From assembly GCA_963576565.1 (NCBI GenBank), contig OY755046.1, positions 67,059,583-67,123,582 of the forward strand: 64,000 nucleotides of DNA, read 5' to 3'. The translations under genes and the position numbers were made by a program. Below the pieces are notes generated by a model. That model had not been told where the DNA came from. It searched no databases and saw only the letters and a program-made list of their open reading frames with translations. Positions 1 through 64,000 of this stretch are shown here, piece by piece. This DNA comes from Aspidapion aeneum (lineage: Eukaryota > Arthropoda > Insecta > Coleoptera > Brentidae). Every line of letters starts with the position of its first letter. Position 1 is the stretch's first letter.

Positions 1-63
1 TGAGCATGCGCACAACATAAATGTTTTCCTGGGTGACAGCCGGTTTAGGTGCACCTGGCCTTA

Positions 64-423
64 AGCCCGGGTCTAGACAGAACATTTTACCTTACGTCTT
101 GCCTGTCAGTCAAAAGGGTCAAGTATGACGGTTGAAAGACTAGCGTACACACTTGATAGTTTTAACGTACGTTTTTAGATCAGTTTTTGATACACCATGG
201 AGGAAGCACTGCTTTTGTCAATAATGTTTTTTGTTTTAAATGTCTATGACTTTGAAAATTGACGTTTTACCGGAAACAAAGCCTCTCAGTTCAACAGGTC
301 CGACTTCAGTCCTGTTCAGTTCAGGCAAAACTTATGTTTTATTGTCTACAGAAAAGGTTTTGCCTGATTCGTTTTACCTGATCAAGTAAAACGTCAGGCA
401 AAACGTTATGTGTGAACCCCGCT
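64..423. mobile_element. PIF/Harbinger-like MITE, copy 1
   Basis: A 360-bp element flanked by TTA on both sides. Its ends form an imperfect ~31-bp terminal inverted repeat: AGCCCGGGTCTAGACAGAAC at the left, and on the other strand AGCGGGGTTCACACATAACG at the right. A second copy lies at 6320-6956 and matches both ends closely. A 3-bp TWA-type target duplication and short inverted ends fit PIF/Harbinger non-autonomous elements; the superfamily is inferred from the ends only. No coding capacity is seen. Confidence 0.6.
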
Positions 424-426
424 TTA

Positions 427-1190
427 GATCGCCGCTAAGGCTAATCGGTCCACACTTGAATTCTACATACCACCAAGAAACTGCAAAATATAAACGACAA
501 GCCTTGTAGATATTTTTATTTTATTTATTATTGGAATTACTCAATTTTTTTTAAACCTTGTATACATTTAGTAAAACAAAATTCATTTTAGTTGCATGAT
601 TTGTAAAATTCGAGCACATCTGCCTGAAAAACAGACATTTTCTACTGAAATTTGGGCCTCTAAGCGGAAGTTCATATTTCGACGTTAAAATGACGCAAAA
701 CAAATAAAAAAAATAAACGGCGCTCTAACCAACAAGGTCTGACGATGAATTTATAGCGTTTTTTTTGCGATTTTAATTGGTAAATTTTTAAAAAAATTTT
801 AACTCCATAATATTTATTTGCATTCTTTCATAAATGTTTAAAAAATAACGCAATTTTATGAAATACCTCAACCAGTTGTATTTCGATATATTGCTAAGGT
901 AAGTACTGTCGGCCACTTTTTTAATGTCTTATCGTCAAAATGCCCAAACTTATCTAGTAAATCCGGAATTTTAGCGGGTCTTAATAAATGTAAATCGTTT
1001 ATTAAATTATGATACTTACCATGTAGTGTTGCCAAACAACACACTGTTTCTTTGCATTTCACAATATTAAAGGAAAACTAAACGGACATTAAAAAAGTGG
1101 GCAAGTGTACTTAGTAAATTTTTTAATTTATAACAAAAGGACAGATATATTTTTACATGATTATCAATAATATAATTTTGTAGTTTTAGC
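427..1190. other. AT-rich DNA, nothing recognised
   Basis: No convincing coding region, RNA gene or terminal repeats were seen. The short open frame on the minus strand at 868-1062 has no recognisable motif and is probably chance. Confidence 0.5.
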
Positions 1191-2085
1191 CAGTCTATAG
1201 GTCTTCTCATACGTCTTTTATTTTCCCAAAATCTCCAGTCTCCAAAATTCTAATTTACTCCCCTCCCCTATACATGTAAAGTTATGTAAAAGTAAATTTG
1301 CCCATTTCCAGAAACGCTAGAGAGCTGAACTTTGGCAGACTGATAGGTACTATGATAAAACTATATGAAAAAATTTAAAAAACCCCATAATTTTTATTAA
1401 CTTCCCACACATATAAATGTAAATTTATGTAAAAGAAACATTGGTCACATCCAGAAACGCTAGAAAGCTGAGCTTTGTAAAACATTCAAAAACACTTAAA
1501 TTTTAATTTACTTCCCTCGCCTATAAATGTAAAGTTATGTAAGAGGAACATTGCTCACATCCAGAAACGCTAGAAAGCTGAGCTTTAGAAGGGAAAAGGT
1601 TAAAAAACCTAAAAATTTTAAATAAGGAATTGCAAAAATTTTGAACAATATTGCGCATATTTTACTACTTTAAAAATTAAATGTTCTCCAAGTCCTTTAA
1701 AAATGGAGTAAAATCATAACAAAAACGTATCATGTAAAAAAAAGCCAAGTACGTAAAAATGGTATTCCGTAAAGAGGATTGAGATAAAAGTAAAGCCAAG
1801 TTCTCCAATACATATTTCAAAATGAAAAGTTCTTATTAGTTTGGACATGTTTTTCTAAACTTGGCTATTACGGCTACAGATGACTCTTAGGCACAGTGCT
1901 AAATTGAACATAAAGAAGTTTGGCTGTAATAACAAAGTTAAAGAAAACATTTCCAAACTGGTAAGAACCTTTCATATTGAAATATGTAATGGAGAACTTG
2001 GCTTTACTTTTATCTCAATTCTTTTTACGGAATACCATTTTTGCGTACTTGGCTTTTTTTACATAAAATCTTTTTTATGATAGAA
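1190..2085. repeat. Composite repeat R, copy 1: tandem units plus foldback
   Basis: The left half (about 1255-1600) holds three degenerate units of roughly 110-140 bp sharing a core around CCAGAAACGCTAGAAAGCTG. The right half (about 1731-2085) is a foldback: ~115-bp arms beginning GCCAAGTACGTAAAAATGG and ending with the inverted sequence, around a ~80-bp spacer. The same arrangement occurs in opposite orientation at 49740-51495, where a Tigger element has split it. The family is not recognised. It is probably a non-autonomous element or part of a larger one. Confidence 0.65.
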
Positions 2086-2089
2086 TTTT

Positions 2090-2810
2090 TGACGCTCTTT
2101 AAGATTCTTAAATCAAAAAAAAAATCGAACATACCGTTTTTGAGTTTTCGAGTTTTTAAAAAAAAACATTAAAAAAATATTAATTGAACACCCTGTATTT
2201 TAAAATTTTTTCTCATAGGTCTTTTAATTCTAATCAAATTTTTTGATTTTTTTTCTAAAGTTAAAATTAACGAAGATATTCTTAATTCAAAATTGAAGAG
2301 TATAACTTCTCTAAGTGCCAAAATCCTAAAGTTGAGAAAATCAACAAAAAAACACTAACATGTTCCTAAATATTAATAAAACCACTGACATGGAGCCATC
2401 TTTCGACGCATCGCAAAAGCCTCTGCAGTTTCCAATGCATATAGACCCTTTTCAGATGCATTGGGGTTGGCACTTACGACCGTTTTCAAGCAAAATCTAG
2501 ATTTTTGAATATATGGCACTTAGACCCCTTAGAAGTTATACTCTTCAATTATGATTAGACTTCTTTCTACCAAATAAACTTTCAATATGTAATTTTGAAT
2601 TTAAAATATCTTGGTTATTTTTAACTTTAGGAAAAAAACTCAAAAGACAATTTTTGTTTGGAATTGAAAAACGTACCAAAAAAAATTCTAAAATACAGGG
2701 AGCTCAGTTAAATTTTTTTTAATGTTTTTTGAAAAAACTTTAAAACTCCAAAAAGCGATATTCTATTTTTTTTTAATTTAAGTATTTTAAAGAGCGTTTT
2801 AGAACTAGTT
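2090..2810. repeat. Degenerate ~220-bp-arm inverted repeat
   Basis: Two AT-rich arms (about 2106-2320 and 2525-2800) are imperfect inverted copies of each other. Both contain a form of the ACACCCTGTATTTTAAAAT motif, and the centre holds the inverted pair AAGTTATACTCTTCAAT. The arms are heavily diverged. It looks like an old foldback transposon; no target duplication could be fixed. Confidence 0.45.
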
Positions 2811-3937
2811 TACCAATTTAAACTTTTTTCTATCTTTAATACTAAAAAAGTTAGCCATGGAGTCCACTTAACTTGAAACACCCTGTATTCTAACCTACCA
2901 AAAAAGATTAAACGATAAAAAAAATTAATAACTCATTTACTGACTAAATTTAATCCTTAAAATCTTTTGATCCAAAATAATTTCAATATTCCGTTGCGGC
3001 ATTGAACACTAAAAATGGTAGTATCTCGAAAACGGCTCACCCTAGCAGATTTTATCAAAAGTACCTTTTTTGCTTAAACAAGTTCAGGAAATTATTTTAT
3101 CAACAAAAAAGGTTGAAAAATACACTGAGAAAAAAGTTATGGTCATATTAAACCATAAGATGAGCATTGTGAAGCGCCCTCTAACGCATCCCAAAAAACC
3201 CCTGAGTACCAATTTTTAAAGTAATGCGTTGAGAAATGTACATAAATTTTAATAAAATCGATTTTTAATTTTTAAATTCACCACCCTGTATCTCTTAAAC
3301 GGAGCAATTTTGGACTAAGGTAAATTGCATTAATTAAAATTTTGTACAGACCTTTTAGAGACACCCTGTATATGTTTGTACCTATTTATATGACCTGACC
3401 TGACGTGACCTACAAAATTCTAACACAAACAGCTTAAACACGTGTGATAATATAGAAGCTGAGTTTATCAGCTTATCACGTTTTATATGCGTTAAAATTT
3501 TCGGGAAATATATTTGCAGCAATGCATCCAGGCGCGGGTCTACGGGAGGGAAAAAAGGGGAAAGTGACGCCGCTAATGTCATATGCAGGGGGGTGAGAGG
3601 ATGAAAAAAACAAATATTTTTTCCTTAAAGCAAAATAAATTTTTTAAATAAAATATATATTGATGCACACCCCGGGCGCCTCAATAGGACTGCTCGCTTG
3701 TCCATATACATATAAGTACGGCCAAGGCCTCCGCCCACTTACACAAGAATTTTTCTTTTTGGCATTTACACTTCTCGGCCCACTCTAAAATTTTTAAAGG
3801 CAATAGACAAAATATTGGAGCATCTTTTTTCAAAAAAATATAAAAAATCGAAGGGGTCACATCTTTAAAATTGCGATTTTTTAAATTTATGGTCTTGCAC
3901 TAAGGTCACTAATGCGATTATTTGTCATTTTCAATAT
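2811..3937. other. AT-rich DNA with scattered ACCCTGTAT motifs
   Basis: Several ACACCCTGTAT motifs (near 2877, 3282 and 3361) are of the kind found at Tc1/mariner-type ends, but no paired boundaries could be established. A C/G-rich patch near 3530-3600 resembles the ends of the window's hAT-like MITEs. No gene is seen. Confidence 0.4.
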
Positions 3938-4668
3938 TAGCTCACACATATACTATACTATAGTAGTGTGAGCTATGGTGATCCTAATTTTTTCGAGAAA
4001 AAAAAAGTTGCTCCGATTTCAAATTTTTTTATATATCTTTGCGTTTCAGATGATTTTGAAACTTTTTTGTTGCGCCGTCTGTCTGTCTGTCTGTCTGTCT
4101 GTATGTCTGTCTGTAACGACCAACGCGCATAACTCAAAAACCGCTTGGCCGATTTTAATGAAATTTGGTACCTAGGCTGGGTCTTGGCTCGAGATGGTCC
4201 CATTTAAAAATGAACAAAATCCACCAAACACAAACGAAATAAAAGGGTGGGGGTAGATTTCAAAAATTAGAGTTTATGTGAAAATATGGCGTGGGTGATA
4301 TCAAACGAAAGATAATTGAGTCTGAAGTTAAACAAAATACATTTTAATTTATTTAAAAAAAAAGGGTGGGGGTATATTTTAAAAATTAGAGTTTAAGTGA
4401 AAATATGGCGTGTGTGATATCAAACGAAAGGTTTTTGAGTCCGGAGTTTAACAAAATACATTTTAGTTTTTTGTTTTTTAAGGGTGGGGGTAAATTTCAA
4501 AAATTTGAGTTTAAATCAAAACATGGCTTGTGTGGTATCAAACAAAAGGTAATTTAGTCCGGAGTTGAATAAAATATATTTCAGTTTTTAGTTATATTAG
4601 CTCACACGTACACTATAACTATAGTACCTAGTGTAAGCTTAGGGGCCCATATATTGGCAGAGTATTTT
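3938..4668 (+). repeat. Hairpin-ended (GTCT)n repeat family A, copy 1
   Basis: The element opens with a hairpin built on AGCTCACAC / GTGTGAGCT. It continues with a (GTCT)n run at 4078-4116, a conserved box (AACTCAAAAACCGCTTGGCC followed by GATTTTAATGAAATTTGG), and then about three ~118-bp tandem units containing GGGTGGGGGTA. It ends with a second TAGCTCACAC hairpin and GGCAGAGTATTTTT. Copies with the same plan lie at 39050-39815 (inverted) and 40270-40978. Open frames rich in CLSV or QTDR come only from the microsatellite and are not genes. The transposition mechanism is unknown. Confidence 0.7.
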
Positions 4669-5096
4669 TCTTAAAGCATCTTGTTCTTATTTTTGTTTGC
4701 AAAGGTCGTATTTTTTCAGGAAAAATCATAAACCATAGATATGTTTTGGCCAATTAAGAAGACAAAACACCCTGTAGATTTAAGAAATCGCAACATTTTT
4801 TCAAATTTTGTATCTTGGTGTGATCGGTATCTATAGAGGAACCAAAAAATAAAATTTTAATAAAATCAAAATGTTTAAGCTTAAAAGGGGGGGGGTTGAT
4901 ATGGAAAGCCCCATATTTATTATGATATTTCTCCCCCCCCCCAAAAAAAGTTCCTAGATCCGTCCCTGATGGAGTACAGCAAAAGTTAGCTTAATCTCAA
5001 TACCTTCCGCTGGATATTTGCTTAGCTTGCAAAATATTATCCAATGTATTTCCTGCATTAACTGAAATGTAGCTAAGTATACTGGATGGGCAAGCC
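4669..5096. other. Intergenic, hAT-like G/C-run remnant
   Basis: A G-run near 4888 and a C-run near 4932 followed by CTAGATCCGTCCCTG resemble a decayed hAT-type MITE end. Nothing else is recognised. Confidence 0.35.
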
Positions 5097-5756
5097 CAAT
5101 GTTTGGTTTACCTTTTATATAGGAAAGCTACACACACGGGACAGTACCTAAATTTTAAGTCTAATCATTCTGTTACTACAAAACAAGGAGTTTTAAGAGC
5201 CGTAAATATTTGTAGTAATTATGAAGAATGTAGCAAATTCTCAAAGTAATAATCTATATGTTCAAGGGATTTCATATAACATAAGACGAGTAGCCAAGCA
5301 CTATAATATAAAAATAGTATTGTCATCGGGAAATACGGAGTTTTGTAACTAAAACAAAACCAGAAAGTTCTTCAAATAATAAGGAATGTATTTACCAAAC
5401 CCCGTGTGAGTAGTAACTCATATGTAGGTGAAACAAAACGCCCTCTTCAGGTTAGAGTAAATGAACATCTAAAAAGGACACAATTAGGGGATATTGAAAA
5501 ATCCGGTTTAGCGGATTATGAATGGTCAAATGATCACAGGATTCAGTGGTCAGAAGCTAAAGTTTTTTATAACGAATCGCATTGGCGAAAACAAAAGTTT
5601 ATTAAAGCTGCATTCATAACGCAGAATAAAGACGTTTTTAGTCAACTAAGCACGGACATACCAAACATATGGAAACCACTCCTTAAGGAAAACAGGCGTC
5701 TTAGGATTAAAAAGGGGGGAGGGCCGTCACATCTGACTGCACACCAAGTAGTATAA
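5097..5756 (+). pseudogene. Penelope-like element, C-terminal part with GIY-YIG endonuclease
   Basis: Two reading frames separated by a break encode the C-terminal half of a Penelope-like retroelement protein. The first block (about 5112-5249) contains LYRKATHTGQYLNFKSNHSV, the conserved linker after the reverse transcriptase, and ends in TAA. The second (5406-5756) contains SSNSYVGETKRPLQVRVNEH, the GIY-YIG-type endonuclease core with its R and H residues, then a long charged tail with WKPLLKENRR. Family proteins carry the reverse transcriptase immediately upstream; I could not find it, so this is a 5'-truncated copy. The real protein would be more than 600 residues. The ORF start at 5406 is arbitrary, since the domain begins inside a truncated frame. 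Confidence 0.8.
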
Positions 5757-6319
5757 GTAGTAGCCTGAAGACTAGATTGTTTAGTTTACACTTTAAATTT
5801 TATTTTTTTAAAATAAATAAAGACAATGGAAGTCCGAAATTTTATTTCTATCACTAATCGCCTTTTGAAGACCCCTTTAGGAAATTGTTTATTAGCTTTT
5901 TACTTGTAATGTATGTTGTGACCACTTGAAACAAAAAAAAACTGGAAAATGGAAATATTTCATGTTTTTTTTTTCAACTATTTTTATTTGTCTTTTCTAA
6001 CCATTTGAAACAAAAAAAATATTTTATATGGTTAAAATACACAAGTTGTCCATTGTATCCCCTAGTTACATTATTTTTCTTCTTACTTAAAAACACAAAT
6101 ATTTCAAGAAGATTTTTGCAAATAAATAACTCGGCCCCCCAAGACATATTCCTGGGTGCGCTGACCCCTATATAACCCGAATAATATACCCTGTGTATTG
6201 CAGTAATAAAAATATTAATAAAGACCAATAAAACACATTAGAAATCCTAAATCAAAATCCAAAAAAACGCGATATGGTTGCTTTTTTGGAACTGATTATT
6301 TACTAGAGTTAAACTCTAA
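5757..6319. other. AT-rich DNA with a hAT-like end fragment
   Basis: The text CAAGACATATTCCTGGGTGC near 6138 is the 3' terminal signature seen on several MITEs in this window (26575-26610, 32941-33030, 52196-53486). No matching left end was found here. No gene is seen. Confidence 0.4.
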
Positions 6320-6956
6320 AGCCCGGTCTAGACATAACATTTTACCTTACGTCTTGCCTGTCAGTCAAAAGGGTCAAGTATGACGGTTGAAAGACTAGCG
6401 TACACACTTGATAGTTTTAAGGTACGTTTTTAGATCAGTTTTTGATAAACCATGGAGGAAGCACTGCTTTTGTCAATAATGTTTTTTGTTTTAAATGTCT
6501 ATGACTTAACCGTTTCAATAGCTAAACATAGTTTTTTAACCAGTTTTTCAAAATGATGTGCTGATTTAGTTTGGTAATGTCCCTTGAAGATGTAAGTTTC
6601 TGCTTACGAAACATGTCGCGACTATTTGTTTAAAACAAATTAAAAATTAGTGGAGGAAGACAATAACCTGTTTGATTTCCTAAAAAATTATCTTATCTAA
6701 TGTCGGCCGTTTCGTATACCAACTTTTAAGTTGCACTCGAAAGGAATTAACATTGTAGGCACTACCACAAGAAATGCCGCTAAAACTGACGTTTTACCGA
6801 AAACAAAGCCTCTACCGATCAGTTCAACAGGTCCGACTTCAGTCCTGTTCAGTTTAGGCAAAACGTACGTTTTATTGTCTACACGAAAGTTTTTGCATGA
6901 TCCGTTTTACCTGATCAAGTAAAACGTCAGGCAAAACGTTATGTGTAGACCCCGCT
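6320..6956. mobile_element. PIF/Harbinger-like MITE, copy 2, with inserted block
   Basis: This is the second copy of the element at 64-423 with the same ends (left AGCCCGGTCTAGACATAACA, right inverted AGCGGGGTCTACACATAACG). It is flanked by TAA and TTA. Relative to copy 1 it contains about 275 extra bases (roughly 6511-6785). Part of that block (CTGCTTACGAAACATGTCGC near 6600) looks like the region downstream of Penelope-like ORFs, so either copy 1 is deleted or copy 2 acquired foreign DNA. Confidence 0.6.
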
Positions 6957-6959
6957 TTA

Positions 6960-7369
6960 TGATCGTGTAGTTGAAGCTCTAGCGTGATTTACCAGGCAAA
7001 TATAAACGTATCCATTCTATCCCCATGTCCAGTGATACTCTTCCCCTACTATAAAGCATAAAATTTCATCACTTTTAATTTACAACTTAAAATTTTGTTT
7101 TTAACATCAAAAACACCTTTTTTGGTCCCCAACTGTTGAGTCATAAATAAATGCTTGACGACACTGTATATCTCGCAAATTCATCTCTATATTAAGGGAA
7201 GCAAGCTCAAGCATTTCCCAGAATTCTGTTGGATATTAAATTAATAATCTCAACATTACCCTATTACAAAACTATTTATAAAACAAATTAAAATTATTAA
7301 AAATGGAGAGGAAAAATAGGTTTTCTACTTAAAAATAATGTGATTTTTTTTTAGCTTTTTTCGCAACAT
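6960..7369. other. No feature recognised
   Basis: AT-rich sequence with no terminal repeats, ORF or RNA gene that I could support. Confidence 0.4.
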
Positions 7370-9522
7370 TTTCACCAGTGTCTTCCCAAAACTAAACAAC
7401 AAACAGTATTTTTAATTGATTTATTTTAAAAAAAGTTAAATCTTTCCTTACGTCATGATTGTCTAGTTCTTTTTATTATCTGGGGTTAACAACGAGCGAT
7501 TAATTGGGTGAACTTTTTTAACGAAAATAATTACAAGCCGGCAGCACCGCGCGAGGCAAGGTTTCAATTCCACACGTTTTTCAGCGTTGTCTGGGTGGCT
7601 GTTCTCGCGTGGGAGCGGGAGGAATTTTTGTTTTAGTTGACGTCGGCCATCATCATCTTGCGGAAACGTAGTTTGCCCTTTCTAGTGTTACCGGTTCTAT
7701 CCTTAGTGAAGACGTATGACCTTTTGATTTGGGGTTTGTCAGTAGTAAAAAGCATGTCGGTCGCGTGTAATTGTTTGTTTTCGTTATCGTTTGTTTATTA
7801 AATCGAAAAAAATACCGTCGATTACATAATTAACTGTGCAAATTTAAATATGTTGACATATGAAATTCGATCACAATTAAAATCTTTAGTGCCACATAGA
7901 CCGGACCTAAAAATTAACCAAAATTTTAGTGTAAGTAATGTGTTCCATAAAAACTTTTTACTACTGCAAAAATCAGGAATGAAAAAACATGCCCCCTTAG
8001 CTTTTCTGGATTCGCCGCTGCCTATTGAGCAGTATTTATGAAAAAAGAAACAATGGTTTTTCGGCCATTTTTCTTGTTCTTTAGGGCGTAATTGGCTGAA
8101 AAGTCTGTGTGTATGTTGGCCATAAATCGTCACCTAGATAACTCGCTAATGCCGCTTTCGAAAGTTTTATCACCTGGCCTAGAGAGGAGCCTCGCAGGAT
8201 TAAAGTTTAATGAAATCGGCTGGAAAATAACGGAAAATTGCTTTTGTTTTCAACTAACTCCGCTTTATCGATTGGCGTATACAGAAAACAAAATTTTAGA
8301 ACCAGATAGACCGGATCTAAAAATCCTAAAAATTAATCAAAACTTTCGTGCAAGTAATAAAAAAATATACGATGCTGAAAACTGGTTGTGAGGTTGTGAA
8401 AAACGAAATTCTTTTTTTTTGCTTTATTTAGTCTTATTATGAACAATCCACGAAGTGATCCTGCGTGGGTGGCAAAAGGAATGTGTGATATCAAGTACTT
8501 TAGTACAGACGCACTAGCCAGGGCGGGAGCAGAATCCGCGCTGGTTGGACCGGAGCCTTACTTCGGCATACCTAAGGCCACAGTCACAAAAGAAATAGGG
8601 TAGTGGGTTGTTAGAAAGGGGACTCAAAAGTGGCGGGCAAGCCCGAGACAACAACACTCCAAAACCTTTCTAAGCAAGCCAGACAAACACAGAACGAACC
8701 AACTCCTGGAATTAAACAGGAATAGCCTAAGAATAATCACAGGGCTATACACAGGCCAATGCCGACTCAACAAACACATGAACAGACTGGGAGTAAGCAA
8801 CACACCAGCGTGTAGGTTCTGTGGTGTTGAGGAGGAAACGCCACTTCATCTAATCTGCCACTACGTAGCAAGACAAAGAACTAGGGCGAAAATATTCGGA
8901 CCTGGACAGATAGAGCCTCAAGATCTAGAGGAAATATCACCAAACAAACTGATCTGCTTCATAAAGGAGATAGGTATTGGTGATATTTAAGTTGGGATGA
9001 GCCACAATAGACCACTTGAGTCGCAGTGGAGGGGCGACAGTCGCACCACTCGTAATCAAACCTAACCTAACCTAAGTACTTTAGTGAAAAATTAAAGACA
9101 CAAATTAAGTGCTACTTATTTAAATAACCACATAGAATTTTCTATGCTAGGCAAGACTGATATTAAGTGCCAATTGAATAATGCCTATAGACAAAACATT
9201 ACCGAACATAATGAAAATGTGGCAAAAAATAGACATATACTAGTAGGTTAATAAACTGTTTAAAATTCTGTGGGATTTTTGAGGTTGCTCTACAGGGCCA
9301 TGATTAGTCTGAAACTGGTGGTAATCCAAGCACTTTGCGCATGTAAAAGAATAGCAAATAGACTTTATCTATAAACAAATAAACTAAAAACAACACCATG
9401 TAGCTGCTTGTTTGTAAAATGCTAAAATAAAATTGTTTAGGTAAGTTTTTTTATATTTATTTTCCATGCAATATAAATTTCTGCCCCCCAAATTATAACG
9501 TCACCAGCCGCCACTCTTGACG
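7370..9522 (+). pseudogene. TTF-finger hAT transposon (ZMYM1-like), copy H1, broken
   Basis: This is the 5' part of a hAT-class element, recognised by comparison with copies at 14882-17983 and 45601-46500. The coding remnant reads RPDLKILKINQNFRASNKK, then KKIYDAENWL, a TTF-type zinc finger of the form found in ZMYM1-like transposases. The interrupted continuation contains KFCGIFEVAL and RGHD (near 9262-9305). Such proteins normally run several hundred residues and end in a hAT dimerisation domain; that domain is absent in all three copies. Frames are broken by stops. A ~365-bp extra block (7943-8308) is flanked by a repeat of the ATAGACCGGA segment, and a LINE sits at 8505-9073. The right end at 9480-9515 (CCCCCCAAATTATAACGTCA then GCCGCCACT) matches the hAT-type CAGTGGCGG terminus of copy H2. 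Confidence 0.6.
8505..9073 (+). pseudogene. LINE 3' end (I/R1-like, RNase H class) with CCTAA tail
   Basis: A short 5'-truncated non-LTR retrotransposon nested in hAT copy H1. It is flanked by the 12-bp direct repeat AAGTACTTTAGT (8493-8504 and 9074-9085), a clear target-site duplication. The coding remnant contains the end of an RNase H domain (SADALARAGAESALVGPEPY-like reading from about 8505), then LLELNRNSLRIITGLYTGQC and a zinc knuckle CRFCGVEEETPLHLICHYVA. This order (RNase H, then a C-x2-C-x7-H-x4-C knuckle) is typical of I/R1/Loa-type LINEs. One in-frame TAG lies near 8602. The stop is at 8988-8990. The 3' tail is not poly-A but about three AACCT units. Confidence 0.8.
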
Positions 9523-9524
9523 TA

Positions 9525-10982
9525 CAGCGTGTCCCATTTTCGATGGGATTAAATGGGACACTCGGTTATTATTAAAGATATCGATTTTCTGATTGCACCT
9601 TACCGTGCTCTTTTTTGGAGCCCTTAAAAATGGTGTAATCAGATTTTTGCTATAACCACGGGGTGTTTCGCTAATACAGGGAGTTTTTGAAAAAGTTGCA
9701 TTTTAATTAATTCCTTGTATATCGCTTATTTTGCAAGATATTATTATTCTGTAAAAACCTTTCTATGGCAACTTTTTAGAGCAAAATAACGACGTTGTCA
9801 ATTTTTTAAAATATTGTTTAGTTTTTGAGATATGAAATTTATCATAAAAAAATTAAATACGGACCTGGATTTTTTTTATTACTACTTTGATTGGTTCCAT
9901 GCTATTATCACCTTAAAATGATAAAACTTTAATATTTTTTTTGATTTAAGGTTAAAAAAAACTATTTAATATTTGAAAAAAAAAATTATAGTCCGAACCT
10001 CGAAATTTCCAACGTAATTATAAATTAAAAATTGCAAGACACACTAGTTAGACGATTTTTAGTTTATCTGTTTTGAAATGATAATTGAAAGATTTATAAA
10101 TAAAGTAAAAAACGTTAAAAATAATATCATACTAATTATTTAATGGTAGCACAGCAGGTCGTGAAATTTACAAAACAGAAGCGTGGAATTGACTGGCTAG
10201 AAATCGACCATATCCAGATTTTGAAATGTGATATGTTTGACTGCTTCATTCAAGCAACAAAATCCCAATATTTAAATGGCAGAAATATTTTTATGCAAAA
10301 TGCGTTAAGAAAAATTACTAAAAAATGCCAACAATGTCTTACACATAATGGTAATCAGAAAAATTAGTTATTTTTTATAATTTGTTTTTTTTTGTATTTT
10401 TCGTAGACTTTGTTTCAAATAAATCTGTTAATTAATGTAGAACCATTTTAATATGCTAGTATCAAACCAGTTAAACTAAAAATTGTTTAACTAGCAATTT
10501 TTAATTTATATTTGTTGGAAATATCCAGGTTCGGACTAATTGTTTTTTTAAATATTAATTTTTTTTTTACCTTAGAACAAAAAATTTTTAAAATTTTTAT
10601 TATTTTATGATAATAGTAGCATGAAACCAATCAAAATAGTAATAAAAAAAATCTAGGTCCGTATTTAATTTTTTTATGAAAAATACCATATCTCAAAAAC
10701 TAAACAATATTTTAAAAAGTTGACAACGTCATTATTTTCTTCTAAAAAGTTGTCATAAAAAGGTTTTTACAGAATAAAAATATCTCGCAAAATAAGCGAG
10801 ATACAAGGGATTCTTAAAAATACAATTTTTCAAAAACTACGAAACTACGGGGTATAGCAAAAATCTGATTACGCCATTTTTAAGGGCTCAAAAAAAGAGC
10901 ACGGTAAGGTGCAATCCGAAAATCAATATCTTTAATAATAACCGAGTGTCCCATTTAATCCCATCGAAAATGAGACACGCTG
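9525..10982. mobile_element. Large foldback DNA transposon, ~550-bp arms, TA target
   Basis: The element begins CAGCGTGTCCCATTTTCGAT and ends with its inverse, and is flanked by TA on each side (9523-9524, 10983-10984). The arms run to about 10077 and from about 10462, so the inverted repeats are about 540-550 bp each around a ~380-bp centre. A TA target and a CAG-GTGTCCCA terminus fit the Tc1/mariner group. The insertion interrupts sequence adjoining the end of hAT copy H1. The only open frame in the centre (10143-10367, 74 codons) matches no transposase I know. Confidence 0.8.
10143..10367 (+). CDS. Unrecognised small ORF inside foldback element
   Basis: A 74-codon ORF in the unique centre of the foldback element at 9525-10982. 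The product is basic with two cysteine pairs (CDMFDC, CQQC) and no domain I recognise. It may be a chance ORF in AT-rich DNA or the eroded remains of the transposase of an autonomous parent. The central position, where a transposase would sit, is the only reason to list it. Confidence 0.2.
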   Translation: MVAQQVVKFTKQKRGIDWLEIDHIQILKCDMFDCFIQATKSQYLNGRNIFMQNALRKITKKCQQCLTHNGNQKN

Positions 10983-10984
10983 TA

Positions 10985-11470
10985 CACAGAAAAAAAGTAT
11001 CCAACATAGCACAAAAGTTACATCAACGTTAAATTGACGTGCACAAAAATAATAAAGCTATTTTTTACTAGAAAACAACCTCATACCATGTAATATTTGT
11101 TTTGATAAATCTACATGCTTAAAGATAATTTAAAAACAAGGAGAAATCAAGTTAAAAAATTTCATTTTTGCTGAAGTTTCTGGTGCTGTGTATATAACGT
11201 CTCTTTTACCCTCGTTATTTTCATGTGCCAAATTCACACTTGAAAAATCCTCTAAAACATGTTTTAAAACGCTACTAGATTAAGACGTTTCACGTTTTTT
11301 CTCTATATGTTTTTTAATCAAAAAAGGCGCGAAAGCCTGTTCTAAACTCCCTCTAGATAAACACTTGATAAAAGTAATAACTTTCTACATCCCTTTTTAT
11401 CACGTTTTTTTCAATAACTTTTTTTAAATTAAAAGGGAACCGAAAGGAATTAATTAGTTTGAATTTGAAG
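10985..11470 (+). repeat. Family E (CCC...GGG element), partial copy E1
   Basis: The 5' region of the element family whose fuller copies are at 16977-17944 and 26640-27831. It begins near 11003 (ACATAGCACAAAAGTTACAT) and contains the shared palindromic block AACGTTAAATTGACGTG and the block TCTGGTGCTGTGTATATAAC. Homology fades after about 11290. No coding sequence is seen. Confidence 0.6.
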
Positions 11471-11527
11471 CGGTCATTGCTTTTTGTTCATAAGGAAGTA
11501 GTTTTTGTTTAAAACCAATGCCATAAT

Positions 11528-12125
11528 TGATAAGGTCTGTGGATCTTAGACTGCTTAAAAGATTGAGCACAGGAAAATATCTGAAAATCGTTTATAATTT
11601 AGCAACTAAAATTCAATACTTTTTACAATTCAAGTCTTATTAAAGTTATCATACTTGACAAATTGCCAAAACAAATATTCATTTATGTGACACCTTAATA
11701 ATAATTGCTTTAATTTATTATAATTTTTTTTCTGTGTTTTCAGGAAGATACTTTTTTTTTAATTTTTAAAAATCATTCTTGTTAAGGGACGGCTCTGATA
11801 TAATATCAGGCGTGTAAAACATTTTAATTAAAAAGTTTTATTTTTTATTTTTAATAATTGGATAAAAACATAAGAATTCAATATATTTTAACTACAGTCC
11901 TGTCATTATAGAATTTTAGCTTGCAAAAGGTGGTGTAGTCGCGATTTTGACATATGTTGTTATCGACTTTGAGGGGGGTGCGGCTCCCAGCACCAACTTG
12001 GATTAAGTGTGCATAAAAAGGTTTTTTTAATTACTCGGTTACTGTATATTTTTCAAAAAAGTTTTGAACAAAAGTTGAAGACAATAAAATTTCCTACAAA
12101 AACACTTTCGTACATTTTTTTGCCA
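11528..12125 (-). repeat. Copia LTR (3' LTR of the deleted element)
   Basis: A 598-bp block starting TGATAAGGTCTGTGG and ending TTTTTTTGCCA, so TG...CA on the plus strand. It is repeated directly at 12862-13460 with about six differences. Between the two lie minus-strand Copia pol fragments, which identifies the blocks as LTRs and this one as the 3' LTR. The sequence just inside it on the minus strand is GGGGGCATATTAAGG, a weak polypurine-like tract. Confidence 0.75.
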
Positions 12126-12861
12126 ATGTGACACCTTAATATGCCCCCAAAATTTAAATCATTGAATATTTAAATTGAACAATAAAAAAAAAATTCTTAA
12201 GAAAATTATTTCATCAACATCATATTTCTAAATCTAACGAATTTGTCTTTTGCTAAAGATTTAGTAAATATATCAGCACAGTTTTCAGTTGAGCAAATAT
12301 ATTGAACGGTAAAAATCTATTGTAAAAATAAATCTTTTATAAAATGATATTTTATATCAATGTGTTTGGTACGTTTTGAATTTTCAAAGTTCATTATAGT
12401 TGCGATGGCACTTAAGTTATCACACTTTAAAATAACTTGTTGGTTTAATTCAAACTCTCCAAGAAGTCCTCTTAGATTGACGAGTTCTTGAACTGCTGTA
12501 GCTGCTGCTACATACTCAGCTTCCATCGAGCTCTGTGCTACACATCTTCTTTTATTTTAAATATCTATCTTGTCTCTATTGCCTGTTTATTTTTTTATTT
12601 TTTTTGGTGATTCTGATTCTTTCCAGGTCTCAAGTGTTTTGTGCGAAATCAATTCTTTATCTATTGCTTCTTTCCATTCAGCATTTTCATAAGCTTCTTT
12701 AAAAGATTTCGATTCAGTATCAGTTGAAGTAAGTAAGCAATATGCCACGTATGTGTCATATTCTTTAAGGTAATCTGGCCTTTTTGTTGTTCTTCCTACT
12801 CTAGTTTTTGTTTGTTCGCTAACTATTTCATCACTAATTTTGGTGTAACGAGCCCATAACC
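12126..12861 (-). pseudogene. Internally deleted Copia pol (linker and RNase H remnants)
   Basis: Minus-strand coding remnants of a Copia polyprotein between two LTRs. Just inside the 5' LTR (12861 downward) is GGTTATGGGCTCG, a typical Copia primer-binding context. The sequence then jumps straight to the region between integrase and reverse transcriptase (NAEWKEAIDKELISHKTLET at about 12640-12700), and from there to RNase H (MEAEYVAAATAVQELVNLRG, starting at 12526 and running down to 12317, with KHIDIKYHFIKD near its end). Gag, protease, most of integrase and the whole reverse transcriptase are missing. The copy could move only with proteins from another element. The family differs from the Copia at 60.2-64 kb. 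Confidence 0.8.
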
Positions 12862-13460
12862 TGATAAGGTCTGTGGATCTTAGACTGCTTAAAAGATTGA
12901 GCACAGGAAAATATCAGGAAATCGTTTATAATTTAGCAACTAAAATTCAATACTTTTTACAATTCAAAGTCTTATTGAAGCTATCATACTTGACAAATTG
13001 CCAAAACAAATATTCATTTATGTGACACCTTAATAATAATTGCTTTAATTTATTATAATTTTTTTTCTGTGTTTTCAGGAAGATACTTTTTTTTTAATTT
13101 TTAAAAATCATTCTTGTTAAGGGACGGCTCTGATATAATATCAGGCGTGTAAAACATTTTAATTAAAAAGTTTTATTTTTTATTTTTAATAATTGGATAA
13201 AAACATAAGAATTCAATATATTTTAACTACAGTCCTGTCATTATAGAATTTTAGCTTGCAAAAGGTGGTGTAGTCGCGATTTTGACATATGTTGTTATCG
13301 ACTTTGAGGGGGGTGCGGCTCCCACCACCAACTTGGATTAAGTGTGCATAAAAAGGTTTTTTTAATTACTCGGTTACTGTATATTTTTCAAAAAAGTTTT
13401 GAACAAAAGTTGAAGACAATAAAATTTCCTACAAAAACACTTTCGTACATTTTTTTGCCA
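12862..13460 (-). repeat. Copia LTR (5' LTR of the deleted element)
   Basis: A 599-bp direct repeat of 11528-12125 with about 1% difference: a one-base indel near TTCAAAGTC and a few substitutions. On the minus strand it is the 5' LTR, followed directly by the primer-binding region. No matching 4-6 bp target duplication is visible between the outer flanks (CATAAT on one side, AACGG on the other). Confidence 0.75.
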
Positions 13461-14220
13461 AACGGATGGGTTTCGAGTTATGACGCTAAACATTTCGCCG
13501 CCATTTTGGATTTTAACCTATTTTTTTTAGTGGCCTTTAACATCGAAACTGCTTATTTTTGAGAAAATCTGTAATAACATAAAATAAAGAACAACTAATA
13601 GCCTATAAAATGAGATATGACAGAGTTCTTTGGGTAGTACCCTTGCTGAAATAGTGTAGTGAGTGTTAGCAGTACACCGGTTTCATATGTATTTCCATAG
13701 TCTATGCAAAATAAAACGAAATTATTCAGTTTTATGCCATTTTCTCAAAAGGTAAGCAATTTACAGAAAGTGTGTAATCAACTTTATTGTAGAAAATTAA
13801 ATTATCTTTTAAACGATGTATCACCTAAGTCGACCAAGTCCATGGTTTACACTTAATGGCATCCATAAATTGGGGTTATTTTTTAGGACCATTATGCTTT
13901 TTAGGTTTTATTCAGTTTTCAAAAAAAAATAAGCATTTTAGGGAAAAATGTTTAAAAACCTTTTTTAGAGAAAATAAAATGTTCTTTTAAACGGTGTTAC
14001 ACAAAGTTGTTTTAAAGCTATTATTGACACTCCAGGGGCGTCCGCATATTGAGGTTATTTTTTTCTAATTAATTTTTTTCAAAATTTTATTTGTTTTTTT
14101 TAATTTTCTTAAAAACTATTTTTCTAAAAAGTATTGTTTTAGTTAACGGGGAACACTCAAAGAATATAAGCTTGTTCAGTGAATTTTAATCATACGTAAA
14201 AAAAAATTAAAAATTTATTA
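13461..14220. other. AT-rich DNA, nothing recognised
   Basis: Tracts such as GTTTTAAAAACC and TTATTTTTT recur with variations, suggesting an old tandem or satellite-like repeat, but no clear period could be fixed. No gene is seen. Confidence 0.35.
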
Positions 14221-14228
14221 GTAAAAAC

Positions 14229-14415
14229 CCAAGCGCGGATCTTGGTCAAAATCTAGAGGGGGGGGGTAATTTTCGACGAATTTTTTTTCCAATATAATTT
14301 ATTTTTCTAGGGGGGGGGTAATTCTTCTGTTTTCCCTTTAATTATTAGGAAAAATTGCATTTTTTTTCCTGGAGGGGGGTAATTACCCTGTTACCCCCCC
14401 TAAAATCCGCGCTGG
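14229..14415. mobile_element. 187-bp hAT-like MITE with G/C runs
   Basis: The ends are CCAAGCGCGGATCTTGG and, inverted, CCAGCGCGGATTTTAGG. It is flanked by GTAAAAAC and ATAAAAAC, an 8-bp duplication with one mismatch. Internally it has several G8-9 and C7 runs. The 8-bp duplication suggests hAT; there is no coding capacity. Confidence 0.6.
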
Positions 14416-14423
14416 ATAAAAAC

Positions 14424-14881
14424 ACATATTTTTAAGCATTTTTAGTTTTGACAAAAATAAGAACATATTTAAAAAATAAAATAAAATTTCTACTCGTTTT
14501 ACCCCCTCGGCAATGATCGAACTCTAGCACTGGCGGACGTGTCCAAAATTCCATTTTGCGAAATTTCATCGGTTTATCCAGATTGAGAGTAGGCGATGCT
14601 TTAAAATTAATAAATAATTCAGAGACTGGGTCAATAAATAAAATGGCTGACGGCATATCAATTTTGGAGTGTAATGGACTGGCCATGACCATCCCAGAAC
14701 CATAGAAAATACAACTTCATATGGAAATTTTATCCGAGATATTACCACGAGTTAATTAAATTTCTTCTTCGTCTTCTTTAAGTGGCTAAAACCTCTGGGA
14801 AGGTATTCTGGGTCTTGAACGATGTGATAGTTCCCATTACATGCTTTGACCAATGGCAAGCTTTAAATTAGCAGATTTCTG
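14424..14881. other. No feature recognised
   Basis: No repeat boundary or coding signal could be supported. The two overlapping minus-strand frames at 14432-14748 have no recognisable motifs. Confidence 0.35.
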
Positions 14882-15213
14882 AACAAGCCGGCAGCACTGC
14901 GCGGAACAAGAATTCAAATTCACCCGTTTTTCAGCGGTGTATGGGTGGCGGTTCCCGCGCGGGGGCGGAGGAATGTTTGTTTGAGTTGACGTAGACCATA
15001 TTCATCGTGCCAAACCGTTCGTTGCACTTCCTACGTGTTGCCGATTCTATCCTTAGTGAAGACGTATGAGTTGTTTTGATTTGGGGTAGGTCAGCCTTGC
15101 CGGTCGCGTGTCATTGTTTGTTTCTGTTATCTTTTGTTTATAAAATAAAACTTTGCAAATTTAAATACGTTAACATATGAACTTCTATCACAAATAAAAT
15201 CTTTAGGACCACA

Positions 15214-16414
15214 CCCAACAAACAATTAAAGTTGTAGCGACGAAACCCCAACTAGAAAGAATTTCTTAAAAGTAACCGCAACGTACTCCCGCTACGTCTC
15301 AGTATACCATACAGCGACGTTATAATTCCCTAAGTGGGGAACCAATTTCTGGTTATAACTACTTGGCCAAGTGTTTAAAGTCACTGTAGTAACAACTACA
15401 CTACTACGTCGTAGCCAGGTATCTACTACGTCGTAGAGGCTGTTTTTTTTCCGTAATGGCATAAAAGTTGCGATGTAGTTGCAAATAATATAATCGTTTC
15501 TTTTTGGTAGAATTGTTACACAATATGGTGGACACAACAGTAAACAGACTCGCTTAGTTTTTTTGTTTGGTTATGGTTATAATATGAACTATGTTATCCA
15601 AAAGTGTGAGAATTTACGAGCAGAGGATCAAAATTCGAGTGCGACGCAAAGTTTTTTGTATAACATGCATTATATATATTGCAAAAAAACCGGTGCGCCC
15701 GTAAAATTGAGCCGTTTTCTGGTAGCTGATGGAAATTTTGTGTTGTGATTTTGGAAGTTATGTTTTCATAATCGACAGTTAACTCCAACAAATGGTGCTT
15801 AAGAAGAGCATTTTTGGTAAGCTTCAACTAATTTGTTTATAAAATAGTATGGCTCTTTAATATGAGCTCATAAAACGACAACAAAAATATTAAATTTTCT
15901 TTCTTACATAAAAACATGGCGTCCCAAACTATATTCCCTGATAGTCGAAAAGGTTACTTGAAAGTAGTTGCGGCTTTAAAGTTGATCCAAAAAGTTATTT
16001 TGTCTACATTGTTACATCAGATGTTACTATGATGACACAAACTTTTGTGGTAAAAATTAAAGTTATAATGTAGTTGTCGGATACACTTGTTTGGGACTCC
16101 AATGAAGCTTAACTTTCTAGTGGTAATTAAGTAGGATATAAAAGTCAGGGCGACTACGAAATAACGACTAAAAAGAAAGTAAAACTTTATCAACGTCCTA
16201 TTGTGGTAGAGAAGACTATCAGAATCGACTATCAAGAAACAATCCTATGAAGTAGTTTAGAGGGTCGTTTTTACGAAACATCTACTATTTCCTAATACTA
16301 AATAGTAGTTAGAACTAAAAAGTAACAAATTTTGGTTGGGATCACCACATTTCTACTATAAGAAAGTAGCAAAGCCTTTAGAACATGTAGCCGCTACTAT
16401 AAATGTTAGTTGGG
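15214..16414. mobile_element. 1.2-kb CCCAAC...GTTGGG transposon nested in H2
   Basis: The ends are CCCAACAAACAATTAAAGTT and, inverted, CCCAACTAACATTTATAGTA. Both flanks carry CA. The uninterrupted sequence in H1 (GCCACATAGACC) shows that exactly one CA was duplicated, so the target duplication is 2 bp. Subterminal copies of CTACTACGTCGTAG and other GTAG-rich motifs resemble the subterminal arrays of CACTA/CMC elements. No transposase is seen, and the short frames at 15292-15537 and 15563-15827 match nothing I know. Superfamily assignment is inference. Confidence 0.65.
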
Positions 16415-16976
16415 CATAGACCGGACCCAAAAATCCTAAAAAATAGCCAAAATTTTAGTGCAAGTAATAAAAAATTATACGATGCTGAAAAGTGGTTGTG
16501 CGATTGTGAAAAACCAAATGTTTTTTTTGTTTTATTTGTCTTATTATGAACAATCCACGAAGTGATACTTTACACTTTAGTGAAAAGTTAAAGACACAAA
16601 GTAAGTGCTACTTAATTAAACAACCATATAAAATTTTCTATACTAGACATGACTGGTATTAGGTGCCAATTGAATAGTGCCTATAGGCACAATATTACCG
16701 AACATAATGAATATGTGGCAAACAATAGCCATATACTTAGTAGGTTAATAGACCGTTTAAAATTCTGTGGGATTTTTGAGGTTGCTCTACGAGGCCATGA
16801 TGAGTCTGAAACTGGAGTTAATCCGAGCACTTTACACATATAAAAGAAGGGCGAATAGACTTTATCTATAAACAAATAATCTAAAAACTACACCAAGTAG
16901 CTGCTTGTTTGTAAAATGCTAAAATAACATTGTTTAGGTAAGTTTTTTTATCTCGTTTTTCATGCAATATAAATTT

Positions 16977-17944
16977 CCCATATAGCACAAAAATCACATC
17001 AACGTTAAATTCACGTGAACAAAAATAACAAAGTTTTTTTTTACTTGAAAACAACCTCATACCATGTAATATTTATTTTGTTAAATCTACATGCTTAAAG
17101 ATAACTTAAAAACAAGTTGAAGAGAAATCAAGCTATAAATATGTACTTTTTGCTGAAGTTTCTGGTGCTGTGTATATAACGTGTTTTTTACCCTCGTTAT
17201 TTTCATGTACCAAATTCACACTTGAAAAGTCCTCCACAACATGTTCTAAAACGCCACTAGATTAAGACTTCTCAAACCTACTAACTTTCTGCGTCTTTTT
17301 TGGTCACGTTTTTTTAATAACATTTTTTTTAACTTAAATGAGACGCAAAAGGAAGTTATAAAAGTTCACTAGTTTAAGACTACAACACTTCAAGGCAATT
17401 TTAAAGATGGCGCTCAAGGCAAAACAAAATAAATATATATCTATCTATATACATTATGTTTTTTTTTAGAAGCTAAACAAGATTTTTGAACAGTAAACAC
17501 TTTCACAGAATATTAAAGTGTCTTTCTCAGGTTAATAACAGTTGCGTCGTGATCGTGGATCAGGGATCAGTCCCTTAACAGGTTTTTGGAGTTTAGAGGC
17601 CAAAGCACTGCCTGATAGGTTTCGTCAAAGTGACAACTCCCGACAATGGATAAAGCCATGCAAGTCGCATTTTAAAATTCGTGTAGAAAAGGCGTGAATC
17701 TAATGTCATTTTAATGTTTCAAAAAATCACTTGAAACTAACGTAAAAACATTGCTGTTTTAATTTGATAAAGGCGTTATTAAAACGCAGTTTTTAGCAAC
17801 GTTATTTTTTATAACGTTAATGAGTGACCTATTAAGCTTGTTTTCACATATGAAATAAACGGTTTTTTCTAGCAGCTTTTAAAATCAATGTTTTTTTTTC
17901 TCACGCCTTTTTTACGTGTTAAACACGTGATTGTGTTATGTGGG
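16977..17944 (+). mobile_element. Family E element, copy E2 (CCC...GGG ends, TT target)
   Basis: A 968-bp element with ends CCCATATAGCACAAAAATCA and, inverted, CCCACATAACACAATCAC, each followed by ACGTG/ACGTT palindromic motifs. Comparison with H1 (ATAAATTTCTGCCCCCC) shows insertion in the hAT element with a 2-bp TT duplication. The first ~720 bp match the minus-strand sequence upstream of the orphan gene at 26640-27240, including TTTTTGGAGTTTAGAGGCCA. E2 therefore looks like an internal-deletion derivative of that element. Confidence 0.7.
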
Positions 17945-17983
17945 TTCTTCCCCCCCAATTTATAACGTCAACAGCCGCCACTG

Positions 17984-18258
17984 CTTGGTACTAAAAAAGG
18001 GAGAACGCTGTCAAAAATTAATTCAAAAACAATCTATCTTATACTTGTGTTATCTACGATGTCGAAATGTACCAAGTTTCTGATTGAAATCGAGAGATTA
18101 AAATTAGTTTTCGCTAATAATAATTGAATTACCCCATTCCCCGTCCGTCTGTCCATCCGTTTGTACGTTTGGAACTACACCCATTCGTTTTGCCCTGTGC
18201 CCCAAAACATTTCAGGACTGACTCTAGATAGGTAGCCTGCGAAGGAATATAACCAATC
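17984..18258. other. Intergenic with a GTCC/GTCT box
   Basis: At 18145-18200 a CCGTCCGTCTGTCCATCCGT run precedes GGAACTACACCCATTCG, resembling the microsatellite-plus-box arrangement of families A and F. Nothing else is recognised. Confidence 0.4.
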
Positions 18259-19342
18259 TTATGGTAAAGCTGTAGTTAGTACCCTACATATTCTCTTGAA
18301 TAAAATACTTAAAGAAAACATAATCCCAAACAACTGGAAAGAATCAATACAGTGGCGGATCCAGGGGGGCACTAGGGGCACTTGCCCCCCCCCCGAGAAT
18401 TTTTTGAATATACAAAAAATGAGTAAAAAGTAATGTTTTTGCTAATAAAAATTCAAAATTTTTGCCTGCGGCGCATGAAAGTGTCTATTGTTATTATCAT
18501 GGAAATTAGAACCACTGACTAGTTCAATAAAATGCTGCTTAAAAAAATATTAACCGTTTTTGACCAACAGAGAATGTCATCTAAAGTGCCCCCCCCCGAG
18601 AAGCACCTCTGGATCCGCCCTTGAATCAATAACCATTATTCTATACCAGAAAGGCGATAGAGCAGACTTAAAAACCTATCAACTTATAACACTGCTCAAT
18701 GTAATTTATTTTTCACGAAAATATTAACAGATAGACTAACTACAAAATTTGATGGTTATCAATCAAAAGAACAAGCAGGCTTCAGAAAAGGTTTTAGTAC
18801 AGTTGACCACCAATTAACCATGAAAATCCTAACAGAAAGAGCCATCGAATACAACATTCCAATATATATTGCGTTTATACACTTTGAAAAAGCTTTCGAT
18901 AGCGTTAAGCAATGGGCAGTGAACGCATCTTTAATTAACAGCCCAATAGATCACAGATACATAGACTTACGAGCCAATATATATAGCAAAGCAACAACAT
19001 CAATCAAAATCCACGAAGAAACCAAGCCAATCCTCATAAGAAAAGGTCTCAGGCAGGGTGACACGATATCCCCTAAACTATTTAACCAGACCCTAGAAGA
19101 TGTTTTTAAAAACTTAGACTGGGAAGAAATAGAAAATCAAAATAAACGGACAATACTTGAGGATCTTGCCTTAATAACAGATAAGAAAGAAGAACTGATA
19201 AAAACGCTAGAGGAATTGGATACAGCAGCTAGAAATATAGGCTTAATTATGAACTGCACTAAAACTAAAGTCATAACAAACACATATAACGATATCACGA
19301 TCAGAATAAACCAAGAGAAGATAAAACAAGTAGAGGAATCAG
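18259..19342 (+). pseudogene. RTE-like LINE reverse transcriptase fragment
   Basis: The middle of a non-LTR retrotransposon reverse transcriptase. After the MITE at 18350-18623 the frame resumes with ILYQKGDRADLKTYQLITLL and EQAGFRKGFSTVDHQLTMKI. It continues in the 18820 frame with the catalytic-motif A region (IAFIHFEKAFDSVKQWAV), GLRQGDTISPKLFNQTLEDV, a degraded motif C in the place of YADD (the frame reads LEDLALITDKKEEL), and NIGLIMNCTKTKVI. The sequence then joins an unrelated antisense fragment at about 19345. It is truncated at both ends, with the endonuclease and C-terminus absent. Substitution of the YADD aspartates makes it inactive. The minus-strand copy at 36262-38880 belongs to the same family. 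Confidence 0.85.
18350..18623. mobile_element. 274-bp hAT-like MITE inside the RTE fragment
   Basis: It begins CAGTGGCGGATCCAGGGGGG and ends CTGGATCCGCCCTTG, the inverse with two mismatches, and is flanked on both sides by AATCAATA. Removing the element and one repeat restores the RTE reading frame (…NNWKESI then TIILYQKG…), which proves the boundaries. C9-10 and G6 runs lie just inside the ends. Confidence 0.85.
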
Positions 19343-19344
19343 CA

Positions 19345-19592
19345 ATTTGTGACACGAGATCAGTATCAACGAGTGGTGACAGGCCGCCTTCGTACACGGG
19401 ACACAAAATTGATCCTTGTGGGACTCCCTGAATTCCCAGAATTCCGCAGCCTGCCCCACACTTACGGTCTGTTTGCCGTCGCTTCGATATGGGCTTATAA
19501 GTTTGGCACAAGTCCCTATTATTTCAAATCTCTGCAGTTTGTTTAGTAGTATTTGATGGTGTATTATGTCAAGGGCCTTAGATATATATCAT
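19345..19592 (-). pseudogene. Short Jockey/CR1-like reverse transcriptase fragment
   Basis: On the minus strand this encodes ALDIIHHQILLNKLQRFEII, followed after a frameshift by GVPQGSIL and LSPLVDTDLVSQIA. These are reverse-transcriptase motifs A, B and the run-up to motif C of a Jockey/CR1-type LINE. The usual FLLYVNDL segment is deleted. It abuts the plus-strand RTE fragment without a visible poly-A or target duplication, so it probably reflects rearrangement rather than a simple insertion. Confidence 0.75.
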
Positions 19593-19761
19593 CTGTGTCA
19601 AAACTAAGAAAAATTTCATTCCCGTACGCAGAAATAAATCCTGAGGGGCTTAAACGCGGATTGATATTCACAGATTAATCCTGGGGGGCAGACAGCAGAT
19701 ATTTTCATTTTTAGCCCCCTGCTTAAGCCACTGAATTAGCTACGTCAAGCAATCAGATGTG

Positions 19762-21203
19762 TTTTTTTTTGTCAAACACACTGTGTTTATTGTATTACAA
19801 TCTAGTCCAGTAAGACTAATTAGCAATTTTGTTTTAACTTAATTTACTAGAAAAGTCAGATTTAAACTTAGGGTTCACTCAACAGTTCTCCCCGCTTTGT
19901 TTAGTCTGTAACTCACAATTGTGTTGTGTTTATAGCATTATTTTGTTTTGAGTAATTCACTTACTAGCTCAAACGGCTTCACTCTTTTTAGTCTTCGAAC
20001 TAGCATAGTATTGTCTAGCACCTGAATTGCTTCCACATTCACATGCCGATGGAGTCTATCTTCATGGCTTTTTGCGTACTTTTTTATAGTCTCTGCTACA
20101 GTTTCGATTTTTAGATCTCGATGAAGGTCACTATTTCGAACGTACCAAGGTGCATTCACAATGTTTCTTAATACTTTATTTTGAAATCTCTGTAAAACTA
20201 GAATTTTACTCTCTTTAGCACAACCCCATAGTTGACTGCCATATGTCCATACTGGTTTCAGTATTTGTCTATAAAGCAGTAACTTATTATGAATTGTTAA
20301 ATTGGACTTCCTTCCAATTAGCCAGTTCATTTTTCTATACTTTATCTCAAGTTCTTCTTTTTTTTTCTTAACATGTGCTTTCCAGCGCAATTTGGCATCA
20401 AGTGTTATACCAAGATATTTTGCCTGATTTGAATATGGTACGGGAATGTTGTTAATTGTTATTTGTATGTGATTTATATTTTTGTTTGTAAAATCAACAT
20501 GAATTGATCTGGTTTCATTTAATTTTATTCACCACTTTGTGGTCCAACTTTGGTGACCGCATCCTGAAGTTTTTCTATGCATTTTTCAATAGATTTTTCT
20601 ACCGTCAATAAACCAGGATCATCGGCAAATGTTGCTAAGTGACAATTTTCTGGCTTTAGGATATCGCAAGTGAATAATAAGTATAGATAATGGCCTAGTA
20701 CGCTACCCTGGGGACGCCTGCTTGAATTTCTCTTAAATTTGAGTATGAGTCTTCCTGTTTTACTCTAAAATGTCTATCAGATATGTATGATTCCAAAATA
20801 TCCGAATATTGTTTTGGCAGAAACCGTTTTGGTTTAAAATTAAGGCCTTCATGCCACACTTTGTCAAATGCTTGTGCTACATCTAGAAAAACTGCAGAAC
20901 AAACTTTTCTCTCTTCTAGTGCTTTTTCTATTATATTAGTAATTCTGTGTACTTGATCTATCGTGGAATGCTTGTCTCGAAAACCAAATTGATGAGATGG
21001 AATAATTTCTTGTCTTTCTATGATGGCTTTTATTCTTTTAAGCAATAATTTTTCATAGAGCTTGGATATAATTGGCAGCAAAGATATTGGCCTGTAAGAT
21101 GACACGTCATGGAGCAGTTTTTCCGGTTTTGGAATCATGATAACTTCTGCAACTTTCCACACTTTAGGTACATACCTAAGCCTAAAGGACGCATTAAATA
21201 TGT
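19762..21203 (-). pseudogene. 5'-truncated Jockey-like LINE with 15-bp target duplication
   Basis: A minus-strand LINE between perfect 15-bp direct repeats AAGCAATCAGATGTG (19747-19761 and 21204-21218). The T-run at 19762 is the poly-A tail of the minus strand. Reading from 21162 downward: YRPISLLPIISKLYEKLLLK, FGFRDKHSTIDQVHRITNII, AVFLDVAQAFDKVWHEGL (motif A) and IQAGVP. After a frameshift near 20700 come FADDPG (motif C, normally FADDTA) and a stop near 20520. The C-terminal domain (20390-19938) holds LLLYRQILKPVWTYGSQLWG. The endonuclease is missing through 5' truncation. The sharp target duplication against at least two coding breaks suggests moderate age. Confidence 0.9.
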
Positions 21204-21218
21204 AAGCAATCAGATGTG

Positions 21219-22236
21219 TGTTCGAGGGAAATTTCTTAATTTTCCCTAATTTAAACGATAGAGAGGGTAAATAGTATCACCGCTCAAAGACTGAAGACTC
21301 AACAAGCTTCAAGGGGCTGTAGTACACAGGTCATTAGTTTAGGTAAAATAAGAGATTGCTCACAGGGCAGTGATTCAATCAGGTCCTGTGTTATATTCCA
21401 GAGTTTCCAATTGGACAAAGTTTCAGTCGGAAATTGGGTAATTTTCAGAGTTCCGATTATATCGTATGTAGGTAACTACGAAATACATCTGCATAGCTAC
21501 AGCTTTAGATTTCGAAATATTAATAAAGGTATAGTTGGTTCTAGTTTCACTTGCATAGTAATTCTAGTTTTTGACAGTTTTGAAAATGATTTCCAGTTAA
21601 ACTTTACAAAACAATTACAAATCTAGACGACTATATTAATAGTCCAGTTTAAAATCTAATTTTCAATCAAAGTCAAACTTTAATATGTAGGCAACAAAGA
21701 AATTCAAGGAACCCAGGTGACGATTTTTCAAAAGCACATACTACTGCTTAATTACAAAATTAAACAGATTTTTCTCTTTTAGTATTTTACATAAAAACAT
21801 AAAAGCCTTCTCAAGTTTACATGTTTTAATTATTTAGTTTAAAAAACAGCACATTTATATTTTATCATTTGTCACGAACTAAACACAATTTTTTAATATA
21901 AAAAGAGAAGAAACCAGATTCAACATCTGATGGTTGTTCTCACTATATCTAAAAATAAAAGTGTTTTTAGGAAAAATTGTAAAATAGAGTAAATAAAAAT
22001 ATTCAATTTTGTATCCACTTTCGAAGGGATTTTCGGAAACAGTTGACGTCATCATTTTTTACGAGATTAGGCCGGCCACAACATTTTTCACCTGGCTGAC
22101 GTATACAGATTATTAGGCTGTTCATCTTTCGAAAAAAGGTCAGACCTCTGGGTATTCACCTTTAGATGTATGTTAACGAGAAAGCTATGGACTGAAAGCA
22201 ACGGCTTTTTAAATATTTTGCTTAATAAAAAATATG
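21219..22236. other. No feature recognised
   Basis: AT-rich sequence. The 71-codon frame at 21411-21626 has no recognisable domain and no codon signature I trust. No terminal repeats were identified. Confidence 0.35.
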
Positions 22237-22525
22237 AAATATCCGCTTATGAGAGAGAACTGCGAAATTTTGATATATAATTATTAACAATTTCCGCTGC
22301 TTCAGTTTTTCCGATATTAAATTTTTCAGCGATCTGAATAATAAAAATAAAAATGTATTTATTCTCCGCAGTAATCCGGAAAAAGGTCATTCCCTGGCTG
22401 CAATGCGTTGTTGCCAACATACTACATAATATTTATTCCCATGTCGTGCAGCGCTCCGTCCCGTTGTTAGAGTTTCGCGTCCGGTTAAGAGAGATTTCAG
22501 AATTTTGACAACTATACCTCTGAAA
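22237..22525 (+). mobile_element. Truncated Tigger-like MITE, copy 3
   Basis: It matches the interior of the elements at 53890-54506 and 55156-55704, beginning at ATCCGCTTATGAGAGAGAAC and ending near GTTAAGAGAGATTTCAGAAT. Both termini (CAGTGAAACCTC) are missing, so this is a fragment. It retains, in inverse orientation, the sequence for the helix-turn-helix piece described for the 55156-55704 copy. Confidence 0.7.
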
Positions 22526-22579
22526 ATTTAAACAAAATATTTGCTAGACTAGAACAAAAACATCTAAAGAATCAGGTGT

Positions 22580-22830
22580 GGCTGCACAAATTGACGAAAC
22601 ATAACAACATAAAAAATATGGGGAGCTGGAGAATCGCTCTATTTTTCTTCCTTTTAGTATGGAAACTTATGGTTCTTGAGGTGAAGAGTCCAAAAAGTTT
22701 TTGGATGAATTAAGTTTGAGAGTAAAATCCAGAAGATTTAAAACCTTCTTTATTCAAAAGATGAGCTTATTGGCAATCCAGAGAGGAAAAAATGCCATTT
22801 CTGTGTTGGGAACCCCTCGTAATTTCGCCG
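22580..22830 (+). pseudogene. Retroelement C-terminal fragment (FLPFSMETYGS type)
   Basis: One frame reads KKYGELENRSIFLPFSMETY, a TGA where Trp is expected (YGS-stop-GEES), KKFLDELSLRVKSRRFKTFF, and QKMSLLAIQRG. This pattern (FxPFxxETxGxWG, then a helix, then AIQRGNA) is one I associate with the C-terminus of reverse-transcriptase-bearing elements in many invertebrate genomes; the clade is not certain. Frames upstream and downstream are unreadable. It is listed as a pseudogene because of the in-frame stops (TAA near 22600, TGA near 22679). Confidence 0.5.
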
Positions 22831-23270
22831 ACGGTAAAAAAAATTGTCTGAGATCAAAGCAAATTGCTTTAAACTAAAATAATTTGTGCTTTCCCATTCA
22901 CCAAAAAAAATATTTTCTTGATGTAGCACAAAAAATGTCTTGCCTCTTTATTTTAATGTGAAACAGAAATTGTTTCATTATAAAAAATTGGAACTAAATT
23001 AATCTAAGGCACCGTTTTCTTTGGAATATGAAGACAATTTGCTTTGTTACAAAATGAAGTATACTGAAACAAAACAATTAAAGAAGAAAAATAAAGTGTC
23101 GTTTCAAGACTAAACGCTGCGTTGAACCAAAAAGAAATATTTTAATTCAAAACAAAATGTTTTATGGTAAAACAATTTATTTAAGAAATTTTTTTTACGA
23201 AATATGATTGAAGAGATTGTCGCTTTTTAGTTTGAATATTTATCTTTTTTTACAAGCTTTTATTTAACTT
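22831..23270. other. AT-rich DNA, nothing recognised
   Basis: It contains many AAACAAAAT / GAAACAA motifs but no clear period or boundary. No gene is seen. Confidence 0.35.
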
Positions 23271-23279
23271 CACCTGAAC

Positions 23280-23884
23280 GTATGTATGTATGTGGGTATG
23301 TATGTAATCAAATCTTGCAACTTATTTTTGAAGAACTTCCAAACATCCGATTGACTTCAAATTTCGCATAGCGTCTTAGTTCCGATGACAATACAATAAT
23401 ATGGTTTTATCGGGTACCTGCCTCCCCCCTAACGTGGGGGGTGGAGAGGGAGTAAAACTTTAGTTTGTCCGAAAACAACCAAAATTGGTATCTGGGGGTT
23501 TTTGAGGATGAGAATTACGAATTTTTGATCAGATTATAAAAATTTAATATGGCGGATTCAAAATGGACGATTTAATGTCAAGTTTTTCTGATTACTTTCA
23601 ACTGAATTCCACGTATCCGATTGACTTCAAATTTCGCATACCGTTATAGTTCCGATGACAGTCTAATAATGTGGTATCACTGACTGCCTACCTCACCCCT
23701 AACGTGGAGGGCGGAGAGGGGGTAAAATTTTAGTTTGCCGGATTTCGACCAAAATTGGTATCTGGGGGTTTTTGAGGATGAAGATTACGAATTTTTGAGC
23801 AGATTAGAAAAATTCAATATGGCGGATTCAAAATGAACGATTTAATGACAAATTTTTCTGATTACTTTTAACTGACTTCCACGT
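23280..23884 (+). repeat. 270-bp direct repeat, two units, after a GTAT microsatellite
   Basis: A (GTAT)n-like run (23280-23307) is followed by two ~270-bp units starting ATCCGATTGACTTCAAATTT at 23345 and 23615. Each contains CTAACGTGG-GGG, a GG-rich patch and AATATGGCGGATTCAAAATG. They end directly at the helicase fragment, with CCACGTAG at the junction. Confidence 0.7.
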
Positions 23885-23885
23885 A

Positions 23886-24026
23886 GGTCAAGCTTATGTC
23901 GCCTTGAGCCGTATCAAATCGTTGGACGGCCTTCTCATCGAAGACTTAGATATTTCAAAATTGACAGGAAAGACTCCCTGCAATATCGATGCGCTAGCTA
24001 AAATGCATAGACTTAGACAAATCTAA
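23886..24026 (+). pseudogene. C-terminal end of a PIF1-like (Helitron) helicase
   Basis: An uninterrupted 46-codon frame begins GQAYVALSRIKSLDGLLIED, the conserved helicase motif VI region of PIF1-type helicases. It continues with LDISKLTGKTPCNIDALAKM and a stop at 24024-24026. In arthropods this tail is found on the Rep/helicase protein of Helitrons, where the full protein exceeds 1,000 residues; a cellular PIF1 is less likely. The base before the frame is preceded by CGTAG, so it could be the last exon or a truncation point. Nothing of the upstream helicase or Rep domain is present; instead it abuts a 270-bp tandem repeat. Confidence 0.75.
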
Positions 24027-24034
24027 AAATTAAT

Positions 24035-24735
24035 AAATAAATTTACAAAAAAATTCTTTTTGAAAACAAGCTTTTATAAAATGGACTAAAAAGCATAAAA
24101 TAATTTTTTGAGTGTTCTGATATCTAATAATAAAAGCGATGGGCGTATTTAATATTAGGTACACAACCGATGATGAGCCGACTCGTCTTTTTCAATGTGA
24201 CAAAATAAATCGACACACTGCCGATGCCGGTCGCGGATGATCTGCCTAATATGAAGCAGGCACACTGGCGTATATAGAAAAAAGTTTCGGGGTGGGCCCA
24301 AGGCAGTTTGGGGGGGCCCGAGACCCCATGAGGCCGTATTTTATGCTATTTTATGTTTGTATTCAGGAAATATGTGGAAAATATCTAAAAAAATCTTAGC
24401 TTCGGGGGGGGCCCGGGCCCCCCAGGCCCCCCCTTATATTCGCCACTGAGCAGGCGTAATAATGTGTATCCATATCAGAAAAATGTAAAGGTAGCTTGAG
24501 TAGGGTTGGGTTGGGTTGGGTTAAATTGTCTACCCTTACATTTCTCTGCTATAATATAATGAATTTAGATTTTCACTGAACTTCGAGTTAACAAGGCTAA
24601 AACAAAAATGGGTAAATTTCCATTAATACGCCCATCGCTTTTATTATTATGATATCAGAACACTCAAAAAATTATTTTATGCTTTTAGTCCATTTTATAA
24701 AAGCTTGTTTTCAAAAAGTTTTTTTTTCTAAATTT
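24035..24735. repeat. Foldback with ~110-bp arms, containing a MITE
   Basis: Inverted arms at about 24035-24152 and 24627-24735 share GCTTTTATAAAATGGACTAA and AAAAGCGATGGGCGTATT. The spacer of ~470 bp holds a separate MITE (24263-24448) and a GGGTTGGGTTGGG run at 24506-24523. The left arm begins only about 10 bp after the helicase stop codon, so it may be the 3' region of that element. Confidence 0.65.
24263..24448. mobile_element. 186-bp hAT-like MITE
   Basis: The ends CACTGGCGTATATAG and CTTATATTCGCCACTG are inverted copies. Flanks AGCAGGCA and AGCAGGCG form an 8-bp duplication with one mismatch. The interior is dominated by G7-8 and C5-7 runs. Confidence 0.7.
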
Positions 24736-24739
24736 TTAT

Positions 24740-25135
24740 TTTTTCAATGACAAAAGTGTACCATTGACCATGCAGAGTCCCTTAAGGACCAAACAGATCT
24801 TGGATCCCCGATAAAAAATTAGAAAATTAAATGAATTGTGGATTAAGTTCCTTACTTTAAAGTTTTTATAGATTAAACGCTTTAGGTAGATATAAAGGTA
24901 TTTGGTTTCAACTAATAAACTTTTTTGCATGTGCATGAAGAAGAAAAGTTCTCAAAAAACGGCCGAGAGATGCCAGAGAAACTTCATTTGTGAAAGTTTC
25001 GCAACGCCAGAACTTCTACCGTGCGGAGCGCATCATCCTTTTTAATCAACTTTTTGCATTTTACAACTTCAGGAAGTTTGCCAGTTCGTTTTGACCACGT
25101 CACTCTCTAAATATTAAATGTATGTACTGCTATGG
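24740..25135. other. No gene; short repeat shared with 30300-30380
   Basis: Sequence near 24760-24800 (CATTGACCATGCAGAG, GGACCAAACAG, ATCTTGGATCCCC) resembles 30305-30385. The nature of the repeat is unknown. Nothing else was seen. Confidence 0.35.
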
Positions 25136-25137
25136 TA

Positions 25138-26510
25138 CAGGGTGATTTTTTATAATTGCAAGATCGCTAGAACTCGGTTATTATTGGGAGTAGAAAGTTC
25201 AAGCAAAAACTATTCGGTTTGGTAAATTATGGCCACTTTAGGCCCACCATTAGTATTTTTTATAGGTTATAATATACAGGGGGCGACAATCAGATCAATT
25301 TTTTTAAATTATATACTATTATAAACTATATATTTTTGTATTTTTAAGTTCCGCAAAAAATTAGCTTTACAGATATATGTAACACTATGGCTCTATCTTT
25401 GTTAGTTTTAAATACGGTGCGGAGTATTTCCTGTGACAAGTCACAAACAATATTAAGATGTGTGGATACCTAATGCCATTGTTAGTGCCAAATTTTAAAT
25501 ATTTATCAACAATGTTGCTTTATTCCAATGCAGAAAAGCAAGAGATACTTTTATTATATGCGAAAAATAATAAAAATGCCACTGCTACTGCGTGAGAATA
25601 TCGAGAACTGTATCCAGCCCGATAAGGTCCTAATATATCCACAATTCTTAGGATATATAGAAAATTTCGTGAAACATCGTCTGTGGAACGAAAAAAACGA
25701 GTTGTTCGTCCAAACGAAGAGGCTAATTTAAATATTTTACTACATTTTCAAGAAAGCCCACAAATTTCTATAAGAAAAGTATCTTCCGCATTAGTGCAAG
25801 AAGGACAGGAACGCTTGACGTCTTTTACCAAAGTAAGAAGTGTCCTAAGAACAAATTCTTATTGGGCATATAAACAACAAGAACTTCAAGGCCTAACACC
25901 CGATCAGAAAAGAAAAGGGGTAGAGTTTTGTCACTTTATGCATGAAAGACTAAACGCAGAACCCCGTTTTTTAAATCACATTTTGTGGTCGGATGAGTCG
26001 ACGTTTACAACTTGTGGTCTATCAAATAGACAGAATAGCAGACTATGGTCCACGACTAACCCTAATTTTGTAAAAGAAATTAAAAGACAGGGAAGACAAT
26101 CCGTGAATGTCTGGTGTGGCATACTGAACGACCGTGTTGTTGGGCCATTTTTTTTTGAACACTCTTTAACGGGACAAATTTATTTAAATTTTTTACAAAA
26201 TTACTTAGAAAATTTTATGGATGACTTGCCACTAAATCAAAGAAGAAGATTGATTTTTCAGCAGGATGGGGCTCCTCCTCTTAATGTTCATGAGGTTCGA
26301 CAATTCTTAAAAAATAATTTTAATGAATGGGTTGGGAAAAACGGCACAATACGCTGGCCACTCAACAGTTTTGATTTAACTCCTTTAGACATTTTTTTAT
26401 GGGGTCACCTTAAAGATAAAGTTTACAGATTAGAAGCGAGGTATACTCGAGAGCTGAGAGAATTAATATCACTGTCTGTCAATGAGCTTAATGAAAATTA
26501 CGGAGGACCG
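25138..26510 (+). pseudogene. Tc1/mariner transposase with DD40D spacing, degenerate
   Basis: A mariner-type element whose left end is TA followed by CAGGGTGATTTTTTATAATTG at 25138. The transposase frame starts at ATG 25512 (MLLYSNAEKQEILLLYAKNN, a helix-turn-helix) and has in-frame TGA and TAA near 25590 and 25625. From 25683 it is open. Catalytic residues are visible: first Asp in ILWSDESTF (residue 104 of the 25683 frame), second in LIFQQDGAPP (195), third in LTPLDIFLW (236). That leaves 40 residues between the second and third Asp. Classic mariners have 34, and the DD41D (visitor/rosa) group is nearest. A conserved Pro in the usual SPDL is changed (SFDL). The last residues (NENYGGPPPQPLDFF) come from a hAT-like repeat that has replaced the C-terminus and the right inverted repeat. 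Confidence 0.85.
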
Positions 26511-26610
26511 CCTCCCCAACCCTTAGATTTTTTTACATATATTCCACATATTTTATAGAGACTATAGAGGCGTTGGAGCCCCTAAGACATATTCCTGGGT
26601 GCGCCACTGA
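26505..26610. mobile_element. hAT-like MITE end fragment
   Basis: The sequence ends GACATATTCCTGGGTGCGCC plus ACTGA, the same terminus as the elements at 32941-33030 and 52196-53486, and shares CCCTTAGATTTTTTTACATA-type interior with 53370-53400. It forms the abrupt 3' boundary of the mariner pseudogene. No left end is seen, so it is probably a truncated copy. Confidence 0.55.
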
Positions 26611-26639
26611 TAAATAAGAACTTTCGTACCTTGACTTGG

Positions 26640-27831
26640 TACTTGCTTTCCTTTTATACCCTGAGGTACAACCCTCTCGTTTCAAAAACTAGCAGTACTC
26701 CGCCAACATGCTTGCATTTCACTTCCCTGAAAACCTTTTTTCCAACTTAGCGATGTCTTGATGAAACCGTTCCCCGTATTCATCCGAGACTGTTCCTAAA
26801 TTTTCAGGAAAGAAGTCCAGATGCGAGTGAAGGAAGTGCACTTTAAGGGACATGTTACATCCCATGGCCTTGTACGCTAAGAGCAATTTCTCGACCTGAG
26901 CGACATAATCATCACTTGTATGGTTTCCTAAAAAGTTCTTACACACGTTTTGGAATACAAACGAAGCTCGTTTTTCTTTTTGATTCAGGTGTTCAATAAA
27001 CGTCGACTCTTAAAAAAGTTGTCTAATCTGGGGCCCCACAAAAACACCTTCCTTGGTTTTAGCCTCACTAAGACAAGGAAATTTAGTTTTCAAATATATG
27101 AATGCGTCGCCTGTTTTGTCCAGTGCTTTTACAAACTGTTTGATCAATCCAAGTTTGATATGCAAAGGCGGCAAGTAAAGATTATCTTGCGGGACTAATA
27201 AGGATCGTTGGCGACATTTCAAAAATCACAATTAGGTTCGCGCCTTTCTACAAGAATTTTAAAACGCGACTGGCATGAGATTTTACTAGAGGCAAAAATT
27301 ATCCAGAAGTGTTTTGGCCTCTAAACTCCAAAAACCAGTAAATGAACTGATTCCTGATCCTTCACGATAACCTGATAAAGAAGCATTAATATTGTGGGAA
27401 AGTGTTTACTGTTGAAAAATCTTGTTTACCTTTTAAAGAAAACATAATGTATGTATAGAGGTTTTGTCTTGCCTTGAGCGTCATCTTTTAAAATTGTCTT
27501 GAAGTGTTGGAGTCTTAAATCAGTAAACTTTTAGAACTTCCTTTTGCGACACTTTTAAGATAAATAAAAGTTATAAAAACATATGTTGTGGGGGACTTTT
27601 CAAGTGTGAAATTGGCACATGAAAATAACGAGGGTAAAAAAGACGTTATATACACAGCACCAGAAACTTCAGCAAAAATTAATTTTTTTATAGCTTAATT
27701 CCTCCTTGTTTTCAAGTTATCTTTAAGCATGTAGATTTAACAAAATAAATATTATATGGTATGAGGTAAGTAAAAAATAACGTTAATATTTTTGTTCACG
27801 TTAATTTAACGTTGACGTGATTTTTGTGCAG
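26640..27831 (-). pseudogene. Orphan arthropod TE-associated protein (GERFHQDI family) in family E copy E3
   Basis: On the minus strand, two frames encode a protein family that I know only as uncharacterised multicopy proteins in arthropod genomes. Frame 1 (27222-27010): DNLYLPPLHIKLGLIKQFVK, ALDKTGDAFIYLKTKFPCLS, EGVFVGPQIRQL. Frame 2 (26946-26719): NFLGNHTSDDYVAQVEKLLL, GCNMSLKVHFLHSHLDFFPE, SDEYGERFHQDIAKLEKRFS. A stop (TAA) and a frameshift separate them, and the final GKWNASMLAEYCW is cut by TGA. Upstream, 27240-27831 matches the left ~720 bp of element E2 up to TGCACAAAAATCACGTCAAC. The protein therefore appears to be the product of the autonomous form of family E. I know no biochemical function. 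Conserved H, D and E residues in HSHLDFFPEN and GERFHQD could be catalytic, but this is speculation. Confidence 0.65.
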
Positions 27832-27834
27832 CAC

Positions 27835-28557
27835 CATCATGAATTTGTGCTCTCCAGAGAGTACGCTCGCATGGTGGTACCTCTGTCTCTCTGCTTTATG
27901 ACTTCTGCTATTCGGTATTTTATTAAAGTTTACGTGATTGAGCCAAACTTGTTCTTAGGATAACACCCACTTGGGTTGGAGTTATTAGGAGTTTATCAAC
28001 TTTGTAAGGCCAACAAGCCGCGTAATTTTAAAATGATAATTTACTAGTACGTACTAACTTTTGATATTTAAAAGCTGGAGCAAAGGAATATTATTAGTTT
28101 AGTGGTTTATATAGTCAAAAATCGTGTCCCGTAGAATGGTGGTAGAAGATTTTTTAAAACCACCCTATACTTTGATTGATAATAGATAAAACAATTTTAA
28201 ATCACCGGGCGTTTGCTTCCAATTTGAGTGTCTACTCGATATTCTGCGGGGTGAAGGCGACTGTTGGTTGTCATGAAGGCTTAAAAATTCCGCTGATAGT
28301 CGCTCACGTCTCTGATGGCAAATAAAAACGCAATAAGCGTTGATCTGGTCTGAAAGGCAGAAGAGCTGTCGTAGGTCACGGATTAGTTTGTTTCTGTTTA
28401 TTTGTAATCGGTATTTTCATTGATCAATATGTATAGCAGTTTATTTTCGCCTGCTCTTGTTTTGGTTTCTCTCGTATCTCGGTAGATGGCGCTTCTTGCG
28501 AAAGTTTTCTCACTAGTTACATAGGATTAGAGACAAAATCGTCTAATTAACTTCGCA
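27835..28557. other. Unique-looking DNA, no gene recognised
   Basis: Base composition is more balanced than in surrounding repeats, but no exon with splice sites in register with the calsyntenin exons could be found. It may be ordinary intron. Confidence 0.35.
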
Positions 28558-28569
28558 AGAGTGTCACAT

Positions 28570-30296
28570 AAATACACACGTAGGAGGTAGGCAGAGCTCT
28601 GAAGTATGGAAATTCATTTCTACAGTAAAAAACCCAACAAAAGAAAAAGTAAACATCCAGGTCATCAAACCAGAACAATGAACAGAACACTACAAGGGAC
28701 TGCTGCAGGAGACGAGACCCGAATATCTAACAGCCTCTCCGAGGAGAGACATAGAAGTACATGGAGAGGAAGTAATCATCGAAAAAGAAATGATAAAGAA
28801 TAGTATAAAAAAGCTTAAATCCGGAAAAGCTAGCGGACCTGGGGGAATATATGCTGAAATGCTCAAATATGGATCAGAGAAACTACTCGAAAATCTCACA
28901 TATATTATCAATCAATTCATAAACGGATATCCAGTACCTAATGATTGGAAAATTGCATTCATATTCTCAATACATAAAAAAGGAAACAAGCTGGATTGTA
29001 ACAATTACAGAGGAATTTCAGTCACCAGCACTCTAAGTAGATTGTACGGTAGGATTCTTAGAGATCTAATAGAGAATGATTTTCATAAACAAGAAGAAGA
29101 AGAGGAGCAAAGTGGGTTTCGTGCAGGCAGATCTTGTAGTGATAATGTTTTTTGTTTTAAACAAGTAATTGAGAAAAGAAACGTCAGAAATATAGAGACT
29201 CATGTTACCTTTGTGGACCTACAAAAAGCATATGATACCGTTCCAGTAGAAAAATTATGGACGGTGTTGGAACAAACTAATATCAATCATACATACATAA
29301 AAGCGATAAAGAACTATACAAAGGGTCAAAATCTAAAATTAAAATTGGAAATCGACTTTCAAAAGAATTCCTAGTAACAAAAGGCTTAAGACAGGGATGT
29401 TGTATCTCTCCAACTCTTTTTAAAATATATATCGCAGTGGCTCTAAAAAACTGGAAACGTAAAGTGCACGGCATGGGAATACAACTTAACGACCGATTTA
29501 CTATATACACACTACAGTTTGCTGACGACCAAGTAATTGTAGCTAATGATAAAGAAGACATGGAGTATATGATGAGAAAGTTAACGGAAGAATACCAAAA
29601 GTGGGGACTAACAGTGAACGTGGATAAGACACAGTACTTATGTATTGGAAACGAATCCAGTGAGTTAGAACTAGACAATGGACAAACAATATCTCCATGC
29701 AATGAGTATGTATACTTGGGTGTCACATTTGATAAGACAGGAACAGACTGTGAAGAATTGGAAAAAAGAATAGTAAAAGCAAAAAAGGTTATTGGATGTC
29801 TTAACAGTATTTTATGGAGCAGAGAGATAAGAAAGAATGTAAAATTTAACATATATGAAACAATGGAAAAAAGCACGCTGTTGTATAGAATAGAGACTTG
29901 TCGCGTAACAGAAAAATACAAAACAAAAATGGAAAGTGTCGAAATGGATGCAATAAGAAGATCAATGAGAATATCTAGATTAGATCACATAAGAAATGAG
30001 ATCATAAAAGAAAGAATGGGAATCGAGGGAAGCATAACGGATGACATCACTAAAAGGCAATCGATATGGTACGGCCATGTACAACGGATGAACGACGAAA
30101 GATTACCAAAACAGGTCCTAGAATGGCAACCAGTAGGGCGCAGAAAAAGAGGACGTCCTAAACTAGAATGGCAACAGTCAATCCAAAAATCACTGAGTCA
30201 AAAGAATCTGACAGAAGATGATTGTCAGGATCGAAGGAGGTGGAGAATAGTCGTCGGACAACGTAGAAAAACGTTCTAAACCGACATAGTAGTAGT
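28570..30296 (+). pseudogene. LINE with (TAG)n tail, longest copy
   Basis: A 5'-truncated non-LTR element between 12-bp direct repeats AGAGTGTCACAT (28558-28569 and 30297-30308). It begins inside the ORF (SSEVWKFISTVKN) with one TGA for Trp near 28701. It then reads KLKSGKASGPGGIYAEMLKY, IHKKGNKLDCNNYRGISVTS, SGFRAGRSCSDNVFCFKQVI and VTFVDLQKAYDTVPVEKLW (motif A). After a one-base frameshift near 29312 it continues with GLRQGCCISPTLFKIYIAVA and LQFADDQVIVAND (motif C, FADD intact). The C-terminus has TKRQSIWYGHVQRMNDERLP and VGRRKRGRPKLEW, with stop at 30277-30279. The 3'UTR is only ACCGACA before the (TAG)n tail. The endonuclease is missing. The clade is uncertain. Other copies: 37537-38723 and 42594-43430. 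Confidence 0.9.
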
Positions 30297-30308
30297 AGAG
30301 TGTCACAT

Positions 30309-30563
30309 TGACCAAGCAGTGTTCTGAGGACTCCCATAGGGACCAAACAGTTATTAGGTGTCCATTAGATCTTGGACCCCCGTGAGGTTAAGTTTTAAGC
30401 TACCCACGGAAAAATATGAGGGAAACAAAAACTCCTTTTTACCCGATCAGCCAAGAAACTTGTTTGATTTTAAAATTCACGGGTACGAAATTTCACGTTT
30501 GTTAGTATAGATAATATCAATCCCAAAAAATAGGCCTAAATAGTATTGCTTGGTGGGACATAC
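30309..30563. other. Intron sequence downstream of calsyntenin exon B
   Basis: It contains the short repeat shared with 24760-24800 and the splice donor of exon B (GTATGTCC on the minus strand at 30563 downward). No further exon was recognised. Confidence 0.5.
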
Positions 30564-30736
30564 CTGACAGATTGTTTGCCATTGCATCCAACTGCAGCAA
30601 TGTCAAACTTGTAGTTCTTTCTTTTCTCGCAGTTCAGAGACCTTCTAGCTCTTAGCTCCGCATGGCCGTCTTCGCTTAGTTCAATTTCAAATGGTGCCTC
30701 TCCGTGGTGTTTATTGACGATGTGAAACCGACAAAC
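30564..30736 (-). CDS. Cals: Calsyntenin exon B (rest of first cadherin repeat)
   Basis: A 173-nt internal exon on the minus strand. It is preceded by a pyrimidine-rich acceptor (CTTTTTCCCTTCTTAG) and followed by donor GTATGT. It starts in phase 0, matching the end of exon A, and leaves two bases of a codon (AG). The product reads VCRFHIVNKHHGEAPFEIEL, SEDGHAELRARRSLNCEKRK and NYKFDIAAVGCNGKQSV. The LNCEKRKNYKFDI motif and the spaced cysteines are features of the first cadherin repeat of calsyntenins. These are type-I membrane proteins of neuronal, mainly postsynaptic membranes, which in other animals bind kinesin-1 light chain through the cytoplasmic tail. There are no stops or frameshifts, so the exon looks functional. 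The next exon, expected to encode the second cadherin repeat, is not found in the remaining 30.5 kb to the left. A different cadherin-superfamily member is possible but less likely. Confidence 0.82.
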
Positions 30737-30879
30737 CTAAGAAGGGAAAAAGACAAAATTAGGCAGTGTCTCACGCAGGGGGAGTTTTGTTTGGTAAAGA
30801 GGTAAGTGATGTTTATTGATTTGTAGAAATGAAAGTTCCTTATCGCACTGGAAACGAGAAAAACACAAACTTAAAATTC

Positions 30880-31390
30880 ATAGTTTAAGAAATATGAATT
30901 TTCAAAATTTTGCCATTTAGAACTCATGGGAATTCATACCCTAAAAATCGCTAAATGACGTTTTTTTAGAAACTCAAGTCGTGGTGCCGTTTTTTTGTAT
31001 CTATATAGTCTCACTATACTGCAACTCGGTGCTTTTATCCATAAAATATATAGTTTAGGAAATATGAATTTTCAAAATTTTGTCATTTAGAACTCATTCG
31101 AATTCATACCCTAAAAATCGCTAAATGATGTTTTTTAGAAACTCAAGTCGTGGTGCCGTTTTTTTGCATCTATATAGTCCTACTATACTGCAACTCGGTG
31201 CTTTTAACCATAAAGTATATGGTTTAAGAAATAGGAATTTTCAAAATTTTGCCATCTAGAACTTATGGGAATTAAAAAATCGCTAAATGACGTTTTTCAG
31301 AAACTCAAATAATAATGCGATTTTTTTGCATCTGTATAGTCCCACCATACTGCAGCTTGGTGCTTTTGTCCATAAAATATATGGGTTGAG
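30880..31390. repeat. ~170-bp intronic tandem repeat, three units
   Basis: Units begin near 30881, 31051 and 31221 (TAGTTTAAGAAATATGAATT and variants). Each contains AAAATCGCTAAATGACGTTT, TAGAAACTCAAGTCGTGGTG and CTATACTGCAACTCGGTGCT. A related stretch (AAATCGTTAAAAAGATG then TTTTTTAGAAAC) lies just upstream of exon A at 32893-32925. The last unit runs directly into the 373-bp exon-bearing repeat. Confidence 0.8.
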
Positions 31391-31648
31391 AAATATATTT
31401 TCAAATTGCTATCATCCCCAAAATTAGCCATGAAACTTATTTTATACCCTACAGTCAGTGGCGTAAACAGGGGGCGGCTTATGGGCCTTACCCCCCTCCC
31501 CCCTCCCAAAGCCATCAAATATTAACCCTTTAAAACTTAATTTTTCCAAGAATTAACATTAAAATTTATCGATCCGTGCTCAAGCCCCCCCCCCCCAGTC
31601 ATTTTTTGAGATCACAACTACTAAATTCAATAATAATGTAGAGCTTAC

Positions 31649-31732
31649 CTCTGGCCCGTCCAGCGCCCCTCTGATAGGAGGGGTGACTTCAACAACACTT
31701 TCGTTTTCTTTGACGAAGCCATGGTAACCGTT
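31649..31732 (-). other. Duplicated exon A cassette 1 (84 nt)
   Basis: On the minus strand the block from AACGGTTACCATGGC to GGGCCAGAG is followed by the intact donor GTAAGC. It is preceded by TATTTTTTGTCAATCTCGAG, a plausible acceptor with a pyrimidine tract. The frame is open, the length is 28 codons, and both ends are phase 0 relative to exons A and B. Whether it is spliced is unknown. Confidence 0.6.
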
Positions 31733-32021
31733 CTCGAGATTGACAAAAAATATATGGGTTGAGAAATATATTTTCAAATTGCTATGATCCCCAAAATTAG
31801 CCATGAAACTTATTTTATACCCTACAGTCAGTGGCGTAAACAGGGGGCGGCTTATGGGCCTTACCCCCCTCCCCCCTCCCAAAGCCACCAAATATTAACC
31901 CTTTAAAACTTAATTTTTCCAAGAATTAACATTAAAATTTATCGATCCGTGCTCAAGCCCCCCCCCCCCAGTCATTTTTTGAGATCACAACTACTAACTT
32001 CAATAATAATGTAGAGCTTAC

Positions 32022-32105
32022 CTCTGGCCCGTCCAGCGCCCCTCTGATAGGAGGGGTGACTTCAACAACACTTTCGTTTTCTTTGACGAAGCCATGGTAA
32101 CCGTT
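32022..32105 (-). other. Duplicated exon A cassette 2 (84 nt)
   Basis: The same structure as the cassette at 31649-31732, with intact donor GTAAGC and candidate acceptor CTCGAG. It encodes the GFVKENESVVEV variant, where exon A itself has GIVKENESVVEV. Confidence 0.6.
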
Positions 32106-32392
32106 CTCGAGATTGACAAAAAATATATGGGTTGAGAAATATATTTTCAAATTGCTATGATCCCCAAAATTAGCCATGAAACTTATTTTATACCCTACAG
32201 TCAGTGGCGTAAACAGGGGGCGGCTTATGGGCCTTACCCCCCTCCCCCCTCCCAAAGCCACCAAATATTAACCCTTTAAAACTTAATTTTTCCAAGAATT
32301 AATATTAAAATTTATCGATCCGTGCTCAAGCCCCCCCCCCAGTCATTTTTTGAGATCACAACTACTAACTTCAATAATAATGTAGAGCTTAC

Positions 32393-32476
32393 CTCTGGCC
32401 CGTCCAGCGCCCCTCTGATAGGAGGGGTAACTTCAACAACACTTTCGTTTTCTTTGACGAAGCCATGGTAACCGTT
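32393..32476 (-). other. Duplicated exon A cassette 3 (84 nt)
   Basis: The same structure again, nearest to exon A. Its candidate acceptor is CTTGAG instead of CTCGAG, and one synonymous change is visible (GTT for GTC before ACCCCT). Donor and frame are intact. Confidence 0.6.
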
Positions 32477-32737
32477 CTCAAGATTGACAAAAAATATATG
32501 GGTTGAGAAATATATTTTCAAATTGCTATCATCCCCAAAATTAGCCATGAAACTTATTTTATACCCTACAGTCAGTGGCGTAAGCAGGGGGCGGCTCATA
32601 GCCACCAAATATTAACCCTTTAAAACTTAATTTTTCCAAGAATCAACATTAAAATTTATCCATCCGTACTCAAGCCCCCCCCCCCAGTCATTTTTTGAGA
32701 TCACAACTACTAAATTCAATAATAATGTAGAGCTTAC

Positions 32738-32865
32738 CTCTGGCCCGTCCAGCGCCCCTCTGATAGGAGGGGTGACTTCAACAACACTTTCGTTTTCTTT
32801 GACGATGCCATGGTAACCGTTCTCGAGATTAACAATGTCTAGTCGTGGTGCTTCGGAATCCCCAT
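32738..32865 (-). CDS. Cals: Calsyntenin exon A (start of first cadherin repeat)
   Basis: A 128-nt exon on the minus strand with acceptor TTTTCTTGCAG before ATGGGGAT and donor GTAAGCTC. The first two bases complete a codon, then 42 codons follow, ending in phase 0. It reads GDSEAPRLDIVNLENGYHGI, VKENESVVEVTPPIRGALDG, PE. YHGIVKENESVVEVTPP is the first strand region of the N-terminal calsyntenin cadherin repeat. It joins in register with exon B. The preceding exon should encode the signal peptide; it was not found up to 64,000. Only this copy has the full 5' part with a real acceptor. The neighbouring tandem copies carry just the 3' ~97 nt and have Phe for Ile (GFV instead of GIV). A MITE sits 75 bp upstream of the acceptor. 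Confidence 0.82.
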
Positions 32866-32940
32866 CTGCAAGAAAAGAAGAAAAATTTTAAAAAAAATCG
32901 TTAAAAAGATGTTTTTTAGAAACGGGCTTCATCATATAAA

Positions 32941-33030
32941 CATGGGCGCACCCAGGGAACCGAACCGAACCCCCCCCCCCCCCCCAAAGACCTCGGGTCC
33001 CCCTAAGAAATATTCTTGGGTGCGCCACTG
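32941..33030. mobile_element. 90-bp hAT-like MITE next to exon A
   Basis: The ends CATGGGCGCACCCAGG and CTTGGGTGCGCCACTG are inverted copies, flanked by ATATAAA on both sides. The centre is mainly a C15 run. It is the shortest member of the family that includes the 1.29-kb element at 52196-53486. Confidence 0.65.
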
Positions 33031-33034
33031 ATAT

Positions 33035-33372
33035 AAATCAATTGAACCGTAATGGTTACAAAATAAATTAATGAAAAACATATGCGACACCCAATGACGA
33101 GGGCGGGAATCGAACCCAAATCGATTCGCAGGTACAGTCGGGGACTTTTTAAATTGCCGCCCTGGAAAATAAAAAAAATCCTATTTAAAATTCGGAAAAG
33201 TTGTTTGAACCACAATAAAAAAGTTGTAAACCTTACCTATGTCTGTATACATACATATTAAATTATTTATTTTTATTTTTTTAATTGATTAATCTTGACA
33301 GAAAAAAATTTTTACGGCAATTTAAAAAGTCCCCGACTGTACACTACGACACCTACAAAAAGAAAAGTATGC
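33035..33372 (-). repeat. tRNA-derived SINE fragment, split by a MITE
   Basis: On the minus strand the two parts (33372-33342 and 33132-33035) join as GGTGTCGTAGTG, CCTGCGAATCGATTTG, GGTTCGATTCCCGCCC. The last block is a B box of RNA polymerase III promoters, and the first lies at A-box distance but is degenerate. A tRNA gene is excluded, since there is no acceptor stem. No flanking repeats could be fixed. Confidence 0.5.
33135..33339. mobile_element. 205-bp TA-target MITE (CAGTCGGGGACTTTTTAAAT)
   Basis: Ends CAGTCGGGGACTTTTTAAAT and its inverse, flanked by TA (33133-33134 and 33340-33341). It interrupts the SINE fragment. A related 173-bp copy lies at 41821-41993. The TA target and CAGT ends fit Tc1/mariner or pogo MITEs. 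Confidence 0.85.
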
Positions 33373-33583
33373 AAGTATTGATCACAGAGCCCAGGAAATC
33401 GCAAATCACAAATCACAAATTTTATTTTGTTTTAGAGAAAACAGAGACTTAGTACCTACGCTTTTTAAATTTTAATACACGTCGTTTAAGTTAGAATAGG
33501 AAGCAGAGCGCAAAATTTTACCTATAGTAAGGTCAAAAAACAGAAAATTTTAGGGTACCTATTATTATCATTTGCCCTTTTTT

Positions 33584-34060
33584 CCCTTCCTAGCCCGCGT
33601 AGCAATGGCTAGAGAAGGTATTATTTTAGAGATTTTGAGATAACGCCAAAAATATGTTATTTTGATGAATTTTGACCTATCCTAGCAATATCGTCGTGAT
33701 GTCTGTCTGTGTGTATATTATTTCTGTCCGTAACACGATAGCTCCTAAACCTCTGAACCGATTTTCATAAAATGTTCTAGTAAAATAGTGTTTGACACTC
33801 TTACGAGCTGATTAGATTTTGGTCAAAATCCATTATTGCTAATTTTTTTGACAATTCAGAACAAAAAAAAAAGCTAACTTTTTAACGGAGAATCGTATCA
33901 ATACACTATTTTCGGAATATAGTAGACTATATTTTGCTCAATAATTCGTGTTATAACCAAAACCTTCGTAGGAGCTTTAGTTTCCGAGATATTTACAAAA
34001 AACTGTTTTAAAGTGTGATAATAGGCTAGCTAGGAAGGTGTCAGATCCGTCATGGATCCA
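33584..34060 (+). repeat. Hairpin-ended GTCTG repeat family F, copy 1
   Basis: It opens with a hairpin TTCCTAGCC ... GGCTAGAGAAGG, has a GTCTGTCTGTGTG run, then GTAACACGATAGCTCCTAAA and CTGAACCGATTTTCATAAAA. It ends with GGCTAGCTAGGAAGGTGTCA. Other copies: 42074-42320 and, split by a transposon, 51775-53530. Its architecture parallels family A. Confidence 0.65.
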
Positions 34061-34085
34061 TTTATTTCTTTGAGGTAGGTAATAT

Positions 34086-34119
34086 TAGAGTCCCTGTATG
34101 TTGACATACAGGAACTCTA
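34086..34119. other. Short near-perfect hairpin
   Basis: TAGAGTCCCTGTATG and CATACAGGAACTCTA pair around a TTGA loop with one mismatch, within flanking TAATAT. Role unknown; possibly a remnant of a tiny palindromic element. Confidence 0.4.
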
Positions 34120-34129
34120 GGTAATATAA

Positions 34130-34994
34130 ATTGAGAAGAGCCAACATTTATAAATATAAAATTCATTTATTCGCTGCACATTTATACCTTATTATAGAAT
34201 CTACACCCTACGCAGGATATTTTGAGCACAATTAAAATATTAATGATGGTGACGCATAGTGCACAGACAGACAAACACCTACCAATGTCTACAGCTCGCT
34301 ATTTGCATACAACTTTGGATCTTTATTGTTTTTAAAAAGGACTTTGCAGAATTAATGACAGGTCTCTTTGTGTTAAAAGAAGGAATAAAACTGATTGTTT
34401 TATATCCATGTTTTAATAAAAGTTTGATAGTGTAAGACCACCTATAGTATACATCGCCATTAGAGAGATTCGACGCAACGATCCTAAACACACAGGATTG
34501 CCTATTAGCTCGAATCTTTCAGCGGTAGGCGGCGCCTTGCTTACGTCACTAGTGGACCTCTGCTCAACGCGCTTCATTTAATACACATTGCAATCGTGAG
34601 TTTTTCCCGCTTTTTTCGTGCTTATTTGCAAACAAATTTTTTATTCGTGTTAGTAAATATAATTAATAATTTCATTCATTCAAAACAAATGATTTGATAA
34701 ATCAAGAGTTTGCTCTGAGAGCTGAATTTTCCTACCAGACGATATGTTGGAGTTTCTTTTTTAAATAGTTGAAAGTTTTAAAATAAAAGTAGGATTTTTT
34801 CTAAAAGTTTATACAATTTAAATCATTAGATATATATAGTATTGGTTTTGTTGCGGATATAATAAAATACATTTATATTATGTAGTAACCAAAAGGTATT
34901 TATTTGATATTACAGATCTAAAACTAGAAGGCATTTTATCATACAATTTATACAAAATACAAATTAATTACCAGTCTTTTTTAATTTTTCAAAT
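34130..34994. other. No gene recognised
   Basis: It includes a more GC-balanced, non-repetitive stretch at 34490-34620, but no open exon with splice sites in the right phase. The rest is AT-rich. Confidence 0.35.
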
Positions 34995-35705
34995 TACTGT
35001 TATTTTATGCTACCTCAACTAATTAATAGATTTGTTAAAATTGATGTACCAAAGGGACATACGAGGTTTTTTATTGAAGAACATTAGTGATTTTGTGAAA
35101 GAAAATTAATTTCAAAATTAAAAATCAAAAAAAGTATCGACAATTGAGAACTTCATTTTCTTTTAAAAACTTCTTTAGTTGATTACCTTTCTAACGGTAT
35201 GCTACACATTGATAAAAAAAACATTTCTGCTTTAAAATACGGATATTCCGTCAGAAGGGCGAGACTCGTTCGGAATTGGTAAGAAAAACAATTTGATGTT
35301 TATGATCGTTTACCTACTTAAACAAAAGTTAAACTTTTAACAATAATGTATTGTGTTCTTTATTTATAAATTTTGTTCTAAACGATCATAAACATCAAAT
35401 TGTTTTTCTTATCAAGTCCGAATCATTATTGCCCGTCTCACGGAATATCCGTATTTTAAAGCAGAATTGTTTTTTTTAATCAATGTGTAGCATACCGTTA
35501 GAAAGGTAATCAACTAGAGAAGTTTTTAAAAGAAAATAAAGTTCTCAAGTGTCGATACTTTTTTTAATTTTTTTTTTGAAATTGATTTTTTTTTACGAAA
35601 TCACTAATGTTCTTCAATAAAAAACATCGTATGTCCCGTTGGTACATAAATTTTAACAAATCTATTAATCAGTTGAAGTAGCATAAGATTACAGAATTAT
35701 AAAAA
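34995..35705. repeat. Palindromic foldback, ~325-bp arms
   Basis: Arms at about 34995-35318 and 35378-35705 are inverted copies (AACAATTTGATGTTTATGAT near the inner end, TTTATGCTACCTCAACTAA near the outer end) around a ~60-bp loop. It includes GGATATTCCGTNAGA in both arms. No target duplication could be fixed. The type resembles the Mutator-like foldbacks elsewhere, but this is unproven. Confidence 0.7.
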
Positions 35706-36261
35706 AAAATGGTGCTTTTACAGACATTAATAAAAAGCTTACGAAGGTTTAAAGGTGGGCTTTTGGGTAATTTGAGAAAAAAAAATTAAAAAATTCATAT
35801 TTTTTTAGCCGTGACTCTAAGGACCCAAGTTCAAAGGTTGAAAAGGTAGCAAATGACCCCAACAATATCCCACAAAATTTTGACGGTGCATGCGCCGAAC
35901 ACCCTGTATATAGACCTAAATTTACTCGTGTATGGTCTCCATTAGATGCTAAATTCTTCGTAAACGGTACGAAATGGCACACATACACCCACACATACGC
36001 ATGTATACTCAATTTTGATTAGGTAATTAGCAAGGGGTAATTTCGTAACGTTATCAGAAGGGTCGGTTGAACACATACAAAGGGATGTGATTTATTATAC
36101 GCCGTATGTGGTGACGTGTACGGCAAACTTTAGGGACTTGTAGACAAGTTTATACAGTAATACACGAGGCTGTGATGGAGTAATCGAAGTGTAAATAAGG
36201 TCAGATATAGACTGTTAAATATTTGTTCGTTGCTCATATCCATGGATAACATGGTTAAAGT
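35706..36261. other. No gene recognised
   Basis: An ACACCCTGTATATAGACC motif at 35899 resembles a Tc1/mariner-type end without a partner. The minus-strand frame 35749-36012 has no recognisable motif. Confidence 0.35.
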
Positions 36262-36331
36262 TACTTTGTATGTATTTATCTATTTAGCACGCTTCGATCA
36301 ATCCTTGGACAAAGGCCTCCCCAATATCTTT

Positions 36332-36999
36332 ACAAGACGCTAGCGCTACCAAATCCACTTCCAATCCCTGACTTCGCATGCGTAGATCTACCAATATTAT
36401 TTACCTCATGTATTAGAATAGATGTACAGGGTGATTTTCACTTGAATGATTCTAACCACATGAAAATAGAAAGTTTCACAAACCTAACCTAACGAAACCT
36501 AATCAGATCTAACCGAACCGAACCAAAGCAAACTAAACCAATATTTTTTTTCAAAAAAAAATTTTCCTGACTTCCTACCCGGGATCCAAGAGGATGTGAA
36601 TCCGAATCGGACCGTACCGAACCGAACCTATCCAAACCTAACCCTACCCAACTAAACCAAATTAGCAGTACGTGTTGCAGTTTAGTTTGGTTAGGTTTGG
36701 TTCAGTTTAGTTAGGTTCGGTTCGGATTCACATCCTCTAGGATCCCTCTAGGCAAAAAGTCAGGAAAGTTTTTTTTTTGAAAAAAATTATTGGTTCAGTT
36801 TCCTTTGGTTCGGTTCGGTTAGATTTGATTAGGTTTTGTTAGGTTAGGTTTTTGAAACTTTCTATTTTCATGTGGTTAGAATCATTCAAGTGAAAATCAC
36901 CCTGTACATCTATTCTAATACATGAGGTAAATAATATTGGTAGATCTGCGCATGCGAAGTCAGGGATTGAAAGTGGACTTGGTAGCGCTAGCGTCTTGT
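36332..36999. mobile_element. 668-bp palindromic element, 9-bp target duplication
   Basis: A nearly complete palindrome. The left end ACAAGACGCTAGCGCTACCA is mirrored at the right, and the arms (~330 bp) meet around 36660-36672. The flanks are AATATCTTT on both sides (36323-36331, 37000-37008), and without the element the RTE coding frame (…KDIGEAFVQ…) is restored. Inside each arm are a TACAGGGTGATTTTCACTTG motif and CCGAACCGAACC/AACCTAACCTAA arrays. The 9-bp duplication suggests a Mutator-like foldback. An alternative is a Tc1/mariner foldback (CAGGGTG ends, TA) whose flanks were themselves inverted. Confidence 0.75.
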
Positions 37000-37536
37000 A
37001 ATATCTTTCACTCTTCTCTGTCTGTCGCCGTGTTCATCCATCTAGTTCCCGCATGTTTCTTCAAATCGTTCGCCTATTTCATTTGGGTTTTTTCCCTACT
37101 TCTTTTATTTTCCCAAGGTCTCTAGTTTACAATGTATTTGTTTCATCGATCGTCTTTCTGTCTGATATTATGACTTGCAAATTTCCATTTTAATTTTGCT
37201 ACTTCTTCTGTGACATCCCTTATTTTTGGTTTATTTCTTATCCATTCATTGATCTTTGGACTTTTGCTACCTTATCCATGTTCGATTTTGTAAGTGTCCA
37301 GGTCCATGATAAGTACAGTAAGGATACATTGGTTATACACTTTCGTTTTGAAGAACTAAGGATATCTTTTATTTTTTAATATGTAGCTTAATTTACCGAA
37401 TGCTACCCAGGCCAGTCTTACTATTCTCTTGATTTCAGCTGTTTGGTTTTTTTAAAGTTTAATAATTTTCCAGTCCCAGGTATATATATATTCCTCTACA
37501 AGCCTATATTTTAAGCTGCTGTATCCAGTTCTTCCA

Positions 37537-38723
37537 CCTTTTCATGAACAAGAAGAAGAAGAGCAAAGTGCGTTTCGTGCAGGCAGATCTTGTAGTGATA
37601 ATGTTTTTTGTCTTAAACAACTAATTGAGAAAAGGAGGGCCAGAAATATAGAGTCATGTTACCATTGTGGACCTACAAAAAGCATATGATACCGTTCCAG
37701 TAGAAAAATTATGGACAGTGTTAGAGCAGACTAATATCAATCATACATACATAAAAGCGATAAAAGAACTATACAAAGGATCAAAATCTAAAATTAAAAT
37801 TGAAAATCGACTTTCAAAAGAATTCCTGGTAACGAAAGGCTCCAACTCTTTTTAAAATATATATCGCAGTAGCTCTAAAAAACTGGAAACGCAAAGTACA
37901 CGGCATGGAAATACAACTTAACGACCGATTTACCATAAACACTACAGTTTGCTGACGACCAAGTAATTGTAGCTAATGATAAAGAAGACATGGATTATAT
38001 GATGAGAAAGTTAACGGAAGAATACCAAAAGTGGGGGTTAACAGTGAACGTGGACAAGACACAGTACTTATGTATTGGAAACGAATCAAGTGAATTAGAA
38101 CGAGAAAATGGACAAACAATATCTCCATGTAATGAGTATGTATACTTGGGTGTCACATTTGATAAGACGGGAATAGACTGTAAAGAACTGGAAAAAAGAA
38201 TAGTAAAAGCAAAAAAGGTTATTGGTTGTCTTAACAGTATTTTATGGAGCAGAGAGATAAAAAATAATGTAAAATTTAACATATATGAAACAATGGTGAA
38301 AAGCACGCTGTTGTATGGAATAAAGACTTGTCGCGTAACAGAAAAATACAAAGCAAAAATGGAAAGCGTCGAAATGGATGTAATAGGAAGATCAATGAGA
38401 ATATCTAGAACAGATCATTTAAGAAATGAGATCATAAAAGAAAGAATGGGAATCGAGGGAAGCATAACGGATGACATCACTAAAAGGCAACTGATATGGT
38501 ACGGCCATGTACAACGGATGAGCGACGAAAGATTACCAAAGTAGGTCCTAGAACGGCAACCAATATGGCGCAGAAAAAGAGGGCGTCCTAAACTGGAATG
38601 GCAACAGTCAATCCAAAAATCAATGAGTCAAATAAACCTGACGGAAAATGACTGTCAGGATCGAAGGAGGTGGAGAATAGGCGTCGGACAACGTAGAAAA
38701 ACGTTCTAAACGACATAGTAGTA
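37537..38723 (+). pseudogene. LINE with (TAG)n tail, copy 2, nested in RTE
   Basis: Flanked by 14-bp repeats ATCCAGTTCTTCCA (37523-37536, 38724-38737). It begins in QSAFRAGRSCSDNVFC, keeps VEKLWTVLEQTNINHTYIKA, has a deletion removing the RQGCCIS motif, then the 37990 frame with KWGLTVNVDKTQYLCIGNES. TAG at 38542 replaces Gln in the C-terminal RLPKQVLE motif. The tail is CGACATAGTAGTA. It is roughly 95% similar to 28570-30296 by eye. Confidence 0.9.
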
Positions 38724-38918
38724 ATCCAGTTCTTCCAGCATTTTTATCAGTTCTTCTTTCTTATCTGATATTAAGGTGATATCATCAGCATATCTTAGGT
38801 GGTTCAAGTATTGTCCGCTTACTTTAATGCCTATTTGTTGGCTCGTTCTATTTTCATGGTTAATAGGTAGTTAGCTGTACTGAAACCTTTTCTGATGCTT
38901 GGTGCCACTTGGTATATA

Positions 38919-39020
38919 CAGTGTACTCCGGTTATAACGTACCAGGGTTATAACGTACGTCCGCTTATAAAGTACATATTTTCTGGTCCCTTGAGGGTAC
39001 GTTATAACCGGAGTACACTC
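38919..39020. mobile_element. 102-bp Tigger/pogo-like MITE
   Basis: Begins CAGTGTACTCCGGTTATAAC and ends with its inverse (GTTATAACCGGAGTACACTC), flanked by TA. The repeated GTTATAACGTACC motif inside is typical of pogo/Tigger termini. It is one of the smallest members seen here. Confidence 0.8.
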
Positions 39021-39049
39021 TACAACAAATGGTCGATCTTCTTACTCCT

Positions 39050-39614
39050 TTAAAAATACTCTGCCAATATATGGGCCCCTAAGCTCACACTAGGTACTAT
39101 AGTTATAGTGTACGTGTGAGCTAATATAAATAAAAACTAAAATATATTTTATTCAACTCCGGACTAAATTACCTTTTGTTTGATACCACACAAGCCATGT
39201 TTTGACTTAAACTCAAATTTTTGAAATCTACCCCCACCCTTAAAAAAACAAAAACTAAAATGTATTTTGTTAAACTCCGGACTCAATTACCTTTCGTTTG
39301 ATATCACACACGCCATTTTTTCACTTAAACTCTAATTTTTGAAATATACCCCCACCCTTTTTTTTTAAATAAATTAAAATGTATTTTGTTGAACTCCAGA
39401 CTCAATTACCTTTCGTTTGATGTCACACACGCCATATTTTTCCATAAACTCTAATTTTTGAAATCAACCCCCACCCTTTTATTTGGTTTGTGCTCGGTGG
39501 ATTTTGTTCATTTTTAAATGGGACCATCTCTGCCCAAAACCCAGCCTAGGTACCAAATTTCATTAAAATCGGCCAAGCGGTTTTTGAGTTATGCGCGTTG
39601 GTCGTTACAGACAT

Positions 39615-39649
<35 letters not shown>

Positions 39650-39815
39650 TACAGACAGACAGACAGACAGACAGACGGCGCAACAAAAAAGTTTCAAAAT
39701 CATCTGAAACGCAAAGATATATAAAAATTTTTGAAATCGGAGTAACTTTTTTTTTCTCAAAAAAATTAGGATCACCATAGCTCACACTACTATAGTATAG
39801 TATATGTGTGAGCTA
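39050..39815 (-). repeat. Family A repeat, copy 2 (inverted)
   Basis: The same structure as 3938-4668 read on the other strand: GGCAGAGTATTTTT at 39050, hairpin AGCTCACAC, three GGGTGGGGGTA units, box, (GTCT)n of about 14 repeats (39608-39676), and terminal hairpin at about 39778-39815. Confidence 0.75.
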
Positions 39816-39819
39816 AAAA

Positions 39820-40268
39820 ACTGCGTAATGGTATGATTTCATTTAAATCAGACACCAATTTTGATATCATAATCCTCTGATTGAGCAAATACAACTAAAC
39901 CAGAAATTAGGCTTTGTTTAGTAGATTTTGACACGAACCAAAATTAACAATCTAATTCTGCTGCAGATGGGTGCGTATCATTGCCAGCTGCGTATCAATA
40001 CCCTCCTCCTTACCTCGACAGAAATATTGTCTCCTCTTACCTACATTCTTGTTTCTAACACCATTTTCTTTGAAAGCTCGTGAGGATTTAAAAACTATTT
40101 TTAATGCCAATAAATTACATGTAAGTAAATAAAATATGCTTCCTTTGAGACTTCAGAAACACACCTTTTGTATTTATTTACTAGTGCTATTACTACTGTT
40201 TAGGGTTACCAGATATACTATTATAGAGTATTATACTCTCTTGACCCTTGGAAAACCTACTACTATTT
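39820..40268. other. No feature recognised
   Basis: Sequence between two family A copies in opposite orientation. No gene or repeat boundary was seen. Confidence 0.35.
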
Positions 40269-40269
40269 T

Positions 40270-40978
40270 TAGCTCACACTACCACTATACTATAGTAGTG
40301 TGAGCTATAGTGATCTTAATTTTTTCGAGAAAAAAAAAGTGGCTCCGATTTCAAAATTTTTTATATATCTTTGCGTTTCAGATGATTTTGAAACTTTTTT
40401 GTTGCGCCGTCTGTCTGTCTGTCTGTTTGTCTGTAACGACCAACGCGCATAACTCAAAAACTGCTTGCCCGATTTTAATGAAATTTGGTACCTACGCTGG
40501 GTATTGGGTCGAGATGGTCCCATTTAAAAATCAACAAAATCCACCAAACACAAGCCAAATAAAAGGGTGGGGGTATATTTCAAAAATTAGAGTTTATGTA
40601 AAAATATGGCGTGTGTGATATCAAACGAAAGGTAATTGCGTCTGGAGTTAAATAAAATACATTTTACTTTTAAAAAAGGGTGGGGGTAAATTTAAAAAAT
40701 TAGTGTTTATGTGGAAATATGGCGTGTGTGATATCAAACGAAAGGTAATTGAGTCTGGAGTTAAACAAAATACATTTTAGTTTAAAAAAAAGGTGGGGGT
40801 AGATTTGAAAAATTAAAGTTTAAGTCAAAACATGGCTTGTGTGGTATCAAACGAAAGGTATTTGAGTCTGGGGTTCAATAAAGTATTTTTCCGTTTTTAG
40901 TTATATTAGCTCACACGTACACTATAACTATAGTACCTAGTGTGAGCTTAGGTGCCCATAGATTGGCAGAGTATTTTC
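40270..40978 (+). repeat. Family A repeat, copy 3
   Basis: Forward copy with terminal hairpins at 40270-40306 and about 40908-40946, a short (GTCT)n run at 40409-40434 and three ~115-bp units. Copies 2 and 3 form an inverted pair around 39820-40268. Confidence 0.75.
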
Positions 40979-41005
40979 TCAAAGTTTCGACTATATACTG
41001 TTTTG

Positions 41006-41597
41006 CACAGTGCATAGAATAGAACGGTGTTCGGAACACGTCACTGGTGGTCCAGCTGATTTTTGTAAACAAAAGTTTGATATGATATGAACAACTAATA
41101 TTTTTTTAATTTTTTGAAATATAAGGCAATTTCCTACTGTTTTCTAGTATATTCTTATAAAATAATATTTTTGAGACATACCAGTCGTTATTTTTTTTAG
41201 CCCGCTTTATTTTTCTTTACACAAAAATTAAAATACGAAGAAAATAATGTGTTCGTTTCAGCTTCAAAAGTGGTTCGTTAACCTACACCATTGTTTACTT
41301 CGCAAGTCCTCGGTTTACCTTTGATACTAAACGAACACATTCAGTTTGAGTTGTATTTTTCGTTTTGTGTAAAAAAAAATAAAGCGGGCTAAAAAAAATA
41401 CCGACAATACGTCTAGAAAATTATATTTTATAAGAACGCACTAAAAAACAGTAGGAAAATTGCCTTAGTTTTCAAAAAATTCAAAAAATATTAGTTGTTC
41501 ATATCGTATCTAACTTTTGTTTACAAAAATCAGCTGAACCACCAATGAAGTGAAAAATTCGAAATATAAGATCCGAATCCGAATTCTAGGCACCGTG
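41006..41597. mobile_element. Mutator-like foldback MITE, copy 1
   Basis: A 592-bp palindromic element with ends CACAGTGCATAGAATAGAAC and CACCGTG (inverse orientation). It is flanked by ACTGTTTTG and AATGTTTTG, a 9-bp duplication with one mismatch. Arms of ~250 bp include AGCCCGCTTTATTTTTCTTT and CAGCTGATTTTTGTAAAC. A second copy with a perfect empty site is at 59316-59902. Confidence 0.8.
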
Positions 41598-41729
41598 AAT
41601 GTTTTGGAATATAAATTAGTGTTCAAAAATACAATAAAGTACAAATGCAGCCAATTCTGTCAATTTTATTATAATATTTAGCCGTCTATAACTTGAGTCA
41701 AAAAAGACCTTAAAATAACTTTCAATTTT

Positions 41730-41993
41730 TGCAATGATGTCTGTCCATCTGTCTGGTACACAATAATTCAAAAGTCAATAGGCCGATTTTACCCGAATTT
41801 GGCTCAAAAATTTTGTGGTACAGGAACTTTTTAAATTGTCGCTCTAGGAAATAAAACATTTCCTTATTTGAAAATATTAGTAAAAATAACCTATATGTAT
41901 ATGTACACATTTAACAAATTGTTTTCTTCTCCTCTTTACATGATAAATTTTGATAGAAAAACATACTCCGGCAATTTAAAAAGTCAATGACTG
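41730..41993. mobile_element. GTCTG-box repeat interrupted by a 173-bp TA-target MITE
   Basis: At 41730-41818 GATGTCTGTCCATCTGTCTG is followed by AATTCAAAAGTCAATAGGCC and GATTTTACCCGAATTTGG, a diverged form of the box in families A and F. The MITE 41821-41993 (CAGGAACTTTTTAAATTGTC / inverse CAGTCATTGACTTTTTAAAT, TA flanks) is the second copy of the 33135-33339 type. Confidence 0.6.
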
Positions 41994-42073
41994 TACCTAA
42001 TTGTATGTGTATATTTAAAACAGGTGGTTGAAATTTTGAGAATATTAAAACTTAAAATTATTTACATTTTTAC

Positions 42074-42320
42074 CTTCCTAGCCCGCGTAGCAATGGCTAG
42101 AGAAGGTATTATTTTCGACGAATTTTTTTTTTGAGATAATGTAATATTGCTAGGATAGGTCAAAATAAATCCAAAACTTCGTAGGAGCTTTAGTTTCTGA
42201 GATATTTTCAAAAAACTGTTTTCAAGGCTAATATATTGTCATGGCTTCACTTGAAGTGTGATAATAGGCTAGCTAGGAAGGTATCAGATCTGTCATGGAT
42301 TCATTTATTTATCATAATAA
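42074..42320 (+). repeat. Family F repeat, internally deleted copy 2
   Basis: It retains the opening hairpin (CCTTCCTAGCCCGCGTAGCA, then GGCTAGAGAAGG) and the closing GGCTAGCTAGGAAGGTATCA, but lacks the GTCTG run and box. Confidence 0.65.
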
Positions 42321-42593
42321 AATGATATACTCTTTTCGGTAAAAAAAAATCTGGTTACCCTACTGCTATATCGAACTAACGACTCATAAATAAATCAAAA
42401 TCGTTCATAAATTCATAAATATTCAGCGAAATGTTACTACAAAGTATTGTGGTAGGTTTTTTAATTGTTTTCTTTTATGATAATTAAAACACCTGCAGAA
42501 TTTAAAATTACATATTCAAGTTTTGATGCAAAAGAATTGATAATTTTTACCATTTCTGTGTAGATATAAGTATAATTTTAGATCACAGGTTTT

Positions 42594-43430
42594 ACTACTA
42601 CTATGTCGGCTTAGAACGTTTTTCTACGTTGTCCGACACCTATTCTCTACCTCCTTTGATCCTTACAATCATCTTCTGTCAGGTTTTTTTGACTTATTGA
42701 TCTTTGGATTAACTCTTGCCATTCTAGTTTAGAACGCTCTCTTTCTTTGCGCCCTATTGGTTGCCATTCTAGGACCTGCTTTGGTAATCTTTCGTCGTTC
42801 ATCCGTTGTACATGGCCGTACCATATCAGTTGTCTTTTAGTGATGTCATCCGTTATGTTTCCCTCGATTCCCATTCTTCCTTTTAGGCTCTCAGTTCTTA
42901 TAAGATCTCTTCTAGATATTCTCATTGATCTTCTTATTGCATCCATTTCGACACTTTTAATTTTTGTTTCGTATTTTTCTGTTACGCGACAAGTGTCTAT
43001 TTCATACAAGAGCGTGCTTTTCACCATTGTTTCATATATGTTAAATTTTACATTCTTTTTTAACTCTTTGCTCCATAAAATACTGTCAAGACATCCAATA
43101 ATCTTTTTTGCTAGTACTATTCTTTTTTCCAGTACTTTACAGTCTGTCCCTGTTTTATCAAATGCAAAAACCAAGTATACATACTCATTGCATGGATATT
43201 TTGTTTATCCATTGTCAACTCGCTTGATTCGTTTCCAATACATAAGTACTGTGTCTTGTCCACCTTCACTGTTAACCCCTACTTTTGGTATTCTTGCGTT
43301 AAGTTTCTCATCATATACTCTTCTTAGTATACTGTAGTGTGTATATGGTAAATCAGTCGTTAAGTTGTATTTCCATGCCGCGTACTTTACGTTTCCAGTT
43401 TTTCCATAATTTTTCTACTGGAACGATATC
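42594..43430 (-). pseudogene. LINE with (TAG)n tail, copy 3
   Basis: A minus-strand copy flanked by ATCACAGGTTTT and ATCACAAGTTTT (12 bp, one mismatch). The (TAG)n tail at 42594-42605 reads as TACTACTA on the plus strand. It starts in DTVPVEKLW and a large internal deletion joins it to KNWKRKV. It then runs through the 43174-42647 frame (STLLYEIDTCRVTEKYETKI, IWYGHVQRMNDERLPKQVLE) to the C-terminus, with further small frameshifts. Motifs A and C are deleted or broken. Confidence 0.88.
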
Positions 43431-43442
43431 ATCACAAGTTTT

Positions 43443-43787
43443 TCTTTTACAAATTCTGATCCTTCAAAAAATATTTAAGGCAAAGTTCGGCAGAAACATA
43501 TGTCAAAAACACTCTGTATAACTGGCTGATTAATGTATTAAAAACTTTTATTTCGTAAGAAAGTTATACAAACAACGATTAAAAATAAAAAGTTTATTTT
43601 TGATACCCAAAAAACATCAGCCAAGATTCTTAGAAGTTGACTAATTTTCAAGGTATAAAATAAACTTTAACAGACGTGCCTCTTAAAGGAAGACCTAAAA
43701 ATTTTAATTTGAGTCCAGATTAAAAATGGGGAAAAGAAACCTTTAGGGTATAATATCAAATTTTAAGGGAAAAACTTTATCCATTTG
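43443..43787. other. AT-rich DNA, nothing recognised
   Basis: No boundaries, ORF or RNA gene that I could support. Confidence 0.35.
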
Positions 43788-43939
43788 CAGTGGCATTATT
43801 TGAAAAAAGTTTTGGGGAGGGGCAACTTTTTTTTTCTGCCCAAAATTTCAAGACCTTTCAAATGAACATTTCAAATTCTTGTAGTAATTTTAAGGTCTTG
43901 GGGGGGCAGTGCAACAGCGCCCCCTTAAATACGCCACTG
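43788..43939. mobile_element. 152-bp hAT-like MITE
   Basis: Begins CAGTGGCATTATTTGAAAAA and ends TTAAATACGCCACTG, imperfect inverse copies, with G8 and C7 runs inside. No clean 8-bp duplication could be seen. Confidence 0.5.
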
Positions 43940-43980
43940 CACTTGAGTAGGTTTAGCTGTCTTGTTTCTTGAATTATGGA

Positions 43981-45421
43981 CATTAACATATTAACCGGAG
44001 GAGACTAGGAAATAAACAAAAAAATCGGCCGTCTAGATAAACAATTTGTTTTAAAAAACGTACTTCTGCAGAAAAGAACTCATCGACTATTTTTGTTTGG
44101 TCCATAGAAAACTCTATTTTCTTTCTCTTTAAGAATCACCAAAATTATCCGATCTTTCCTTTACTTTTATTTCTTTTTTAAACCAATGCACCGGAAAAAG
44201 ACGAAACTGTTCTTACAAACCCTTACCAGATTAATTATACACGACCAAATATGGATATATAACAAGCGGTGATCACTTTAACTTGTGCTTCCAGCATTTA
44301 TTTTGCTACTCCTTCGTTTTCCTTTATTAAACCAGTGCGAGAGAAAAAAACAAAACTATTCTCGATTACAGTCCCTCACTAAAACAAAGGAATTAGAAAG
44401 ATGCCGCAATCGTCTAGGCCCGCGTAAAGTATATTATTTTGTTCCTCTTTGTTAAACTGATGCGAGAAAAAGAGACAAAACTATTCTTGATTAGAAGGTA
44501 GTCCCTTTGGACCCATTAGTATTTTGTAAAGGGTCAATGCGGCGTTTTTGACCTGTCTCTTTACGGTTTGGAATTGTTTTCGTGTTTTTTCTTAAAATAT
44601 ATTTTCGATCTGGACTCAAAATTAATCTTAAAAGACTTTAAAATGGTGTGGGAGTGTATTTTGTGCTAAAATCTCGACCATCTTAATCCAGAAGTTTTGT
44701 TTTACAAGTAAGTTAAATAACTTGTTTGACCTTCAAAACAAAACAAAGACCAGTGCCGTAGAAATCAATATAAAATCAGAAAAAAATTTTGGGTATTATA
44801 TAAATAATTATTTATTTGTTAAAAGTGTTTAAACATAAGTTTAGTTAAAAATGTACAGGGTGTCCCAAGTTTTGGTGTTTTGATACTTTTAACTGAACTA
44901 CGAGCCTTGATTTTCAACAGATAAGGTAAAAAAGGTATCTTATTAATATGGAAAGTAATTTTTTTATGTATACCTTTTTTATTTAACCGTTTTTTTTGTG
45001 TAAACAGTTTTTTTAGATTTGGATTGCGGCAATTTTTTAGGTTGGGTTAGTCCTTTTTACCTACTCTGAATTTTTAATGTTGTCTAACCTAAAATAAAAT
45101 ACACCAAGCTAAAAGCATCCTAATCAAACATCTAATTGTCAATGGGTATCTATTCAGCTGTAAACTAAATTAAATTGCTTGTTTTAATAAGTTAGGTATT
45201 TACTTTTAATAAATAAATATTTTGACGCCGTCACTGCTAAATCGATCGACCATAAAGAATAAACATACGTCTACTGTGTGTCGCACAGCGTTGCCATCGT
45301 CTTTCCAAAAAATATTTCTATTCTTTTCCAACTTATTGAAGCATCTAGGGGTCAAATCGAATTGTTTTGATGAATGAATTTTTGCCGCGGTTCCTGGTCT
45401 CCTCCGGTTAATACGTTAATG
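43981..45421. mobile_element. 1.44-kb non-autonomous TIR element (CATTAAC...GTTAATG)
   Basis: Terminal inverted repeats CATTAACATATTAACCGGAG + GAGACTAGGAA and, inverted from the right, CATTAACGTATTAACCGGAG + GAGACCAGGAA, with one or two mismatches over 31 bp. Both flanks are ATTATGGA (43973-43980, 45422-45429), a perfect 8-bp duplication. The interior contains degenerate units with TTAAACCAGTGCGAGA and AACAAAACTATTCT (44180-44500), and an ACAGGGTGTCCC motif at 44854. No ORF resembling a transposase was found. The 8-bp duplication and CA...TG ends fit the P or hAT superfamilies; the ends are not hAT-like, so P-like is a tentative guess. Confidence 0.75.
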
Positions 45422-45600
45422 ATTATGGACTTTAGACTCTTACTCTTTTATTTCGAAAATTATTTTTCTTTTGATATATTTTATGAAGGCCTGATCTTTT
45501 AAAAGAAACACTATAAAGTATTCACTTTTTAAAGTCTTTTTTAATAGTTTACAGGTGCCTTGCTTTATCTCACTCTGACACACAGAAAGAAAAGGTACCA

Positions 45601-46500
45601 GTGCCGGTTGTCGAAGTTATAAATTGGGGGGGAGGGGCAAAAATTTATATTGCATGGAAAAGGCGATAAAAAACTAACCTAAACAATTTTATTTTAGGAA
45701 TTTATAAACAAGCAGCTACTTGGTGTAGTTTTTAGTTTATTTGTCATCAGTCTTGCCTAGCATAGAAAATTTTATGTGGTTGTTTAAATAAGTAGCACTT
45801 ACTTTGTGTCTTTAACTATTCACCAAAGTGCTAGAGATCATACATTCCTTTTGCCACCCACGCAGGATCACTTCGTGGATTGTTCATAATAAGACAAATA
45901 AAGCAAAAAAAAGCATGTCGGTTTTCACAACCGCGCAACCAGTTTTCAGCATCGTATAATTTTTAATTACTTGCACTAAAAATTTGGTTAATTTTTAGGA
46001 TTTTTAGGTCCGGTTTATGTGGCCCTAAAGATTTTATTTGTACTCGAAGTTCAAATGTGAACGTATTTAAATTTACACAGTTAATTATGTAATCGACGGT
46101 ATTTATTTTCATTTTCTAAACAAACGATAACGAAAACAATGACACGCGGCCGGCAAGGCTGACAAACCCCAAATCAAAACAAATCCATACGTCTTCACTA
46201 AGGATAGAACCGGCAACACTAGAAAGGGCAACGTAGGTTTACGCACGATGATGATGGCCGACGTCAACTAAAACAAACATTCTTCCCGCCTCTGCGCGAG
46301 AACAGCCACCCATACAACGCTGAAAAACGGGTGAAATTGAAACCTTGCCCCGCGCGGCGCTGCCGGCTTGTAATTGTTTACGTTGAAAAAGTTCACCCAA
46401 CTAATCGCTCGTTGATAGATAAAAAAAATAATAGACAATCATGCCGTAAGGAAAGATTTAACTTTTTTTAAATAAATCAATTAAAAATACTGTTTATTGT
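45601..46500 (-). pseudogene. TTF-finger hAT transposon (ZMYM1-like), copy H3
   Basis: A minus-strand copy of the 7370-9522 / 14882-17983 family, uninterrupted but internally deleted. On the minus strand: GCCGGCAGCGCCGCGCGGGG leader, then HKPDLKILKINQIF, LYDAENWLRGCEN (TTF finger, Cys replaced by Arg), and a join directly to the 3' end (CCCCCCAATTTATAACTTCG). It provides the uninterrupted arrangement that shows what was inserted in H1 and H2. Confidence 0.6.
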
Positions 46501-46985
46501 CTAGTTTTCTATTGGCTATTCATACTTGTCCTTCTTTGCGTTAATCCAAAGACCTTGGGAAGAATATTTTTTTTTTAATGTTTTTAATTTTTCTTCATTA
46601 TTTTCTTTCTTTTGTGTCCATGTTAAAGGTAATTTAATCTAGTTTTAATGAAAAATTGTTTTTAATCAAAACTAAAGTGCCGTCTGAAGTACCCAATAAA
46701 CGCGAGAAGCATGCAAAATCGACATTTTTCGGTGTCTTAAACAAAAGCACCTGTTTTCATCGTTCAACCTCCTATTCAAACAACCCTTTTCCCTGCAAAC
46801 AAAGGCCTCAAAGGGCTGTAACCCGTAGCGCAGGTAAGTGTCTTGAAAAAATAGAGTGCCTAGACGTCAGTAGCGTAAGGCCAGCGATCCAATATGGGAG
46901 TTTTTAATGTATAAATTTGGATATCAACAATTACATACAAAGATTTTCGAACAAGTCATGCATGTTGTTTTATTTTTATTTGCAG
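46501..46985. other. No gene recognised
   Basis: The 83-codon frame at 46656-46907 has no domain I know; its end overlaps hAT-like GTCAGTAGCGTAAGGCC sequence. It is more likely chance or a repeat remnant. Confidence 0.3.
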
Positions 46986-47215
46986 TTACTATATGTCACG
47001 TACGTTACTATATGTCACGCACGTCACTATATATCACGTATGTTATTAGGTGTCACATACGTTACTATATGCCATGTACGTTATTAAATGTCACGTACGT
47101 TACTATATGTCACGTACGTTACTATATGTCACGTGCGTTACTATGTGTCACGTGCGTTACTATGTGTCACATACGTTACTATATGTCACGTACGTTACTT
47201 TATGTAGCGCACGTT
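46986..47215. repeat. 19-bp minisatellite, about 12 units
   Basis: Unit GTTACTATATGTCACGTAC, with variants containing CACGTGC or CACATAC. Each unit carries a palindromic ACGTACGT or CACGTG core. Open frames over this region (YYMSRTLL repeats) are by-products of the 19-bp period. Confidence 0.9.
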
Positions 47216-47219
47216 GGTA

Positions 47220-47895
47220 TGGATTAAATCAGATGGACCAACAGATTGTCCTAATCTATGTTTAGTAAGAATTACGAAATTCTTAAGGTTACCATGGATT
47301 AAATGAAATTATATATTGCATAATTTAATAAAATAATGGCCCAGTATGCAAGGGGATCTAGTGACACGAGATGGAAAAAACAAAGCTAACGACACGAGGA
47401 CGCAGCTCTGCAAAAAAATGGAAATTTTTATGGAAAAAGTTGTGGAAAACGAAAGGACTGCGCGGCTACGGTGAAAAAATGTTTAATTAACTTTAGAGCT
47501 GTTTCTGAGTTCTGAATCAATCACAAGCCTTTAACATAGGGGGGGATTTTGGGGGTAATTACCCCCTTAAAAATTAAAAAAAAGCATAACAATAGAATTA
47601 AACTTAATCAAGTACGGATTTGAGAAGGAGACTTACTTTTATACCGCGGTATTTACCCCCTTTCATCTTGGGAAAAATTAAAGTATAATTTGAAAAAATT
47701 ACCCCTCCTTAAAAAAAATGTGTAATGAAAAAATTCTTGTAATCTTGCTAATTTAAAATATTCTGTATCTTTAATAATAAATAAAGTTAGCAATGAAGGA
47801 GATAATTTAAAACAACTTGTATAAAATTTTATTTATTTAAAAAAAAATTCTCAGGTTAACCATCCCCTCCCCTGAAAATTAAGGGACTGACACGG
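47220..47895. other. No gene recognised
   Basis: Contains hAT-like G/C-run remnants (TAGGGGGGGATTTTGGGGGT at 47537) and AT-rich DNA. Confidence 0.35.
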
Positions 47896-49406
47896 TAGTG
47901 GCGTAATTAGGGCTGGCCCTCCCTTAAGGCTAAGATTTTTTGTTAGACATTTTTAACATATTTCATGAATACAAACATATATATATATATATATATATAT
48001 TTATCGGTTTCACAACGTTCTACGTCTTCCAATCTCCACTTGTTTCTCTTTGCCCATAATTCATCATCTACGCCTCTTATTCTTATTTCACTGTCTATTC
48101 CTTCTCTCCAGCTTCTTCTCGGCCTTCCTCGTTTTCTTCGGCCAGTTGGTTTCCATTGTAATATTTGTTTAGGTAGTCTTCCATCATTCATTCTTTGTAC
48201 ATGTCCGTACCACACCAGTTGTTTTGTTCTTATATCATCCACTAAAGTACGTTCACCCACTGTCATAATTTCTCTTATTCTTTGATTTGTAACTATTTCT
48301 CTTTTTGATTTCCCTGCTGCTCTTCTCCAATAGTCCATCTCCGTAGCGGAAAGCATTTTTTCTGTTCTATCTTTGATTGACCATACTTCTGAGCCATATG
48401 TAATAATACTTATTACAAAGGTGTTGTATATAAGCTTTTTGTTATGTTTTGATATACTTTGGTCCCAAATTATTCCATTTAATAAAGTTATTGCTTTTCT
48501 TCCTTGTACGTTTCTATCTTTTATAGCTTTCTCTAGTGTTCCGTCAGCTGTAATTTTTAGACCTAAGTATTTATACTCATCACAGGACTGAAATTGCTGC
48601 CCAGTATTTAAGATTAGATCCTGTTTCGTTCCACCAATACACATATACTCTGTCTTATTGATATTAACCTCTAGTCCCCACTTATTGTACTCTTCTATTA
48701 GTTTTCGTGTCATATATTCGAGGTCATCATAATGCTGAGCCACCATCTGATCATCGGCGAAACATAAAGTATACAAGGTGGTTTCAACTAACGGAATTCC
48801 CATGTTTTGGCATTTTCTCTTCCAGACTTTAAGGACTTGTTCCAAATATATCTTGAAGAGCGTAGGCGAGATACAGCAACCTTGTTTAAGACCTTTATAT
48901 TTACTTGAAAGCCTTTGGTTAGTTTTGCTGTTATTTTAACTTTTGCCTTACTATTACGGTATAACTCTTTGATGGCCTTAATTAGTTGTACGCTTATGTT
49001 TGTCTTTTCCAACGCGTTCCAAAGAAGATTTAGTGGTATACTATCATATGCCTTCTGCAAATCGACGTAAAGCAGATATAACTTGGGTTATACAAAAGAG
49101 ATGATCTGAAGTCGATCCACCCGCCCTGAACCCAGCTTGTTCTTCTGCCTCCATGTCTTTATATTCGCTCTCCACTTTATTTTTTATTATTTTGCCATAT
49201 ATTCTGCTTAGCGTACTAGTTACAGATACCTTTATAATTGTCACATATATCTTTCCTTCTTTTTTTGTGTATATATATATATGTGGATATATATGACGTT
49301 TTCCACTCAGTTGGTTGGTGAATACAAACATAAAAAAGCATAAAAAACAACCATCATCATGAGGTCTCAGTCCCTCCCAAAAACTTTTTTCCAATATACG
49401 CCACTG
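47896..49406. mobile_element. hAT-like element split by a LINE
   Basis: The left end TAGTGGCGTAATTAGGGC and right end CCAATATACGCCACTG are imperfect inverted copies. The element proper is only ~160 bp (47896-47979 plus 49333-49406), because 47980-49318 is a LINE with its own target duplication. No outer 8-bp duplication could be confirmed. Confidence 0.55.
47980..49318 (-). pseudogene. LINE with (TA)n tail, related to the (TAG)n family
   Basis: Flanked by TGAATACAAACATA (47966-47979 and 49319-49332), a 14-bp duplication. On the minus strand it starts near SVTSTLSRIYGKIIKNKVES, then EEQAGFRAGGSTSDHLFCIT, QKAYDSIPLNLLWNALEKTN (motif A) and, after a frameshift, LEQVLKVWKRKCQNMGIPLV, CFADDQMVAQHYDDLEYM (motif C, FADD), TKQLVWYGHVQRMNDGRLPK and PTGRRKRGRPRRSW. 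Stop near 47943-47950, then (TA)n. The short inverted TA-rich stretch at 49263-49290 marks the truncated 5' end. Amino-acid similarity to the (TAG)n LINEs is about 40% by eye. Confidence 0.88.
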
Positions 49407-49739
49407 CGATACGTCCCTGAATGATCCAATATCAGCGTAGAGCAGCGTGTCGTACGAGGCGAACTATTTTGCTTTTTGATTTTGTTCCTTTTTTTTTTTA
49501 ATTCAATTGATGAATGAAAATAAAAGAATTCAAGGCATGTTTTGTTTTAAGCGAAAAATCGTTTTTTTTTTCCTTGTTTACCTGAACAGGGTTGATTATT
49601 TTTTTTATAAAACACCGTCAAAAAAAAATAATTTGTTTAAGAAAAAAGTAAATTTTAGCAACAATAATAAAAATGAGGGTATTTTTATTTTTCTAGCATG
49701 AGCAGCAATTAGATAAGGATTTTAAAAAAAATGAGATCA
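49407..49739. other. No feature recognised
   Basis: AT-rich; the frame at 49507-49701 is poly-Lys/Phe and not credible as a gene. Confidence 0.35.
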
Positions 49740-51495
49740 TAACATTTCATGTAAAAAAAATCAAGTACGCGAAAATGGTATTCCGTAAAAAGAATTGAGA
49801 TAAAAGTAAAGCCAAGTTCTGTAATAAAAATTTCAAAATGAAAGGTTCTTACTAGTTTGAAAATGTTTTTTTTAAAACTTTGCTGTTACAGTCAAACTTC
49901 TTATTGATTAATTTAGCAATGTGCCTAAGAGTCATTTGCAGCCGTAATAGCCATGAAAAACACTTCCAAACTAGTAAGAATCTTTCATTTTGAAATTTGT
50001 ATTAGAGTACTTGGCTTTACTTTTATCTCAATTCTTTCTACGGAATACCATTTTTGCGAACTTGGCGTTTTTTACATGAAATGTTTTTGTTACGATTTCA
50101 CTACTTTTTTAAAGGATTTGGATAATACAGTGAAGTCCGGATATAACGAACCTCAAAAATGAACTAAATACGGTTTGTTATATCCGAGGTTCGTTATAAA
50201 CAGTAATAAATAAATTTTGTTTAATTTTTTGTGTTTCTTTTTTTAATAGTATCCAAGATTAAGAAACCTAAAAATATTACAAAAAATACTATAAATTTTT
50301 CAATTTTTAGAAAAAGGCACAATACATACGAATAAAGACCTTTATTATTATTGTTCTACAAATAAATATATAAAATACATAATATGGTGGTATGTAATAC
50401 CAGAAACGAGTATAATATAGGTAATACATATATAAAAGAAGCCTAAATCTCTTTTTTTAAATATTATGAAATCCATAATTTTTGTTTGTACATTTCTACT
50501 TGAAAAATATTCCCTGTTTATATAGCTTTCAAGGTTACAAAATAATGCCCATATTTTATCAGGAACTTGGCGTGATTCCAAAAAATTACGAATTTCCGAA
50601 ATTTTGTTTTCCATTTCACGAATGCTTGGAACATAAACCTTAGTGACTTCAACAGAATTATCTTGAACAGGATCATCATTATTCTCCTAATTATCACTTG
50701 AAACCATGTTTGAGGATACGGAGAGATTATAATTTGCTCATCAGTCAACGTTTCTCTTGCTACAATGACTTTATCAATAGTCACATAATCGTTAAAATCG
50801 AAGTCACACATTTTTCTCTTAGCTTGTTCTTCTACTAAATCAAGCATATCATTATCGAATTCATACTGGTGATCATATTCTGGGTCTTGTGCATGTCTTT
50901 GCAACCATTCGTGTCGTTGCCGTATCGTCTAGTGTGAAAACGCCCATTGTCTGCTTATATAAAGTTCGTTTTAAAAGAAAAATACATATTCTAGATTATA
51001 AAAATTAGGTTCGCTATATCCGGAAGTTCGCTATAAGCGGGATCGTTATAACCAGTAAGACAATACATGAGTATTTATGGATGACTTTTCGTAAAAAGAA
51101 AAAAGGTTCGTATTAACCAGAAGTTCGATATAAACGGGTTCGTTATAAGCGAACTTCACTGTATTTTAATTTTAAAGTAGCAAAATATGCGGAATATTGT
51201 TCAAAACTATTTTGTTATAGTTTTATCATAGTTCCTATCAGTCTTTTAAACCTCAGCTCTCTAGCGTTTCTGGAAGTGAGAAATGTAATTTTCCTATAGT
51301 TTTATAATATTTCCCATCAGTCTGCCAAAGCTCAATTCTCTAGGGCTTCTGGAAGTGGGCAATGTTCCTTTTATATAAATTTACATGTATAGGTAAGGGG
51401 AGTAAAGTAGAAATTTAGGGTTTTTTGTTTTTTTCCAAGGGTTTAGTCATAATTTCTATCAGTCTGCCAAATTTTAGCTTTGTAGGATGTCTGGA
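49740..51495. repeat. Composite repeat R, copy 2 (inverted), split by a Tigger element
   Basis: The reverse of 1190-2085: foldback at 49745-50095, then unique part, then tandem CCAGAAACGC-type units (inverse CTAGCGTTTCTGG) at about 51200-51490. Comparison with copy 1 gives the empty site for the element at 50128-51161. Confidence 0.75.
50128..51161 (-). pseudogene. Tigger/pogo element with transposase C-terminus remnant
   Basis: A 1034-bp element: CAGTGAAGTCCGGATATAAC at the left, inverse CAGTGAAGTTCGCTTATAAC at the right, TA on both sides. Repeat R copy 1 supplies the unoccupied target, confirming a TA duplication. Minus-strand coding remnants: 50904-50700 (HQYEFDNDMLDLVEEQAKRK and RETLTDEQII) and, in another frame, 50690-50430 (MENKISEIRNFLESRQVPDK, IWALFCNLESYINREYF). 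This C-terminal helical tail follows the DDE domain in Tigger/pogo transposases. The DNA-binding and catalytic domains are deleted. A frameshift near 50720 and a TAG break it. Internal GGTTCGTTATA repeats are the usual subterminal motifs. Confidence 0.85.
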
Positions 51496-51774
51496 AGTAC
51501 AGTCGAATTCTGAGTAAGTGAGTAGCAATTTCGACCTTTTTTGAAATTTCGTAACTACTTTACTACTTTATATAAGTCCATGAAACTTGGAGGGGTTGAA
51601 ACTCTATGATCTGCAAGTCTGTCAAATATGTCAAATATGGGCTGAAATGTTTCAAGAAAAGATGGTACAGCAGTTTACGCCGCGAACTTGGCCAGGCACT
51701 GCCGTACCACAGATGACCTTAACAAATAGGTGATCCGTGAGGTGATCCGTGGCCGTACCCTCAGATGACTCCAA
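51496..51774. other. No feature recognised
   Basis: A short direct repeat (AGGTGATCCGTG, twice near 51728-51752) is present; nothing else. Confidence 0.35.
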
Positions 51775-53530
51775 AAATGTGTTATTTGGGTGTATTTTGA
51801 GGTTATTAGCAATATCGTCTGCGTCTGTCCGTTTGTGTATACATGTCTGTCCGTAACACGATAGCTTCTAAACCGCTGAACCGATTTTCATGAAATCCAG
51901 GCAAAATAGTGTACAACACTGTACAGAGCTGATTAGCTTTAGGTCAAAATCCGTTAATGCTAAAAACGAATGAGTTTTTTGACAGATTAAATATTGATAA
52001 TATGATAACTTCTGAATGGAGCATCGCATCAATCTGCGGTTTTCGAAATGTAGTAGAACATGTTTTTCTCAAGAATTTATGTTATTACTAAAAACTGCCT
52101 AGGAGCTTCCGTTTCTGAAATATTTACAAAAACTGTTTTTAATGCTGATATAGCACGGAGTTTTTATTAGTGTACTAATGGGCTAGGAATGTATCCATGG
52201 GCGCACCCAGGGGGGTGTAACAAAACGGGATTTGAATATAAATGGTATTTTTGTCATTTATAAGTTTTTAAAGATTTTTAATTAAATATTGTTTTGACAT
52301 CAACAAGCATTAATTATATGCAAGACTAGGTTAAGAATAAGTAAAATTTATGGCAACTCGGCGACTTGTTTTTAGGCATATTTTCAGGTTCGCCGTATTT
52401 TAATAAAAGTTGTATTCGGCTAATATGTCCTTTGAGCCACTAACATCAAAATAATTCATATTTTGTAACTGGAAACATATTTGGTAAACTATTTTCAACT
52501 TTTAAGAAACACACTGTAAGATTTAAACTTTACCGAATTTCTAAATCCACGCATCTTTGAATTGCGGTGGTATTTTGTCTCTTTGTCTTTCTCGCCAATG
52601 CGAGAGAGCTTAACATTCAGACCACGGCAACCAAGAGTGTCTGTAGAGAAGAGTGGTGGAAGAAATCCGTTAAAGAAAGCTTAGATTTAGACCAATCAGC
52701 TAGCGGCAAACTGAGAATGTCTAGAGAGTGGGGTACTGAAACTTTCGAAACTACGGATTTTATTTTACTCTTTAATTCGCCTTTGCTTGTATCGTTACGC
52801 TTCCGTTCACACTTCTTCAGGGGGGTTTTATTTTAACTGGGGAAATTTGTCATCATTTTAACATTGTATAAGCTATTATCTTTATTATTCATAATTATTT
52901 TAGTCTTTTCTTTTGGAGTTTATTGATTTTAAAGTCATTAATTATTACTGTTTCCAGTGTTTTGAAATAATGTGTTTAACTGTTTTATGGTTTTTTTAAC
53001 AGCAAAATACAAACCATTCGTTGCCCTAAAATCGGCATTTTTAATTAATAACATATCCCAAACCTAAACAGTAATATTAAGTAAATTAAACAGTTGATTG
53101 AATAGTTTCACTCATTCAATCAACGTTTAAGATGTTGATAAATATATATATTTACAACAAATATATAAAAGGTTTATAAAACCTAAAAGTTTAAGAAGTG
53201 TAAATATTTGAATACAAAAGTTTAATAGTAGTAAAAAGTCGATATTCAACTAATAAATATAAGAAGTGAAAGTGTGAAGCTACAAGAAGAAAATTGAAAA
53301 GGTATGTATGATTATCCTACATTAGTTATACATTTGAGAAAAACGTTTATAGCATACTAAACCCCCAAGCCTTAGATTTGTTTACATATTTTCCACATAT
53401 TTCATGAAAAAATACAAAAAATAGTTTAAAATTCGAAATCATGAGGCTTCAGCCCCTCCCCAAGACATAATCCTGGGTGCGCCACTGATGTATCAGATCC
53501 ATCATGAATTCATTTATTTTTACTCGTGTA
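51775..53530 (+). repeat. Family F repeat, copy 3, split by a transposon
   Basis: 51775-52195 holds the GTCTG run, GTAACACGATAGCTTCTAAA, CTGAACCGATTTTCATGAAA and the end GGGCTAGGAATGTATC. The repeat resumes at 53487 with ATGTATCAGATCCATCATGA. The first copy (GGAAGGTGTCAGATCCGTC) shows the uninterrupted form. Confidence 0.65.
52196..53486. mobile_element. 1.29-kb hAT-like element in family F
   Basis: Ends CATGGGCGCACCCAGGGGGG and CCTGGGTGCGCCACT, inverted copies, flanked by AATGTATC / GATGTATC (8 bp, one mismatch) with an empty site in family F. The interior has a 90-codon frame (52567-52836) with no recognisable transposase motif. Smaller relatives: 32941-33030 and the fragment at 26505-26610. 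Confidence 0.7.
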
Positions 53531-53889
53531 ATGCTCCTATCAAAAAAATTCTTTAATCATTCATATAATAACAACAAAAACCATAAGCCATGCCCTTACA
53601 GAAACAAAATGGTAATTTGGAAATGGCAAAATGTCCAGTTCGAAAAAGTTTTCAAAACTTTTCGCATTTTCGTATGCGGGAAATTCAAAAATTGTAATAA
53701 TACACAAATTGTACCGGGGTTAAAATATTCATAGTTGGCAAAGTTTTTCAAACCAATCTGTACCCTGCTATCCAGTGGCGGATCTAAGGGGGAGACGCGG
53801 GGGTTGTTCCCCCCTTCTCTCACCGACAAAAAACATTTGTGTCTAATAAAAAAATTATCTAAATGAATATCGTATAGGAAAAAGCTATA

Positions 53890-54506
53890 CAGTGAAACCT
53901 CTTATAAGCGGACACTCAGGTTTTCGTCAATTTTGTCCGCTTATTGGAGGTGTCCGCTTATGAGAGAGAACTGCGAAATTTTAATATATATTTATTGACA
54001 ATTTTCGCTGCTTGGGTTTTTCCGATATTAAATTTTTTTGCGATCCTTCGTGCTGATCGATGTTCCTTCTCCGAAACGTTAACAACTTCAATTTTTTCAC
54101 GTAAACTAACTAAACTAAAAGTTTTTTACTAGGCGCTATTTCCAAGTGATCTATTAGTACCCAACTGAACAATAAAAATAAAACACAGCAGTCCCGCCGA
54201 ATAAAATATGTTGTAAATACGACATAAGTATTTACTCTCCGCATTAAAACGGAAAGAGGTTATTCCCCGGCGTGAAGAGTGCGTTATTGCCAACAAACTA
54301 CATAATATTTATGCCCATGTCGTGCAGCTTTCCGTCCTGTTGTCAGAGCTTCGCGTCCTGTTAAGGAAGGTTTCAGAATTTTATAACTGTCCACGTCCGG
54401 TTATTAGAGTGTCCGGTTACAGAGGTGAATTTTACATGTAAAGAAATAGGGAAAAGCTTGGTTCCATCAAATTTGTCCGCCTACAGGAAAAGGAGAGGTT
54501 TCACTG
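53890..54506 (+). mobile_element. Tigger-like MITE, copy 1 (complete)
   Basis: 617 bp; CAGTGAAACCTCTTATAAGC at the left, TCCGCCTACAGGAAAAGGAG + AGGTTTCACTG at the right, TA flanks. Subterminal TGTCCGCTTAT repeats. It encodes, on the minus strand, a decayed version of the helix-turn-helix described for the next copy. Confidence 0.8.
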
Positions 54507-54752
54507 TATTGACCTATGGGACCCTTACTTAGAAAGAGGAAAACAGGTGTTTAGATATTAATAGAAGCAAATTCTTCTCTTCATCACCTTCTGATTAATA
54601 CAAAATACAATATCGATGTGGTAACGTGAGCTCGTTTATTCTCCCACCAAGTCTTGTGTACAATTTCTTCTCCAGTGTTTCCTTTTCCTTTTAATTATTC
54701 AATCAGATGAAGTAAGGTACTTACCTGAAATATGATTGTAATTATTATTTCG

Positions 54753-55018
54753 AAATGGAGAATCCAAACATTATGGCCCTCCCTCCCATAAATCTAAACC
54801 CTGTTGCCAAAAAATATCTTTAAACAAACAGAAGCAACGGGGGTAACAAACCACTAAAGGGCAGCGTACTGTTAGATATGGGGTGGAGTTAAGGTGTAGG
54901 AACCAAGATATTTTAAGAGTGGTTTTATAAATAGATGTTTTTTCTTTCTTTAAACGTACGCCTGATAGAGTGGCAATCGGAGTACTACACTGTAATATAA
55001 TCCTGTTTGGATTCTCCA
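54753..55018. mobile_element. ~265-bp MITE (TGGAGAATCCAAACA ends)
   Basis: TGGAGAATCCAAACATTATG at the left and the inverse TGGAGAATCCAAACAGGATT at the right. No clear target duplication; superfamily unknown. The minus-strand frame 54771-55019 spans it and is not a gene. Confidence 0.6.
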
Positions 55019-55155
55019 TGAGAAGTTATAATTTATAGTTATGTTTCCATTCTTATCTGACTAAATAGGTTTTTATTTTTTTAAACAGGTTATTATTTAG
55101 GTAGGATATCGCACTTTCTTACAAAATGTACCTTTATTTTATATTGCAAAAATAC

Positions 55156-55704
55156 ACTTCCTTTAGGCGGATAAGTTTGTTCGAACCAAGCTTTTCCTTA
55201 TTTCTTTACATGTAAAATTCACTCCTATAACCGAACACTATAATAACAGGACGCGGACAATTTTTTTTTGATAAAAAATTCTGAAACCTCCCTTAACCAG
55301 ACGCGAACCTCTGACAACGGGACGGAGCGCTTCACGACATGGGCATAAATATTATTTAGTCTGTTGGCAACAACGCACTATACAGTCGGGGTATTAGCTC
55401 TTTCCGTTTTTATGCGGAGACTAAATACTTCTATCGTATTAACAACATATTTTATTTGGCGGGAATGCTGTTTTTTATTTTTATTGTTCGGATGGGTAGT
55501 AATAGATCTCTTTGAAATACCGCCTAGTAAAAAACTTCTTAGTTTAAAGATCGCTGAAAAATTTAATATCGGAAAAACTCAAGCAGCGGAAATTGTTAAT
55601 AAATATATATTAAAATTTCGCAGTTCTCTCTCATAAGCGGACACCTTCAATAAGCGGACAAAATCGACGAAACCGTGAGTGTCCGCTTATGGGAGGTTTC
55701 ACTG
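55156..55704 (-). pseudogene. Tigger-like element, copy 2, with transposase HTH exon remnant
   Basis: Inverted copy of the 53890-54506 element; its CAGTGAAACCTCCCATAAGC end is at 55704 next to TA, while the other end is degenerate. The plus-strand frame 55499-55636 reads SKKLLSLKIAEKFNIGKTQA then AEIVNKYILKF. This matches the N-terminal pipsqueak/CENP-B-type helix-turn-helix of pogo/Tigger transposases (IAEKFNIGKTQ is the recognition-helix region). The coding strand is therefore plus, opposite to the element orientation used above. The DDE domain is absent. Confidence 0.75.
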
Positions 55705-55821
55705 TATTTGATCTGTCTGTAGCGCTAAATTTCAGAGCTTATTAAAAACAGAAAAAAAAATATTTTGATTTTTGCTGCGATCTTGGCCCCTCTTCCCCCA
55801 AAAATTGAGGACCCGCCACTG

Positions 55822-56563
55822 CTGTCATCGAAACATGGTGCATGCAGGCCATCCCAGATGTTGCAAGATTAAATTCGGTTTTGTAAAGTCAAGCGGACAA
55901 AGGACACAGAATCACGGATCACCTAACAAACAGATAGGGAACTCAGGTGGTGGGGGGTGCTACGCGCATCTTTCACGCAGCCTGCCATGTTGGGGTCAAC
56001 CACTCCAGAGGCGCATTCTGTATTTCAATATTTTTTAAACTTTTAGTACGTATTGAGCACTAGTGGTGTGTAGAGTGATTTTTGTATTTGATATATGTTA
56101 TTTTTGATTTTAAACAATGGGAACGGTTTGTGCCGTAAGAGACTGTAAGTAATTTCCGATTTCCGCAGAATCCTATAAGGCAAACTTATACATTATTTTA
56201 TCTTTCGATTTTTTAAAAACTTTTGCCCTATCTTATACAAGGTGTTCAATAATTAAATGTCCTATGAGATGAATCTGTAAATGATTTAAGTACAAAGAGT
56301 TCTTAAGGACATATAGATCTGCAACCCCTTTGATTTTGTTTTTTTATTTTTTTTATACTTTTGCAAGATTTGTTATATTTATCTCAAATTTAAAAATGCG
56401 CCGCTATTAGATCCTAAAAAAACAATATATAAACTATGCTTTGTTTAGAAAGTTTTTGGTGTTTTGAATGAAACAGCGGCATAAGCTCAGTTTGTAGAAA
56501 AGGGAAATTTGTAGATTGGTATTTTAATCCTTAAATTAAGCAGAGTTTCACAAATTAAAAGGG
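55822..56563. other. No gene recognised
   Basis: A short ATG frame at 56118 (MGTVCAVRDC) followed by GTAAGT resembles a first exon with a donor, but nothing downstream supports it. The rest is AT-rich. Confidence 0.3.
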
Positions 56564-57343
56564 TAGGGGACAATAAGCCCAGCCGATTAACCGCGGCCGA
56601 TTCGACGCGGCTGGCTGATTGGCCGCGGCTCGTTTTGCCGCGGGGCCTTTTGCCTCCAATCGAATTGCCGCGGGAACAATTCGCCGCGAAATTTTTGTTT
56701 CATGATATTACCATTGTTTTATTTACCTTGACTTCATATAATATTTTTTTATAAAAATAATGTTTTCAAACTTTCCAACTATTTATTTGGTGGTAACTAT
56801 ACAATCCAGCATTTTTTAATTGGAAAAAATAAATAAAATGACGAATGTAGAATGGCGGTTTTTGCCATTTATGAACCGATATGCATCAAATTAGAAACTT
56901 TAGGATCTTTCATCAGCGCTGATTATTTTTTTTAACTTAAACTAAAAAAAATCAAAATGGGAACCGACATGAAATACCCAAACTTCTGAATTAGATGCAT
57001 ATCGGTTCAGAAATGGAAAAATCCGCCATGTATCGCCATTTTGATTTTTTAAAATTTAAGTTAAAAATAATGATCAGCGACCTTAAAAATCTTATCAGTC
57101 CGAGTTAGATACAAATCCATCCATAAACGGAAAAATCCGCCATTTTGGATCCGCCATTTTATTTATTTTCCTAATAAAAAAAAATGCTGGAAAGATTTAA
57201 AAAAAGTTATAATCAAACAAATATATATGAAGTCAAGCTAAATACAACTCTTTAAACAATTCCCAATGGTAACATCATAAAACAAAAAAATCTCACAGTG
57301 AATTGTCCCCGCGGCGAATTGGACCACAGCGAATTGTCCCCTA
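56564..57343. mobile_element. 780-bp MITE with CCGCGG/AATTCGCC subterminal repeats
   Basis: TAGGGGACAAT at the left and ATTGTCCCCTA at the right. The left ~110 bp holds an array of CCGCGG spaced by ATTCG-type words (CCGCGGGAACAATTCGCCGC at 56669); the right end has CCCCGCGGCGAATTGGACCA. The interior (56700-57290) is an imperfect inverted repeat with GAACCGATATGCATC and TCCGCCATTTT on both arms. The superfamily is unknown. Confidence 0.65.
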
Positions 57344-58393
57344 TCCATCTAAAGGGCCCTTAATAAAAAGAGAAAAAATGCATTTTAGCACTAAATTTAT
57401 TAACGTTTTTAAAACAGATTTTTAAATAATTTTGAAACTTAATTACTACCATTATGGTAATGCATAATTCCACAAAATTTTAATGGTCTGTTATAATTTT
57501 TAAGAAACAAACAAAAAATCGAAAAAAAAAATGCTAAGTTTAACACCCTGTGTAACCCCTTAAAGTTTCATGAATCATTTAAATTAAACCCTGTATAATA
57601 CACCATTATATAACAATTGGTCAAGAGTTTTGACACAAATTTGTTATAATTTTTTATTATGCTACTATTTACACTTTTAAGAATACATATAAAACGACTA
57701 TTTTTTTTAAATATTAGATTTTACTAAATTTTAAAATATTAATTTACCGTGAAGCAATTTTGTGCTAATTGTAAAGATTATTTGGTCGCCCTGTATCTCC
57801 TTAAACTTTCAATTTTTTTAAAAAACTAATAAATAATATCTGATTCCAGTAAATGAAGAAATTACTCTACAATGTCAAACTTCTTATATTTAAAATTCAC
57901 AATTTTACTCCTCTTGAAACTTAATAAATGTTATCCCAATACAACAAAAAAGCAATCAATTTTTTTCTTTTTGTGTTTGGCTGTATGCTGGAAACGACAA
58001 CATGCTCACGTATTCTGAACGAAGAAGAAGACCTCTTTTTGTGCTTCCCATATCTCTTATTCAATAGAACACATTATTTCCATAGTCCCCTACAGAGGAC
58101 AAGATATAATATTTTTACGCGGCCGAGAATCTAAAATTCATTTTAGCTCCCATTTTTAGCAGAACAAAACTATTTTAATGTTTTTATTGTTTCTGGCAGT
58201 AAAAATATTTTTTCGCATCAACAATCTGAAACATTCATATTTTATGATAAATTTATTTTAGTCCGGCTCTGAGTTTGATTCCCAATGCTCAGCCATCGTT
58301 GAATTCTCCGAGATCAAAGACGGCCAGCCGGCTTATTTATCTGTTTGTTAGGTGATCCGTGACAGAATTATAAAGCTTTACTAGATCATGAAC
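57344..58393. other. AT-rich DNA with CCCTGTAT motifs
   Basis: Motifs ACACCCTGTGTAA (57542), ACCCTGTATAATA (57589) and CGCCCTGTATCTCC (57788) resemble Tc1/mariner-type ends but do not pair cleanly. No gene is seen. Confidence 0.35.
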
Positions 58394-58878
58394 CAGGGCT
58401 ATCAAAACGGATGGGCCACGATCCCCCACTTTGTTGACGTCACATTGGGGGCTGATTTTTTTTTTGATGGTCACGTCACGACGAAAATTTAAAATATTGA
58501 AGTTGGAATGACGGTTCATGAATATTTGATTTTTACAAAAATAAAGCCGGTTTTAAGATTGTTTTTACTATATTCTTACAGAACAATTTTTTTTAATGTT
58601 TGGTAATCCCTAATTTTTTAAAGCCGCTTCATTAGCCAGGGCTATCAAAATGGACTGGCCACGATCCTCCACTTTGTTGACGTCACATCCGAGGCTGATT
58701 TTTTTTTTGATGGTCACGTTACCACACAGCTGATTGTCTTTGAAATACTGAAGTTGGAATGACGGGTCATGGATATTTGATTTTTTTTTAAATAAAGCCG
58801 TTTTTGAGATTGTTTTTACTTTATTCTGGCAGAACAATTTTTTTTAAATGTATAGTAAGCCCTAATTTTTCATAGCCG
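58394..58878. repeat. 242-bp tandem duplication
   Basis: Two units starting CCAGGGCTATCAAAACGGAT (58394) and CCAGGGCTATCAAAATGGAC (58636), each with ACTTTGTTGACGTCACAT and TTGATGGTCACGT. Divergence is roughly 10%. The minus-strand frames here follow the duplication and are not genes. Confidence 0.8.
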
Positions 58879-58885
58879 CTTCATT

Positions 58886-60012
58886 AGCTCACACAAAAAT
58901 TAAGTTTAAAGCAGAAGCGAATGTGACAATCACATATGACAAAGTCAAATACATGTCAAATATAACAGTTGGCATGTGGTACATGGCGGGTAATTTGAAT
59001 TCAAAATAAGGAATGCTAAATCTTGAAGATTTTAACCTTTTAATCATGTTGCTTCCTTACAAACCTTTGGTGGAATATCGGGATGGTGTCTGAGAATACT
59101 TCACTGAAATTTTGCGGAAATCTGTAGTGATATTTTGAAAATGTCATAAAAAAACCTCTGACCTCCCATAAGACCCAATGTAAACTCTTTGTTTGAACCC
59201 TATGTAAAATTCAGCCCCGGGAGAACAGCTGATTTTTTCAGGGTCGTGGCCTCTATTTTTGTGTTGGCCTTGCATTAGCTTACACTAAAATTAAATTTAA
59301 TACATAAGCGAATGTCACGGTGGATAGAATATACCGGTGTTCGGATCTGATAAATATATGTCGAATTTTCAAGTCACTGGTGGTCCAGCTGATTTTTAGA
59401 AACGAAAGTTAGATATGATATGAACAACTAATATTTTTTGAATTCTTTGAAAACTACGGCAATTTTCGTACTATTTTTTAGTATATTCTTATAAAATAAT
59501 ATTTGTCAGACATACCAGTCGTTATTTTTTTTAGCCCGCTTCATTTCTCTTTACACAAAAACTAAAATTCGAAGAAATGAATGTGTTCGTTTCAGCTTCA
59601 AAAATTATCCGCTGACGTATCTCTTTGTTTACTAGCCAATAGTCCTCGGTTCACCTTTGATATTAAACGATCACATTCAATTTGACTTGTAGTTTAAATT
59701 TTGTGTAACAAAAAATAAAGCGGGCTAAAAGAAAATAACGACAATACATCTAGAAAATTACATTTTATAACGGTGTACTAGAAAAGAGTAGAAAAATGGC
59801 CTTAGTTTTCAAAAAATTCAAAAATCAGCTGGACCACCAGTGACGTGGAAAATTCGACATATATATATAAGATCCGAACACCGGTCTATTCTATCCACCG
59901 TGAGCGAATGTGACAAACACAGATGACAAAGTCAAATACATGTCAAATATAACAGTTGACATGCGGTACATGGCGGGTAATTTGAATTCAAAATAATGAA
60001 TGCTAAATCTTC
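58886..60012. repeat. Duplicated ~125-bp segment, one copy interrupted
   Basis: 58886-59010 and 59281-59315 plus 59903-60010 share AAGCGAATGTGACAA, ACAAAGTCAAATACATGTCA and TACATGGCGGGTAATTTGAA. The second copy is split by the Mutator-like foldback. Confidence 0.8.
59316..59902. mobile_element. Mutator-like foldback MITE, copy 2
   Basis: 587 bp; CACGGTGGATAGAATATACC at the left, inverse CACGGTGGATAGAATAGACC at the right. Perfect 9-bp duplication AGCGAATGT (59307-59315, 59903-59911); the undisturbed target is present at 58926-58934. Long palindromic arms match 41006-41597. Confidence 0.88.
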
Positions 60013-60199
60013 GACCTTAACTATATGTGACGTTCAAATGTCAATAGTGTCAAATAGTGACCTTAGTAAGCGATCGTGGGGGGAATCCTAGCATAAGTCT
60101 AAGGTTTAGACAAAACACATTTTGGGGTGATATGGCAAAATTTCCGGGCCTTTCGTATATATCCTACTTGTTCTCTCAGTAAAATGGCTTCGCCATATG

Positions 60200-60652
60200 T
60201 TATGAATAATTTACCTACCGTTTTCCAGGTGTATATTCGAAAAACATTTCCAGACCGTTTGTATGTATGATTCTGCTGTTTCTTTTATATTTTCCAATTG
60301 TACTGAGTTTATATATAGGTTTGGTAGAGTTAATTTGCATTTTTACCTGATGGAAAATATTATAGAGAGTGTTGTTCAACAACAACCCAACTATAATAAC
60401 TTTCTAGTTGTGAAATGCTAAATTGAACTAAACATAAACGTTGTGTTTAAGGGTATTTTTGATGAAAAATCTAGTTTTTTGTAGGTAAAATAGTTTATTT
60501 CGATCTGACATTCAAAATCTTTTTAGTTGACTAACTTGACAATAAATTAATTCAATAACATACACTTGTATAATAAAACATACAGTGAGAACACTTGTAA
60601 CGTTATTAACACACCTGGAATAATCCGGGAGGTGGGATATTACTTCAATACT
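60200..60652 (-). repeat. Candidate 3' LTR of the Copia element
   Basis: Downstream of the pol stop on the minus strand, a purine tract AACAAGGGAAAGTA is followed by TTGAAGTAATATCCCACCTC. A TATATATAAA promoter-like box lies at about 60310. The other LTR is outside the window, so the end of the LTR cannot be fixed. Confidence 0.45.
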
Positions 60653-60670
60653 TTCCCTTGTTAATAACAG

Positions 60671-62281
60671 TTACAAAACACCCATTTGATTTCTAAAAAT
60701 CTGCAAACGAGTTTTTGCTAGTGGTTTCGTCATAACATCTGCTAACTGTATTTCTGTTGGTATTTGCCGAACTGCAATAGCACCTTCTAAAACTTTTTCT
60801 CTAACAAAAAAATGTTTTATGCTTATGTGCTTAGTTCTGCGATGTAACTCTGGATTATGAGCCAGTCTAACTGCAGCAGAGTTATCAACTTGAATAATAG
60901 GAACATATCTAAATTTCCAAATTTCTTTGTATAGTCTGCTTAGCCAAATAAGTTCTTTGGTTGCTTCACTAGCTGCTATTATTTCAGCTTCTGTTGTAGA
61001 GGTTGCTACTAAAGCTTGTCGCTGACTAATCCATGAAATTGCCCCATTGGCAAATGTAAAAACAACTCCAGAGGTTGATCTGCCAGTCTTTGTACAGCCT
61101 CCGAAGTCTGCATTACTGTAACATTTCATCTCCGGAATTTTCATGAAATTGTAGGTTATTCCTAAATCTCTGGTACCAGCAAGATATCGGAAAACTCTTT
61201 TTACTTGAACTACATTTTCTTGAGTAGGATTTTCTAAATATCTTGATAAATAGCCCACACTATAAGCTATGTCGGGTCTAGTTCCTACCATGAGATAAAT
61301 TAGAGTTCCTGTAGCTTGTCTATAAGGAAAGTCTACTTTGGAATTTTCTTTCCCTGTTTGAAGTATCTCTGCTGGTTTTAGCATTGGTGTCGCTACGGGT
61401 CTGCATTCTGAAAATCCAAATTTTTGCAAAATCTTCTCTGTGTAGCTTTTTTGACTAATTTTTATGCAATTTTCTGTCTGCTTTATCTCAAGACCCAAAT
61501 AAAAATTAGCTGGTTTAGCAGTAATTTTGAATTCTCTCTTCAAATCTTGAAGCAACCTATCTAAAGCCTCTTCAGATGTTGCTGCAAGCAGTTCGTCATC
61601 GACATATAGTGCTAGGAACATTTTCTCTTTATTTTTCTCTCTAATGTAAAGACATGGATCAGCTTCACTGACTTTAAACTCTAGTTTTAACAAATAGTCG
61701 TTGAATCTCTTATTCCAACATCTTGGAGCTTGTTTAAGTCCATATAAACTACGATTTAATCTACAAACTCTGTCTGTTCCATCAGTGTAGCCTTCTGGTT
61801 GATTCATAAAGATAATCTCTTCTAATTCTCCGTATAAAAATGCCGTCACAACGTCAAATTGTTTTAGATGCATATTTTCACTGGCTGCAACACTTAAAAC
61901 AGATCTAATCGTGGAAAGTTTGGCCACTGGACTAAACGTCTCATTATAATCAACTCCTTGACGCTGAGCAAAGCCTTTTATAACTAACCTTGCTTTAAAT
62001 TTGTCTACTGTACCATCTGGGTTAGATTTCACTCGATAAACCCACTTACAGGGTAGCGCTTTGGTATCATTAGGCAATTTTTCTAACGTCCAAGTTTGAT
62101 TTTCTTTTAACGAATTGATTTCACTTTCCATAGCTCTTTTCCATTCATAGCTTTCCCTAGTTTCAAGTGCTTCTTTGTAAGTTTGAGGAGTGTCAATATT
62201 ACAAATAATATCTTCAGCTATGCTGATACATTCATCTTGAAATCTTTTAGGTTTTTGTAAAGTTTGACGATTTCTGAGATT
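60671..62281 (-). pseudogene. Copia reverse transcriptase and RNase H (intact frame)
   Basis: An open frame of 486 codons from ATG 62131, but homology continues upstream without another stop to 62281 (YNLRNRQTLQKPKRFQDECI-like linker and ESYEWKRAMESEINSLKENQ), so the ATG is internal. RT motifs: PCKWVYRVKSNPDGTVDKFK, QFDVVTAFLYGELEEIIFMN (motif A Asp), SLYGLKQAPRCWN (motif B) and ALYVDDELLA (catalytic YVDD). RNase H: SWISQRQALVATSTTEAEII (TEAE), VDNSAAVRLAHNPELHRRTK, DVMTKPL. All catalytic residues are present, and length is normal for Copia. The break is at the upstream end: TAA near 62282 separates it from the integrase frame. Confidence 0.9.
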
Positions 62282-63990
62282 TTATGAAGTACTTGGTTCT
62301 TCTTCATCTGTTTCTTCACTTTCGCTTATGTCAGTAACATGTCTTTCTTGATCTTCATCTTGTTGTTCATCTTCTTCGTCATTTTCTTCTTCTTCCACTT
62401 GACTTTCTGAAAAATCTTGTCTTGAATCTTGAATGCAAGTATTTGGAGGAATAATTGGTATTCTGGTGTTGCTCTCGGTGCTTATACTGGAATGATCAGA
62501 AATACTGGATTTTTGAGCACAAACTTTAAGATACTCTTGAAATTTTACATCTCTTGAAACATAGACTTTGTTTTGCTGTTTAACCCAAATTCTATATCTT
62601 TCATCACCATCGTAACCTACCAAATAGCCTTTTATTGCCTTTTTGTCCATTTTTCTCCTTTTTTGAATTGGAACATGAAAATAACAAGCCGAACCTACTA
62701 TCCTTAGGTGCTTAATTCTAGGTGTTTTTCCATACCATAATTCAAACGGACTTACATTCTCTACTGACGATTTTCCAGTTCTGTTTAGGACATAAATAGA
62801 TGTGCTTACTAACTCAGCCCACATTTCCTTTGGAAATTCTACTTCTGAGCGCGAGTATTTTAACGTTCTTGCCATTTCGACTGTCGTACGATTCTCACGT
62901 TCACTACCTCCGTTCTGTTCTTGTGTGTATGGAGCTGTCAGTCTAAACGTGATACCTTTGCTCGCAAGTATAGATTTAACGTCTTTGTTGTCGAATTCGC
63001 CACCACCATCTGTCAATAACTCTTTGATTTTATGGCCTGAATTTTCAACAAGTGCTAACATATTCTTTAGCATTTCTTTGGTCTCTTCTTTTCTTTTATC
63101 AAATAACCTCTGTATTGAGTATAACTGTCTTTAAAAATCAGTAGATACCTTTTTCCTTGAAAAGAAGAATCAAAAGGTCCAACTAGGTCTGCTGAAACTA
63201 ACTCTCCAGGTTTTGTTGCCTTTTGTCGAGTACCAAATGGTAAACGGTGCGTCTTACCATAAATACATGGTTCACAAATCTCATTATTCAGTTTGACTGT
63301 AATGCCCATCTCTTTTTGTAATTTTGCTTTTACATACCTTTTGTCTTGATGCCCCCATCTCTCATGGTAAAGTTGAAGCATAGAACTGTCTGCTTCTGCA
63401 ATGTTACAATGGATTTCTGTTTCTGGAATGATGGGTTTAATATTCAGCTTATATAAACTCCCACCAACCTCTCTGTTACCATTTATCATTGTTTTTCCAA
63501 CTTTAAAGCAGCATCTTGTGCGTGTGGATCTAAAAGTACTGTTTGCATTTCTGTCATGGGCTGCAAGTACTGAAAACAAATTCTTTGATATACCAGGTAC
63601 ATACCATACGTCTTTTAATAAAACGATTTCTTCTTCAACTGAACTTTTCTTAACTGAATTTACAAACTGAATTGTACCTTTTCCAACAGCACTTAACACT
63701 TCTTTTCCTGCGGCTTTTATGCTACATGGCGACTCAAAACTTTCAAATTCTGTGAAATATATTGGTGTGTTTGTAACATGCTTTGTTGCTCCATTATCCA
63801 CCCACCATATAGACGTCTCTTGCTCTGTTACCAAAACTTCTTCATCTAAGGATAATAATGCTGTATTTGCTTGTTGTTTGGTATTTGCAGCAAATGTCTT
63901 TTTCTGGTTTTTCGGCGGTCTTCCGTCTGCAATCCACTTTTTACATGTTTTCACCCAATGTCCATTCAATCCGCAGTAATTAAACTTATT
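62282..63990 (-). pseudogene. Copia gag end, protease and integrase (frameshifted)
   Basis: Reading the minus strand from the window edge: a zinc knuckle YCGLNGHWVKTCKKW whose first Cys is Phe; protease SIWWVDNGATKHV (DNG where Copia normally has DSG); integrase zinc region YHERWGHQDKR ... CEPCIYGK; and catalytic core with the first Asp in SADLVGPF. In the core a small deletion plus frameshift near 63070-63100 follows SYTQY, and the second frame resumes in MLKNMLALVENSGHKIKELL. The second Asp is in LLTDGGGEFD and the Glu in NGGSERENRT. The acidic linker (EEEENDEEDEQQDEDQE) precedes a TAA at 62282. Gag is cut by the window edge. Integrase is inactive in this copy. Confidence 0.88.
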
Positions 63991-64000
63991 ACTCTTACTT

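Follow-up and report, generated by a model that had tools for sequence, protein, structure and literature searches.

Tandem exon duplication can lead to alternative exons, and recent intron gain is an already known kind of event. In the parts of three Drosophila studies drawn on here, new introns are found at AG^GT proto-splice sites in conserved coding exons, with repeat insertion as a reported source and tandem duplication adjoining (PMC2809761, PMC3296678, PMC2891723). Two of these reports provide the precedent for repeat insertion as an intron source (PMC3296678, PMC2809761). The third, in the part drawn on, attributes some Drosophila introns to tandem duplication of an AGGT site, and it describes young animal introns with visible traces of their formation as hard to prove (PMC2891723). 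Introners, according to the part of the report used here, form families with shared boundaries and, among animals and land plants, occur in two groups only, both of them animals (PMC9860276).

We analysed a 64-kb window of the Aspidapion aeneum genome (C9:67059583-67123582 of a 1.286-Gb assembly; positions without a prefix are those of the window), in which a calsyntenin gene resembles each of these systems in part. As in the Drosophila cases, an intron lies at an AG^GT proto-splice site within conserved coding sequence, is filled with repeat DNA and adjoins a tandem duplication. It differs from them in two respects: the 3' end of the intron is no recognisable exon copy, which leaves the duplicated-exon model unsupported for the gain, and the duplication postdates the intron, because all of the duplicated units already contain the intron's 5' part. 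As with Introners, the intron bears repeats and the relatives of the gene appear to be without it. Its satellite and transposon-like parts are dispersed in the genome; an Introner would be one of many introns that derive from a single repeat family and share their splice boundaries. As in tandem exon duplication, repeated exon sequence adjoins its source and the frame is kept, but here the copied segment begins after the first 30 nt of the exon and excludes its acceptor, leaving each copy an incomplete exon that retains the donor alone. Our preferred reading, to which we assign a probability of about 0.82, is that the three extra copies, as fragments of an exon within a young intron, are without function and are spliced out with it.

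The calsyntenin gene and its A/B intron

Exon A (32865-32738, minus strand) has 128 nt, the acceptor TTCTTTTCTTGCAG and the donor GAG|GTAAGC; its first base is codon position 2 and its last base ends a codon in phase 0. Exon B (30736-30564, minus strand) has 173 nt, the acceptor CTAAT...CCCTTCTTAG and the donor CAG|GTATGT, and it starts in phase 0. A search with the protein of exons A and B, padded to 793 residues, retrieved 115 proteins at E <= 0.001. The species-named ones among them are from arthropods, with the weevils Cylas and Euwallacea as the best matches; many carry the calsyntenin name and others are unnamed, hypothetical or cadherin-domain proteins. The A+B protein is 89% identical to weevil Calsyntenin-1 from Cylas (P0001) and Euwallacea (P0002), from which the window differs by two extra loop residues and the intron, and 80% identical to the Rhynchophorus protein. 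The top match, P0001, has the Pfam domain CLSTN_C. Pfam assigned no family to exon A alone, and to exon B alone it gave a sub-threshold cadherin match (14 bits versus a cut-off of 28.8). Among PDB entries, the sequence search found no calsyntenin and returned a single match, protocadherin-18, at E = 0.84. The fold search placed cadherin repeats at the top ranks (best E = 0.03) and Ig-like domains among the lower ones, with none of 708 matches reaching E <= 0.001.

We also searched the 304 kb around the locus, which contain no N, by tblastn with the 942-residue relative P0002. This gave 12 collinear exon matches on the minus strand with 68-100% identity, which span exon A to residue 648; the first, signal-peptide exon is not among them. 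Over the part covered, the calsyntenin gene is otherwise intact. By the homology of its N-terminal cadherin repeat and the order of its downstream exons, the gene is identified as a calsyntenin, in agreement with the preliminary description. Tblastn found no second A+B copy in the 304 kb that could be the true calsyntenin gene. A DNA search of the 1.286-Gb genome with exon A only found its sequence nowhere else among the candidates scored (40 of 221). The intron 3' of exon B is about 124 kb long, extending from 30564 to C9:66965868, beyond the window.

Intron A/B (30737-32737, minus strand) has 2001 nt and interrupts the coding sequence at GAG^GTT. The preliminary description had assumed this intron as given; it was right that exon A ends and exon B starts in phase 0, but the intron itself is probably new. 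Of 72 short database proteins, 71 read straight across the A/B boundary, including one that is 90% identical to the window, and from the remaining one (P0165) the stretch is absent. These 72 proteins were obtained with a query of A, cassette and B without padding, at E <= 1e-10 and lengths of 70-222 aa, limits under which open reading frames ending exactly at the A/B site may be under-sampled. Eight are annotated models, from which an intron may already have been removed, and 64 come from assemblies without a gene-model name. Some of the latter may be transcripts (P0134 starts like a full N terminus), and many of the short proteins begin in non-calsyntenin residues, like unspliced genomic exons. 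Of the 71 proteins, 47 continue through exon B, 19 of them stopping exactly at the exon B donor residue (as in GKQSVR) and the rest extending further; another 23 reach a different intron after PFE(V), and P0134 does neither. Given the uninterrupted site in 71 of the 72, the intron is probably a lineage-specific gain at GAG^GTT, made in the A. aeneum lineage as judged from relatives compared as proteins.

The coding sequence flanking the intron is intact and its splice signals are canonical, with a GTAAGC donor, a TTAG acceptor and, 26 nt ahead of the end of the latter, a branch-like CTAAT; we infer that the intron is spliced out. In a predicted model of P0117 (mean pLDDT 79), residues 57 and 58 flank the A/B point, which lies in the loop connecting strands 44-48 and 58-66. 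This loop varies in length among insects, and it is there that the window protein has its two additional residues relative to Cylas and Euwallacea.

Structure and history of the tandem units

At 31374-32835, Tandem Repeats Finder (TRF) detected a 373-nt unit in 4.0 copies (95% matches), which bears out the earlier claim of three near-identical units of about 373 bp located 3' of exon A. Unit 1 (32491-32835, minus strand, 345 nt) consists of the terminal 98 nt of exon A itself (32835-32738, minus strand), the donor and intron sequence, and lacks 27 nt that are present in units 2-4. Unit 2 (32120-32490, 371 nt), unit 3 (31747-32119, 373 nt) and unit 4 (31374-31746, 373 nt), all on the minus strand, likewise correspond to the last 98 of the 128 nt of exon A, the GTAAGC donor and the adjoining intron. 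The spacing of the units is 345, 371 and 373 nt, and the 3' end of unit 4 passes seamlessly into an array of a 169-nt repeat. Within exon A the 84-nt core occupies 32821-32738 (minus strand); its counterparts in units 2, 3 and 4 are at 32476-32393, 32105-32022 and 31732-31649, as originally placed. Each core consists of 28 open codons followed directly by GTAAGC. Reading each core confirmed that the donors are intact and that the cores are in phase 0 and would preserve the frame. The reported Ile-to-Phe change (GIV to GFV) is present in all three extra copies, and the core of unit 2 also carries a silent C to T change.

Every copy has the joint CATATATTTT|TTGTCAATCTYGAGAAC, with no shared and no extra bases. 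Unit 4 continues the left half as CATATATTTTATGG, on the margin of the 169-nt array (30872-31405), and the right half is exon A from the 31st base onwards. Because the joint starts at this base, the duplication omitted the true acceptor together with the first 30 exon nucleotides. The homology of the copies to exon A begins 14 nt ahead of the acceptor that had been proposed for them (TTGTYAATCTYGAG), so the AG and half of the supposed pyrimidine tract are former coding sequence; the AG belongs to the exon A Leu-Glu codons CTC GAG.

Pairwise identity among the four units is 96.4-99.2% (gap columns left out). Unit 1 differs from the other units by 2.4-3.6%, and those differ from one another by 0.8-1.6%. 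All 13 variable sites are compatible with the unit tree (U1,(U4,(U2,U3))), and growth of the units looks stepwise, neither a single burst nor an assembly echo. The proposal of a recent tandem amplification stands, as a serial and fairly young one. Variable columns are about as frequent in the exon-derived part (4 of 98) as in the intron-derived part (9 of 240; Fisher P = 1, gap columns left out), so the former is no more conserved, in a test of low power owing to the few variable sites.

At the site that has Phe in the copies, 166 motif-matching calsyntenins have Leu (153) or Ile (13) and none has Phe; these were drawn from 187 retrieved proteins, the 21 non-matching ones being left uncounted. 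The motif occurs twice in none of the 187. A search of other assemblies for the cassette open reading frame with its flanks gave one candidate and no match, and the titles and abstract openings of literature on calsyntenin exons and cadherins in insects mention no such duplication.

Splice signals of the copies and competing readings

The preliminary description had assigned the copies a credible pyrimidine-tract acceptor and a possible branch point, and neither held up. With a general 3' splice-site matrix, the proposed acceptor GAG|AAC scores 0.5-1.5 bits, compared with 7.1-12.4 bits for nine acceptors of the same gene; the matrix that gives 0.5 and 1.5 for the cassettes gives 12.3 and 10.9 for the acceptors of exons A and B. 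With a second matrix, built from the gene's nine acceptors by leave-one-out, the cassettes score -3.3 and the gene's own acceptors 4.9-11.7. The nine acceptors represent 9 of the 12 exons (exons F, J and K were omitted because their tblastn edges were not clean), with splice points set by eye at the nearest AG, and all are CAG or TAG rather than GAG. Between 34 and 43% of the 6,559 AGs on both strands of the window score at least as high as the proposed acceptors, and the GAG|AAC string is also present inside exon A. The 50 nt ahead of each cassette acceptor contain no YTNAY branch site, whereas such branch-like sites lie 39 nt upstream of exon A and 26 nt upstream of exon B. The parts of two papers that we drew on give no figure for GAG acceptors in insects (PMC1657060, PMC3250501). 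The 5' splice site is predicted to be sound, since every copy has GAG|GTAAGC as in exon A, and a length of 84 nt is a multiple of three and open; a 3' splice site and branch site are not predicted. By these predictions, usable cassette acceptors are poorly supported and the evidence stands against them.

Each copy has its best acceptor-like site at CAG|AGGGG (32414, 32043 and 31670; 8.45 bits), use of which would produce a 22-nt micro-exon and a frameshift. These sites sit 22 nt ahead of each copied donor, and three micro-exons are jointly in frame while one or two are not. Another acceptor-like site, TTTCTCGTTTCCAG|TGCG at 30847, scores 10.6 bits and lies 111 nt ahead of exon B; its use would add 36 open codons and then an in-frame TAG.

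If the three 84-nt cores were real in-frame cassette exons, they would lengthen cadherin repeat 1 by 28, 56 or 84 residues. The cores are open and in phase 0, their donors are intact, and the A/B point lies in a length-variable loop of the predicted P0117 model, where an insert might be tolerated. Against this, the acceptors score much lower than any of the gene's scored acceptors, at the level of random AGs, and lack a YTNAY branch site within 50 nt; the exon part diverges no less than the intron part; Phe stands where all 166 motif matches have Leu or Ile; and repeated first strands would probably have no obvious place in the fold. We therefore regard functional cassettes as highly improbable. 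The CAG|AGGGG sites raise the question of whether the copies act instead as poison exons through the frameshifting micro-exon, since their score falls within the range of the nine real acceptors. The same string occurs inside exon A, where its use would remove most of the exon, and 22 nt is very short for an exon, which makes this reading quite improbable.

Two further readings concern the insertion and the assembly rather than the copies. The A/B insertion could be a recent disruption that inactivates calsyntenin in the sequenced haplotype and not a spliced intron at all: the inserted DNA is rich in repeats, and read-through of the exon A donor meets a stop at the 37th codon past exon A. Yet the insertion has a donor, a branch-like site and an acceptor that are all strong, the frame is exact on either side, the 12 exon matches remain 68-100% identical to the relative, and a divergence among units of 2.4-3.6% means that the insertion is not brand new; a disrupted gene is very improbable on this evidence. 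We rate an artefact of assembly as the least probable explanation. G runs of 10-12 and a tandem structure are difficult to assemble, but assembly stutter is made unlikely by 13 variable sites that fit one tree, by the 27-nt indel that unit 1 has to itself and by the absence of N over 304 kb. Non-functional fragments in a young, spliced intron remain our preferred reading.

Source of the intron and meaning of the locus

The intron holds two kinds of repeat DNA. The 169-nt array (30872-31405, minus strand, about 3.2 copies by TRF) is a satellite dispersed through the genome, with at least 194 genome matches (39 of 2,491 candidates scored); among the matches listed, the top one away from this locus has 79% identity. 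A transposon-like stretch, at 32570-32690 (minus strand, approximate edges) in unit 1 and present in every unit, measures about 110-140 nt per unit and runs from a G run to an end reading CGCCACTGAC. Degenerate copies of it occur elsewhere in the genome: 42 of the 44 listed repeat-region matches hit this part with 74-90% identity, and the other two are exon A at this locus. The 135 nt adjoining exon B had only a self-match among the matches listed.

Several other sources for the intron ends were considered. A degenerate copy of exon A ahead of exon B was rejected, with 855 of 1000 shuffles scoring equal or better. A degenerate copy of exon B in the same place, suggested by an in-frame NKHH seen by eye, was matched by 65 of 2000 dinucleotide shuffles and by 35 of 455 minus-strand and 35 of 474 plus-strand control windows, and was also set aside. 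Comparison of the new intron's ends with the ends of neighbouring introns revealed no link (664 of 1000 and 959 of 1000 shuffles as good), and by eye the intron's 5' end, GTAAGCTC, is unlike exon B, GTTTGTCG. Gain by tandem duplication of an AGGT site found no support, since the 3' end resembles neither exon A nor exon B. By eye there is no target-site duplication beyond AGGT, a repeat that is uninformative in this regard because the splice sites themselves require it. Of the simple sources for the A/B intron, this leaves the insertion of repeat DNA.

Repeats and mobile elements were also seen elsewhere in the window. Upstream of exon A, a perfect 28-nt inverted repeat whose arms are 155 nt apart (33132-33342) is MITE-like. 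Arrays of a 113-119-nt tandem repeat, alike by eye in their TRF consensus, lie at 4237-4594, 39127-39484 (in reverse orientation) and 40561-40882, and a 19-nt tandem repeat with nearly twelve copies (TRF) lies at 46985-47205. Copia-type retroelement reading frames occupy 60671-63999 on the minus strand (RVT_2, E = 1.3e-71 at 60671-62281), and an open frame at 25626-26558 on the plus strand resembles a Tc1/Tc3-type transposase below the Pfam cut-off.

The preferred reading suggests the following history. Judging from the comparison with relatives, a single ancestral A+B exon of about 295 nt in a weevil calsyntenin gene would have been split by a new intron at the proto-splice site GAG^GTT; this intron has good splice signals and is now filled with satellite and transposon-like DNA. 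A tandem duplication, whose joint can be read directly in the sequence, then brought exon A, from its 31st base onwards (TTGTTAATC), up against a point in the edge of the satellite (CATATATTTT). The duplicated segment is made of 98 nt of exon, the donor and about 275 nt of new intron. On the unit tree, Phe probably arose in the first copy, and more duplications would have produced the order (U1,(U4,(U2,U3))). Since the true acceptor was not part of the duplicated segment, the copies would leave with the intron and the protein would be unchanged. On the best reading the duplications were neutral.

A more far-reaching version carries only a slim chance in our estimate. It holds that repeat DNA, satellite and transposon-like, became a working spliceosomal intron at a proto-splice site in a conserved neuronal gene of a beetle, and that its tandem growth carries donor-bearing exon fragments, variable in number from one individual to another, that are spliced in from time to time. 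If this were true, the birth of an intron and the raw material for the birth of exons would lie side by side.

At the level of our preferred reading, the locus combines an intron full of repeats, in a position where relatives have continuous coding sequence, with a later series of tandem duplications that can be put in order. It also offers a caution, in that an open, in-frame copy of an exon need not be an alternative exon. A partial exon duplication without an acceptor can probably stay harmlessly within an intron.
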